From: Liolophura sinensis
Taxonomy: Eukaryota; Mollusca; Polyplacophora; Chitonida; Chitonidae
Length of the DNA: 64,000 bases
Assembly (NCBI RefSeq): GCF_032854445.1
Contig: NC_088303.1
Location: 23,291,265-23,355,264, forward strand
Reading direction: 5' to 3'
The translations under genes were made by a program, and so were the position numbers. The notes under the pieces were generated by a model that did not search any database, had not been told where the DNA came from, and was given only the letters and a program-made list of their open reading frames with translations. This document shows, in pieces, positions 1 to 64,000 of this stretch (positions are counted from its first letter, which is position 1; each line of letters begins with the position of its first letter).

Positions 1-1085
1 TTAAAAACCTTTATATTTTACATATAGGCCGACATAAAGTTGTAAATGTCGTATAACATTTCCTATCTTACGTTCGAGTACCTAAAATCACGCTCTGTCC
101 ACCCCACCCCACCCCACCCCACCCACCAAGCACTACTAAAGCACAAATTTCAAACACTCTAGGCATGGGTTTGTCACTTCAGTTTCTAAGATGAACGAGT
201 GCACTCGTTGAGCATTTGGACGGGCAGACCTGAAACCGAAGCCTAATGAAATACAGACTAGCATAAAATGCCCTGCCATACACCAAAAGATTTTTAGTAT
301 GAATGTTAACAGTCGGAAAGTCAAATGCTGTGTGACCCGGTGTTTCGAAACTATGTATGTGTAGGCCTATGTCTAATGAAAGTGATTTGACAGGTTGCGA
401 TATATATCCAGCTGTTTGCAGGTGAACATTCAAAACGCTACAAACACTACACAGGCCCATATGATGTGTGGAGTCCATTCCGGGCAAGATGTGGATTTAT
501 GCAGGTTCATATGTAAACAACACTACCTGTATCCAGAACACAGCCTATGGATGACGTATGTCTTGGGAACAAATCTTTAATATGACCGATACATATATAT
601 TTTGGCAAATAGCTGCAACACAGGTCAGCATTATATCACCAGACGTATGCATGCTGACAGTATATAGTATTATGTTGTTGTTGCACTGCTTACCTCCACC
701 ACCTGCGTCACTTGCGTTTTAGGATTAATTAATTAATCGCTTACACTGAAACCGATTTAAGAGGGCGCCGGAGTCATGTTCATGAAAAAGCATCTTGAAA
801 CAACTGAAACCCAATCGTAATTCGTTGGTTTTATCCTTTAATGCATTGGTCATAATTACTCTAATGTTCGCTATTGTTGGCAGTAGATCAGTTCTGCGGT
901 AGAGGTAATGAGTAGGCAAAATGTTAATTTGCAAGCAACACTTCCACCATGGTTAGGTATCGAACTACCATGAAATTCGTCCCAAACGATGATGTCATTT
1001 GTTGATAGGTTAGAATGTGATTTAACGATATTTCAAAGACAGACCAGACTAAATGGCCACGCGTAGGACGTAACTTTAGACGCAG
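1..1085. other. upstream stretch, no exon recognised
   Basis: No coding exon is recognisable here. A short CCCCA-type simple repeat lies at about 98-126. Earlier exons of the P450 gene that follows are expected upstream or hidden here, but I could not identify any from P450 motifs. Confidence 0.5.
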
Positions 1086-4000
1086 GGCCTACTATATTGT
1101 ACGTTATAATGTTGATAGGTCTGGGCACCACGAGGGGAACGCTGTTGAGCTTTTTCCTCATCATTCTTCACAAGCCGCACGTCATGAAGAAAATTCAGGA
1201 AGAGATCGATACAGTGATCGGGAGAGATCGATCACCGAATCTGAGTGATCGGGGAAAGATGACGTACACAGAGGCTGCCACAATGGAAACACTGCGCTAC
1301 GTCTCTGTGACTCCTCTTGGGGTACCACGCACAACAACACGTGACGTGGGATTTCAAGATTATGTGATGCCGAGGAACACCTTAGTAGGTTGACACGGTT
1401 CTAGAGACAGCGTGAAAAGGTTGATTTGTCTCAAATCTGACTTGGGGGTGGAGGTTGGGGCAAGATAGGGGCATTGTAGATGACCGTAATTTATTTGATT
1501 GGTGTTTTACGCCGTACTCAAGAATATTTCAATTATATAATGGCGGTCAGCATTAAGGTAGAAGGAAACGTACAGCCGGAGAGTAAACCAGCAAGAGCTG
1601 GACTTGAACTCACAGCGACCGCGTTGGTGAGAGACTCCTGGGTCATCACGCTGCGCTATCGCGCTAACCAACTGAGCCACGGAGGCCCCCTAGATGCCCG
1701 TAATGTAATCAGTAGTATGATCACCATACAGTATTACATTATGTTGTCGGCGCGATCACCAAGGAGACTCTCACCAATGCCGTCGCTGTGAGTTCGATCA
1801 AGTCCAGCTCATGCTGGCTTCCTCTCCGGCCGTACGTGGGAAGGTCTTCCAGCAACCTGGTCGTGGGTTTCCCCCGGTCTTTGCCCAGTTTCCTCCCACC
1901 ATAATGCTGGCCGCCGTAGTATAAGTGAAATGTCGTTGAGTACGGCGTAAAACACCAATCAAATAAATAAATAAATAAAATACCCATTCTGTAACAAAAT
2001 GTAGGCCTATTCACTTCTACTCTAATATGTTTGTGTAAATATAAAAGTGGAGTTTTTCAAGTTGGAACCCTTTTGTTATCAAAGGCAACCTTTGTTCACA
2101 TTAATTTATCACCTGTTTCTCCCTTTTCCAGTGGTACAAATGACACCTCTCTCCTCTAGGAACTTCTCAAGTTCACAAACATTCAGATTCTCAATCTTCT
2201 CTATCATCACATCACTCAAAATTATTTTTGTGACACTTTTTTGAGACGCCTATGTTATAGTGAATGTGATCAAAAGTAGTTGCCACAATTTTTGACAGGT
2301 CACATGATACAGTTGGACTTTTTCTACCTTCAACGATAAACGAGTTCAAACTCGAAACTCCTGTGTTCTATTTACAGATGAGTAATTATCTGTTCATTAT
2401 ACATTAGACGCAGCTCGGTCACAATTTCTTAAGCCTTTAAATGTCATTTACTTCCGTTTGTCTGGTTCCTGGCCACCTCTGCGCAGTCCCAGTTATTTCA
2501 CACAGGAATACGAGAATATGTATCTATGTGTCGAAACAGACATTCGTATACTAGCCGTCGATCAATATGGACGTATTAGGTCAATAATCGCACGACCAGT
2601 TCCCAAAACGACGTAACACAAATCACCAAAGAACTAAGGAAGTATATAAAGTAGGAAAATGGGACGGTATCGTGCACAGAAAAGTAAACAGTAGTTTTCA
2701 ATGACGCAAGGAAATAATGTTCTAGATGAATGAGTGAAATCAGTATTCAAATCGTGTACCATGCCAGTATAAAAGTTGTCTCAGTTTTGCCTTGCAGTTG
2801 TTCATATATCCAACGTAGTGGTCTAATTCAACACGATGAGTACCCAGCCCCTAGCCATGTTTCTAGCGGTACCACACACAATCATGAAGCAGAATCTTGC
2901 AGTTGGTATCTTGAGAGTTCTTGAACTTGGAAAGCTTCATGGGAGAACGTTAGATACATGCTTTTTTTTTATTTTTTATAAAAAATGGTGTTTCTAAAAC
3001 TTTTCATCGGTTATTCTCTCATAAGATTGAAGGAAAGACGCACAACAACAACAAAAGCAGATTTAAGACCTTCCACTGCAGATGTGTTACATTATGTTAA
3101 CCTCGATGCAATGCTCAAACATTTTTTGGTCAGACCTATCTGTGATATTACCTGACGTGATTTTCGTATACTACGGACGTTTAAAGGACATTCACTGTGA
3201 ATGAGAAAAAGCCGTTACGCCGCAGTCTAACATTCCACCATAAAGCTTCGAAGATGCCTTTCGCCTTGCCTATCGCCACGATGTCGTCGTAATATTGCCA
3301 GTCAGCAGAGCGTTAAACCTCATTCATCCGTTAATTCACCATGCCTCAAACCCTGTGCCATTTGGAGTTCTTGACGCTTTCCGATGAAAAAATCTTGACG
3401 GTTTCCGATGAATTCTGGAGGAAACATGCAAGACTCATGTGGATTTAACAGATGTTGAAGAAGGCGTATTGATTGGCGATCAATAAACCATAGATTGCAA
3501 GCATGCCATACGTATCACTCTTATTAACAGCCTGTAGACCACAGTGCCTGGTTCTTAATTTAGAAATTAGATTGTCATCGCAGTCCTGTAAACGGATGGA
3601 ATGTTCTACATTGACATTAAAAAGTTTCAGTTAAACAAAAGGTCATATGCCCAATGATTTTAAATTTTTAACAAACTTATCTTATTAGACATGCACGTAT
3701 AGACAGCTAATCCGATTGAATATTCGCTGTATGGTTTTCTTGTGCTTCTTTGATGCAATTTGCCGTCGACTTCAAAAATATGTATATTCGGCTAAAGCTG
3801 ACTTGCCCTCTAAGGGTTATTTTCTCTGACAAACACTGACCTTGGCCTGTTCTATTCTCATCACCAGGTTTTCGCCAATCAGTGGGCAGCACATCATGAC
3901 GAGGCTGTTTGGGGAGATCCTTGGGAGTTCCGGCCAGAACGATTTCTGGATGAAAATGGACAGCTACTGCCTCTAGACAGCAAGATAAGGAAAAGGTTAG

Positions 4001-5059
4001 TTTTTTAATCAGATCAACGTTTTGACAACTGGTGTGAAAACATGAAGGCCACAGTTGAAGAGCTGTTTTATGTTCTCTCCTCACTCCCTCTACACAGTCC
4101 GCACCTATACTTATTCCTTGATAGGATCAAAGGATTGACAAATCTGTTATATAACTAAGCTATTGTTATTTGTTTTAACTGCCGTATTAAATATAATCTT
4201 TCATTTTGTTAATTTATATTGTTTGAAGATATTCATATTTGTTTATTTACTAATTTTAAAATATATTAATTTTCTCCGCAAGAGAGGGCTGAAATTTTGG
4301 CGACTTTTATTTGTCTAATTTTTCTTATGAAACTGGTCTTTTGGGGATAGGAGGGTCATGGGTTTAGGACCATTTCCTTACATTTTGTTTATAATACCCA
4401 TTGGGGTATGGCTTCCCCAATGAACATTTTAAACGATTCTTTACAACTGCGAAATCAGACAGTTTTGCCTCTGTCTGGAGTGAGATACATTTCTGCTGTT
4501 AGCTGATTTATTTATGTGGTTTACTGCGTGTTCAAGCTTGGTTCTGTGATTTTTGTAACATTTTAGCATATCTTCTGAGGTAACTAATTCATTTCCCGTT
4601 CAAGTAGTCCATGTAAAGAGTCGATTTATATGCCTCATGTAATTTCAAATTTTGAGTCTCTCAGACAAGTATTTGTGCGTCAGAAAAAACGGTGTTTACG
4701 CTATAGCCTTCAAAGAATTCTCACGTAAACCATTTTATCTATCGAAAATATGCAACAAAACAGAAAATATCTCGCCATATTTTCAAGCTATATTCCTGAG
4801 ACATATACATTTACCTGCTGAAAAGTGATGTTTTCTCTTTTTTCCCAGTTGGGTTCCGTTTGGAACGGGAAGGCGCATTTGCTTGGGAGAGACGTTCGCC
4901 CGCTCTAGAATATTCCTCTTCATCACCACCTTGTTACAGCAGTTTGATTTCCGGCCTTGCGCAGATGAACCCCTCCCATCATGTGATCCAAGAGGTTTCC
5001 AGGGTGGAATAATACTGAAGGCTCCGAAATACAATATTCGTGCTTTCCTTCGGCAGTAG
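1086..5059 (+). CDS. cytochrome P450, 3' part of gene (CYP2-clade-like)
   Basis: A heme-thiolate monooxygenase, expected to be anchored in the endoplasmic reticulum and to oxidise lipids, steroids or xenobiotics. Three exons are visible: 1086-1384 (acceptor uncertain), 3868-3995 and 4849-5059, ending in TAG at 5057-5059. The first carries the I-helix region ([10 protein letters not shown]) and the K-helix ETLR of the ExxR motif. The second carries the PERF-type motif FRPERF. The third carries the heme loop [11 protein letters not shown] with its cysteine ligand. Splice phases match: 0 between the first pair (donor GTAGGT) and 2 between the second pair. No stop interrupts the visible exons. 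The I-helix lacks the usual acidic residue before TT, which is odd for an active P450. The N-terminal half is not visible. Two SINEs in opposite orientation sit in the first visible intron. The family assignment is firm; the subfamily is not. Confidence 0.9.
1491..1690 (-). mobile_element. tRNA-derived SINE, mollusc type
   Basis: The tail (tttgattggtgttttacgcc) is at the left and the tRNA-like head at the right, so the copy is on the minus strand. The head has A-box-like and B-box-like segments. It lies inside the P450 intron. Confidence 0.8.
1748..1979 (+). mobile_element. tRNA-derived SINE, 5'-truncated
   Basis: Same family as the neighbouring inverted copy, on the plus strand. It starts inside the tRNA-like head and ends in the tail with caccaatcaaataaataaat. 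Head-to-head with the copy at 1491-1690. Confidence 0.8.
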
Positions 5060-5460
5060 TTGAGAGGATGAGATTCTCAGGGGATCAGGTGTTAGGGAGT
5101 TATCTTAGCCTGCAGTTGATAGTGAATTATGTTCGTAGCGGGGAAAGTTGGTAGGGATGGATTTGGTATAGGGCGAGGCTGGAAAGGGTTGTTGTTCGCA
5201 GAGGGACAAGGTTGGCAGCAATAGACTTAGCAGGGTATGAGGTTGACAGGATTGGGTTTGCAGGATATGAGGTTGACAGTAATGGGTTCAGCAGAGTATG
5301 AGGTTGACAGGATGGGGTTTGACTGTGGATTAGGTTGGCAAGGAATGGGATAAGCAGAGGGCAAAGCTGGTAGACATGGGTTTGGCAGACGAAATAAGGT
5401 AGCAGGAAACAGGGTTCGCAGGTGGCAGAGTTGGCAGAAATTGGGTGTTGTATGTTTATT
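5060..5460. repeat. degenerate G-rich minisatellite after the P450 stop
   Basis: Imperfect units of about 36 bases containing gaggttgacagg and gggtttgcagga repeat from about 5140 to 5450, directly 3' of the P450 stop codon. They probably lie in its 3' UTR or just beyond. Confidence 0.6.
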
Positions 5461-5737
5461 CATCTGTTTTATTCATTACACCAAATCTGAGTATATTGCC
5501 GAATATTATGTGCTACAAGGTTGATACCTATATGATATCTTTACTTTAATAAATCCATAAAAACTCTTGCTAACCTGAAAAAATAAATTGTTTACCTGTT
5601 GGGGAATGTATATGCTTTATAATGTAATTTAGTGATTGGCAACAGATTTGACAAATTAGACGATTGATCGGTTAGCATAAACCCAGTGTAATAGGGAATA
5701 TTCAGCTTCTTGCCGCAAAAATACCATATTCGTTGTG

Positions 5738-5790
5738 TTTATTTATTTATTTGATTGGTGTTCTCGGGAATATTTCATTAATAGAACGGT
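5738..5790 (-). mobile_element. SINE tail fragment
   Basis: Only the conserved tail (tatttgattggtgttctcgg and the aatatttca block) remains. The head is missing. Confidence 0.55.
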
Positions 5791-6089
5791 GAACTCTTCT
5801 AAACTTTTGCACATTATTTGAAGACACGAGAGATAATTTCTGCTTGGACATTGTTCTGCTGTATTATTACAGCAGGACATCGTCTTGCATATGGCATGTA
5901 CATCTCTTGTATTAGTTTTTAGATCCGATGTGTTATGTGACGATTTCAGTCACATTTCGTCACAGGCTGTTATTGCTAAAACTGGTCTGTCAAGGACATC
6001 CCAGCAGACGCCTGGTAATCTTATGTTTCTTAATTTTTTCAATGAATACAGTTTCATAATTGTGTCTTCCCGTTAACCTAGGGGTTGTA

Positions 6090-7370
6090 TATTATATTCA
6101 TCGGGTTGAATTAGATCGCCACTTTGGGTGTATGAATATTTGCAATTTAGGTGCAATTAAGGCGCAACTGAGACACATATTTTACTTACCATAGAAACTG
6201 ACCTGGTGTACGATTTAGACATTTAATTCATTCGCCTAGAACACTCCTCGTCTTTTCATGAAAGTTGTTGTCTGCTTTTCTTTGCATGAATTCGTCCTAA
6301 AAGTTGTTTATTTACGCTTAGCTCTTCTGAGGCCTGGTACGTTAAATGTGATGACATTACAGCATTTTTAGTAACCATAGACCAGTGACGTCTAATAAAT
6401 TGCAATTTGCAACTTTTTCTGGGAAATTGGTCTTGCGATTATGTACAAAGGATCTAATGAATGCTACAAGACGATATATGCACATGCCTCTTGTCGAAAC
6501 GTCGGCGTGACAGAAAACCATTTTGATCTTTCTACAAATACATGTGTAGGTAAGATGTACCATCTGGTGAGTCTGTACCGGTAGTTTCCTCCACATCTAG
6601 TGAAGTTGGATATATATCTTTCACAGGCTTTGCTATATACGGATTGTTTGAAGCTAACAGACTATTGTGGACTTTTTAACCTCAAACAAAACAGCTCTGC
6701 TGTAATCTAACTATGCAACATGCAGGTCCCAATATTCGGCCCCATTCCCAAATGGTTTGTTATCCAATTCTCGGTCTTAATATTTCCCAAATGGTGACAC
6801 CTTGCACAACCAGCTCTTTTGGTCCCCACCTCTCTGTTTATTGTTTCAGCCGTGGCAGTAAATTTACTTGGTCAAATTAACCAAATCTCACTGTCCACCG
6901 CAGCTGCCGTATCGTGTGGGACAAAAACCCTTCTGTCTGATATAAACTGGTTTCCGATTGCAGGGTTAAATAGATTTAACTAAAACCTCTACATAGACTG
7001 TTGGGGGCGGCGGCATATTCTTCGTGTTGAATTAGATCTCCACGTTGGATATATGAAGTGCAATTGAGAAAGACAGTTTGTTATCAACAACTGGCATTCT
7101 AGCATGGTACACGATTTGAATACTGGTTTCACTCGGTCGCCTACAACATAGCTTGCGCTTTTCCTACATCATTGACAACTGCTTCTTTCTTTATTATTCC
7201 GTCTTATTTTCGTACTTTATTTTCATAGTTCTTTGGTAATTTGTGTTAAAAGTCGTTGTGGGAATTGGCCTTGAGATTATTGATCCGGAACGTCCTTATT
7301 GGTTGACGGCAGGTATACGAATCTCTGTTTCGACAATCAATGTGCCATTGAAGAAAAAAGGTCTAAAAAC
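6090..7370 (+). repeat. diverged segment duplication
   Basis: Blocks near 6100-6290 and 7015-7180 share gttgaattagat, a cgcaattgag-type block, ggtacacgattt and a tcgcctacaac-type block in the same order. Weaker similarity continues at 6415-6500 and 7260-7345. The stretch 5791-8050 otherwise shows no gene. Confidence 0.5.
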
Positions 7371-7639
7371 AGACATATTTGTTCTTTAGGAATATTACTG
7401 ATACAAAGTGGTTAAATCATCCGGACTGCCTGGTTGTCTCTTTTTGTGATAAATTTATCCAGGATCCATTTATTCTGTTTCCATGATCAGGGTGCTAATA
7501 GATACATACAAGTTTACTCTTTCAATTAAATAACCGTTAACTACATTTTTGTCGAAATAAATACCTGAAGTGAAATTTATCAAAGTTCTACTTACTGTTG
7601 TAATTTTCTTTCTTTATGTTATTCAGCGATGTATGCTTG

Positions 7640-7725
7640 GGTTTGACGTCGTAACAGAAGTCCATTACCTGGACTTCTGGTCGTACCTTAACAATTTTTC
7701 AGCCATACGAGGACGAAGGTTTGTG
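7640..7725 (-). mobile_element. fragment of second SINE family
   Basis: Matches the left part of the SINE at 18714-19087: gcttgggtttgacgtcgta, then acaatttttcagcca and gacgaagg. Confidence 0.5.
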
Positions 7726-8104
7726 TACATATTGCGGAGATAAAAAATGAGCAAAATTGTCCAGCCATTATGGAAAATACCATTCTGTCAGACAGTCCAT
7801 GAGATGCTTTGAAAAAAAGCACCAACATGAATCCGTGAACATATCATGATAGTTGGAAAACAACGGAAATATCCATGGTTAGGGGTTAAGGAAGCCTCAA
7901 AGACATTGTCAGATTTGATAGCGTTTGTATGAGCCGTCACCAAAACACAGCAGGGAACAGGACTGCAAATCATGTTTTTACACATGAAAAGTAAGAAAAA
8001 TTCAAATTGTCATCACTTTAGGGTGCAGAAATGGGGTGTAAAGGGAAGGTATTCAAAGGCTATCCGCATAATCGCTGTAGCAGATTATGCAGAATGGCCC
8101 TGAG

Positions 8105-8345
8105 GACGCAGTGCCGCGACTGACACCTGAGGAACGAGAGCTCGCAAAATTGTCCTGACTAGAAGAGCCATAGCAGCAAGGTTTGGATGTCACGAAAGTA
8201 CCATCACAAATCTGAATCGGCGACTTCAGCAGACGGGACGTACCATAGACCAGCAACGACCAGGACAATTACGTGTGGCAACAGCAAGGGAAGACCGAAA
8301 GATTGTGAAGGCTCAATCTGCGTGATCGAACACTTACAGCGTCCA
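8105..8345 (+). pseudogene. Tc1/mariner-like transposase N-terminus, broken
   Basis: One frame opens with PRLTPEERELAKLS and hits TGA. Another frame then gives RRAIAARFGCHESTITNL and a QQTGRT...ATAREDRKI block, the helix-turn-helix (paired-like) DNA-binding region of Tc1-like transposases. A frameshift separates the two and the DDE catalytic domain is missing, so this is a dead fragment. It is a different copy from the minus-strand fragment at 8966-9366. Confidence 0.75.
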
Positions 8346-8499
8346 AAACAGCAGCTACCATATAGCAGGTACACTAATGTAAAAATTCAGCTGAATACAT
8401 AAAGTGCTGGGAACGGTTGTTCAAAGCTGTTTTAAGTCTTAGTTCCAGATTTCACTTCAAAAGGGCATATTACCAAGAGAAGTTCAAATTTTTGAGTTG

Positions 8500-8965
8500 G
8501 TTCTGCTAAATACAACTTAAATTTGGTAGCAGGGCTACCAAAGAGCTCGCCTGTAGAATACACGTGAATTTAAAACCTCAGCTCAATACATAAATTACTA
8601 AAATCGTGAATTTGTTAATTTACGGTAATTAATATGCACAGAGAGCATCACCTCTTGTGTTATTGTGCTTTATATGCATGCAAACTCTCTCGTCAATACA
8701 TGCTGTACTCCTTGAGACACCACCCCTAACATTTTGCTTAACTGCGATTCTAATCCACACTACAATAAGTCGGGAATTTGGTACTTTAAGGTATTTAATA
8801 TGCACACACCGTATCAATGATGGAATACCCCCCTCGTGTTATTGTGCTCTACAGGGGTAAAAGCCTTTAGCTCAATAAATGCAGAATTTTTTGAAATACC
8901 ACCCCAAACACTATGATGAACATTGATATTAATACACAATAGACTGTCAACATTTTATGGTATTT
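8500..8965 (+). repeat. tandem-like copies of a dispersed ~160-bp repeat
   Basis: Repeated blocks are tgttattgtgct, ctcaatacatg or ctcaataaatg, ttgagacaccacccctaac and ggtatttaatatgcacac. At least two successive units occur here, with further copies near 10085-10290 (+), 24540-24740 (-) and 25430-25790 (-). The array ends abruptly at 8965, where a truncated Tc1 fragment starts. No coding potential. Confidence 0.6.
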
Positions 8966-9366
8966 AATATGGACACACGCTGCCAACGGCCTACAATTCG
9001 AGCCCATCACAACCTCTGTCGACGATGTACGGCTGTCAACAACTGCCCTCTGAATGGTCGATAGGCCATGAGTTTCCTGGACACGGTCTGCAGACTGACC
9101 CGGTGACCTATGGCATTGATTGACGATGACGTCACTGTCAGGAATCGGTTCATCAGGTGTAAGGTGCGCATGTACCCGTCTTCTCTGGGCGTAGTTACAT
9201 TAGACCTGCCTGTTCTTGGCCTGCCCGATGTCTGCCCTGTTTGTCTGTAACGTTGCATCAAGTTTGACACAGTTACAGGAGAGCAGCCGAAGGTCCTTGC
9301 AATGTAGGCATGGGTGGCTGCCATGGATACCATACCCAGGGCCCTCTCGCGTTGTTCTGGATTCAA
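8966..9366 (-). pseudogene. Tc1/mariner-like transposase N-terminal half
   Basis: From ATG at 9366 about 119 residues read open: an N-terminal helix-turn-helix (ALGMVSMAATHAYIARTFGC), a TSGRPRTGRSNVTTPRE linker typical of Tc1-like transposases, and a second recognition region with VSLQTVSRKL. A TGA follows the HRRQRL block. Similarity continues briefly (WARIVGRW) and then stops at 8966 against an unrelated repeat, so the DDE domain is lost. Non-functional remnant. Confidence 0.8.
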
Positions 9367-9650
9367 TCAAGGCATTACTTTGGTGTTTTTCAGTCAGTGT
9401 GCAAGCACACTATGTGTAACGTTTTTATACACTTATAACATGTGCAGTTGCGACCATCCATGAGTCACGTGATTTTTCAACTTTCTTCGTTGTCACAAAA
9501 CAAATTCGTGTGGGCGTATATGACGCTTGTCGCATATGGGAATATGCTTCGTACATATTTTTTTTGTTTCAATAATTTGGTATTAATTTACTGAAAAGCC
9601 TGGTTAAATTTAACTCACGGAGTCCAACAGTTTCTTTTGGCGGTCAGTTT

Positions 9651-9745
9651 TTTTATTTGATTGGTGTTATACGCCGTACTCAAGAATATTTCACTTGTAC
9701 GACAGCGGTCAGCTGGCATGATAACTATATCTGCCACAGAGGCCC
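9651..9745 (-). mobile_element. truncated mollusc-type SINE
   Basis: Tail block tatttgattggtgttatacg, then the aagaatatttcactt block, and a short remnant of the head ending near cacagaggcccc. The middle is deleted. Confidence 0.65.
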
Positions 9746-10084
9746 CTGCTTCTGATTGTGGCGACAAAAGGGAGTTGATTGTTGAATTCAAAGCCTGTTT
9801 AATACTGAGCATTCCTACTCAAAGTCAGATACATGTCAGTGTACATTATGCACATGGCGTTTAAAATAACAGCACAATTTATTCGCTGTCGGCAATATGT
9901 CTCTTTAAGCCAAGTCCTCAGTTGTCTATATGGCCCAAAAATAATTGCGAAACAGTATATTAGATATGAACTAAATCTGCTGCTTTTAAATGCTGACTTT
10001 GAACAACTGCATTGGCTGCTGAGTTTGCTTAAAATTTAAACCTTATAAGGATTTAATACCACTATTAGCTAATACACTTTAGAA

Positions 10085-10290
10085 CAACCGGGTCTGCAAG
10101 TCATGAATGTTGTCATTTATGGTAATAAGTAGGTACACAGTACATCATTGATGGAACATCCCTCTCGTGTTATTGTGCTTTGAATGTATACAAAACCTGA
10201 GCTCAATACATGCATCACTTTTTGAGATACCATCCCTAACATTTACTGTAACACTGATTCTAAGACACAACGCGCCAAGGCCAACTGTCA
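10085..10290 (+). repeat. copy of the dispersed ~160-bp repeat
   Basis: Contains ctcgtgttattgtgcttt, gagctcaatacatgcatcac and ttgagataccatccctaac in the same order as at 8500-8965. Confidence 0.6.
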
Positions 10291-13200
10291 AGCTGTGCAT
10301 CAAATACATAAGAATTCAAAGCTGCTGGATAGCAAATATTTCCAATACATTTCAGCATATGCATACGTCAAGGTCTCTCACTTTACATGCTTTCCACGCC
10401 TAACAATGAACAACTATAAAATTCCAAGCTTTTCAAAGTGGGTAAAAGTTTATTTCAATTTGAAGGTTTTTACCATTTTTTATGGTGGAAACTCCTGGCC
10501 TGCAGGCACTGTCGGCAAATCTTCCCATGCACGATCCAGACAGGAAGTCAGCATCAGCTGAACTTGAACTTAGAGCTAATGCATTGGTGAAAGGCTCTGT
10601 CGTCAATTGTTAATGTCATAGTTTCAATGAAAACAGGAAAGAATGAAATTAAAACAAGAACACAAACGAACATAGTCATTAAAATTCTCTCACCAAAGTT
10701 ACTTACCTACAAGACTTCCATACAACATATATTTAAATCCCTGGTGCATGTACGTTTCCTTCCATCAAAGTTGTCCATGGAATGGTGGTATTTTAGTTTA
10801 CATTTTATCCACTGTCAGGGATCGATGTCTTTGGCCACATACTTGATTACATGGGTATATGACTATATACATGTAGCATTTTCTCATCACAGCTCTGGAG
10901 GGATTTCAGTCAGTGTTGTTTTGGTGAATGGATAACACACACTGCTGACAGTCACTACAATGCTCTTACACGCTGTGCCAAACTTAAATTTATATTAACA
11001 AAAATTATTTGTTGTCACAGTGAGCACTTTTACATAGGGTGATTCCTAGAATTTTCCACCACATGTTATCAGAGTGATCTCCCTTTAGATAGCCATTAAA
11101 ACACTTCACACGTGTATGTAAATGTGGACCAGGTGCTAAATACTATTGGCGAATAAGTTCACAAATAGTCATACATAAATTCGTTTCTAATTATTAACTA
11201 ACACTTGCTCATGCTGAAGACAGACATTTCTCAATACTCTACCACTAAAAACAATCACTTGCCATAACAATATTTTGCGAGAGGTCAACTAGGGGTTTTT
11301 CTATGGACATTCCATGGCTGTTACGTACTCCATTTCACCGCAGGCTTGTACTGTACATATACATGTCAACACTACCACTGATAATTTTACACTGCTAGCA
11401 TTTGGTATCACTGAAGAGAGCAGAAGTGCGAACTGCAATAGGATAAACCTGATGTAGAAACTGGAGAAGGCTTTATTGTTTTTTGTCTTAAACATGAACA
11501 TACCTTGTAAGTATGGCTTTCTAAAGATAGATCACTCTGAGCGCCTGTGATTCAAGTGACAGCTGCCGATGATTTTAACGCTTTTCCGCGGAACTTGAGT
11601 CCACCTGGTGTGAAGCCTGTGTGCATCAAGGGCAACAACTGTTGAGGAAAGCTGTCATCTGTGTTGGTTTTTCCTGGTGAAGGTGATACCCTGAGGCACG
11701 GTAGCCCGTTCAAAATTTGTTTAGGCTAATTCTTACGGGTGTTGTTTCCTAGTGTTCTATGCTACAGGTTTAGCAAGTTGAAAAGAATTTGATAACACAT
11801 TCTCGTTTCTGGTGCTGAAGTCTTCACCATTGAGGTTACCTCCCTTGTAACGATGTTCTTGATTGTTCTAGTCTTGTATGGCCGCATATGGAACCAATTT
11901 GAAGAGGAGAATGTTTTAATTTAACAATTTCATCCAAACCAAATTATTCCAAAAAAAAACAAAACAAAAAACAAAACAAAAAAAAAACAAAAACAAAACA
12001 AAACAAACAACCAACCAAAGCAATGAAACAACAAAAACCCCTTATCATGTTCTACTACAAGTAATCAGAAAGCTAAATGAACCACTCCCAAATATTAATA
12101 GCATATCTGCACGACGAAATCAAGAATTTTCCAGTGAATAAGGCAAAAACAGTGCCTCTGTCTTATCTCCCAGTTTGAAGATTCTCATAATACAGTGATA
12201 TATCAGTCATTTGATTATCGCCCTCCCAGTATTAGTCTTACTTTTGTATAATTTAAGTCATAACCATGGAACAAAAAAAGAGAAATAAGGTGAAAACCCT
12301 GAATATTCACATCACCGATTATAAAATTAATGTTTATCTCTCTGGAATATCTAAATCTATAAGATGTGATACATGACTTTTCATTCATTTGCAATAGGTA
12401 TTAATACACACAAATCTTTTACTTTATTAGAATGCACTTATTTGATTGGGGCCTCAACCCAGTACCCCAAACCGTTCCACCTACAACACCACAGTCAGCT
12501 TCATCTGTGGAGGAAGCCGAGTGCCTGGATTAAACCTCCAGCCTTTGACAAGTAACTGATGAACTTTACGACATGTGGCACATACAGAAGGGTAATGTAA
12601 CAGGATCTAAATCAGTGATACATACAGTACAATATCCACTGCTTTAATACAGGTATTAACAAATCAAAGACTTACTTAACACTTGAAAGTAAAATGAAAG
12701 CAAAAAATAATAAGTCAAACACATGGAGCTGCTTCCAACTTGCCACCCAAAATGTTTCTTGCTGTGCCCAAACTAGCAAGTAAGAGTTTAATGTCAGCAC
12801 TTCAAATATGTGCTGTCGCCATGCTATGGCTGCAGTATTGCCAGAGTGGCGTTAAGCCGTATACATTGATGACTAATCATTTAGATGTTATTGAGCTTAC
12901 AGTGGTTCACACCATACCCACAACAACATTTCCCTTACGTGATATTATTCTGGTTTAGAGGCGGAGGAATCGAGGCAGAGGCCACTTTAAAAAACTTCAT
13001 ATTTCTGGTTTCTTTTTTCAGAAAAGACGGTCTCTGTTAAGAAAAATTGATTTCCGACGTTTGTGAAAGAGGACCCACAGCTAGGTTAGAGCACCTAGTC
13101 TAACTGGTCCATAGCTGATCCGCAGAGAGTGACACTGTAGATGAGTCAGCCAACAAGGGCCTGTTGTGCTGTTAATGTTTAGAATATCGTCGACAGGTAC

Positions 13201-13650
13201 ACGTGAAGAAACTGTGCCCCATGACATAGTGTTCCATGATACACAGCGTCACAAGAGTGCCCCAAGAGGCAGTGTCCAGTGAGACAATGCTCCGTGTCGC
13301 AGTACCGCATGAACTGGAGTTGCCTTCTTTTAACTAATCTAGATCACTGCACGGTATATCGTGTTTTTAATACAACATAAACTAACAAACCTCAGGCATA
13401 CAAAAGACATCTGAGACTACAAAACAGCTAACCAAAAAGAGCTGAATAATGTACTAACAAATACACCTTTTGTCCTAGTTATAGACATTTCGATTCTATT
13501 CGACTGACGGTAAAGTCTATGCGTGAATCGAATTCTTCCTGTTGATATGAAAGTTAAATAATTTTGCCAGCGAAAATCAATATGTACCGCAGAGTGTTTT
13601 AACATAAAGTTAGATCCCACCTCAACACCACAGGCTTTTATTAAAGACGA
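10291..13650. other. gene-poor stretch
   Basis: I see no gene. A SINE-like fragment lies at about 10490-10620, an A-rich (aaaac)n tract at about 11948-12020, and a SINE-tail-like scrap near 12435. Short open frames lack recognisable domains. Confidence 0.4.
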
Positions 13651-13654
13651 GGAA

Positions 13655-14868
13655 ATTATCGCTTCTTAGTCCTGTGTTTAAAAAAGGTGAGCGAAATGAG
13701 ATCACTAATATAGACCTAGTTCTTTACTATCATCATTATCCAAATTGTTAGAAAACGTCGTTTACAAAAGACACTACCAATATTGCACGACTAATAACTT
13801 ACTTATTCCTGAAAACTCTGGTCTTAAAGAAAACGACTCTACTGTTTAGAAGCTCTTTCAGATTGTCAAGAATATATACCAGGCCTTGGACAGAAGTGAA
13901 GATGCGTGCGTTATATTTTTAGACGGCAGTAAAGCTTTTGATAAGGTATGGCACCCTGGACTTTTGTATAAACTTAGACAAATAGGAATCGAAGGTAACC
14001 TGCAAAAATGGCTAGAAAGTTATTTAAATAACAGATCATTTATTGTATGTGTAAATGGAGCTGAATCTCATCTAGAATACATCTATTCTCGAGTGCCACA
14101 GGGTTCTGTCCTTGGCCCCCTATTATTTCTTATATTTGTAAATGATATAAACAATGATCTAGAATGTAAAATAAATGTATTTGCTGACTATACTTCTCTT
14201 TTTGAACCCATAAATGATATTATTCTTTCTGAACTAAAATTCAATAGAGATGTCCAACCAACGACTGGTCACACCATTGGCTAGTGACTTTTAACTCCCT
14301 AAAAACTGTGTCTTTACTTCTTTCACTTTGAAAAAATCCATTTCGTCCTAATTTAATTTTGAACGGCGTTGAGGTGAAGCTCGTTGAGTCTCCTAAACAC
14401 CTCGGTGTAACATTGCAGGAAAATGAAAAATGGGACTAACATGCTCTGGGCATCATCTGCAAAAGTAACACAAAGTTAAGCATAATGACCAGGATTAAAG
14501 CAGTTCTTAGTAGAAAATGCTTGATTAATTTATACTTTAGTACTGTCCAGTCAACCATGGAATATACTGATGTTATTTTTGGTAATTGTAGTATAAAACT
14601 CACTCAGAAATTAGAAAAAAAACAACGTCGGGCAGCGCTAATCTGCACTGGAGGGCTTCGTCGCACTCCATACAGTACCCTCATTGAAGAGTTAGGTTGG
14701 GAACAACTTTACGTTCGTCGCCGAAAGCACAGGATACTTCTGTTTTACAAAATAGTTAACGGCTTATCTCTCCCATATCTTCTAAAATTATGTTCAATCA
14801 GAAATAGTAACTGTAAACAAAGCCCTTTCGCCGTATTTTTCGGTGACCAATCGCTTCAACAATCTTAA
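13655..14868 (+). pseudogene. non-LTR retrotransposon reverse transcriptase, decayed (jockey/CR1-like)
   Basis: The fragment starts with the SLLSPVFKKGERNE block in one frame. An open run from 13886 carries FLDGSKAFDKVWH, then VPQGSVLGPLLFLIFVNDI, then the catalytic-loop region, which reads FADYTS instead of the expected FADD: the second catalytic aspartate is lost. A further open run at 14485-14868 covers the thumb and C-terminal region (KKQRRAALICTGG). Stops and frameshifts separate the pieces. Endonuclease domain and ends are not visible. A dead 5'-truncated copy. Confidence 0.9.
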
Positions 14869-17600
14869 TCTCCATTGCACGGATCAAACTGAAACTTGGC
14901 ATAGGCTATGCATGCTGTTGCTGCGTTGACAAACGGCGATGAATTCCAATGAAAACTGATGTATATAAGCTCGCCATGGGCCATGTAACGTCACGTAACG
15001 AGCCTCTTTTTGAATTTTTTCTAATAGTTTGGTCTGTTGAGCTCGGGTTTGGTTTAGTTTCTTTCTGCAATGTTTAGTTTTCTTAAAAATTGCGATTTTT
15101 TGAAGGTTATGAAACCGGAAATTATTGCTGTTGCTTTTCATTTTGGCCCGTTTTTAATAATCGTTTTGTTACAATTTGTTATATTCAGTTTCATGCTATA
15201 GGCGTACATCAGGTATCTGACAGTTATAACTAGAAAGTGCGCGAGTACCTCATGCTGTGTGTAGGCGAGTGAGCTGCAAGGGCTACATATATATGTATGC
15301 CTTATCTGTGGACCAGAGATATTTGAGTTGTGTTGATGAAGACAAGACTTTGAGCTGTTTTTTAAAAGGCCATATAACAACATTTGGACATTTTAAAGGT
15401 AGGGCCTATACTTGCTATACACATGCATATTGATGGCATAGGAAAGGTGTATACTGTACGCTTTGAACTACGAAAGGTGAAAGTTGTGCATATATCGCAC
15501 TGTACGTGATTATATATGCCATACATGACTATACAGCCTATATATGGATATTTAATTTGTACACTATCTTAACAGTTGTACATTAATTGTATATATATAG
15601 AGCTATATATTAACAGCTACTGGGGTTTTTAACCTTGATACCGGTATCGCTGTAATGTGCTTATAATTAGCAGATGCAATTATTATATTCTCTGAGTTGT
15701 GCAATAGCTGTATAGTGAAAACGAATATATAGGCCCTACAGTGCAATGCATGAAACACAAACACTCAGACCTACATGTATAGGCCTATATGTATGGTCTA
15801 ACTTACAGCAGAAAATGTGGCTTCTTATAAAAGTTCAAAGCATATATATAACAGTTCAAAATAAACAAAATGACTAAAGTTTCTTTGGAACTGTATGCAG
15901 TGCCCAAAAATGCACTTAAATCTTGTACACGCATAAAGCAGAAATAGGTTTTATACTGCTGTACAGTGTTCATTTAATTTCCGGTATAGGCCTATGTCAA
16001 GCTGTAAGATTGTAATGGTTAGAGTGATATTATTGTAGTGTGTAACTCTTTTTATACAACAGTGCATGGATGGCAGAAATATACTAGCTTTCATCAACTC
16101 AACCAAGTGTAGGCATATAGGCAGCAATCTACAGTTGTCTGCTATATACAGTCCTATGGCGCCAGTGCTATGCCGCCTAACCAATACAACAGCGCTGTGC
16201 CGCCTATAACCAATACAACAGCGCTGTGCCGCATATAACCAATGCAACAGCGCTGTGCCGCCTAACCAATATACATATATGGCATGTTATGTAACAAATT
16301 TGTCCTCTGTGTATACATGTACATGGTTTTACCTCGTACCGGTACATAGCAATTTTTAGTGATGCGTATGATGAGTTAGCAGAGAGAGAGTAGGGCATAA
16401 CGGACCCAAGGGGCTAACGGACTTTTGCGCAACAGCTGATGCTATTTGTCGTACCGTCTTCATGGTCACTTCTAGTTTTAGATATACCTATTTGTACAAC
16501 ATAAATGTTGCTGTCGATGATAAATGTCGACAAATACTTATCCTAGAGGGCCGACGAAACTTCAATCACCTTTGATCTATGGTAAGCTTGTTTTTACCCA
16601 AAGTGCTGAAAGATTTTTTGGGTGCCTATAATTGCAAAGTTGCATGAGTTTTCAAGACCACATCATCAAGTTAAAAAAACAAAAAAAAAAACAAAAAAAA
16701 AAAAAAACAAAAAAAAAAAAAAAACGCACACCAGTCCGTTTTGCCTCGACTCACGGTCCATTTTGCCCCCTGTGATGTATGATATTTAAAATATATGAAG
16801 AGTGTAGGCCTATAATGTACACTTTCACAGTAGCCTGAAATGCCTTATATTATTTTATTTTATAACATATTATTATTCCTCATTAATATCGCAAAATTAT
16901 CCAAACATGTTATAAACTATATGCCTAAATATAAAGCAGACCCATATTTAACTTCTCATTTTAAATTTTAAACTCTTCTACAAGTACATTCACTGCATTT
17001 ACTAAAACGAACAACAAAGATAATATGTGCAATGTATTCAACAGTTAGAAACCTAGTAAATCATGGAACAGTTTGTCAATTTTCGGTTCTATTTTATATT
17101 AGTGCATGACAAATTGCCTAACCACAATAACGTGCACACAGAAACATTAGAACAAAAAAACGTAATACCAGTGCAGAGTTCCGTTAAAATGTCTAACTTT
17201 TGGGGCAAAAGGACTTTTCTCAGGTGAGCGGTTTTTCACCTGCTGTCGGAACTGTCGTCATGTGAGGTTCCTGGCTATATGTTTATAATGAAAGTTTACG
17301 TAGTCTATTATAACATGACCATTTGTACAATATCTATGGAATTATACTGAGACTAGCACCTGAGCCTCCAAAGTTAGCTCTCTCCCCTAGGTTCACGGGC
17401 TATATCAGGCGCGCCTGAAGCAATTTGAAAGTGGTCCGGAAGCTTTGGGATGCTAAACAGCTGGGGATGCGCTGAAATGGTTTCATGGGTTTTTTATTCT
17501 TCACGTAGATCCATTGTAATTTCATGTACTGAACAGTCTTCATTTGCTGCTCGCCATTAAATTGGTTCGACTTTTCTTTTGATTTATCATTTTTTTTTCT
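14869..17600. other. gene-poor stretch
   Basis: No gene is recognised. It holds AT-rich sequence with many TATA-like words, three close repeats of caatacaacagcgctgtgcc-type sequence at about 16175-16270, and an A-rich tract at about 16671-16725. Minus-strand open frames at 14884-15383 show no known domain. Confidence 0.4.
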
Positions 17601-17604
17601 TTTT

Positions 17605-17790
17605 TACGCCCAGTCACACTGTAAGCCAACTAATACCGGGTCAACCTGCCCTGTTTCCTTGCTCTAACCTATCCGTGCTGAGCACCAAGCGAGGCAGCTA
17701 CGCGTACCATTTTCAAAGTCTGTGGTATGTTCCCCGGACACCAGACTAGGAAGCGGACGCTCTGACTACTAGGCCTCGGAAGAGGTTCAC
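17605..17790 (-). mobile_element. SINE variant upstream of SLC25A11
   Basis: Shares the inverted middle block (ccttgctctaacc, gtgctgagcaccaagc) with the copies at 26025 and 28640. The tRNA-like end is at the right (ggaagcggacgctctgacta). It ends about 300 bases before the SLC25A11 start codon. Confidence 0.6.
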
Positions 17791-18098
17791 ATTTGTCCTG
17801 AAGGAAACCATAATTGTGTGTTCAGACCCGTTGGAGGCCGTAAAACTCTTCTCTGTTCTGGTTTGCATTGGAACTATTCAGATGTGTTTCACATGATGTG
17901 TTCAGTATATTTTATGTCTATAACGTACCGTATTCATCGATCATTGCCTGAAGAAAAAGTGATATATCCTGTCAATCCTGCTTTCAGTTCTGAATATAGT
18001 TCTAGTTTTTACATACCCTGCACTTGCAGCCAAGGTCAACGGGCTTTCACGTGGAAAGAAAGCAGCGTCTGTCGAAGCTGGTTTGTCATCTGTAGAAG

Positions 18099-21000
18099 AT
18101 GTCTGGTCAAAAGCAAACACCGGTCAAGAGGATACCTAATGGGGTCAAATTCTTATTCGGAGGCGCTGCAGGGTATGGCAGATAGCTTCCGTTTTCATTA
18201 TGCACTGTCTTACAGCAAACTTTTTATGCAGCTTTCACCTTGGCTTGAGATGAACTGGGATGAAATCACTCGGTTCCTAGTTTTCGCGACTCTATAAATT
18301 GCTCTACATTACGTTAAATGTCAACAATCAAATAGGTCAGAGACGACAGGTGTCATCCACTGGCCACTTGAAGTCTGATATGGTTAAAGGCAAATGGTAT
18401 CCGCTTAAACACAAAGAAATGATACGACAAGAAAGAATATAGAACATAGGCCTACCGTATTTATTATAATATTAATAATTCGTGTGCGCCTGGCAGTATA
18501 AAAGAAATTATTGGTACAGTAATTGCTTATTTATCAATTACTGGTGCGTGTTATGTCACAGACCCATATGTCTTTGCCATTCAGAACTGCCAAGAATTAC
18601 ATGTGATATACTACAAGTAATCTTACATTTGACCCAAATGTAAGGTTCATCTGTAGTTTTATCGCATTATACTTCTTTAGTTCGAGGCACAGGCACTCTT
18701 GTGTCAGATTAATAGAGTGAGTGAGTGAGTGAGTGCTTGGGGTTTAACGTCGTACTCAACAATTTTTCAGTCATATGACGACGAAGGAATCATTAGGGTG
18801 CATGTACGTATAATGTGCCTCCTTGTTGCAGGACGGATTTCCACCGCTCTTTTATTTAGTGCTGCTTCACTGAGACGACTTACCGAAGGCAAGTAAGCGG
18901 CCCCGCCCGAGCCATTATACTGATACGGGTCAACCAGTCGTTGCACTATCCCCTTCATGATGAACGCCAAGCGAGGAAGTTACAACTTCCTCTTTTAAAG
19001 TCTTAGGTGTGACTCGATCAAGGATTGATCCTGGATCTACCGGTCCCGAAGCGGACGCTCTACCAACTGTGCTATCCGGGCCGGTCCCAGATTAATAGAT
19101 TATCCATACCTAAACCTGCCGAACCCACCTCAGCTATGCTGAATGGACTTAAAATAAAGCATTCTGCCACCAATTTGGACACATCTCATACTATCCAACA
19201 CAGTCTGGCATTTATTTGTCCAGGTCACGTACATTTATTGGGCTCACCATCACTAACACAATATATTTCCATATCCTATCAGTGAGTAACCATGGAATGA
19301 ACTTACATATAGACCCAGCAATTCAGTGCCCGAAGTCTGATGTATAGGTGAATCGCTTCAATGATGTGCAGTGACCATTGTTTTCACAACTGAACAAAGA
19401 GAGATACTGAGCAGACACATCTGATGTTGTCTGCAGGATTTAGGAATATACATGTTGGTTTCATGTGTGTATCAATTGACAGGTTTAGAATGGGTCGTTA
19501 TTGTGATAAACCAAACACATCATTATGGTCAACCACCATTTGTGACAGGGGTGAGAATGTAAGGATTTTTTCCAGGGGCCACTTTCACAAAACTTTATAT
19601 GTCATCTTTCTTGTAACTTTTTGTAGTGCGTGTAGTGCCATAAGGCAGCATCATTTACGAGAAAACAGCCCCGATGGCTCAGTTGGTAATCCATCCGCTT
19701 TGGGGGTGGTAGAATCAGGGCCAATGCTGGGTCCTCTCTTGGCATTAAGCATTAAGGGTATGGTGCAATGACTGGTTGATGTGTATCAGTATAATGGCTA
19801 GAGTGGGTGCTTACTTGCCTTCGGTAAGTTCTCAGTGAAGCAGCACTAGATAAAAAGAGCAGTGGAAATCTCTCCTGCAACTAGGAGGCGCATTACATGT
19901 ACATGCACTCTAAGGACCCCTTCGTTGTCATATGATTGAAAAATTGTTAAGTTCTCACTCACTCATTTATGAGAAAAGTTATGAAAAATTGATCTACAAA
20001 GGTTTGTGAATGAGGGTTCTGATCCCCAAACTTTAATGTTGACATTGTTACCATGCATAATGAAATTTTATAAAATTCAACTCAAAATGATGCTTTCTGA
20101 GAGCTCTTATAAGTTTGAAATTTGTGTGAAAACTTAACTTTTCATTGGTAAACTATCACATTTTTGTTCATTGTACTTAATGAACTGTGGTTAGTTTGGG
20201 TGCACAACAATTTGGGAGCATTTCCTCTAAATATGGCCCTGTTGGTAAAGGTGGCCATTCATTTTAATGATTGATTATCAGATATGCCCAAACAAAGTTC
20301 CATTGGTAATAAAACTGTTTTCTGGTGATAAAAAGTTACTGAAAGTCCTGTTCTTTCTTAGCCTTGAAACAGATAGCCTTGGTTTTTATTTGAATTTTTT
20401 CTTTTATTCTTTTTTTCTAGAAAATGTCTTTATTTTTGCTATTTAACACACTTTTTTTGTTGTAGAATGGGTGCCACATTTTTCGTGCAACCTTTGGACC
20501 TGGTCAAAAACAGAATGCAGCTAAGTGGTCAGTATTTTGTGTACAGTGTGTGCGGTGGTGTATGCAACTGAGTGGTCACTGTTTTGTGTACAGTGTGTGC
20601 GGTGGTGTATGCAACTGAGTGGTCATTGTTTTATGTTCAGTGTGGGCGGTGGTGTATACAACTGAGTGGTCAGTATTTTATGTTCAGTGTGTGTGGTGGT
20701 GTATGCAGCTGATTGGTATTTTGTGCACATTGTACAATAGATGGGTGAGTATTGTGTGTTTAATGAATGTAGGTGACTGGTGAGTATTTTGTGTACAGTG
20801 TGCATCTGTGGGTGAGTATTGTGTGTATAGTGTATGTAGATGAGTGGTTAGTATTTTGTACACTTACTATTGGTGTGCATTGTGTCTAATTTGAATGTAT
20901 GTAGCTGATGTATGAATATTGTGTGTACGGAGAATAAAGTGGAATGGTGAGTATTATTGGTGTGCAGTGTGTGTAGCTGATGTGTGAGTATTTTATATAC

Positions 21001-24000
21001 AGTGTGCACAGCCCTGGTGGTGTGTAGGATTTGTATGGTATGTATGCAGCTGAGAGATGAGTATTGTGTGCATAAGGCGCAGGTAACATGTATGCAGTTG
21101 TCGAGAGCTGACTATTGTGTGCACAAGGTACAAGTATTATGTATGTGATAGAGAGATGAGTATTGTGTGGACAAGGTACAAGTATTATGTATGTAATAGA
21201 GAGATGAGTATTGTGTGCACAAGGTACAGGTATTGTGTATGTAGCTGAGGGAAATGTATATACATCTACATACACAGTGTGTACAGGTGAGTGGTGAGCA
21301 TTTGTGTGTACAGTCATTGTGTAAGATGTGTATGATATAAGTAGCTGAGAGATGAGTATTGTGTACACAGTGTATACAGATGAGCAGAGAGTATTGGTGT
21401 GTACAGTGTGCACTGCTTGGTGTGTAAGATGTGTATGATATAAGTAGCTGAGAGATGGGTATTGTGTGCAAAATGTGTACAGGTGAGTATTGGTGTGTAC
21501 AGTGTGCATTGCTTGGTGTGTAAGAGGTGTATGACATAAGTAGCTGAGAGACGAGTATTGTGTGCACAGTGTGTACAGGTGAGTGGTTAGTATTGTGTGC
21601 ACAGCGTATACCGGTGAGAGGTGAGTGTTGGATGCATGGTTTACACAGCAGAGTATTAAGTGGTATAAATGTTCAGCTGTTACAGAGTAGTGAATATCGA
21701 AAGTATGATATATATGCATGTACCTATACACGTGTGCAATTATTGTGTTCTGGAATGGTATTGCTTTTCCATCAGGGATTTTATATTGGAGATAACAGTA
21801 TTGTGTAAAAAGTTGTTTTAGTTGCTGTCATAAAAAAAATTATCACTATCTGGGATGAGTGTAAACATACAGTTGTGTTATCTCAACAAGTGGTATTACT
21901 AGAACAAAAAATCTTAAAAGCCCTATCGAAATCCAATATGAGAACATTTATTTTGTTGACTTCATCTGCATGTTGATCATTTCAGTTTGATAAAGCTTTC
22001 CACATGAAATGTTATTCAGGTCTAATGATTCTATAACCTACACCTGCATTAGATACAGGTATGAGTTTCTCCCCACAGGTATGGGAGGTGAGGCCAGAGA
22101 GCACAAGACCAGTTTCCATGCTGTTCGCTCAATCCTGAAGAATGAGGGCATATTTGGCATCTACTCTGGGTGAGTACTGACATCCTTGTGAGCAGTCATG
22201 GACCTTACCATAATATTATCAGACGAACCCTGGGAACTCCTGTTTCATTCCACCTATGAAACTGACAACCATGCTACACAAACTGAAATATTCTTAAATC
22301 ATTTCATTCCTGAGAATGTCGAATCGAATTCCTGAGAATTTTGCAACATGGTGAAACAAGTACATATACAATTTACTGGTTTTGTGGAGTTGCTTTTTTT
22401 TTAACTTTGTGGAACAAAGCCTGACTGATTGGGATGTAAATGTACATAAAAGTGAAACGATTTCAGTCAACTTGAAGAGAGTTTGGTACACAATTTTGGA
22501 TAAATCTTATATGTCAGTCTGTATCACTTTGAAAAGAAGGAGTAAAATCTGAAAATTAGTGTTAAATATATTAGAGTGCTTGTTGTGTTAGAATAGATAT
22601 GGTGTATGTTATGTGATAGTTGCAGCAAAAAGGTGTTGTTTTGGAACTGATCTTTTTTTGTACTCTGGCCTGTGGGTTTGTCCAAAAGCAGATGAGCAAT
22701 CAGTTGTTGAGTACACTTTAATATTACAGTGTATAACGCAGTAACTATTGCGTGTTTTCTTATTTCCATATATTTGCAGATTGTCAGCCGGATTACTACG
22801 TCAGGCTACTTACACCACCACAAGATTGGGCATCTACACTATTCTGTTTGACATGGTGTCTGGGTAAGTTACCCACTTACGCCACCAGGAGATTGGGCGT
22901 CTACACTGTTCTGTTTGACATGGTGTCTGGGTATTTTACCCATTTACGCCACCAGGAGATTGGGCATTTACACTATTCTGTTTGACATGGTGTCTGGGTA
23001 AATTACCCACTTACGCCACCAGGAGATTGGGCATCTACACTATTCTGTTTGACATGGTGTCTGGGTAAATTACACACTTACGCCACCAAGGGATTGGGCA
23101 TCTACACTATTCTGTTTCACATGGTGTCTGGGTAAGTTACCCACTTACGCCACCAGGAGATTGGGCATCTACCTATTCTGTTTGACATGGTGTCTGGGTA
23201 AGTTACCCACTTACGCCACCAGGAGATTGGGCGTCTACACTATTCTGTTTGACATGGTGTCTGGGTAAATTACCCACTTACACCACCAGGAGATTGGGCG
23301 TCTACACTATTCTGTTTGACATGGTGTCTGGGTAAGTTATCCACTTACGCCACCAAGAGATTGGGCATCTACACTATTCTGTTTGACATGTTTACCAAAC
23401 TTTATTAATTGCTTTATTTGTTAGAGATGGAAAACCTCCAAATTTCTTCACGAAGGCTGCCATTGGGATGACTGCAGGAGCTATTGGGGCATTTGTTGGG
23501 ACCCCGGCGGAGATCTCGCTAATTAGGATGACAGCAGATGGACGGTGGGTTGTCTCCCTTGATACCATAAATACGGTGTACATGTAGCTGTATTTCGTCA
23601 GCCAAAGGGGCCTCCTTGGTCACGGTGAGTTCAAGTACAGCTCCAGCTTTCTGGTTGGACGTGGGAAGGTCAGCCAACATCTTGTGGATGGCCGTGGATT
23701 TCCCTGGGCTCTGTTCGGCTTCCTCTTGTTATAATGTTGGCCGCCGTCATATAAGTGAAATATTCTTGAGTATGATATAAAACACAATCAAATAAATTAA
23801 TAAGTACTAGGTCAAAGTGTGAATTCGACATTAGACGTCTGGACAGAGACAGCAAACTGTAGTAAAATCCCTCACAACTGATCCTCTGTCAAGTATTAGA
23901 TCATTTTTATGTGTGTACATAGTGCTTTATGTTTTGTTTTTTACAGAATGCCAGCAGAAAGTAGACGAAACTACAAGAATGTTTTTGATGCTCTTATAAG

Positions 24001-27000
24001 AATTACCAAGGAAGAAGGAGTGGTAACATTATGGAGGGTATGGTCATGTGTGCTTGTATTTTTTCATTAATTCTGCACTTAATTTTGAAACAAGTTACCG
24101 TACCTTCTCAATAATTACAGATACTCGCTAATTGAGACACACTGAAAGTAAGCGGGTAGATCATAGTCATGTGCATAAAAATATGCATACATAACGCTGA
24201 AAGCTGTTCTTTCATATACGAAAAGGTTGAGGGTACATGTACATGTGCAGATCAGATTGAGGTCCAAACTGAGCTTGCCAACAGATCTTCTACATGTAGG
24301 GCAGTTCATAGGTGAGGTACAAAAGCCTGACTACTGCTAACCTCTCCTACAATGTAGGTGGTGGCAGACAGGGTTTAGCGAGGGTTGATTTGACCCATGA
24401 CAGTGAGGAGTAGGCAGAGATTCTCGCATCAGTGGGGTCAAAGAGGGATAGCAGAATCTTGGTTTGTCATTTCAGTCATCATCTTACTGTAAATTTAACA
24501 GTAATTTACTTGCTGCTACAAAAATGATTTGGACAATAATTTAAGGGCATCTTTTTGCTTGTCTGTGGTATCTCAAAGAGTACTGCATGTATTAAGTTGA
24601 GGTTTTGCACAGTAATGAGGATGTTCTCTTGTTCAATGCAGGTTAATTAACGTAAATTACAAAATTCACGATGTTCACACTCTCTTGTGTATTAGAGTAA
24701 ATGTTTGAGGGTTTAAAACTGCCATAGCGGAATTGTGTAACCCAGTACCGTTCAACCTTGTTACATACTGAATCAGGTTACATGGTTCAGCGATATTGGG
24801 CTACACAACAAACACCAAGACGAAGGGGGTACATGTGTAAAATTTCTTCTACCCCAAAAAATGAAGAAAATGTGTTAACAAAACCTCGGCATATTTCATA
24901 CTGCGTTCTTTTTTACTCCCTCAGCAAAGGTCATGCATTTAGACCAATCAACGATAAGCATAGGCTGTTGCAGTTGACTTACATGTTCATGTAGGTACAT
25001 CAGGGCTGCATATGTGCGAGGTCTTGTCTTATTGTTGTGTGATGTAGGAATGTAAAAGTTTACCGTACATGTCTTATGATGTCATACTACTGGTGTCAGA
25101 TGGGATCGTCATTAAACATATGTTTTGTTTTTCCACATCATAGTGTCTTGATGTAAAACATCAAAAATGTCAAAACAAAAGTGATATCTATAAACTCTGT
25201 GAATTAATTAACGCCTTTATCAATGTAGGAAATTTCTGTAGTTCGCCTTTATATAAACGATAAAAGCAAATTTAACAAACTCAAATTCTTTTATTTGTAG
25301 AAATGAACAGCAAGGAATGATATTATTTGGGGAGGTAAACGTACCGGCTTGTGTGTTGCATGACACACTTGATGTTTTTTGAAAGGTCATCACTATTTAA
25401 TACGTATATTTGCATATGACCTGTCACTAACAGTGGGATAGAATAAGGTGTTAGGGGTGGAATCTAAAAATATACTGCGTATGCGGTTACTTCTGATAAC
25501 ACCATTCTCAGCCCAACCAATGTAGTTGTGTCTGTGAAAGCAGATGAAAAGGTGCATAAATCTTACTGTAAGTTCCTCTTTCACCTGCGAAAAAGTTGAG
25601 GAATGAGGGTAACTCAGGTGTTGCACATATGTGAAGCACAATACCATTAAGGGGGTGTTCCATTAATTGTTGGTGCCCTGAATGTGTGTTAGTTATTGTA
25701 AATTACCAAATTCATGATCTTCTTGTCACTTTGCTGGATTGGAACCCCTACTAAGGTAAATGTTAATTTATTGAGTTGAAGTTTTGGATTCATACAGGTG
25801 GTTGTCATCAAATGAAAGTTTGATTATAAACCTGTGCAGTAAATACGACTGTTCCTTATTTGTGTATCAATCTGTAATTCCATATTGCCATTGTGGATAT
25901 TACAGGGCTGTATTCCTACAGTTGCCAGAGCTATGGTTGTCAACGCAGCACAGCTGGCTTCTTACTCCCAAGCAAAGCAGTTCCTTCTCTCAACATGTAA
26001 GTTCTGTCTTCCCTGTCACGCACTGCTTCGGTGGCCTGATGGTTGAAGTGTCTGCCTGGAAGTTGGGAGATCCCGGAAATAGACTTGGGTCAGGCCATAC
26101 CAAAGACTTCAAAAATGATACTTGTTAGTGCCCCGCTTGGTGCTCAGCACTGAGAGGTTAGAGCAAGGAAACAGGACTGAGTGGCCTGTTGTCAGTATAA
26201 TGTGACTGAGTGGTTTCCTCCCACCATAATGCTGGTTGCCGTCGTATAAGTGAAATATTCTTGAATACGGCGTAAAATACCAATCAAATAAAATAAATAA
26301 ATAAATCTTTCTACATGTGAGCTTTGTCACATCAGTACAGTCTTCTCTCTACATGTGAGCTTTATCACACCAGTACAGTCTTCTCTCTACATGTGAGCTC
26401 TCTCACATCAGTACAATCTTCTCTCTACATGTGAGCTCTGTCACACCAGTACAGTCTTCTCTCTACATGTGAGCTTTGTCACATCAGTACAATCTTGTCT
26501 CTACATGTGAGAGACTCTCACCAGTTCGGCTGCAGCTTTAAGTAAAGAAGTTTACCATTAACCTGGATTAGGGCCTTGATTTCCCTGTAAACCTGTCCTC
26601 TGTCATACACATATAAAGTTAACATTTTTTGGATATGTCATTTCACCTAAATCAACTGAAGAAATAAACTTATACACCTGAATAAATGCAGAGTAGATGT
26701 GTTTACCTTGAGGAGTTTACTTGGTTAGATATTTATTTAGGGTACAACTACATTTACATTTTGTATCAGAAAAACTTATGTCTTCTTTTAATTGGCTTTT
26801 CTCTTCTTTTCTGCTTGTAGCATACTTCCAGGACAACATTCTGTGTCATTTCGGTGCCAGTATGATTAGTGGCCTGGTGACCACGGCAGCCTCTATGCCA
26901 GTAGACATCGCTAAGACCAGGTAAGATGTTTTTAGGGTCATACAGTTACACATGTAGCGCTCAGGCAGAGAGTTTCAGGCAAGTATACATATACTTATAA

Positions 27001-30000
27001 CCAGATAGGAAAATCCTACTGGAGCTTTTTTTCTTGTATTTCGCAAACAAATGGAGGAATAGTTAATCAGAGGACAGTATTACTGTCTTTGTTTATTGTA
27101 CTTTTAAACCCAGCCCAAAAATCTTGAGGACTGATTTTTTGTGCATGTAAGAGAGGGATTTTATTCATTCCGTTTAATAGCATTTTCCATTGCTGTCTAT
27201 AATGCACACCCAAACTCTGAACTTCTGCAAGTGTGTCATGTCTCCTGTTACAGTTTTGTGCAGAAGATAATAAGAAAAATCACTCCAGTAACTACATGTA
27301 CACCATCATTTTGAGAACGAATCAAACAGTGTAATTCTGTATGAAATGCACACAGGGCAGACATGATGGGCAGGCCTCAAACTACTGACTGGTTCATACA
27401 TGTAAGATGCATGTAATTTGCTTTGTGATTGAAGGTCATTTTGTGATGGACTGGACAACCCTGGGGTTTTTATTACTTACGTACTAATAATTTTTGTCTA
27501 CATGTATGTGATATATATGTATGTGTTTTATATTAATTTTAGAATTCAGAACATGAGGATTGTTGATGGAAAACCAGAATACAAAGGAGCTCTGGTAAGA
27601 CCTGCTGTTTTTTATGTTAAAAGTTAATACATCAATGTAGTATCATATTTCTTAAAATGTTTATTATTATGATGTATGTAGGATAACAATAGGGCTGCAT
27701 CGAATTACCTCCCTTGGGGTAACTCTCCTGTTTAAAAGGTGCATTTTTAGGAGTAAACTGTTGCTAGGTGCGGCCTCAGTAAGATGGTTAATGACAAGTT
27801 TTGGAGTTAAAGAGAAATAAACTAGATGAAGGTCTAGCTTTAAGACAGATTTTAATTTCGCGAAGTTGCATGAAAGCCCAGGAAAATGTTACGAATTTCT
27901 TATTATCAATTTGGAAGTAATTTTATAATCCAGGCAAGAGTCAGCTTTGCCTAACTCTTTAAGCTGAAAACCATGGATTTCTTTCAAAATATCTCTTCAT
28001 CTGCGACTCCCAAAGGCTTATATCATGTTTTTTTTTCACATCTTATTCCCTAGAAATTATTTGTCTCTGTCGTGACATAACCTGTACACTGCATGCTTTA
28101 ATAGGAGAGGTTCCACTTCTTGAAGTTTCATGTCTCAAAAGCTAATCTGGTGTTACGTCATAGTTGCTGTCGGGTAATAAGGGAGGTAATTCAGAGCAGA
28201 CCTATTACTGATATGCTGAAGATCATTACATGAAGCCATTTTGAAGACAAGCCCAGCCGAATTGTGAAGCTGGTACCAGAACAATTACAAGTGAGGAGAA
28301 ATATAGCTTGGGTGATGGCCTACCCAGACACAGTGTCATATAGTGTTTTAGTTCTAGAGAACTGGACTTTAAAACTTAGACTTTTCACACCAACTTCAAT
28401 TACATGTCAAGAGAGTCTAGATACATGGTGCGTCCAATGAACATAAAATTTGCAGAATCGTGTCGCAAAATCTTGGGGAAAAGTTTGACAGTCACCATTT
28501 GCCTAAGGACAGTGGTTTATTCCCTGCACTTTGGTTTTTACCTCGCCTGTGCAGAGTAAAGCCCTAGGGGAAGCAATGTTATACAAAATGGTAAGGACGG
28601 CATCCTAAAAATTACTGCATGTATTCAGCTCAAGTTTGTATGCATTTATAGCCTAATCACAGGATTGAAGTCAGGAGACTTCATGATCTAATCTGGGTCC
28701 GGCCATCTCAGAGACTTTAAAAATAGCACTTGCTGCTGCCTTGCTTGGCACTCAGCACTGAGAGGTCAGAGCAAGGAAATATAGCTGGTTGGCCTGGTGT
28801 CAGTATAATGTGACTGGGTGGGGTGTCATGTCTGGTGTCTTTGGCATGATGCTTCAGTGGCGGCAGCACATTGGCAGTATGAACATTGAACCATCATTGA
28901 TTCGCTGCGTGCAGATTAAATACCTGCAGGCGAGCTCTTCAGTAGCCTTGCTCAATCTATAAATCTGCTGCTAACTTCAGTTACGTCTACCTAGGAAGCA
29001 ATGTGTAAACGCAGTTATAAGAAAATGTTCAAGAAAAAAATAGTGTATCAATTAATCAGTCACTGTGACTGATCACCATTTGCACATTTTGCGAATTGTT
29101 CTTCATCAAACTGAAATTTACGGAAGTTCATTCTGTACTTGTTAATGCTTCGTATTCAAGTGAAATAATCCAGAAAAATCATCTGGTTTGTGTGCGTTTA
29201 CATGTATATGTGTGTGTATTGAGTTGCTCCCCTGTACACCTGCAACACCAGGTGTAGTCCTCAAGCGGGAAAAGTTCATGTTGTCTATCATTTTGAGGGG
29301 ATAGGAGATACTGGGGCTATAAACATTGAAGTTCACATTTTATGATTTATTTAATTGAATGGTGTTTCGAGTTGTACTCAAGAAGATTTCATTTGTATGA
29401 TGAGAACCAGCATATAGTGGTTGAATTCTGCGGCAATCTGCAGGCATATCTCCGCAGAAGAAGCCAGTCTGAGCTCCAGGATCGCACTGGCGAGAGAGTC
29501 ATTGTAGTACATTACAAGGAGATTAGCAATGCTGTGGCCAAGTGTATTTTACTTTGTTACATGTGTGCTTTACTGCCACACACTACAAGCTGTTAACAGT
29601 GTATTGTCAACTGCCAAGGCTTTGCAACTACAAGCACTGTCAGGAGCTCAACAGAATTGTGGCCCATTGTCATGCACTGTCAGGAGCTCAACACAATTGT
29701 GGCCCATTGTCATGCACTGTCAGGAGCTCAACACAATTGTGGTCCATTGTCATGCACTGTCAGGAGCTCAACACAATTGTGGCCCATTGTCATGCGCTGT
29801 CAGGAGCTCAACACAATTGTGGTCCTTTGTCATGCACTGTCACGAGCTCAACACAATTGTGGCCTATTGTCATGCTCTGTCAGGAGCTCAACACAATTGT
29901 GGTCCATTGTCATGCACTGTCAGGAGCTCAACACAATTGTGGTCCATTCTCATGCACTGTCAGGAGCTCAACAAAATTGTGGTCCTTTGTCATGCACTGT

Positions 30001-32590
30001 CAGAAGCTCAACATAATTGTGGCCCATTGCCATGCACTGTCAGGAGCTCAGCACAATTGTGGTCCATTGTCATGCACTGTCAGAAGCTCAACATAATTGT
30101 GGCCCATTGCCATGCACTGTCAGGAGCTCAACACAATTGTGGTCCATTGTCATGCACTGTCAGGAGCTCAACATAATTGTGGCCCATTGCCATGCACTGT
30201 CAGGAGCTCAACAGAATTGTGGCCCATTGTCATGCACTGTCAGAAGCTCAACATAATTGTGGCCCATTGCCATACACTGTCAGGAGCTCAACACAATTGT
30301 GGCCCATTGCCATGCACTGTCAGGAGCTGAACAGAATTGTGGCCCATTGTCATGCACTGTCAGAAGCTCAACATAATTGTGGTCCATTCTCATGCACTGT
30401 CAGGAGCTCAACAAAATTGTGGTCCATTGTCATGCACTGTCAGAAGCTCAACATAATTGTGGCCCATTGCCATGCACTGTCAGGAGCTCAACACAATTGT
30501 GGTCCATTGTCATGCACTGTCAGAAGCTCAACATAATTGTGGCCCATTGCCATGCACTGTCAGGAGCTCAACGCAATTGTGGTCCATTGTCATGCACTGT
30601 CAGGAGCTCAACAAAATTGGGGCCCATTGTCATGCACTGTCAGGGGCTCAACAGAATTGTGGCCCATTGTCATCCACATTGCGGAGAGTAACATGACAGT
30701 GGCTCACTGTCATCTACCATGAGGAGTGTATAATACATGAAGCTGTGGCTCACAGTCATATACTGTGAGGAGGGTATAATACATGAAGCTGTGGCTTACT
30801 GTCATATACCATGAGGAGGGTGTAATACATGAAGCTGTGGCTCACAGTCATATACTGTGAGGAGTGTATAATACATGAGGCTGTAGCTCACTGTCATATA
30901 CCGTGAGGAATGTCCAATACATGAGGCCGTAGCTCACTGTCATATACCGTGAGGAATGTCAAATACATGAAGCTGTAGCTCACTGTCATATACTGTGAGG
31001 AGGGTTTAATACATGAAGCTGTGTCTCACTGTCATGCACTGTGAGGAGGGTATAATACATGAAGCTGTGGCTCACTGTCATGCACTGTGAGGAGTGTATA
31101 ATACATGAAGCTGTGGCTCAGTCATATACTGTGAGGAGGGTATAATACATGAGGCTGTAGCTCACTGTCATATACCATGAGGAGGATGTAATACATGAAG
31201 CTGTAGCTCACTGTCATATACTGTGAGGAGTGTATAATACATGAAACTGTAGCTCACTGTCATATACCATGAGGAGGGTGTAATACATGAAGCTGTGGCT
31301 CACTGTCATATACTGTGAGGAAGGTTTAATACATGAAGCTGTGGCTCACTGTCATGCAGTGTGAGGAGTGTATAATACATGAAACTGGCTCACTGTCATA
31401 TACTGTGAGGAGTGTATAATACATGAAGCTGTGGCTCACTGTCATATACTGTGAGGAGGGTATAATACATGAAGCTGTAGCTCACTGTCATATACCGTGA
31501 GGAGGGTGTAATACATGAAGCTATGGCTCACTGTCATATATACCATGAGGAGGGTGTAATACATGAAGCTTTGGCTCACTGTCAAGCACTGTAAGGAGGG
31601 TATAATACATGAGGCTGTGGCTCACTGTCATATACCATGAGGAGGATGTAATACATGAAGCTGTACTCACTGTCATATACCGTGAGGAGGGTGTAATACA
31701 TGAAGCTATGGCTCACTGTCATGCACTGTAAGGAGGGTATAATACATGAGGCTGTAGCTCACTGTCATATACCATGAGGAGGATGTAATACATGAAGCTG
31801 TGGCTCACTGTCATATACCATGAGGAGTGTATAATACATGAAACTGGCTCACTGTCTTATACTGTGAGGAGTGTATAATACATGAAGCTGTGGCTCACTG
31901 TCATATACTGTGAGGAGGGTATAATACATGAAGCTGTGGCTCACTGTCATATACCATGAGGAGGATGTAATACATGAAGCTGTAGCTCACTGTCATATAC
32001 CGTGAGGAGGGTGTAATACATGAAGCTGTGGCTCACTGTCATGCACTGTGACTAGGGTATAATACATGAAGCTGTGGCTCACTCATATACTGCGAGGAAT
32101 GTATAATACATGAAGCTGTGGCTCACTGTCCTATACTGTGAGGAGGGTATAATACATGAAGCTGTAGCTCACTGTCATATACCGTGAGGAGGGTGTAATA
32201 CATGAAGCTGTGGCTCACTGTTATGCACTGTGAGGAGGGTATAACACATGAAGCTGTGGCTTACTCATATACTGTGAGGAATGTATAATACATGAAGTTG
32301 TAGCTCACTGTCATACACTGTGAGGAGTGTATAATACATGAAGCTGTGGCTCACTGTCATGCACTGTGTGGAGCATAGAATAATGTGCCGCTTTTTTCTT
32401 TGTATATTTGCAGGATGTGTTGGTGAATGTGGTCAGGAAAGAAGGTTTCTTCAGTTTGTGGAAAGGTTTCACCCCATACTACGCCCGTCTGGGGCCACAC
32501 ACAGTACTCACATTTATATTCCTAGAACAGATGAACAAGATTTATGCTATATATGTTCTACAGGATAAGCGTGCTTCGGGTGGTTTGTGA
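18099..32590 (+). CDS. SLC25A11: mitochondrial 2-oxoglutarate/malate carrier, complete gene
   Basis: Antiporter of the mitochondrial inner membrane that exchanges 2-oxoglutarate for malate, serving the malate-aspartate shuttle. Ten exons: 18099-18172, 20466-20527, 22079-22169, 22780-22863, 23425-23544, 23947-24037, 25906-25996, 26821-26920, 27543-27594, 32414-32590 (TGA 32588-32590). They total 942 nt, 313 residues, matching the family's usual length (about 314). All junctions are GT-AG with compatible phases. The start ATG is followed by MSGQKQTPVKR and the first helix KFLFGGAAG. The three carrier signatures are visible: PLDLVKNRMQ, PAEISLIRM and PVDIAKTRIQ, one per two-helix repeat. The C-terminus ends in QDKRASGGL. 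No lesion is seen, so the gene is probably functional. Introns carry SINEs and large minisatellites, several of which start at exon ends. Confidence 0.97.
18714..19087 (-). mobile_element. tRNA-derived SINE, second family
   Basis: In SLC25A11 intron 1. The tRNA-like head is at the right end: read on the minus strand it gives gatagcacagttggtagagc (A box) and then a gatcgagtcac-type B box. The left end has gcttggggtttaacgtcgta and acaatttttcagtcatatga, then a (gtga)n tail. Confidence 0.8.
19669..19969 (+). mobile_element. tRNA-derived SINE, second family, inverted copy
   Basis: Same family as 18714-19087 in the opposite orientation within the same intron. The head is ccccgatggctcagttggta; the body has acttgccttcggtaag and a gcagcactaga block; it ends with tcatatgattgaaaaattg and ctcactcactca. 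Confidence 0.8.
20515..21640 (+). repeat. TG-rich minisatellite starting at SLC25A11 exon 2 end
   Basis: The first unit begins inside exon 2 (atgcagctaagtg) and runs across the donor GTCAGT. The 47-bp unit then repeats nearly intact (atgcaactgagtggtcactg, then ttttgtgtacagtgtgtgcg) two to three times, and decays into shorter TG-rich units with gagtattgtgtgcacagtg to about 21640. Long open frames on the minus strand here are repeat artefacts. Confidence 0.8.
22818..23392 (+). repeat. 67-bp minisatellite made from SLC25A11 exon 4 end and donor
   Basis: The last ~45 bases of exon 4 (22818-22863), the donor gtaagt and about 20 intron bases form a unit repeated about eight times through the intron, to 23392. 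Each copy keeps agattgggc, ttctgtttgacatggtgtct and a following gtaa. The array stops about 30 bases before the exon 5 acceptor. Confidence 0.9.
23597..23805 (+). mobile_element. mollusc-type SINE in SLC25A11 intron 5
   Basis: Head ggggcctccttggtcacggt, middle gggaaggtcagccaac, tail with ataagtgaaatattcttgag and aacacaatcaaataa. Confidence 0.8.
24540..24740 (-). repeat. copy of the dispersed ~160-bp repeat
   Basis: The reverse complement shows tttgagataccac, aacctcaacttaatacatgc and gtgaattttgtaatttacg in the order seen at 8500-8965. Lies in SLC25A11 intron 6. Confidence 0.55.
25430..25790 (-). repeat. copies of the dispersed ~160-bp repeat
   Basis: Contains gttaggggtggaatc, gaagcacaataccattaagg, gttattgtaaattacc and gagttgaagttttggat, the inverted blocks of the same family, just before SLC25A11 exon 7. 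Confidence 0.45.
26025..26306 (+). mobile_element. SINE variant in SLC25A11 intron 7
   Basis: Head ggcctgatggttgaagtgtc, middle with gcttggtgctcagcactgag, tail ataagtgaaatattcttgaa and accaatcaaataaaataaat. It sits between the exon 7 donor and a minisatellite that resembles that donor. Confidence 0.75.
26307..26522 (+). repeat. 38-bp minisatellite resembling SLC25A11 exon 7 donor
   Basis: Five to six units of about 38 bases with cttctctctacatgtgagct and a cagtacag-type end. The core matches the exon 7 end plus donor at 25984-26008 (cttctctcaacatgtaagtt...) with about three mismatches over 25 bases. A SINE separates the two. Confidence 0.8.
28640..28870 (+). mobile_element. SINE variant without the usual tail
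   Basis: Shares ggtccggccatctcagagac, cttggcactcagcactgaga and gtcagtataatgtgactg with the copy at 26025, then continues into tggcatgatgcttcagtggc instead of the common tail. In SLC25A11 intron 9. Confidence 0.6.
29345..29480 (-). mobile_element. mollusc-type SINE fragment
   Basis: Tail at left (tttatttaattgaatggtgt, then ctcaagaagatttcattt), with part of the middle before the 40-bp array. Confidence 0.6.
29641..30678 (+). repeat. 40-bp minisatellite, 26 units
   Basis: Regular 40-base units with caggagctcaacacaattgt and ggcccattgtcatgcactgt, in phase for about 1040 bases, with point variants only. Because 40 is not a multiple of three, long overlapping open frames arise in all three forward frames; they are artefacts. 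In SLC25A11 intron 9. Confidence 0.95.
30679..32371 (+). repeat. 46-bp minisatellite, about 36 units
   Basis: Units contain gaggagggtataatacatga, agctgtggctcactgtcata and tactgt or gcactgt. Some units are 1-6 bases shorter. It joins the 40-bp array directly and ends about 40 bases before the SLC25A11 exon 10 acceptor. Confidence 0.95.
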
Positions 32591-34300
32591 TTTACATAAA
32601 GGTGACATGCACACACATTAGAGCATCAAGGTCAGTGTTTTTTTTCCTGCATTTATGATTGTGAAGTACCAGTGAGCTTGAGGTGAAAAACAAAATAATG
32701 TCATTGACATACACTTCAAGAAAAACAAAAAATCACGGTGTGGTGACTTTAAGCTATAAACATTTCTTATAAGGGCAGTTTTAAGTATCTTATGAGTGTG
32801 TTAAGATGTCATTTAGCTCAGCAGTATTGTCTCAAAGTGGATTAGGATGTTGATTGTCCAGCTAATCAGTGTGTTTGTTTCTGGCACAACATTCATTTTG
32901 GCCAGTTCTAAATTCTTCATGTGTAGTTCTGGAGTTTCGGAAAGAAATACACTTGTAAATGTATACATGAGTGCACCTCTTTATGACACATCAAATGAAG
33001 TGACAATTGTTATTATTTGTAACTTTGGCAGGCCAAAAGTTTGTGTTACTAGAATGTTTTTCTGCACATTGTTGTCATGGATTATTGGAAGGTGCAGCAA
33101 GATCCAGTTGTATATGATGCCCAGAGTATATGTTTGTTCGTCCGTCCGTCGTTTTGTCTGTCTGTGTGTCTCACGTATGTACAAAGAAAGTTCCTCATTA
33201 CTCACATTTTTATGATTTCTGTCAAAATTCAAAGAGCTTACATTGTCAATTGAGATATGATGCAATCTCATTTCAACAAGACTTTATGTTAACTCTCAGG
33301 AGTACCTAGATGTGGTATTTTTAATGCTCCATCTTATGATTTTTAAGCCCGTATTTTGTTACATTGCACCAATAGCATCACAAGGCTGTGTGTACATTGT
33401 AGGTCACCAAGTTGTTGCATATAGGATTTCAGTGTAAGTATTCGTATTCTTTTTAAAAGAAACAGATGTTTATTTTTTCCCCCAAATTTGGAGGACAGGG
33501 TGGTCAGGAAACAATATTTTCTATATGTGTGCTGCGCCGCGTGCATTGCTAGCAGCAATATAATGTGGAAAGCATTTTGAGGTGAGCCCAGTTGTTTATT
33601 CTTGATGAAGCCATTGCACCCTGGCATCATTGATGGTTCTGTATCAGTTTGACAAAGGTTAAACAACCTAATTAATGAACCTAATTGTCTTCATGTGTAT
33701 TGTAAATAAATTGATATTTTCATCATTGTATCCAAGATGGTGTGTGTGTATGTAAACTAACGATGTTTGTTGGTGCGCTTTTTTTAGTTTTGATCTTGTT
33801 GATTATCGTAGCATAATATTTCTCTTGGTGCTTTTGATGGATTTGTGTACTCATATCATAAAGTATTATGTGTGCTGTTGTGTATAGCGCTAAAATAGTG
33901 GGCTAAATTTTGACTTGTTAACTTCAGAAATGGTGGATTGGGGAATCGAATTTACATGGAGTATCTAGGAAAAGATGTACTTTGGTAGTGCGCATTTTTA
34001 TCCGGATATATTGTCTTTTTTCCCACATCGTAAGTAGTGGCTATTTGGCAGAACGTACGGCACAATGTATAATACGGTGACAATACATTGGACATGAGAA
34101 ATACAAGACAGAGTTGTGGTTCTGACACACCTTGTTACATGTGGATGAGTTGTACAGTTATTTCATCAGCCGTGCGTAATTTTCAAGGTTAGCACTTCTA
34201 TCTAATATCAAGTGATGTTAGATTTAATATTTGTCAATGGATTTGTCGTAATCGATTGTTGTTGAGGCAAATGTCATCAAAACAATGTCTCAGGAGCGTC
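32591..34300. other. SLC25A11 3' UTR and downstream DNA
   Basis: No further gene is recognised. An AATAAA at 33705-33710 could be the SLC25A11 polyadenylation signal. Short open frames have no recognisable domain. Confidence 0.4.
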
Positions 34301-34309
34301 TAAATGATG

Positions 34310-34492
34310 TAGTTGTTGTGAGTTAAAGTTCAGCTGAGGCTGCCTTCCTCTTCGGTCCTATACGTGTGAAGGTCTTACAGCAACATTCGGATTGTCGTGG
34401 GTCGGTTTCCTCCCACCATAATGCTGACCGCCGTCGTGTAAGTGAAATGTTCTTGAGTACGGCGTAAAATAATGACTAAATAAATAAATTAA
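34310..34492 (+). mobile_element. mollusc-type SINE, head truncated
   Basis: Carries gtgaaggtcttacagcaaca, ctcccaccataatgctgacc and gtaagtgaaatgttcttgag, then the cggcgtaaaata tail and (aaat)n. Confidence 0.75.
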
Positions 34493-37400
34493 TTAATTAA
34501 TTATATTTTAGATTGTCATCAGCACAATTGACTTTCGACCGACTGTCTCCGATCAGTGTCCATATATGGCTTGTTAACTTATCCCTCAAAGTACTTACCA
34601 TTTTCAATCTAATGTACTAAGATCGGGTGGCGAAACCCCCCAGCTGGTGAACTTTGGCCCACTTTATGAAGACTTGATGTCATATTAGAATATTAGAATA
34701 TAGCGTCATTCAAAGGAAAGGGCATTAACATATGTGATCTTTGTAATTGGGAAGAACCTACTGTGATGCGGCCCAGAACTGGGAAAAATTTGATTAGAGC
34801 AGCCTCAGTATGTGTACTTCTCCTGTTATGAGGCTGGGGGAAGTTTTCATGTTTACGCAGAATCGTAGTAGATATTTCATGGCCCACCAGTTTTTACACC
34901 CACCTTATAGGCCGTGGAGATAATTTTGTAACATTTTTGATTTGTGGTTGAAAGTCGCTGTATATGAAAATGATACATTTAGTGATGGTGCAGGGGATCT
35001 TCCTTAATTATATGTTGTGAACAATTATGCCGTTTTGAATTTGTTCAGAACCAGGTGTAAACGTTTTTAGCATTGTGAAAAAAGCACCTTAGTGTATAAA
35101 ATGAAATCTGTAGTAAATGGTCAATACATTCTGCTTGTATGGAAGTGATAGGTTAACAGTGAATAACGCTAAGCCGATTACTTGGCGTTGTGCCTCCAGC
35201 TCTGTAATAAGTGTATTTCTGAAATTTTCACTTCCCATCTCATTTGGGTTGGAAGGGTTCAAAAGGAACTGCAATGGACACAAGAGCCGTGCACTAGGGT
35301 TACATAGTAACGTGGATCCGACTACAGCCGTAGGGTTAGAGACTGGCCCATTTTGTGATGTTTGCCAACTATTGATATGCGACGGTGTGTTCCAGCTATG
35401 TCAGTTTTTCTTGCATTGTATTTTAACATTCGGATATACATATTCAATTAAAATTAATCCGCTTTCGACATAGGGTGTTCTTGGCTAACATTTACTTATC
35501 GAAATGGGAGACTTTACAAGTCACATTTATATTATATGTATTATCTTTAAATGGAACAAGTATTCTGCGGAACACCTGAATGCTTTTGAGAGGTTGTGTA
35601 GCGTTGTGCAGCACAGTCTATCTCATCTACCATCGCGCATTGTCTTTTATTCATGTATTGCCTACCTCTGTTATACCTACGTATAGTTTTTGTCCTATTT
35701 TTCTCCTCCTGTCACCAGTAAGGTGTGTGGAAATTTGGAACTGGAGTTCAGTTGTGTGACCTAGACTTGCTTCTCACAAGGTGATTGACAGTCTCTTCGT
35801 CTGGAGATCCATTTCTTAGTTGTGTACATGTGTATACTGGAAAGTTTTGTAAGTATACTACCAAGACCACTATGTGATTGTTTTTTCCCCCATGAAATAT
35901 GTAAAAGAGTGCAACAACTTCCCGTTGTGCACAGATTTAATAATCAAATTCAATAAGTTCAGAAAACGTGGGTTAATTTCGCAAAGAGGTTTGACATAAA
36001 CAAATGAAAAGAGATTAGAATATGTTAAAGCATAAGCATACAGCCAACGAAATTTTTGAAACGATGTTTCAATCCAGCTGCGGGCTGAATTTATGAAGAA
36101 ATGGTCTCCATCACAAGATACGCAATGTTGAGTATGATATGAAAATGAAATAAAATATATGAAGTAATGAAACTGTGTGAATGTTATCATGTGTAAGTGC
36201 ATGTACAATATCTATAAGTAGGGGGTGGGCGCTCGATTATTGTGTATGCCAGGCAATCTGTCGCATGATAGCCCGGCCGAGAATATGGTACAACCTCAAC
36301 CTCCCCGAATTTCTCCTCTGGCACTGCTGGTGGGGTTAAATATGTGGTCGACGACGCTCGTGCGACCATTTGAGTAGTCTTTCGTTCGAGGCCACTGGGT
36401 ATGTTGTGCATATCTGTATGTCACACGTGGGAAAGATGGTCAGTTGATCAGGGCTCCACATTTTCACCACGGCAGGGCTCTGGTATTATGGATCAACAGG
36501 CCATGTTCTCGTCACGCTGTGAACCTGATATTGTCCATCAGGGTTCCATGTTCTCGTAACGATATGACTCTGATGTTGCCGATCAGGGCGCCATGTACTG
36601 ATCACGATTTATTTATTTTGTTGCACTTTCATGCCGTACTCTAGAATACTTCACTTATACGACGGTAGCCAGTATTATGGTGGGAAGAAACAGCCCGCGG
36701 GAAGCCTACGACTATCCGTAGGTTGCTGGAAGACCTTCCCACGTATTTCCCACGCACGTAAGGCGGTGCCAACATATGTTCTGGCCCCTCCACTTCTCAA
36801 CCCAACCATATAGAATAATACACCACAGCGAATATTCAATGCTTTCCTTCACTAATACGAATCGGATATTAGAACATTTCTTTTAATTTGCTCAAGAAAA
36901 TTAACACACTGTAATTTTATTGGTCAGATATGTTAATCAGGGGAAAAGTGATCATGCGATTGAAAATTGGTATCTAAAATTTTGTAATTTACAAAATATG
37001 GCTGTGTAAATCTGCATTCGAACGGAGTTAATAACACGTACGTCTATTCCTCTGGAAGGCTTCCTGTCCACCAGCAAAATTCAGTGCAATATTTCACGGC
37101 ATACGTTCAGCAAAGCGATAATTTTTACGAAGCTAATGTTTTGTGAAGCCATTCCTGCATGTTTTCTGTCACATAGAACGTTAGAATATCGAGTCGACCT
37201 AGATTTTTATCATCCTGTTGGATAGGAATTCCCTATTGCGATTTTGCCGATGCTACCTCCTGTGAGCTTCATCTTAGCACACAAATCTTTAAGAGTTTTA
37301 AGGCATTTAGAACCTGTCTCCGCACGTCTGTATTCTCAGGGTTCCGACGCCTGGGCGGCCCCTGAACCCTCGGTTATAATTTGCTGGGATAGCCGTTCCC

Positions 37401-38130
37401 CTTGCCTTTGTACGACTCAAACCATTCTCCACCCCGCTGGCTACGGGAATGGTGACTCTGGTCAGTTTCAGGGGCGGCGGAAGCATATTAAGATTGCCCC
37501 GATCATCTTAGCCCAATAGGCGTGGGTCCACCTAGGCCCCGGAAGATGAGGACCGCTAGACTGCCACAGAGACGCTGAAAGCGATTTCTGGTGTCTAAAA
37601 TTAGAAACAACATTAAGATATATGAAGTGCTGGAATCCTGCCATATTTTTTTACCTAGTTCCAAATAAATTTTCGAAATTCGGGGCTAAAACGATCATAC
37701 ATATCGGAAAATGATGCCGTCATTTATATTTAAAGTCCAAAAAGTATAATTTTGCATCTAATTTACTCACTTAACGATATCGAATCTGTGGACCGTCAGC
37801 TGACGCACCTTCGACATCTTGGTCCCAAATAACCCCACAGCGTACTCGCACGACACGTGTGTCATCTACTCCCAATCAACCCAGATCGTTTAATTTTCCG
37901 TTCCGTGAGTTTGGAAAAAAATATCGTTAAACGAAAGTTTCAAACAGAATGGTTTGATATCAAGATAATATCAAGTTGCATTATCAAGAAAATACCGACT
38001 TAGCTTTCTGTTTTCTGTATGAAAAAACGTAACTTTATCGTCAAGGTTATCCTCCAGCAGTAAGACTAACCCCACATTCATGTCTAAAGGTGTCAGCAAC
38101 TGGAAAGAAGCATAGGGCGTATTTAGATAA
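34493..38130. other. gene-poor stretch
   Basis: Nothing coding is recognised apart from the SINE at 36605-36785. Around 36430-36600 a gatcagggctccatgttctc-type phrase recurs in three loose copies. Confidence 0.4.
36605..36785 (-). mobile_element. mollusc-type SINE
   Basis: Tail at left (tttatttattttgttgcact, tgccgtactctagaatactt), middle gtattatggtgggaagaaac and ggttgctggaagaccttccc. The tRNA-like head is largely lost. Confidence 0.7.
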
Positions 38131-38139
38131 CACGAAGCT

Positions 38140-38640
38140 AGCAAGTGTCATGAAGAAGCCGTTGAACGTCCTATTACCTTACCAGCAACTACGAGAGATA
38201 TTGGCGAATCGCTCAGTCAAGCGGGTGCTGAAGAAAAGGGGGGGGGGGGGGGAATAGAGGCATTGTATATAAAACATTTGAAAATATACGTCACATTTAA
38301 ACAAGGTTTATCATTCCGTGGAAGCAATGCTACTGCAGATGAAGACAATGGGAACTTCACGCAGCTTCTCATTTTGCGTGGAAGTGACGACCCTTCTCTT
38401 CTATCAGTGGCTAAAAAAGAAATCAAAAAATTATGTATCGCATGACATTCAGAGTGAAATGATTTATGTTCTTTCAAGACAGGTCATAAATGAAATTCTG
38501 AAATCTATCCATTGCTCCGAGTTTTACTGTATAATGATAGAGTTAGCTGACCTTTCCAGTCATGAACAGGTTGTACTAGTTTGGGTGCGAGAAAATCCGG
38601 CGTGGCCGTCAGGCTACAGCAGTTGGAACCGAAAGAGTTG
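38140..38640 (+). pseudogene. hAT-type (DUF4371/ZMYM-like) transposase fragment
   Basis: Two frames together match the N-terminal part of hAT-family proteins with DUF4371. One gives YVTFKQGLSFRGSN and NGNFTQLLILRGSDDPSL. The other gives HDIQSEMIYVLSRQVINEI and then CIMIELADLSSHEQVVLV, where functional members have an acidic DE(T/G)-type catalytic site. Frameshifts, a poly-G tract near 38238 and loss of the C-terminal dimerisation domain show it is a relic. Assignment rests on remembered family pattern. Confidence 0.6.
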
Positions 38641-40100
38641 TTCACACACTGATATGGCCACTCATTTCTGATGGGCGAATACCAGCCCTTACATGTCCGC
38701 TCCTCCGACTCGTTTTGTCCTTTTCAGTATACTACATCACTATTATATCGCTGGTTTCATAGGCAGCAGCCTGCACGCCAAGCTCCAAAATATAATAGGT
38801 CTACCACAACGTCTAACATCTTTCAGAGGCATTTAGAAGTTGAGTTGGATAACACAACGAGATGTATGGATAACATCTGCTGTTTATTTGGAAGCAACGT
38901 TTCGTATAGATGCTAATACCGTTTTCAAGCACAATGAACAACCATAGCAACTCTACTTATAGTACTCTCCTTATGCAGAGGGATTGTAGCCGTAAGTCTA
39001 CTCAACTTTTGCTGAAAAGCCAGCACAACTCGCATACGATGACGTAAACATAGCTATTTAACATGATCCTGGCCGACAAATGGAAACGACTCTTACTATC
39101 TTCTGGCGGGAAGTCGTACACGGTAAATGAGAGTTGACATGTGCAGACACCTATAACTGTATATACGACAATCATGCGATTCAATGGCCACGTCCCCAAA
39201 ATGAAAGATTATGTGGATTTCAAGGTTTACTGTAGAATTTGTTTAGCACAGCTAGTATCCACATTGAATAATCGTGTTGTGACAGCCCAAAGGCGTGATT
39301 TGACGACGGAAAGTAAGACTTCTAAGGAGCCCTGGACGCTTTCCACTTCGTCTTCCCTGACGTTGTTGTGGTAAAAGGAGAGGGCTATGCTCTGTGCATG
39401 TCATGTTCCGTGAGATTAAATAAATTAGAAAAGGCTATTCGGAAAGAGGAAGCCTGCAACGAGAGATCGGGGATATTTGCAAGGATATCAAGAGCAGTGG
39501 GACACGAACAAACAGCCCTTCTTCGGTCGACCTCTTACTTTTGCTAAGTTCTTGCTTTGATGATGAATATTAACGAGATCCCCCCCCCCCCCCCACCCAC
39601 CCACCACCCGCCACACACACACACACACAGACATCAACCAATGAGAACTTGTAGTCTTCCGCGAAGTCTTTTTTCTCAGACGGAGCGTTCATTGGCTAAC
39701 ACTGATTACATCACTTGTATATGGATGTGATAGGTATTTCGACAGACCGAAAGTCGGTAGGTTAGGACGGTCTGTTTGGTTTAAATCTGGTTTTAGGGTC
39801 ACTTTCCTGAGTGGCCCATCAAATCAGTGTTTTATTTTTTTAAACACATGAATATTTTTGGTAGATAATGGCAGTGCGTTGCTATACTATTTACATATGT
39901 ACATGAGTCAGTTACTGGAATTAATCATTTTTGTGGTAGCATGTGTATAGCTTATTGATTGGGTTCAAATACTTCCATGGTTATTTAACAGAAAGGGGAA
40001 AAATAGTAAGCTATTTACAAAGATTTACGTTATTATTATAGTCTTGGTTCTGTCCTGATGCTAGTACCCTTTGCCGTTTACAAAGGTATGCTATAGGTAG
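38641..40100. other. gene-poor stretch with poly-C and CA tract
   Basis: No gene is recognised. A poly-C run followed by (ca)n lies at about 39580-39630. The first part may be decayed continuation of the hAT relic, but I cannot support that by motif. Confidence 0.35.
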
Positions 40101-40102
40101 AG

Positions 40103-40158
40103 CTGTAATAAGAAATACGAAGCCAGTCAGTCAATTATCGAGCACACAAGTGGAAGTG
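40103..40158 (+). repeat. 56-bp direct repeat, copy 1
   Basis: ctgtaataagaaatacgaag followed by ccagtcagtcaattatcgag and cacacaagtggaagtg. Identical to 40379-40434, 276 bases away. Confidence 0.85.
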
Positions 40159-40378
40159 TTCTTTTATTAAAGAGACAATATTAATATAAACAGGTGCATA
40201 CATGTATATCCGTAACATTTGCACCGCTTATTTACAAGTATATAAATGTCTTTAATATTTAACAATAATATTCGACAAACCGTAAATTATATAATATTCG
40301 ATAATCGTACTTATGAATCAGTACGTACATGTAATACAATTTAACTATAGGTCTTACGCTGGGACACCTGTTACTTAC

Positions 40379-40434
40379 CTGTAATAAGAAATACGAAGCC
40401 AGTCAGTCAATTATCGAGCACACAAGTGGAAGTG
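40379..40434 (+). repeat. 56-bp direct repeat, copy 2
   Basis: Second copy of the repeat at 40103-40158. It may belong to the 3' end of the minus-strand SGNH element at 41521-42068. Confidence 0.85.
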
Positions 40435-41520
40435 AAGTCCTACCACTCTGTGCCCGACTTTATAGCTGACCGATGTGGCAACGCATTCACAGAACAGGCA
40501 AGAACAAGTGTCTCCACGGACGACCGTAACCTTGTACAGGCGCCCTAGAGAGCGGCCCCTTTCTATACCTGTACGCTCCCGCTAATCGGGTTAATCCTCC
40601 ACCCCGAGCCATTCATAATGACTCGGTAGCAGATGGGTATCCCGACCACAGGAGCGCGTACATACAATCTTTAAACATGTAGGTAAACATGTAGGTAAAT
40701 ATATGATATATTCTGTATAAGTAAATAGGTGTAGCATATTGATTTACATATACACCAAATGATACATTTTATTATTAATTTAATACAGTGGTATGCCCTG
40801 TGACGTAAGTAAGTAATACATGGAGTAATATGTGAACTTAAATAACATACTGGGAAATTGTGTGTGCATGCTGTGACGTGCATGTACACACCTTATCTTA
40901 TACAATTCTATCCGTCTGAGTAAGGGCTAATACATATATCAAATAATACAAACAATACTGTCAATATAATATAACAAATAAATAATGTGATTATACATGT
41001 AATGAATCATATAAACAACATGGTCAATATATAAATAATCGTAATTATGTAACCTATAACATTATCTTTACATTAGAAATACGTAGATCTACATTACAGA
41101 ATTACACGCAGTTTCCTGTACAGAAATTTACACATAGAGAAAACAACCATCAACTACTGATGGTCAAATCAGTAGTGCTTTTATTCATTCGTTAACAGTT
41201 TTGTTCTCTTGCTTCGTCCTCTGTGACGTGGAGTTCAGGTGCTCCTGCCACTAATACCGGACGCCGTCCTGGAAAAACCAGCGTACTGGAAACCGTGCCT
41301 GTAACAGGTGCGACAAGTATAATTGAGGAGCAAGGATGTCAGGCCTCATCCATTTAATTGAAGCAAGAGATAGCCCTACTGTTATGATGTCTTTCATGTT
41401 TCTGGTCTTCGTTTTCTTGGTATTAATTTCCTTTGGTCGCATGGATCTTCTTCTTGTTTTTCCTATCTTCTTTGAGTTGATTTCCTTTTCTGTTTGCATT
41501 TTTTATTTGTGGCCTCCCAC

Positions 41521-42068
41521 GGCGGCGCAGACAGCACTTTTCATAGACTGGTAGAGCAGTTCCTGGCCTAGAGTGTTTAGGTGCACTCCGTTTGGTTAGA
41601 ATTTGCTTTTGTGGTCAAATCAGTCCCCTATGACTCCAAAAGGTGGCCAATTGGTTGTTTGTCAGCTTCTTGTTAATTTCATGAATTTTTGTGTTATAAA
41701 TGTGGACCGATATCGCTGAGTTACCTGACGGTAAAGAAGCTGGATGATGTAGATCCTTGGAATTTTGGAACTTCGATTTAAATGCACCAACATAGTGTAA
41801 AATATCAGCGCAAATTGCTGATGCTGATTTGTGGGAGTCCGCATCGTTTCCCCCAATGTGGAGGATAACTAGGTCAGATTTTGTCTCCTGAAGGAAACTT
41901 TCCAATCTTCCAGAGTATCTAAGTATCCCAACTCTAGCTCCTCCAATGCCAAAGAAGCGAATGTCTTGGCCTGTTCTAAAGTCGATTCTAGAGTTTGGGA
42001 TCGGATTTCGAAGGATACTTTTCTTCAGCCTAATGAACGTAACTGCTGCCGATAATTAAGATTTTCAT
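41521..42068 (-). pseudogene. SGNH-hydrolase-domain ORF of a retroelement, decayed
   Basis: Read on the minus strand from ATG 42068: MKILIIGSSYVH (block I region) then a stop; in other frames FFGIGGARVGILRYSGRLES (block II), LVILHIGGNDADS (block III GxND) and PNGVHLNTLGQELLYQSM (block V with the histidine). The order of the four SGNH/GDSL blocks is preserved over about 180 codons but frames shift at least twice. Such domains occur as accessory ORFs in Ngaro/DIRS-type and some CR1/L2-type retroelements; no reverse transcriptase of its own is visible beside it, so the class is uncertain. Confidence 0.65.
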
Positions 42069-42481
42069 CGTTGTTTTTTGTTTCGGTGAAAACAAATAGA
42101 GAAAACAAATATACAAGATAGTTGTATTTTTGATTAGCGAAACGGTTTTGTTTGTAAGATAATGTATATCTGAGGCAAGAAGATATTTGATCAAACAGAT
42201 ACTTAGGAACAAATTAATGGTATACCTACCAATCAAAACTTGATAGAGGGGTCTGCCCTTGTATGATCATATACACATTTGTAAATAAATAGAAAATAAA
42301 TATCAACTAATACGAAAAGTAACAACAAGCAAATGGGCAGATTAGTAAAACGGAGAAATATTATTAATCACTACAGTCATCAACTTCTGTGGTTACATTG
42401 TTTTCGTGTGATGTGTTTTGCAAACCGGTGCATAGATGTTTTATTGGTCCTCAAGATCAAGGTATCGCCGATTTAGTCGGG

Positions 42482-42600
42482 GATAAAGTTGTAGAAAGGA
42501 ATTATGTATCTGTGGAATAAACGGCTCTCAAAGTCAGATATTTTGAGATTTTGAGAGCCGTTTATTCCACAGATACATAATTCCTTTCTACAACTTTATC
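42482..42600. repeat. perfect 51-bp palindrome with 17-nt loop
   Basis: Arms 42482-42532 and 42550-42600 are exact reverse complements (left arm begins gataaagttgtagaaaggaa and ends ggctctcaaa). The spacer is gtcagatattttgagat-like. The sequence has no open frame of note. Confidence 0.95.
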
Positions 42601-42729
42601 GCCGTTGTTAGTATATCGGCGTTGTTAGTATATGTGTTTGGTAGTTTGGGAAAATGCATTGTCTTTAACCAGAGAATAGGGACTTAGTGTTAACCAGAGC
42701 AGAAACGGCCCTCAGAATAAAGATATCGG

Positions 42730-43372
42730 CGTTATTGGTCAATAGTGTTTTATTAGATTCGGCTTTCGTAACCCGTCGATTTTATGTATTCTTTTAGTAA
42801 GGAGAATATTTGTGCTCTCAGATGTGGTTTGGGGGTTAACGATAGTCTGAAGGTTAAGCTCAAATTTGTAGATTTTCAGGCATTCTGCCAATCGTCGTCG
42901 TTCTTTACTGTGTTTAATACATTGTAGCAAATAGTGCTCTATGGTTTCATCATGCTGTTGAAAGGCTGGGCATGTTGGTGAAGAATTTTGGATTATAGTT
43001 GCTAGATGCACTTTGAGCCCTGTTTCCCTAGTTTCAGGCGTGATATATTTTTGTCATCTTGGTTATTCAATAATTGGAACGAATTTAATTTTGTAATCGT
43101 TCCGTCTAATATTTTATAGTGCGACCGTCCGCGGAATTCTTTATCCCATTCCTCTTTCCACTGATTGTTAATTTGGGTGTTGATCAATGTATATATTTCA
43201 TTTTGGCTCAGGGGGACGTCTATATCTTGTTGATATTTCTGTAGAATATCTGTTCTCAAGAATAGGACGGCCTGGTTTAGAGAGACTCTACTTATATAAG
43301 CACATAAAGTGATTAGTGTCAACACATAGAGGCGAACGATTAAGGGATTGCAATGAGAAAACAAGGCAACAA
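42730..43372 (-). pseudogene. non-LTR retrotransposon C-terminal region (RNase H side)
   Basis: Two overlapping minus-strand runs, 43364-43002 and 43011-42739, contain QINNQWKEEWDKEFRGRSHY, ISRLKLGKQG and then HLATIIQNSSPTCPAF with HDETIEHYLLQC. This is the stretch after RNase H with a terminal Cys/His zinc motif, as in I/Nimb-type non-LTR elements. A frameshift lies near 43005-43015. The polymerase is not nearby. Confidence 0.7.
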
Positions 43373-43429
43373 TGGTAGATGTGAGCTGAAGATCAATGGT
43401 AGATGTGAGCTGAAGATTAGCGGGTGGCT

Positions 43430-43900
43430 CGATCTGTCACTTCTGAGATCAGTTTACAGTAGGCCGCTGTTGATCTGTGGATTTAATCTTTGAATGTGGA
43501 TAGCTTCCATTAGCTTCCTTGCTGTGGTATTGGTGATGTTCGTCTCCAATGTCCTGACGGTAGACCAGTCAATTTTGTGTTGGGAATTAGATTTGATGTG
43601 GTCTGAAATGGCTGCAATGAAGAAATCTTACTGAGTTCTGATGTTCTTTGGTTCTGTGCGGTAATGATCGCGAGGTCTCTCCAATGTAGTGTTGGTTGCA
43701 GGAGCACTGAATTTGGTAAATACAGGCTTTAGGTGGGCGGGGGTTTGACGTAAGGCGTTTTCCCGAAGCTGATAGGAAATCCTTGATTGTCCGGTTGCTG
43801 GCGAAGACTGTGTCAATGTTAGCGATTTCTAAAAGGCGTTTGACTTGGTAGCTGGTTTTGCCAATATAGGAAATAGTAATTCTGTTACTATTCTGTTCTG
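43430..43900 (-). pseudogene. Penelope-like element C-terminus with GIY-YIG endonuclease
   Basis: On the minus strand a run reads ITISYIGKTSYQVKRLL, then a linker, then CIYQIQCSCNQHYIGETSR and LPHRTKEHQNS. The last two are the GIY-YIG nuclease core (IYxI...HYIGET) with the CxC feature common in Penelope-like retroelements. After a frameshift DHIKSNSQHKIDWSTVRTLE continues the domain. The reverse transcriptase is absent, so this is a truncated fragment. Confidence 0.75.
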
Positions 43901-46088
43901 TTACTCCGCCTCCCCCATCCCCAGCTCTTAATTTGCTTCAAACGCCACTGTGATGTGCTGTCTACTTACATGTATGTACTTATTTATAGTGAAGATGAAA
44001 GGCTGGCGCGTTAATACACTATCGAACCTTAAATAACAAGTTCATTTGATTATAAAGGTTTACTCGAATATGGCCCAATTAACACTTTAATCAAACGTGC
44101 TTCCAGCATACTTTTCGTTTTTCGCCTCGCCAGTAAGAAACATACTCGAATATAATGCAAGCATGTAAGTAATATCAAAGAGCAGAAAAGTACAAATCTC
44201 TGAGCACAATACTCGTTTGAACATCTTATTTGAAATCCAGTCCGAATAACGAGAACATGCTTGCACCATATTTTGATTTCAAGAATAACGACAACAATCC
44301 TGGGAGCTGGTAAACTTCTTGTTTTAGAGCCGAACCATAAATAACCGCGCTAACACCATGTTAGAGGCAGCGCGTTATTGAAGAAATGAATGACGACAAA
44401 CATTATCCTGGCACCAGTTAAACTTCTTGTTTAATATCAGAACAACGAATAACGCTATAGCACGTTTATGAAGACGTGCCATAGACTTCCACGCGGACAG
44501 TTTCACTGAAAAACCCAGCTGGAACCCTACCTTATATTTGCTATCCACCGATTCCCTAAAACACCCGAAATGTAATATGTCAAAGCCAGCATTTGTAAAC
44601 CATCTTTCAACAGTAATCCAGCCGTTTAAACTTTCGAATCGGACAACTCAAATCAACGTCTGCCATTTTTGGAATTTTTTGTTCAACTTCGTGCAAGATG
44701 ATGGGCCGCGAAAATTTTACCCCTACCCAACATATTTTCTATGAACGCCCCGTTAGCTTTGGGCTAGGTAATGAAGAATTGTATAACGAAAAACACGGTG
44801 GAACAATACTATACACCTTGCAGAAAACTTGTTATTTTACAATAACTCACCACTACCATACTGGAGCCAGCGCGATACCACATGGAAATAAAAATTCAAC
44901 TAACGAGTCCTGTGTTAACTTCTGTACACCCTGTAAATTATTTTACATCTGGCTATCAAATTTGGTGCTGTAGCACAACGTTCGTTGTGTCATCAACGAA
45001 AAACAGATCTGGTGCTGACTTCTACGTTGTCAGCACGTTATTCGAGAGCCATAACGAATATGGTGTTGGCACGGTATTCATCATTCGCACAACGCATACT
45101 GAATATGATGCCATCTGCTGGCCTCCGCATTTACTGCGAGTTTTACAAGAACGGATAAAATATTCAGTGTGCAATTCTAATCCTGTAGCGCTAGTTCAAA
45201 ACTCGTGAGCCCAACGCGGGTCAGTCATGAACGAGATCTAGGCACTCGTGACAGAAACGTTGAACTACACTGCACCTTTATTATCACATGCAAATGGAGT
45301 GCGAGTGCCCGTTTACTTTCATTTCATTTATTATATGAAGTCACTTGACGATGGCGCCATATTTTTCAAAAAGTTTAATTCATCTTGAGTTGTTTGTTTC
45401 CAATGCTGCTTAGCAACTGTGGACCCATTAACGGAGAAGCCAACAGAAAGTTTTTCTGAAGTATTAAGAATATCGATGTTTTTGAAATAAATGTATAGTT
45501 TATAGTCAAGCTCAAAGGAACACGAGCCGTTACCTATGCTATAGCTTCAAAACAGACGGCATTGCTGCGGAAAAGATATTCGATGTATTTTCTTTTATTT
45601 TGTATTAATACTTATACATTGATAATGTATTTATTCCACCAATGTAAGTGGCGTGCATTGGGATAACAAAGGCTGTTGAGGGAAATATCGCGGTGTGCTA
45701 CCGCACTACCTAACCCGCGCATTAGCTTCAATATATATAATTGACGCCATTAAAGAGAAAGACACTAATGCCTTGAAAGTTCTTCTAGACGCACAGCTTC
45801 AGCTGTCAATAAAGAGAGATTGTAGATCAGTTTCTCCAATATGTTTATCTGTGTATTGTTTGTGGAGCTGATTTCGTCAGTTAAATGTCACTCCAAACGT
45901 CCAACAATCCAACTGACCAATCTCCGTTTACCCTGACACGATTGTAACTATCCTGGCAACACTATCAATATTCAGAGTCGATATCTCCAGTTTTCTTTTG
46001 TCAAAACAAAACTTTTTGGCTCTGGCTTCTTCTTACAGTCGAGAACTAGTGGTGTAGACTGAACACTTTGAATGTGGACTTGAACACG
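43901..46088. other. gene-poor stretch with loose repeats
   Basis: Around 44270-44470 a ~110-base unit with aacttcttgtttta, ataacg and gcgcgttatt occurs in diverged copies. No gene is recognised. Confidence 0.4.
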
Positions 46089-46203
46089 ATGACTTTCTTG
46101 TCAGATTACAGTGTCTTTCCTCATTTGAACAGCCACGTGCATGTCTCCGTGATCTTATGGCTATTGTGCCTATGTGTACAGTTCGGGAGCACAACTACTT
46201 CAG
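46089..46203 (+). CDS. candidate first coding exon with signal peptide
   Basis: ATG at 46089 opens 38 codons, followed by a strong donor GTAAGT at 46204. The peptide starts MTFLSDYSVFPHLNS and has a hydrophobic core VSVILWLLCLCVQFG before STTTS, which looks like a secretory signal with a cleavage region. No following exon was identified within the window, and no protein family is recognised. A chance open frame beside a chance donor remains possible. Confidence 0.3.
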
Positions 46204-46572
46204 GTAAGTAGAGATGTACATGGCTTGACGCAATACTGTGATCTTGGCAATATACGCTACGCAGGTGTATGGAGCCATTTGTGATGGAACATTTCCCCTA
46301 ACATTGCTGTAAAGTGATCTGTTCATGGAACCTTCCAACAGAAAACAATAGGATCTAAGCGTAAAGTCATACATTCGTATACCACTCGTATTAAGTCCAA
46401 AAGTCCAAAACAACATTTTCTGCTGTAGTGCTGCAATACTTTTGCAACTACCTCAGTATGACACAAGGACACAAGACACAAGAAGAAAAGAGGAAATATT
46501 CTGGCCATTTTTTTAAGTGCAGGAAGAAGTCTTACGAGTTCTACATTGGGCGTCTGTTTCGGCACAAAACAT

Positions 46573-46710
46573 GCCTGCTTCGATTCTCTGATAATTCTAA
46601 TTTTCTGATCATTCTGGCTTTCTAATAATTCTGACTTTTTGATAATTCTGACTTTCTGATAATTCTGGCTTTCTGATAATTCTGACTTTTTGATAAGTCT
46701 GATAATTCGT
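46573..46710 (+). repeat. 18-bp tandem repeat
   Basis: Six to seven units of ttctgataattctgactt or close variants. Confidence 0.85.
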
Positions 46711-49324
46711 TCTGGTGGATAGTTCTGTTATAGAGCTAACACTTGCATTTGCCTCACGAATAAAGTGAAGACAAATACAACTCGTCCTTTTCTTGTATTA
46801 AATGATTCGTCAGATACTGATATTCAAAAGTCAACACCTTTATTATCCCAGTGCACGCCATGAGACTTCATGGGAAGAGACGGCATTTTTATGTTAGCGT
46901 TTTTTGTTTTATTGGTTCACATTCTTTTCTAGCCTGGGAACTAGGACATGCACTCATTTAGTGTATCGCTGTTTTTAAGACGCCTAGCTTTTTGGCCAGC
47001 CGCTGAATTCCCTTATTTAATGGCTGCAAATAGGACAGTGCGTGGGAAACACTCGCATGTGAAATTGCGTAACCGCCATACAGTGTCATGTGTAATGAGC
47101 ATTCTGGTACTGGAGACGCCTACGATAATTTATTTATGTATAAATTTTATTTATTTAATTGGTGTTTTACTCCGTACTCGAGGATATTTCACTTATACGA
47201 CAGCAGTCAGCATTATGGTGAGAGGAAAGCAGACAGAACCCGGGGAAAACCCACGATTATTAGCAGGTTGCTGTAAGACTTTATGTGCAGACGTACGACC
47301 GAAGAGAAAGTCAGCATTGTTGGAACTCTTATTGAAATAATTGTAACATTCAGCCTTACGTTGATAAATAATTATTTCTCAAATAATGGTAACACTTATT
47401 GAAATATTGCTGGTTTTATTTCAATATAACACATTCATAGGTAATATTGGTCACTGAAGTATTATGAGAATGAACTGTGTGAAAGAATTAAAATATTTTA
47501 AAGATAGCTTAGCAAACAGTTTAACACCGGTAATAACCATGTACATATATAATCTTAACCTGATTTTACTTTGCCTGTGGTTTTGGAATTTATTGACATA
47601 ATGTATTTCTGGGTGTATTTATTGTTACACTTATTAAACAGTACCCAGGGAAATTATATGTTTACACAACGTCTGTCAGTTTGTCAATCCGTCAGCCCGT
47701 CACTATATATAGACATACTTGTAGAAGTACTCAGACTGAAATTTGGTTAAACTTTGGTTCCGCTGGGTACAGTTTGGTTAGACCCAAACTGTGCCCAGGG
47801 GAATTATATATTTACACAACGTCTGTCAGTGTGTCATTCCGTCACTATATATAGCTTTCCAAAAGTTATTTGAAAACAATTCATCACACTGAACTGAAAT
47901 TTTGCGCATGACATCACTATGACAAGTTTTAGATCACCTATGTCTTAATGAAATAGATTCTGGCCGCTTTTCCCACACAATGTTGCGGACTATTTTCAAA
48001 AGGAGTCATTGTATTGAATTGGATGTTGGTATTTGTCTTTACCTTTACCAAGTTACAGTTTGAGGTTTGGACCTTATTGTCTAATTTCCAAGCAGTTTTC
48101 TGGACTTGCTTTAAAAACTGTTCATAGTAATGAATCAAAGATGGTAAATGTCTAGTTACAGATCAATTTGCCTTTTGGACCTTTGTGTCCATTTTAGACA
48201 GTTATTTGTCGAAAGAGTTTTCCTGAATATTTTACAATTCGGTCCATCTTATCGGAATTGAGCTTGATGTATGACTACCATAACAAGTTACAAATGAAAC
48301 CCGAGCTTGCCACCCAACTTGAATACAATTATTGTCTCCTTGTCCAAAGAGTTTTCTGGACATGTGTTTAAAAAAAGGGTTCCTCCTAGTACTCTCACTG
48401 ATCCTATAAGCTACCACTGGTGGGCTGATGGGCAGTTTTGAGAAAAAACATCAGGATGAAGCAGGAAACTGGAACAAACTTCAAAGACATAAGAATGCAC
48501 AAGTGGGCTACCATCTCAGTCTCTGCATCAACCGCACTTAAAGAAAGAACAAGCACACGAACGATAACACTAAACCCACCACTTCCTTTGCTCTGGTAAG
48601 TAGTATAGAAAACTTTTGGAGAGGCGAAATTAAACCCACAGGAAGAAGTCCTGAATTTATAATGATCATTTCAATAGGAGACTTCACGTGCCACGCCAGA
48701 ATTTATGGACAGGCCTTTTTCAAATAAACATTTCATTAAGCTTCACAAATGTAATGCAACTGAAAGCCCTATTGAAATAATTATTTCATGAATGGTTACA
48801 ATGTAACGCTTATTGAAACAATTATTTCAATAGTGGTACTTTATTTCAGTAAGAGTTAATTACAACACAGCACGACCTACGATAAGCTAAGTAGTGGAAA
48901 CTATCGTATGTCGACTACGTGCGGGATGGCACAGATACTACAAATTTGCACATACTAATATTTAAACGTAAATGTCGAGTCTCTGAATGTCGAACATTCG
49001 TTTTTGTTTTTTTGCTCGTTTTCGTCAATACGATTACTGATTTTTACCTTTCGCTTATGTATTCTATGTTTATTCAGCTTATACAAAATATACAGGTATA
49101 TACGTTTGCTTAACCCCAATTAAGTTATTGAAGTTGACCATATCATCCTATCTACGGGCGTATCTGATTATGCTGCGCTTACATCATTTCCGATTAGGAA
49201 TACCAGCTTTTACATATATAGGAAAAAATTTCTTTGTTGCTTTCACCGTTCGTTTTTGAAACATTGAGAATTGTGATGGTAATGCACGTTTATATAATGT
49301 TGATGAAAAAACTTTTTGACAGTC
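46711..49324. other. gene-poor stretch
   Basis: No gene is recognised. It contains a SINE at 47145-47320 and a local duplication: gggaaattatatgtttacac with cgtctgtcagt near 47647, and ggggaattatatatttacac with cgtctgtcagt near 47797, each followed by ccgtcactatatatag. Confidence 0.4.
47145..47320 (-). mobile_element. mollusc-type SINE
   Basis: Tail at left (tttatttaattggtgtttta, ctccgtactcgaggatattt), middle gcattatggtgagaggaaag and aacccggggaaaacccacga. The head is mostly lost. Confidence 0.75.
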
Positions 49325-49590
49325 CAGCTACGAGATGGTTAGCGTGTCAGTGCGTTGCAGTGACCCAGGAGCCTCTCACCAATGCAGTCGCTGTGAGTTC
49401 AAGTCCAGTTCTTCCTGGCTTCCTGCCCGTCCGTGTGTGGAAAGGTCTTTCATTAGCCTACGGATGCTCATGGGTTTCCTCCGAGTTCTGATAGGTTTTC
49501 GCCCACTATAATGATGGTTGCCGTCCAATAAGTGAAATATCCTTCAGTACGGCGTAAAACACCAATAAAATAAAATAAATAAACAAATAC
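49325..49590 (+). mobile_element. mollusc-type SINE, near full length
   Basis: Head with gatggttagcgtgtcagtgc, cccaggagcctctcaccaat and the B-box gtgagttcaagtccagttct; tail taagtgaaatatccttcagt, cggcgtaaaacaccaataaa and (aaat)n. Confidence 0.85.
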
Positions 49591-49674
49591 ATTCCGGCTA
49601 GGGTTATACATGTGTCGATTTTCTCATGGCTACCAAGTTTGTGTCAAATTTGTTTTACAAGTTTAACATTATAT

Positions 49675-49828
49675 CTATCACGAGGAAACCCACGGCCTTC
49701 CATAGGTTGGTGCAGACCCTCCCACGTACGACCAGGGAGGAAGCCAGCTGGACTTGAACTCACTGCGACCGCGTGAGGTGTGAGGCGCTGGAACGCTAAC
49801 TACTTTGGCCACGGAGGCCCCTGTCTAA
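49675..49828 (-). mobile_element. mollusc-type SINE, head half
   Basis: Inverted copy: gaaacccacggccttccata, ggaagccagctggacttgaa, ctcactgcgaccgcgtgagg and ggccacggaggcccc (tRNA-like end). No tail. Confidence 0.75.
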
Positions 49829-50455
49829 AAGGAAAAAACAACTGTCATAAAACATATTGTCATATACAATCAGAGTTCTTGGTTTTGTGTCGCCAGGGCA
49901 CACATTTATTACCCCGACACATAGGCCACATAGGAGTCTAAGCTATTTCTCTCCAAAATCTGAATATACAAAACATTTATGTATTAACTGTAGCAGAATG
50001 AATCGCTACGCGATTTGTTAAATAACAAAATAAGATTGACCGTTTCCTGATTGTTTGCACCAATCAATATGCATCGATTAGGCCTACTTAGATAAGCAAT
50101 CACACAAACAGAGCGTGGCCCACTTGTCTATGTTAACATACCTATAACTGTGATATGACATAATGCTCTTCGCAGACAAATCCAGTCCTATTAGGTGTTT
50201 TGGTTGCAAATATGTAACGACAATAACAATGCAAAACATGGTCGAATGTGTCGTAATCGCCGAAGAAACATTTTGTCCAAGCGATTTCTTCAAATGAAAG
50301 CAATGGTTACATCCACAACTGTCACGGGTAGTTGTATAATGTATTCTATCACGTGCAGGTAGGAGAAATGTCACCGGCAAGCTGGCATTTTCGCCTTATC
50401 TCCGATTTCTGAAAAATGTCATGCTCTTTGTTTTATCCTAGACGCTAGTAGTTGG
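49829..50455. other. no gene seen
   Basis: AT-rich DNA with short open frames lacking recognisable domains. Confidence 0.4.
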
Positions 50456-50516
50456 GAATGTACGTTTGGTGTCGTTTTTGGGAGGAGGTTTTGAGGGAGG
50501 AGGTTTTGAGGGAATG

Positions 50517-50608
50517 CCCAGCCTGCCCCGGCTGGGGCAGGTTGGGTAGGTTGGTGGTGCCGTCACACCTGCCAGCCCGAAGGGCTGGCAGATGTTGCAG
50601 GTGTGACG
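50517..50608. repeat. two adjacent GC-rich hairpins, left end of element
   Basis: Hairpin 1 has arms CCTGCCCC and GGGGCAGG around ggct, with flanking CCCA/TGGG. Hairpin 2 has an exact 12-base outer pair, CGTCACACCTGC (50561-50572) and GCAGGTGTGACG (50597-50608), and a competing inner pair CTGCCAGCCC/GGGCTGGCAG around gaa. The outer pair overlaps the start of the direct repeat and its CRE. Confidence 0.85.
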
Positions 50609-50829
50609 TCACCCCTTCGCTGGGGAAAGTTTGGTGGGTTTTTCCACGCCGCGGGGCCTATGTGTATAGACTAGTGTACAGTATAATAGTAAAGGGAAAA
50701 AAAGAGAAAAAAAAGAGGCAAAACGTCGGCTTGTAAAGTCGACTGGGACAGCTCGAAAAGTACTCCCTGGCGCCAAAACGGGCCAATGGGTGAGCCGGAT
50801 TTGCCCCAAAACTGCCCAATGGGGGGCCC
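50601..50829 (+). repeat. direct repeat, left copy
   Basis: Runs from gtgtgacgtcaccccttcgc to ccccaaaactgcccaatggg and ggccc. The copy at 58602-58850 matches along nearly its whole length, including gaggcaaaacgtcggcttgt and cctggcgccaaaacgggcca. Same orientation. Confidence 0.9.
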
Positions 50830-50876
50830 AATCAGCGTGCGAGAAGGGGTTACGTAAGAAAAAACGAACCAATCAG
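50604..50876 (+). promoter_or_regulatory. CRE and two NF-Y CCAAT boxes before the polymerase gene
   Basis: A consensus CRE, TGACGTCA, is at 50604-50611. Two identical CCAATCAG boxes (NF-Y type) are at 50828-50835 and 50869-50876, 41 bases apart, about 110-160 bases upstream of the ATG at 50987. The CRE is inside the direct repeat; the CCAAT boxes lie just outside it. No TATA box is clear. Promoter function is inferred from these motifs and their position. Confidence 0.5.
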
Positions 50877-51716
50877 CGTGTGGTTAATTTCCGCGTGTCT
50901 CAGGTACAAAAAGACAGGTGCAGCAGTAGCAGATCACTTCACCAGAAGACACCGACCGAGCGAGCGAGCGAGCGAGCAAACAACCGATGATGGACCGAGA
51001 GGATTTCGAGGGCGATACAGAAAAGAAGACGTTGGAGGGGAAGAAGACGGCGAAGCTATTTACCTGCGAGGTGTGAGAACGAGGATTTACCCGACGCGAT
51101 AACTGGCGACGGCATCACCAAACACAACACGGCGACAAGGAAAAGAAGACGGCATTGACCTGCCGGGTGTGTGCCCAGCACTTTACCCGGCGGGATAACT
51201 GGCTCCGACACCGGCGGAGGCATCACCAGCCCCAGACAAAAAAAAAAAGATTCACCTGCCCGACCTGTGACCGGGCGTTTTTTCGCCGGGAACATTTGAT
51301 CCACCATCAACAGCGGCATGGCAACAAAAAAGAACGTGTGTGGCATTGTGAAGACTGCAAGAAGTCTTTCTACCGGTTGTGGGATTGGCGGACCCATCAA
51401 CGTGGGAAACACGACCCGGTAAGTTCTTTTTTTTAATTTATTTTAATTTATTTAAAAATTATCTTTGAAAAAAAGTTTAAAACACGTAGACCTGATCTTC
51501 CGCTGCCTGATATACGTATGTGGGGATGTAGTTCCTGTTCTTGAAGGAATTATGGTGGAGTAACATAGCATGCGCGATTTTAATCCTCAGGGAAAACTAG
51601 GTCAACGCTGATCAATTGTTTAAATGTCGGTGTGTCGAAAAAAAAAAGAGAAAAAGACGCGATACAGCAGGCGCCGCTTGATTATGGAGGTTGAAAAGCC
51701 ACCGTATCGCATGAAT

Positions 51717-51789
51717 GGCCGGTTAGCTTAGTCGGCAGAGCGTCGGGCTAATAACGCGAATGTCACGGGTTCGAGCCCCATATCGGCCA
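51717..51789 (+). tRNA. tRNA-Ile(AAT)-like gene inside the polymerase intron
   Basis: 73 nt. The acceptor stem is fully paired (GGCCGGT with ATCGGCC) and A73 follows. D-arm TAGCTTAGTCGGCAGAGC fits the A box; T-arm GGGTTCGAGCCCC fits the B box. The anticodon loop CTAATAA gives AAT. There is one G-G mismatch in the anticodon stem and one C-A mismatch in the T stem. A TTTTT run soon after (near 51796) could terminate RNA polymerase III. It may be an active divergent gene or a pseudogene; it is not a SINE head, since no SINE body follows. Confidence 0.7.
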
Positions 51790-52198
51790 GTTGACGTTTT
51801 TCATTTTTGATGATGGGCATTGAGTTTTTTTCATTTTCGTTTCTTTCCATACTATTTCGTTTTAAATAACGACGAGTATGTTGAATTTGGGGATAGTCTT
51901 TGAAGTCCAAATGTTGAATCATGTGCATGTATGAGTAGTTGCTTTCCGTATTCAGCGTTGGTCATCTCAGACTTGGTGACAAAAAGGGTCCGTTTCCAAA
52001 AAAATCATGCGCACAATAAATGTACATATATAAATCATGTACATGTACACAGGCCTGCACGTACAACGTATTCAGTATATACATGTATGTAGTTATGAGC
52101 TAATGTATTAATATCCATTAAGAAATGTAAACAGTTCCAGGTAATCGTTCAGAACAAACACTCTGACCCCCCTCCATGTAGTATACCATCACACTCTA

Positions 52199-52547
52199 GA
52201 TTTGGTGCCTTTTCTATGTAAATTGGAATAAAACAATAATTATTGGACATCGTAGATGGCGCTGTAGGGCTCTTCTCATATTTTGTACTATGAATGGTTC
52301 AATTTTCGATACTTGAGACTCACGGGTGAACTGCTTTCGCAGTGGCACAGCGAGTGCTACATAACCGTATGCCTCCAAGTTATCAGCTTATTTGTTACCT
52401 TACACGTTTCTGTGGTCATATTCTCTGGATTTGGTGACATTTCTATGTAAATTTGAATAAAACAATAATTATTGGACATCATAGATGGCGCTGTGGGGCT
52501 CTTCTCATATTTTGTACTATGAATGGTTCAATTTTCGATACTTGAGC
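52199..52547 (+). repeat. ~118-bp direct duplication in the polymerase intron
   Basis: Copies 52199-52318 and 52428-52547 share gaataaaacaataattattg, ctcttctcatattttgtact and atggttcaattttcgatact with few differences. Confidence 0.85.
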
Positions 52548-52679
52548 ACCTGCTATGTATATATGTCTAATACTGACAAGCCTGCCCTCCACCGACTGAC
52601 CCACCTGCCTACCAGCCTACCTCCCGACCAGACTGCATTGAAATACATAAGTAACAATCGGAATGGCTCCTATGTATTA

Positions 52680-52965
52680 TGTATTAAAAAAAAAAATTTT
52701 ATACCTTTTTTTTCACTGAGGATACGGTACATCATTGAATAAGTGGTCATTGTATGCTTAGATGTCTTCTTTCTTTCCTGAACCCGCTTTGCTTCTTGAA
52801 AGTTAATTTAAGACAGTAAGAGCTATCGCATGTTACATGTTTGTAACAGTATATGAAAAGTATAAAAAAAAACTTCTTTACTGGATAATATGCAATAAGA
52901 CATGCTGCATTTCATTGCTAAAAATTACTATTCACAGCTGAGATCGCTAGATTTCTTATTGAAAT
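52680..52965 (+). repeat. repeat shared with 58096-58230 and 60860-61130
   Basis: Contains aacttctttactggataata, tgcaataagacatgctgcat and attactattcacagctgag. The reverse complement of 60860-61130, in an intron of the A1CF-like gene, covers it and also the separate piece at 58096-58230. Confidence 0.8.
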
Positions 52966-53312
52966 AACAGTAGTTTTAGTTCAATATATTTAAGGATAGT
53001 TGTGTCTTTTAATAGTTTGTAACTCCAGTAAAGCTAGATAGAAAGCTTGAGTAGCTTAGAGGATATTTCCTTATGTATTTTGTAGTAGAAATCCACGAAT
53101 GTGTGCGATATCAAATGTATGTAAACAAGGGGTATAACTCCTGATGGAATACGCTTAGCAGGGGCGACTACTTTTGTTGGAATAATGGAAATAAGGGGCA
53201 TAACTCTAAATGTCAAACGACAATACGTGTCTGGAAAGAGTAATATATAGTAATTTTCTTTATTTTTTGTTCCAAAACTGTATAGGGGTTTTGCAGAGTT
53301 AACAATTGTATC

Positions 53313-53336
53313 AGTATATATATATATATATATATA
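53313..53336. repeat. (TA)n microsatellite
   Basis: About eleven TA units inside the polymerase intron. Confidence 0.9.
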
Positions 53337-56300
53337 GATTTATTTCATTTAGTTCATAATTGTGTAAAGCAAACTCATGTCACAATTCATTTAAACACAT
53401 TGTATTACTTTATTTCACTTAATTTACAATATCCCAAGAAAATTAATTATGATTTGTTGTTATTTAAATCGGGCACTCATTTACCATCCTTGAGACGATC
53501 GCAAATAGTATGTATAGAGTATGTCTAGGGTTTACTTGGGTTATAACGTCTACACCCTTCTATGTTACAGAGACCTGTTTCATCTACCACCACCACCAAC
53601 ACCACCGACGACAACAAACCCAGCACGAGTAAAGCTCAAGTGAGTTTAGCGGGGGCTGCCTCGCTGAAAGAAGAAGAAGAAAAGAAAAAACAAAGTCCAA
53701 CGAGCCAGTTCGAACCCGACCCGGTACAGCCTCACGAGGCTGTCTTGTCGAGCGGTGACAGTGACGTACGGGAGTTGTACCAGCGGCATTGGCGATCGAT
53801 CAGAACGCATTTCCATCGCCACAAACCAATTCAAGACTGCTATAATTACCGACTGAGTGATCTCGGTACTATCCCAGCCTATGTAGACGAGATTTACGAA
53901 GACCAGCCGACCACTTTCACTATCAATTACAGTTTTGGATATATCCTCCGCCACAAAGAGACGGGTCAGGTGCGGTATTATTACCCGAGCACCAACAACA
54001 CCCGAGTACTCGACGCACCGTACCGCGTGGCGAGTCGGGCTGACCTGCGAGGATTCCACACCCAGCATCTCCTCACCCAAGACCCGCTTACCTGGGCTCA
54101 AAAACAACGCCCCAATACGAAATGGACCGTCGACCTCATCACCAACGTGATGTTTTTCGTCCACAAACTGCCACATCAACCTAAGGTGGGGTAACGTTAC
54201 CCTCTTACCTGACGGGAAACAAGGGGTTACACACGTTGGTGGGTGGAGCTAATGGTCCTTACAGGGACTATTTGTGTTTGTTTCGGTGTCTGGCCGTCCA
54301 TCTAGGCCAGGCCGACCCCAAAAACTGCGAGGCCCAGGCTGGGGTGTATTACCGCAGGTATCTGGAGGAAATGGAGATGGAGCCGAGGTATTTCCGCGGA
54401 GTACCCCTCAGTGCGCTGGACACGGTTGGAAAGCCTGTTTCAAGTGAATATTCAAGTCTACCACCTCATCCCCATTGACAGGTCGTACTCAGCACAACTC
54501 ATTCACCGCAGTGCCGAGCGCTATTCTCCCCCTACCCTGCGGTTAAACCTGTACCAGCGACATTTCAGCTATATCAAAGACATGGGGCGTTATGCTCGAT
54601 CTTTCACCTGCCAGGTGTGCCATAAGAGTTTTCGGACACTGCGGGAGTTACGACGGCACGGTCAAACGTGCACCGACGCCATTCGACGAAAGTACCCGGG
54701 GGGTGTCTTCCGCAATCGGCCCACCATTTTCGAAACGTTGGCGGACATGGGGATCGAACTCCAGGACGGTGACGACGGCATCTTCCCATACCGAGCGTGT
54801 TACGACTTTGAGGCGTACTTGGCTCCGGTGAACCCGGTGGACGATGCGGCGACTGCCTCGACGGAATGGACGGCTCAACACATGCCCATGAGTGTCAGCG
54901 TCAACTCTAATGTACCGGATCGCGACCAGCCCGTGTGTTTCATCTCCACCGGCGATCCCCAGGCACTCGTCGAGGCCATGATGGCTTACCTCAACGACAT
55001 CAGCGAGATCAGTAGCACCTATCTCCACGAGCGTTATGCTTACATCCTGGACGCCTTAGACAAGCGGATCGATCCCGACGAGAAGAAACCGTCTTACATA
55101 CGCCGAGTGCGGGACAGATTCGTGACCTATATAGACCAGCTCCCCGTCCTCGGCTTTAACTCGGGTAACTATGACCTGAACTTAATCAAACAACAGCTTT
55201 ACCCCCACCTGGTCCAGAGCGGTGATTTGGAGTATGTATTTAAGCGGAACAATAATCACATGGCCCTCACCACACCGCAGCTGAAATTTCTGGACATTCG
55301 GAATTACCTGGCCCCGAATTACAGTTACGACAAGTGGGTGAAAGCTTACGACTGTCACGTGACCAAAGGGAAATTTTGTTACAGCTACATAGACTCCCTG
55401 GCCCGGCTGGAGGAAACGGTCCTGCCACCGCAGCATGCTTTCGACAATGATCTCACCCACCAGCCGTGTACGGACGCAGAGTACAAGACCTTACAGACGG
55501 TGTGGCGAGAGCACGGCATGCGGACCGTCAAAGACTTGCTGCGGTGGTATAATAACCTAGACGTCATTCCCTTCATGTAGGCTGCTGAGAAGATGTCGGT
55601 GTTCTACCGAACCATGCATGTGGATGTCTTCAAAGACTGCATCAGCATACCAGGGCTTACCCTCCACTACTTATTCCACGATTTACGCTCTGTGTTCACC
55701 CTCGTCGGTGAGAAAGACAAAGACATGCACGATTGCCTCAAGAAAAACATCGTGGGTGGGCCGAGCATCATTTTCCACCGCTACCACGAACGAGGCGTGA
55801 CCCGTATACGGGGAGGAAAGCTGTGTCAGCGCATCGTGGGATTCGATGCCAACGCGCTATACCTGTACTGCCTGGCCTCACCTATGCCGGCGATCACTGC
55901 GTCCGTTGGCGCCGTCGGGATGGGGGAGAGAAGTTCGTTCCCTCCGGCACCGCCACCCGTCTGGCTGAAAAATGGCTGGACTGGGAGTCACAGCAGCTGG
56001 GGGTATCGATCCATCACCGACTCAATCACACCGAGAAGCGGATCGGTGACCGACAACTCCCCGTAGACGGGTTCGCCTATATCGACGGACAGCCTACTGT
56101 GTTTCAATTCCACGGGTGTTATTTCCGCTATCACGGCTGTCACCTGAATCACCCTCGCCCAGGAAAGGTGTGTTACAACGAGCGGCGGGGATTAAGCCCC
56201 CAGGACTTACGGCGGGAGGTGGATGCGAACGACGCATACATTCGCTCCCAGGGCTATCCATTGGTAACGATATGGGAGTGCGAGTTCCACCGCCAACACG

Positions 56301-57487
56301 CGACAAACCCAGCCTTACGGGACTTCCTACAACGATACGGTTTACCCCCGTCACAGCGACAGCCCAAGACACAAGCTCAGCTCATGGAGGCTGTCATTCA
56401 AGGCCAGTTGTTTGGATTTGTGGAATGTGACATCCACGTGCCGGACCACCTGAAAGCGGACTTTGCTGAATGTCCACCCATCTTTAAAAACACCGAGGTG
56501 AGTCGGGCTGATATAGGCCCCACCATGGCAGAGTGGTATCTCGGTCGGGGATTGGTCGTCACGCACGTCTACCAAGCGATGGAATACACACCGGAGCGAG
56601 CGTTCGAATCCTTCGCAGACGCCGTCACCCAAGCTCGACGGGAGGGAGATGTCGACCCGAACAAAGCCCTGATCGGGGAGAGGATGAAGATGTTGAGGAA
56701 TTCAGGTTATGGAAAAACCGTCACCAATCAAGACCGACACGTGGATGTCAAAATCTGCGATCTGGCAAAAACACGAAAATTACTGGAGAGTGTTCGGTGT
56801 CGAACCGTCGACCCCATCGACGAGACCACCTTTGAAGTGACGAGTAGCAAGAAGACCATTCGCTACAGTCTCCCCTTGCAAATAGGGTGTATGGTCTACC
56901 AGTATGCCAAACTCCGCATGCTGGGATTTTATTACGATTTCATGGCTCGTTTTTTAGACAAGGCGGATTGGCAGTACTGTGAGATGGACACAGACTCTGC
57001 TTACATGGCTTGGTCTGACCCAGACTGGGAATCCCTCGTCAAACCCGAGCTGCGAGCCGTGTACGAGACCGAGCGGGATGCGTGGTTACCCCGTCGCGAC
57101 CATTACGACCACGATAAGCGCACACCGGGGCTTTTCAAAGTCGGTGATGCTATCGTCAGTTTGTGTTCCAAGACTTATTATTGTTACGGCGGGGAATCCA
57201 ACGCCAAAGACAAACTCTCCTACAAAGGTGTGAGCGCACGAGGTGTGGACAAGGCCGTGTACCTCTCTGTGTTGCGCGATCACCAAAGCGCGAGTGGTGT
57301 GAATCGGGGGATGCGGATGCGGGGCAATACGATGTACTCGTATACCCAACACAAAGACGCATTCACGTACTTTTACGGGAAGCGAAAAGTGCTCCCCGAC
57401 GGGGTGAGCACCACCTATTTAGATCTGTAGAACGGTGCTATGGATACTCTACACGCCCTGCTCCCGTGCTCTTGTGACACTTCCGAC

Positions 57488-57503
57488 GGCCCTTTTCAGG
57501 GCC
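57488..57503 (+). terminator. replication-dependent histone-type 3' stem-loop
   Basis: GGCCCTTTTCAGGGCC: a 6-bp stem with a UUUC loop, followed by AACCA. The histone consensus is GGYYYTTYTNARRRCC with an ACCCA-type tail; this differs from the commonest histone form only by a compensated base pair. It lies 57 nt after the TAG at 57428-57430, a usual histone distance. Known role: bound by SLBP and cleaved after the ACCA, giving mRNA without poly(A) that is stable only in S phase. Function here is inferred. Confidence 0.85.
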
Positions 57504-57509
57504 AACCAA

Positions 57510-57526
57510 CTCTTCCCGAAAGAGTA
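57510..57526 (+). promoter_or_regulatory. histone downstream element-like GAAAGAG, with second hairpin
   Basis: GAAAGAG at 57518-57524 begins 14 nt after the stem-loop, where the purine-rich U7 snRNA-binding element lies in histone pre-mRNAs. The same bases can pair as ACTCTT/AAGAGT (a 6-bp hairpin). A further purine-rich tract, cagaaagaaaagaag, follows at about 57554. An AATAAA at 57891-57896 offers an alternative polyadenylation site. Confidence 0.6.
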
Positions 57527-57697
57527 CTTTCTCAATATAAGCACTAAAAAAACAGAAAGAAAAGAAGCCCCACACCAAACACAGTCTTCCCATCTTTTTT
57601 TTTTTTAATTGTACAATTTTTTTTCATGTGTTATATCATTCGCAGTGGTACATACGTTAAAAAGTTAAAAACACCTAGCGGGGGGCGGCGTAATAGC

Positions 57698-57849
57698 CTG
57701 ACACACTGACCCGACTTGCCGTGCCTGCTACATCGTCATACATTGTTGCCGAGCGGCGCCTTGCCGGTATACCGCAGACGGCCTGGTAACAATGTATGAC
57801 GCAACAATGTATGACGATGTAACAGGCGGTGAGTGGGTCAGTGTGTCAG
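57698..57849. repeat. imperfect ~50-bp inverted repeat, right side of element
   Basis: Left arm 57698-57749 (ctgacacactgaccc ... tacatcgtcatacattgttg) pairs with right arm 57801-57849 (caacaatgtatgacgatgta ... gggtcagtgtgtcag) with a few mismatches around the middle. The ~51-nt loop holds an extra copy of aacaatgtatgac. Confidence 0.9.
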
Positions 57850-57965
57850 TGTGCTATAGCTGGCCTGCATGCTGTTGTGGTAGTCCTCATAATAAAAAAA
57901 GAAAAAAGTCAAACCACCACGGTATGCGAGTCTCATAGTCTCTTTTTTAAATTTTATTCCATACT

Positions 57966-58100
57966 GTATGGCGTATGACGTCACCCCTTCCAAACATTCG
58001 CTGGGGCAGTTTGGGCAGTTTGGTGGGTTTTTTCCACGCCGCGGGGCATATGTGATAAGGAGTGATGTGTGTAGTAGACTAGCGTATAGTATAACAGTAT
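57966..58100 (+). repeat. partial copy of the direct repeat
   Basis: Starts with tatgacgtcaccccttccaa, then ggtgggttttttccacgccg and cggggcatatgtg, the CRE-containing end of the repeat, and then diverges. Confidence 0.85.
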
Positions 58101-58332
58101 ATGAAAAAAAAGTATAAAAAAACTTCTTTACTGGATCACATGCAATAAGACATGCTGCATTTCATTGCTGAAAATTACTATTCACAGCTGAGCTGTTTAC
58201 CGTTATGTAAGCACTTGCGACAAATGTGTTTTCCATCACCTGTAGATGGTGTGTCCATAGGGTTTCCACTCCATGTAGGTGACATGTATAAGGGTGTACT
58301 CCCCAGCTCGCTGGCGCAGTGGCTGACGGCAG

Positions 58333-58425
58333 TGGCTGGTTGACTGACTGGCAACAATGTATACAAGACGCAGCCGATCAAAACAAAAACCACGTGTCAA
58401 AACAAAACACAGCTGACAATGATAT
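58333..58425 (+). repeat. right-flank duplication, copy 1
   Basis: ggcaacaatgtatacaagac, gcagccgatcaaaac, accacgtgtcaaaacaaaac and acagctgacaa recur at 59006-59115 in the same orientation. Confidence 0.85.
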
Positions 58426-58601
58426 GTTTCCTGAACAATGGTGAACGGGAATACCTATCTGGATGGTTCCTATGTTTTATGTATGAAAAAAAGGGACTGG
58501 GTCAGTGTGCCAGTGTGTCATGCTAGGGCTGCTATCTATCGGAATGGTTCCTATGTATTATGTATTAAAAAAAAAATTTTTTTTTAGCGGATTGACGCTT
58601 G

Positions 58602-58850
58602 GTGTGACGTCACCCCTTCCAAACATTCGCTAGGGGAGTTTGGTGGGTTTTTTCCAGGCCGCGGGGCGTATGTGTATAGACTAGTGTATAGTACACTAGC
58701 GTATAACAGTATAGGGAAAAAGAGAGAGAAAAAAAGAGGCAAAACGTCGGCTTGTAAAGTCGAGTGGGACAGCTCGAAAAGAGCTCCCTGGCGCCAAAAC
58801 GGGCCAATGGGCGAGCCGGATTTGCCCCAAAACGGCCCAACGGGGAGCCC
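58602..58850 (+). repeat. direct repeat, right copy
   Basis: Near-full match to 50601-50829, with a ~20-bp longer segment around gtatagtacactagcgtata. It contains the CRE. It is not followed by the CCAAT boxes or by any coding exon. Confidence 0.9.
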
Positions 58851-58900
58851 GTAAAAAGGACCTCCCCGTGGGGAGACGGGGAAAAATGAACCCAACCCAA

Positions 58901-58995
58901 AGGGCTGGTAGGTGTGACGTCACCCCTTCGATGGGGAGTTTGGTGGGTTTTTTCCACGCCGCGGGGCGTATGTGTGTATACTAGCGTTATGTATT
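58901..58995 (+). repeat. second partial copy of the direct repeat
   Basis: agggctggtaggtgtgacgt, caccccttcgatggggagtt and ttccacgccgcggggcgtat. The agggctgg start also matches the left-end hairpin at 50581, so this copy extends further left than 58602-58850. Confidence 0.85.
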
Positions 58996-59002
58996 GACGC
59001 AC

Positions 59003-59115
59003 CGGCTGGCTGGCTGGCTGGCTGGCTGGCAACAATGTATACAAGGCGCAGCCGATCAAAAACCACGTGTCCAAACAAAAACCACGTGTCAAAACAAAGC
59101 ACAGCTGACAACATT
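59003..59115 (+). repeat. (GGCT)n and right-flank duplication, copy 2
   Basis: About seven ggct units, then caacaatgtatacaaggcgc and accacgtgtcaaaacaaagc, matching 58333-58425. Confidence 0.85.
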
Positions 59116-59337
59116 GTTGGCGTGACTGCGGGCCGGCTGGTGAATAGGATCGCTCAGCGTGTCTTTGCAACACTGTTCGCCCAGGAAGGCTCACTGCTGC
59201 AGGCAGAGGGTCGGTGTTATGAACCGTAGACCCTGTCGGTGGGATTTTTTTTGGGTGATCTGCCTGTCTGTCTACCTGCTGGTTGTGGTAGGGATGGATG
59301 GATCGACACCACACCCAAACATGCACGTACACTGGAG

Positions 59338-59410
59338 ACTCTACTCTACTCTACTATACTATACTATACTATACTATACTATACTATACTCTACTCTATA
59401 CTATATATAG
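59338..59410. repeat. (TACTA)n microsatellite
   Basis: ctactctactatactatact-type repeats over about 70 bases. Confidence 0.9.
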
Positions 59411-59935
59411 GCGGTGTAGTGGAATAGAGTACAGTAGAGTATAGGGGAAAAAAAAAAGAAAAAACTTGGATCAGAAAATCTCGAAGCTTATAAGAAACTT
59501 GGAGGAGATCAATGTGATGGTATTTCGCACATATTTTCAGCATCTATATTTTCACCAACATCCACATATTTAAGCAAGATATGTAACAGCCATTTCTTAA
59601 ACGGTTAAATTCAATTATTCTTTATCAACTAATCTTAACACACATATATACAAGACAACCAAATGACCATGAAGGAGAAAACAACTACCAGGTTATATTA
59701 AAAAATTCTTTTTTTTTCAATGTTTTATTCTTTTCTATCAAAAATCTGAAATACGAAAGGATATACCGAAACATACTAATATCTTCAACAGAAACTTGCA
59801 GTACTTGCTATGGGGAACCTAACAGAGCCCATACGTGTAAATGATAAATACATGATATTGAAAATAAATGATAAATGGGTGCACTGAACAGCTAATTTGA
59901 CTTTGAAAAGACCGGTCAAAGCAGGTGTCAAAATG

Positions 59936-60729
59936 TCTGGCTCTATTAGTACAGATGCGCTTTCCAAAACATGAGGCAAAAATGGAATTAAATGCTCACA
60001 GCAAAGCCATCTAAAATACAACAATGGTTTTCCAACACAAACGTCAAATGTTCTGTATTTTCACGAACATCCACATATTTTAGCAAGATATGTAACAGCC
60101 ATTTCTTAAACGGTTAAATTCAGTTATTCTTTATCCACTAATCTTAACACACATATACAAAACAACCAAATGACCATCGAAGAGAAAACGACAACTACCA
60201 GTAGGTCATCCATGGCTTTTCACATGATCTGTTGGAAGCGTTCCACAGGTGGGTCGGGGTGGTTGGCATAGCTCGGCTGGGTGTAAGGATATGGTGGGCT
60301 AATGTACTCTAGGGCTGCAGCACAAAACAATATCTGGCTCTATTAGTAGAGATGTGCTTTCCAAAACATGAGGCAAAAATGGAATTAAATGCTCACAGCA
60401 AAGCCATCTAAAATACAACAATGGTTTTCCAACACAAACGTCAAATGTTCTGTATTTTCACGAACATCCACATATTTTAGCAAGATATGTAACAGCCATT
60501 CCTTAAACAGTTAAATTCAGTTATTCTTTATCCACTAATCTTAACACACATATACAAAACAACCAAATGACCATCGAAGAGAAAACGACAACTACCAGTA
60601 GGTCATCCATGGCTTTTCACATGATCTGTTGGAAGCGTTCCACAGGTGGGTCGGGGTGGTTGGCATAGCTCGGCTGGGTGTAAGGATATGGTGGGCTAAT
60701 GTACTCTAGGGCTGCAGCACAAAACAATA
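59936..60729 (-). repeat. 397-bp tandem duplication containing the A1CF-like last exon
   Basis: Copy 1 59936-60332 and copy 2 60333-60729 are almost identical. Each holds the acceptor, the last coding exon and downstream sequence. A partial diverged third copy of the downstream part lies at about 59560-59700. On the minus strand an AATAAA is at 59724-59729. Confidence 0.95.
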
Positions 60730-63700
60730 AACTCTGACAATTCTAGTTATGCAAATAGTTACTTTCCTGGCTAATATGTATTCAAAATATACTTGGGTAA
60801 CCGCATGCATGTATGTATGTGAGTATTTAACCATTCATTCTTCAAACGAGTTGCTAAGACACAGAATACCTGATGCATGTCACGAGTGCTTACATAACGG
60901 CAAACAGCTCAGCTATGAATAGTAATTTTCAGCAATTAAGTTTTTTGCAGCATGTCTTATTACATATTATCCAGTAAAGAAGTTTTTTTATACTTTTCAT
61001 ATACTGTTACAAACATGTAAAATGAGATAGCTCTTCCTTTCTTAAATCAAGAAGCAAAGCTGGTTCAGGAAAGAAAGAAGAAATCAAAGCATACAATGGC
61101 CACTTATTCAATGATGTATCATAAGTGAAAAAGGGTAGAGCTTGGGCGGTGAAGCATTTGTTTGTCTTTCCTTTTTTCTCTGGACACTAACTTTACCTTC
61201 AAGAGGCACACCTAACTGCATCAAAGTGTACTCTGCTGCAAAAACCTTTGCCCCCTCAACAGTAGAACACAGTTTATTTGGGGTAAATGGGTTACAATTT
61301 GGAAACTGAGTACCGAGAGCTGGTATGGTGATCTGAAAGACAAATGTACTTTACCATAGATTAACAATGTAAATGCCCAACATCAACTTCTACATGACAC
61401 TTATATATGTATAAATCACAACCACGACATCCTTTTTTCGATTTACTTCAGATCAATTATTTTTATAAGATAATTTACTTCTTATTCTTTCTGGTACACA
61501 TGGACATGATTAATTGTATAAATAAATAATAAAAAAAGTTACATTCCAGCAAAAGAACTTGATTCTTATCTCTTCAAACAAGTTTCTTATCAACATTTTG
61601 TTGAAACCTATGGTAGTACCTTGTACAAAAAGAGCTCTAAGAGCTGTTGGGCACCACTTCCATCCCTTCCCATGGGAGCATGAAGCTGGTATACAGGACT
61701 TCCCCATCCATTCTTCTGGCAAAGGTCATCCAGCACCTATAGTGAACATCGTTACATGCATGACACTCTTGATTTACTGAAGCCTCACTAGGGCAATCGG
61801 ACTATAAATTAAAGGTAATTAGTAAAACAAAAAATTCTTCCACAAAACAAAATCATAGTCAAACGTTAAACACAGAGCCTTGCATTATGACAACTTTCAA
61901 TGATAACAAAACAGCCAATTTTTTTTAGCTATTAACACACCTGATTAACGAAATTTAATTCAAAACTCATTACATGTATAGGAAATATTAGATAAGAATT
62001 AGTTTCTAAGTATGTTACCTGTTACTTCAAAGTTTAAACAAACACCCATCTTCAATGAAACTGAACTAACTCACCTTCTGGTTAATTGCACAATCGGTTC
62101 ATGTCTTTTAGTACGGCGTAGGCAGATTATAGATTTTAAGACTGCGTAATCCTTTAAGCATGCTCCAGAATAAGTTGCAATGCGCAACTTTTTAATGGGA
62201 TATGGGACAGGAAACCTTCTGCATTGACAACGATACACACCTCTGCTGGATGTTTCCTAAAGCCCCACCCCCTCATCATCCCTCGGCCTCGCACAGGGCT
62301 TCTGATGCCCATGGGACCTGGCTCTGCCAACGCCCTGCTAACAGTACAAAAAGCACAAATATTCAAGCTATTTCATGGTAAAAATTATGTGACTGAGCCT
62401 TCTTAAAGTTTCTTCTTCCTGCTTTTCCTCCTGAGATGTTCACATAAAATCAAATATATTGAGCTATTCAGGTTTGGTTGATGAAACTTAATGCTTCTTT
62501 GTATACTTACATGTAAGAAGCTCATAAAACGTTTTTTTTTAGGACATTGCATGGATAACACATAAATGTTACTTCTTTCACGTTAAATGACTCTATCAAC
62601 CACAATGGCAAAACCACTAAATATGGTAGTGTACCTTTCCTACATGTATGCTGTTGAATGGAAAGCTACAGAGTGACAATTAAAGAATATAGGTCACAGG
62701 TGGTATGAAGTTCACATTAATTCTTGGCAAAAAGCAAGCCCCTCCCATTCAATAAAATCGCCTGTTTTCAATAAAGCTATGCCTTGCACAGCCTTGCAAA
62801 TATTTCTTCTCCATGTGAAGCACCTTCCAACTGAAATCCGTCATTACCTCATTTTGGATTTCTGTTGCCAAAGTAGACTTACCCATGTCATTTTTCTAGT
62901 TCTCACTCTGTACTCTGTATCCATTAGCATATCAGCAGGAGAGCTACAATACTGTACTTTGTAAAACCCACTTACATATGCTTATTTACAGTTACAGTTA
63001 TTACAGACAAATCATAAGGTAAAATTTAATCTTAGGTTATCTAAGATTTCATCTTAGATGATCACAACTGAAATGATTTAAAAAAAAAAACAAATATCCT
63101 GTTCCTGGTCTGAAGCACACAAATGACAGAGCATCTGACACTTCTGAGAACCCTGATATTAAACAGACAAACTGGACACACACGGTGGAATATGACAACC
63201 TATGCTCTTAATTCTGCAAATATCGTTCTAAGCTAACCGATTTTTTATAAAAATTCCAAGAATACAACTCTATTCTGACTGCAAGATCATCTGCTGTGCT
63301 GGATTCTCATCTGTATTCTTATATTGGGTGAACAGAGTTGTGGATTTCAGGCCAAAATAGTTCTTACCTTGCGGGTGGTGGAGACATCGGGTTGTAATAC
63401 GATGGAGGCGAGTAACTAGGATCATTGCCATAGCCCTGAAAAATTTGTCACAGTATCAAGTACACTTGTCATACAACCAAAGCATGCATAACCCCCTGCC
63501 TTAACATACGAGGAACTCTTACCCTGACATAACAGAGCCCACTACCCTGACATATGAGGTACTCTTACCCTGACATATGAGAACCTCCTACCCAGATATA
63601 TGAGAACCCCCTACCTTAACATATGAGGAACTCTTACCCTGACGTAACAGAGCCCACTACCCTGACATACGAGGAACTCTTACCCTGACATAACAGAACC

Positions 63701-64000
63701 CCCTAGCCTACCACATGAGGAACTCTTACCCTGACATCTGATACTTCTTTCTGCTTCCAAGATTCCAACGCTTCCTGGCCTCTGTTGTATGCTCTATCAA
63801 CCTCACCCAAGTGGCAGTCCTGATTAGCCTGCAATAAAGAATTTTCATCAGTAGTAAAATTCAATTATTTACCTGATATAAATATATATAAATAATTTGG
63901 TTTTTATATGCAAAGCTTACTTCACACCTATCCTACCACATGAGGAACTCTTACCTTGACATATGATATTTCTTTCTGCTTCCAAGATTCCAATGCTTCC
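60220..64000 (-). CDS. A1CF: A1CF/RBM46-like RNA-binding protein, C-terminal part of gene
   Basis: Minus-strand gene entering from the right edge. Exons: 63955->64000 (partial), 63730-63828, 63368-63435, 62241-62334 (or -62337), 61620-61736, 61197-61332, then the last coding exon, 60617-60711 or its duplicate 60220-60314. All junctions are GT-AG with matching phases. The exons at 61620-61736 and 61197-61332 encode a double-stranded-RNA-binding domain: VLDDLCQKNGWGSPVYQL, LFLYK|ITIPALG, NPFTPNKLC and AKVFAAEYTLMQLGVP. This fits the C-terminal dsRBD of A1CF, RBM46 and DND1. Before it lies an Arg/Gly stretch, IRSPVRGRGMMRGWGF, as in A1CF/RBM47. The protein ends ERFQQIM and TGA. The RRM domains would be outside the window. 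The family is firm; which paralogue is uncertain, and the 33-residue duplicated exon is not a feature I know from the family. Confidence 0.85.
60860..61130 (-). repeat. repeat in A1CF-like intron shared with the polymerase element
   Basis: Reverse complement includes aacttctttactggataata and catttcattgct-type blocks found at 52680-52965 and 58096-58230. This is the longest of the three copies. Confidence 0.8.
61737..62240. other. A1CF-like intron, nothing further seen
   Basis: AT-rich intron sequence without recognised features. The same holds for the intron 62338-63367. Confidence 0.5.
63488..63729 (-). repeat. ~24-bp minisatellite built from an A1CF-like exon donor
   Basis: On the minus strand, units of atgtcagggtaagagttcct followed by cat, or variants with gtagtgggctctgtt, repeat about ten times directly downstream of the 63730-63828 exon. 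Its own end and donor (gatgtcagg|gtaagagtt) form the first unit. Confidence 0.85.

Follow-up and report, generated by a model that had tools for sequence, protein, structure and literature searches.

A 64,000-nucleotide stretch of the genome of the chiton Liolophura sinensis (hereafter the window) carries the broken gene of a mobile DNA polymerase and, closely behind it, a hairpin of the kind that ends replication-dependent histone mRNAs. Is this a real histone-type 3' end, to which gene does it belong, and what might an element gain from it? Animal histone pre-mRNAs are bound at the loop by SLBP and base-paired with U7 snRNP at a histone downstream element (HDE), and are cut after a CA lying between the two; the product is a poly(A)-minus mRNA found mainly in S phase, according to passages of two papers on histone mRNA (PMC9756948, PMC2781718).

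The stem-loop and its downstream module

The features of the window that bear on these questions are the following:

53547-57430, forward strand: broken relic of a Polinton DNA polymerase (PolB) gene, recognized from its frames, TAG, Pfam and homologues
57481-57618, forward strand: 3' module forming an inverted repeat with the RING-gene 3' end of other copies (138 columns, 93.5% identity to locus L069)
57488-57503, forward strand: histone-type stem-loop with a 6-bp stem and UUUC loop, GGCCCTTTTCAGGGCC (Rfam, fold, host-histone model)
57504-57508, forward strand: AACCA, expected cleavage region (after CA), predicted from its sequence by analogy with the account in part of PMC9756948
57518-57524, forward strand: GAAAGAG, predicted HDE and expected U7 pairing site, at the same position in 18 host histone ends
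57538-57544, forward strand: TAAGCAC, distal motif common to host histone 3' flanks (AGCA invariant in 18/18)
57891-57896, forward strand: AATAAA, a putative backup poly(A) signal; the surrounding sequence is similar to the region, just after the stop, that holds AATAAA in older copies

The initial annotation had described a histone hairpin with a 6-bp stem and UUUC loop followed by AACCA, and Rfam, the predicted fold and a host-histone model confirm it at 57488-57503. The spacings it gave are also correct: the stem-loop lies 57 nt from the PolB TAG at 57428-57430, GAAAGAG starts 14 nt after the loop, and AATAAA stands at 57891. Within the window, GGCCCTTTTCAGGGCC is the sole perfect-stem loop of this kind (mean 0 in 200 mononucleotide shuffles), and its exact 16-mer occurs 146 times in the 609-Mb assembly, against 0 occurrences of the pattern read backwards. 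The module folds at -16.1 kcal/mol (z = -3.0), a value equalled by 1 of 200 shuffles, and the predicted fold contains the hairpin as first drawn together with a second small hairpin around GAAAGAG.

Rfam RF00032 (Histone3) scored 57483-57529 at 28.2 bits (E = 2.8e-6 in 251 bases). As the gathering score is 34, the loop was missing from the whole-window scan at gathering scores; the other PolB copies likewise fall below this cut-off, and three copies of a second element gene, encoding a RING finger, exceed it. The shortfall of the window loop means little, since the host's own histone ends score 24–36.8 bits (8 matches at 7 loci). We also built a model from 18 histone 3' ends of this genome, covering H1, H2A, H2B, H3 and H4 and including zero element sequences. 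Because these ends were picked by exact loop letters, its loop part was not sampled independently; its downstream part is independent of that selection. The model matched the window at 57482-57550 with 67.8 bits (E = 6.5e-14 in 163,072 bases), the next window match reaching 11.1 bits. PolB copies scored 61.0–73.5 bits and RING copies 70.1–73.5 bits, and histone genes outside the model, which are near copies of its members, scored 62.7–78.1 bits. Judged by its sequence, the window hairpin is a real, histone-type 3' end. The sub-gathering Rfam score is the one point in favour of a chance hairpin, a reading of negligible probability that is ruled out by the E-value of the host-histone model and by the 146 occurrences in the genome, where the reversed pattern has none. 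Nor is the loop peculiar to a single locus: a DNA search with an 83-nt module piece returned at least 40 copies, from the 40 candidates scored out of 122.

Between the stem-loop and AATAAA, the window also contains an imperfect palindrome (57723-57827) with 27-nt arms, 96% complementary and 51 nt apart.

A Polinton with two stem-loop genes

The PolB relic consists of pieces at 53547-54194, 54306-55580 and 55581-56066, all in one frame with a gap between the first two and an in-frame TAG at 55578-55580, and of a piece in another frame at 55712-57430. This C-terminal piece scored 19.5 bits against Pfam DNA_pol_B_2, below the cut-off of 25.8, and an uninterrupted copy elsewhere in the genome reached 42 bits against the same cut-off. 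It has 820 protein homologues; among the best 120 of these, the best named ones are type B DNA polymerases of marine invertebrates, from Oculina, Patiria, Branchiostoma, Porites, Littorina, Nucella and Holothuria. At least 158 matches occur in the L. sinensis genome (76 of 734 candidates scored), with identities of 38–100% among those listed, and several sit in open frames longer than 1,300 aa. Two PolB homologues have a stretch weakly similar to Vsr and phage endonucleases beside the polymerase domain (P0001:101-121 and P0003:286-304).

Polintons were first described by PolB, an integrase, a Ulp1-type protease and a packaging ATPase, as summarized in part of PMC11071308. To the right of one PolB copy we found an A32/IVa2-type packaging ATPase, whose Pfam score is just under the cut-off and whose homologues number thousands, many with PF04665/PF02456. 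The same side carries a chromodomain protein (chromodomain 37.5 bits) with weak integrase-core similarity (E = 0.03–0.1 against solved structures). In another copy, a frame adjoining PolB resembles the viral cysteine protease S273R (E = 3.7e-7) and has no Pfam match. On these likenesses, shared with Polintons/Mavericks (Polintoviricetes), the window polymerase belongs to this group, the integrase similarity being weak. The element is unlike other Polintons in its histone-type 3' end, which the older Polinton-type PolB copies of this genome do not carry. RING, ATPase, chromodomain, capsid-like and protease frames were absent from the window by tblastn; it holds only the broken PolB relic and counts as evidence through its relatives alone.

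Several smaller observations concern the surroundings of PolB. Inverted copies, 88% identical, of a stretch upstream of PolB lie at 52728-52942 and 60908-61118 of the window and look like signs of rearrangement. At L071:9217-9879 (reverse strand), a frame convergent with PolB may be capsid-like; Pfam gave a weak unrelated match. Viral contigs yielded no PolB relatives by protein search, and a search of them with an alignment gave 404 pattern matches, none confirmed. Loop-pattern matches in two viral contigs that share one stretch were taken as chance; their long frames are unlike PolB by eye.

The initial annotation had set a check on other copies beforehand as a refuting test. When the host-histone model was applied to 32 PolB ends drawn from the genomic match list without regard to the loop, 9 matched and 23 did not. 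Close copies were defined as listed copies with at least 84% identity and a match reaching residue 566 or beyond (n = 23, a tally that adds the window and eight loop-fetched copies also present in the PolB match list), and older copies as listed copies with at most 81% identity and a match reaching residue 570–572 (n = 10). The stem-loop and downstream element are kept in 18 of the 23 close copies, 17 with the exact loop and one (L094) with one base lost, and in none of the 10 older ones. Eight older copies have AATAAA 53–70 nt past the match end (L073 and L074 are without it), and the module was also absent from eight further PolB ends (L095, L097-L103) with matches that do not reach the C-terminus. 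The module is missing from five close copies. In L093 and L081 the 3' UTR is otherwise similar, a state that would be as before insertion or after precise loss; L086 shows a larger gap, and L084 and L085 diverge soon after the stop. In the 15 copies measured, the loop lies 60–92 nt past the aligned PolB end, compared with 28–63 nt in histone core genes. The claim that a mobile DNA polymerase gene in a mollusc bears a histone-type stem-loop and downstream element is supported. Beyond that claim, the element is a Polinton, a second gene of it carries the module, and the older relatives mostly have AATAAA in its place.

That second gene emerged from three copies examined over 9.9 kb, each with a second loop on the opposite strand 6.3–6.7 kb away; in all three, the PolB and RING 3' modules form an internal inverted repeat of 133–151 alignment columns with 90–95% identity. 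Transcribed divergently from PolB, this gene codes for a RING-finger protein (43.3 bits against a cut-off of 27, and 29.8 bits in a different copy), and its loop lies 20–206 nt from the aligned protein end, farther than in most histone genes. Upstream of 71 exact loops in 68 loci we found 33 times a histone gene, 17 times a PolB piece (N-terminal in two cases, both in rearranged copies), 14 times a RING gene and 7 times none of these, in a sample that is not random: of 146 genomic loops, 100 were listed, and from the large C1 cluster the first eight were used, elsewhere mostly isolated places. Of the seven unassigned loops, the one at L032 belongs to a RING-type module, with a match to RING farther upstream. 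No loop was found in the one 9.8-kb stretch examined that carries the ATPase and chromodomain genes. Two single loci deserve mention in their own right: at L036:2995-3063, a RING gene of a more divergent lineage has the AACCA form otherwise found behind PolB (54/55 core bases match), and beyond the RING gene at L070:9264-9899 (reverse strand) there is a frame with C2H2-type zinc-finger repeats, recognized by eye in one copy.

Likeness to host histone genes and predicted processing

Among the host histone ends compared, the closest to the 55-nt core of the element are those of the H2B genes of L061/L067 (50/55 bases), with H4, H2A and H1 ends next at 48/55; the likeness stops after TAAGCACT. 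Such a sequence, of host histone type and nearest to H2B, might suggest that the loop is owned by a neighbouring or captured histone gene and not by the element. This is very improbable and is contradicted by the recurrence of the loop in an equivalent position after numerous copies of PolB and RING; moreover, no histone coding sequence was matched between PolB or RING and the loop in the loci so classed. The simplest account of the origin of the module would be a single capture of a histone 3' flank, later copied to the other element gene.

Another repeat family has full histone-type 3' ends and partly shared flanks (L009:259-326, L043:256-322 and L049:254-322 on the reverse strand, L044:2995-3061 on the forward strand; 58.3–72.0 bits with the host-histone model), and no histone, PolB or RING coding sequence was matched upstream of its loops. 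This family may represent a further mobile element bearing such a signal, which hints that the gain of a histone-type 3' end happened more than once.

Like the replication-dependent histone mRNA 3' end (RF00032), the element module combines the loop, ACCA, a purine-rich GAAAGAG at the same spacing and a distal TAAGCAC, and as in host histone genes it stands a short distance behind a stop codon. Unlike in the histone system, the genes in front of it encode a DNA polymerase and a RING finger, and its use of the pathway is predicted from sequence. The SLBP/U7 machinery should be present in the host, because the host histone genes carry the same module. An Rfam search for U7 found nothing in this genome and likewise nothing in 14 control genomes, and a U7 pattern search gave 6 matches against 6 in the control. 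Among these, L112 has CTCTTTC but is without a clear 3' hairpin or Rfam U7 match, and L111 scored 26.6 bits with Rfam U7, below 34.

We propose that host SLBP and U7 snRNP would cut the element pre-mRNAs after ACCA, giving mRNAs without poly(A) tails that would persist and be translated during S phase, and the replicase would accordingly be present as the host copies its DNA. Readthrough RNA that escaped the cut could still use the downstream AATAAA. The module itself would derive from a histone gene of the host and, once on one element gene, would have been copied to its partner. On this proposal, the module suggests that the element couples its own replication to host DNA copying.

The module could instead be a compact 3'-end signal, cut by the histone machinery, on a PolB gene that is not S-phase specific, for instance if its timing is set by the promoter or by recourse to AATAAA outside S phase. 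The AATAAA retained downstream in the window fits this, as does the absence of E2F-like sites from the shared promoter stretch in the three divergent intergenic stretches searched, and a human histone gene is able to use either pathway, as one section of PMC9756948 describes. We nevertheless regard termination without timing as quite unlikely, since the coordinate regulation of animal histone mRNAs comes from the stem-loop itself, according to statements in PMC2781718. In having a stem-loop and HDE together with a poly(A) signal, the element resembles dual-ending animal histone genes such as human H2AC18. In genes of that type the poly(A) signal overlaps the HDE, as given in part of PMC9756948, whereas the element, whose gene encodes no histone, has AATAAA 367 nt past the HDE.

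Conservation of the module and its significance

Among 18 PolB copies, mismatches amount to 1 of 288 cells in the loop, 1 of 270 in the HDE and 3 of 234 around TAAGCAC, compared with 59 of 1188 from stop to loop, 19 of 972 at the coding end and 56 of 414 after the module. For loop and HDE together, Fisher's test gives p = 2.8e-8 against the stop-to-loop stretch and p = 0.01 against the coding end; these values are rough because repeat-length differences inflate the flanks, HDE-like anchoring favours the module, 9 of the 18 copies came via the loop, and related copies are not independent. Some PolB coding windows equal the loop in conservation. The stem is nearly invariant in the element (the loop's 1 mismatch in 288 cells), and no compensatory changes were seen in it.

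Across 15 RING-type copies, 3 of 615 cells are mismatched from the loop through TAAGCAC, against 26 of 420, 77 of 525 and 77 of 450 in neighbouring stretches that are partly low-complexity. Eight of the 15 were comparable at the end of the RING domain, and 19 of their 28 pairs share less than 90% coding identity (mean 0.80); in these 19 pairs the modules are identical at all aligned bases, L032 having an inserted base. Twelve of the pairs, at 75–78% coding identity, each set L024 or L032 against one of the remaining copies and therefore represent in effect one deep split. This identity of the RING modules would be explicable by selection, or by conversion after the split. With the qualification that 16 of 63 module bases were required by the search, the module is, on these alignments, among the most conserved stretches of both the PolB and the RING 3' ends, and conversion or recent spread could explain part of this.

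A histone 3' flank caught by chance in a founder element and copied along as a useless passenger would account for some of the pattern. The element copies are young, a module-free lineage exists (L093 and L081), and the 5 of 23 close copies that lost or never had the module indicate that copies spread or survive without it. We consider such a passenger unlikely all the same: two genes bear the module, each in the correct orientation, none of the downstream components of the host signal has been lost from it, its flanks vary more than it does, and it is unchanged between RING lineages that differ by about a quarter.

The presence, orientation, placement, copy number and conservation of the module, its match to host histone ends and its absence from older relatives are established directly. 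From these, we infer that a young Polinton/Maverick subfamily in L. sinensis has probably gained a replication-dependent-histone 3' end behind its PolB and RING genes, with SLBP/U7 cutting and S-phase timing as the expected consequences. The wider reading, that a selfish virus-like element took over the histone mRNA pathway and that a complete histone 3' end on the replicase and RING genes makes them S-phase-restricted early genes, may well be correct, though we put it forward with more reserve.

The element and the RNA signal are each of known kinds, and their combination is new to us. A literature search of titles and abstract openings, with incomplete coverage and few subscription papers, found no Polinton, transposon or virus with a histone 3' end. 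Histone-type 3' ends have so far been regarded as private to histone genes, and a passage of a 2009 paper, which may since have been overtaken, states that SLBP had never been implicated in the direct regulation of any non-histone genes (PMC2781718). For further work, AATAAA-type and stem-loop-type PolB genes in one genome form a ready-made comparison. If the proposal is true, the SLBP/U7 pathway would gain a non-histone client, the element would have cell-cycle timing without a regulator of its own, and the question of how selfish DNA matches its replication to the cell cycle of the host would have a new answer.
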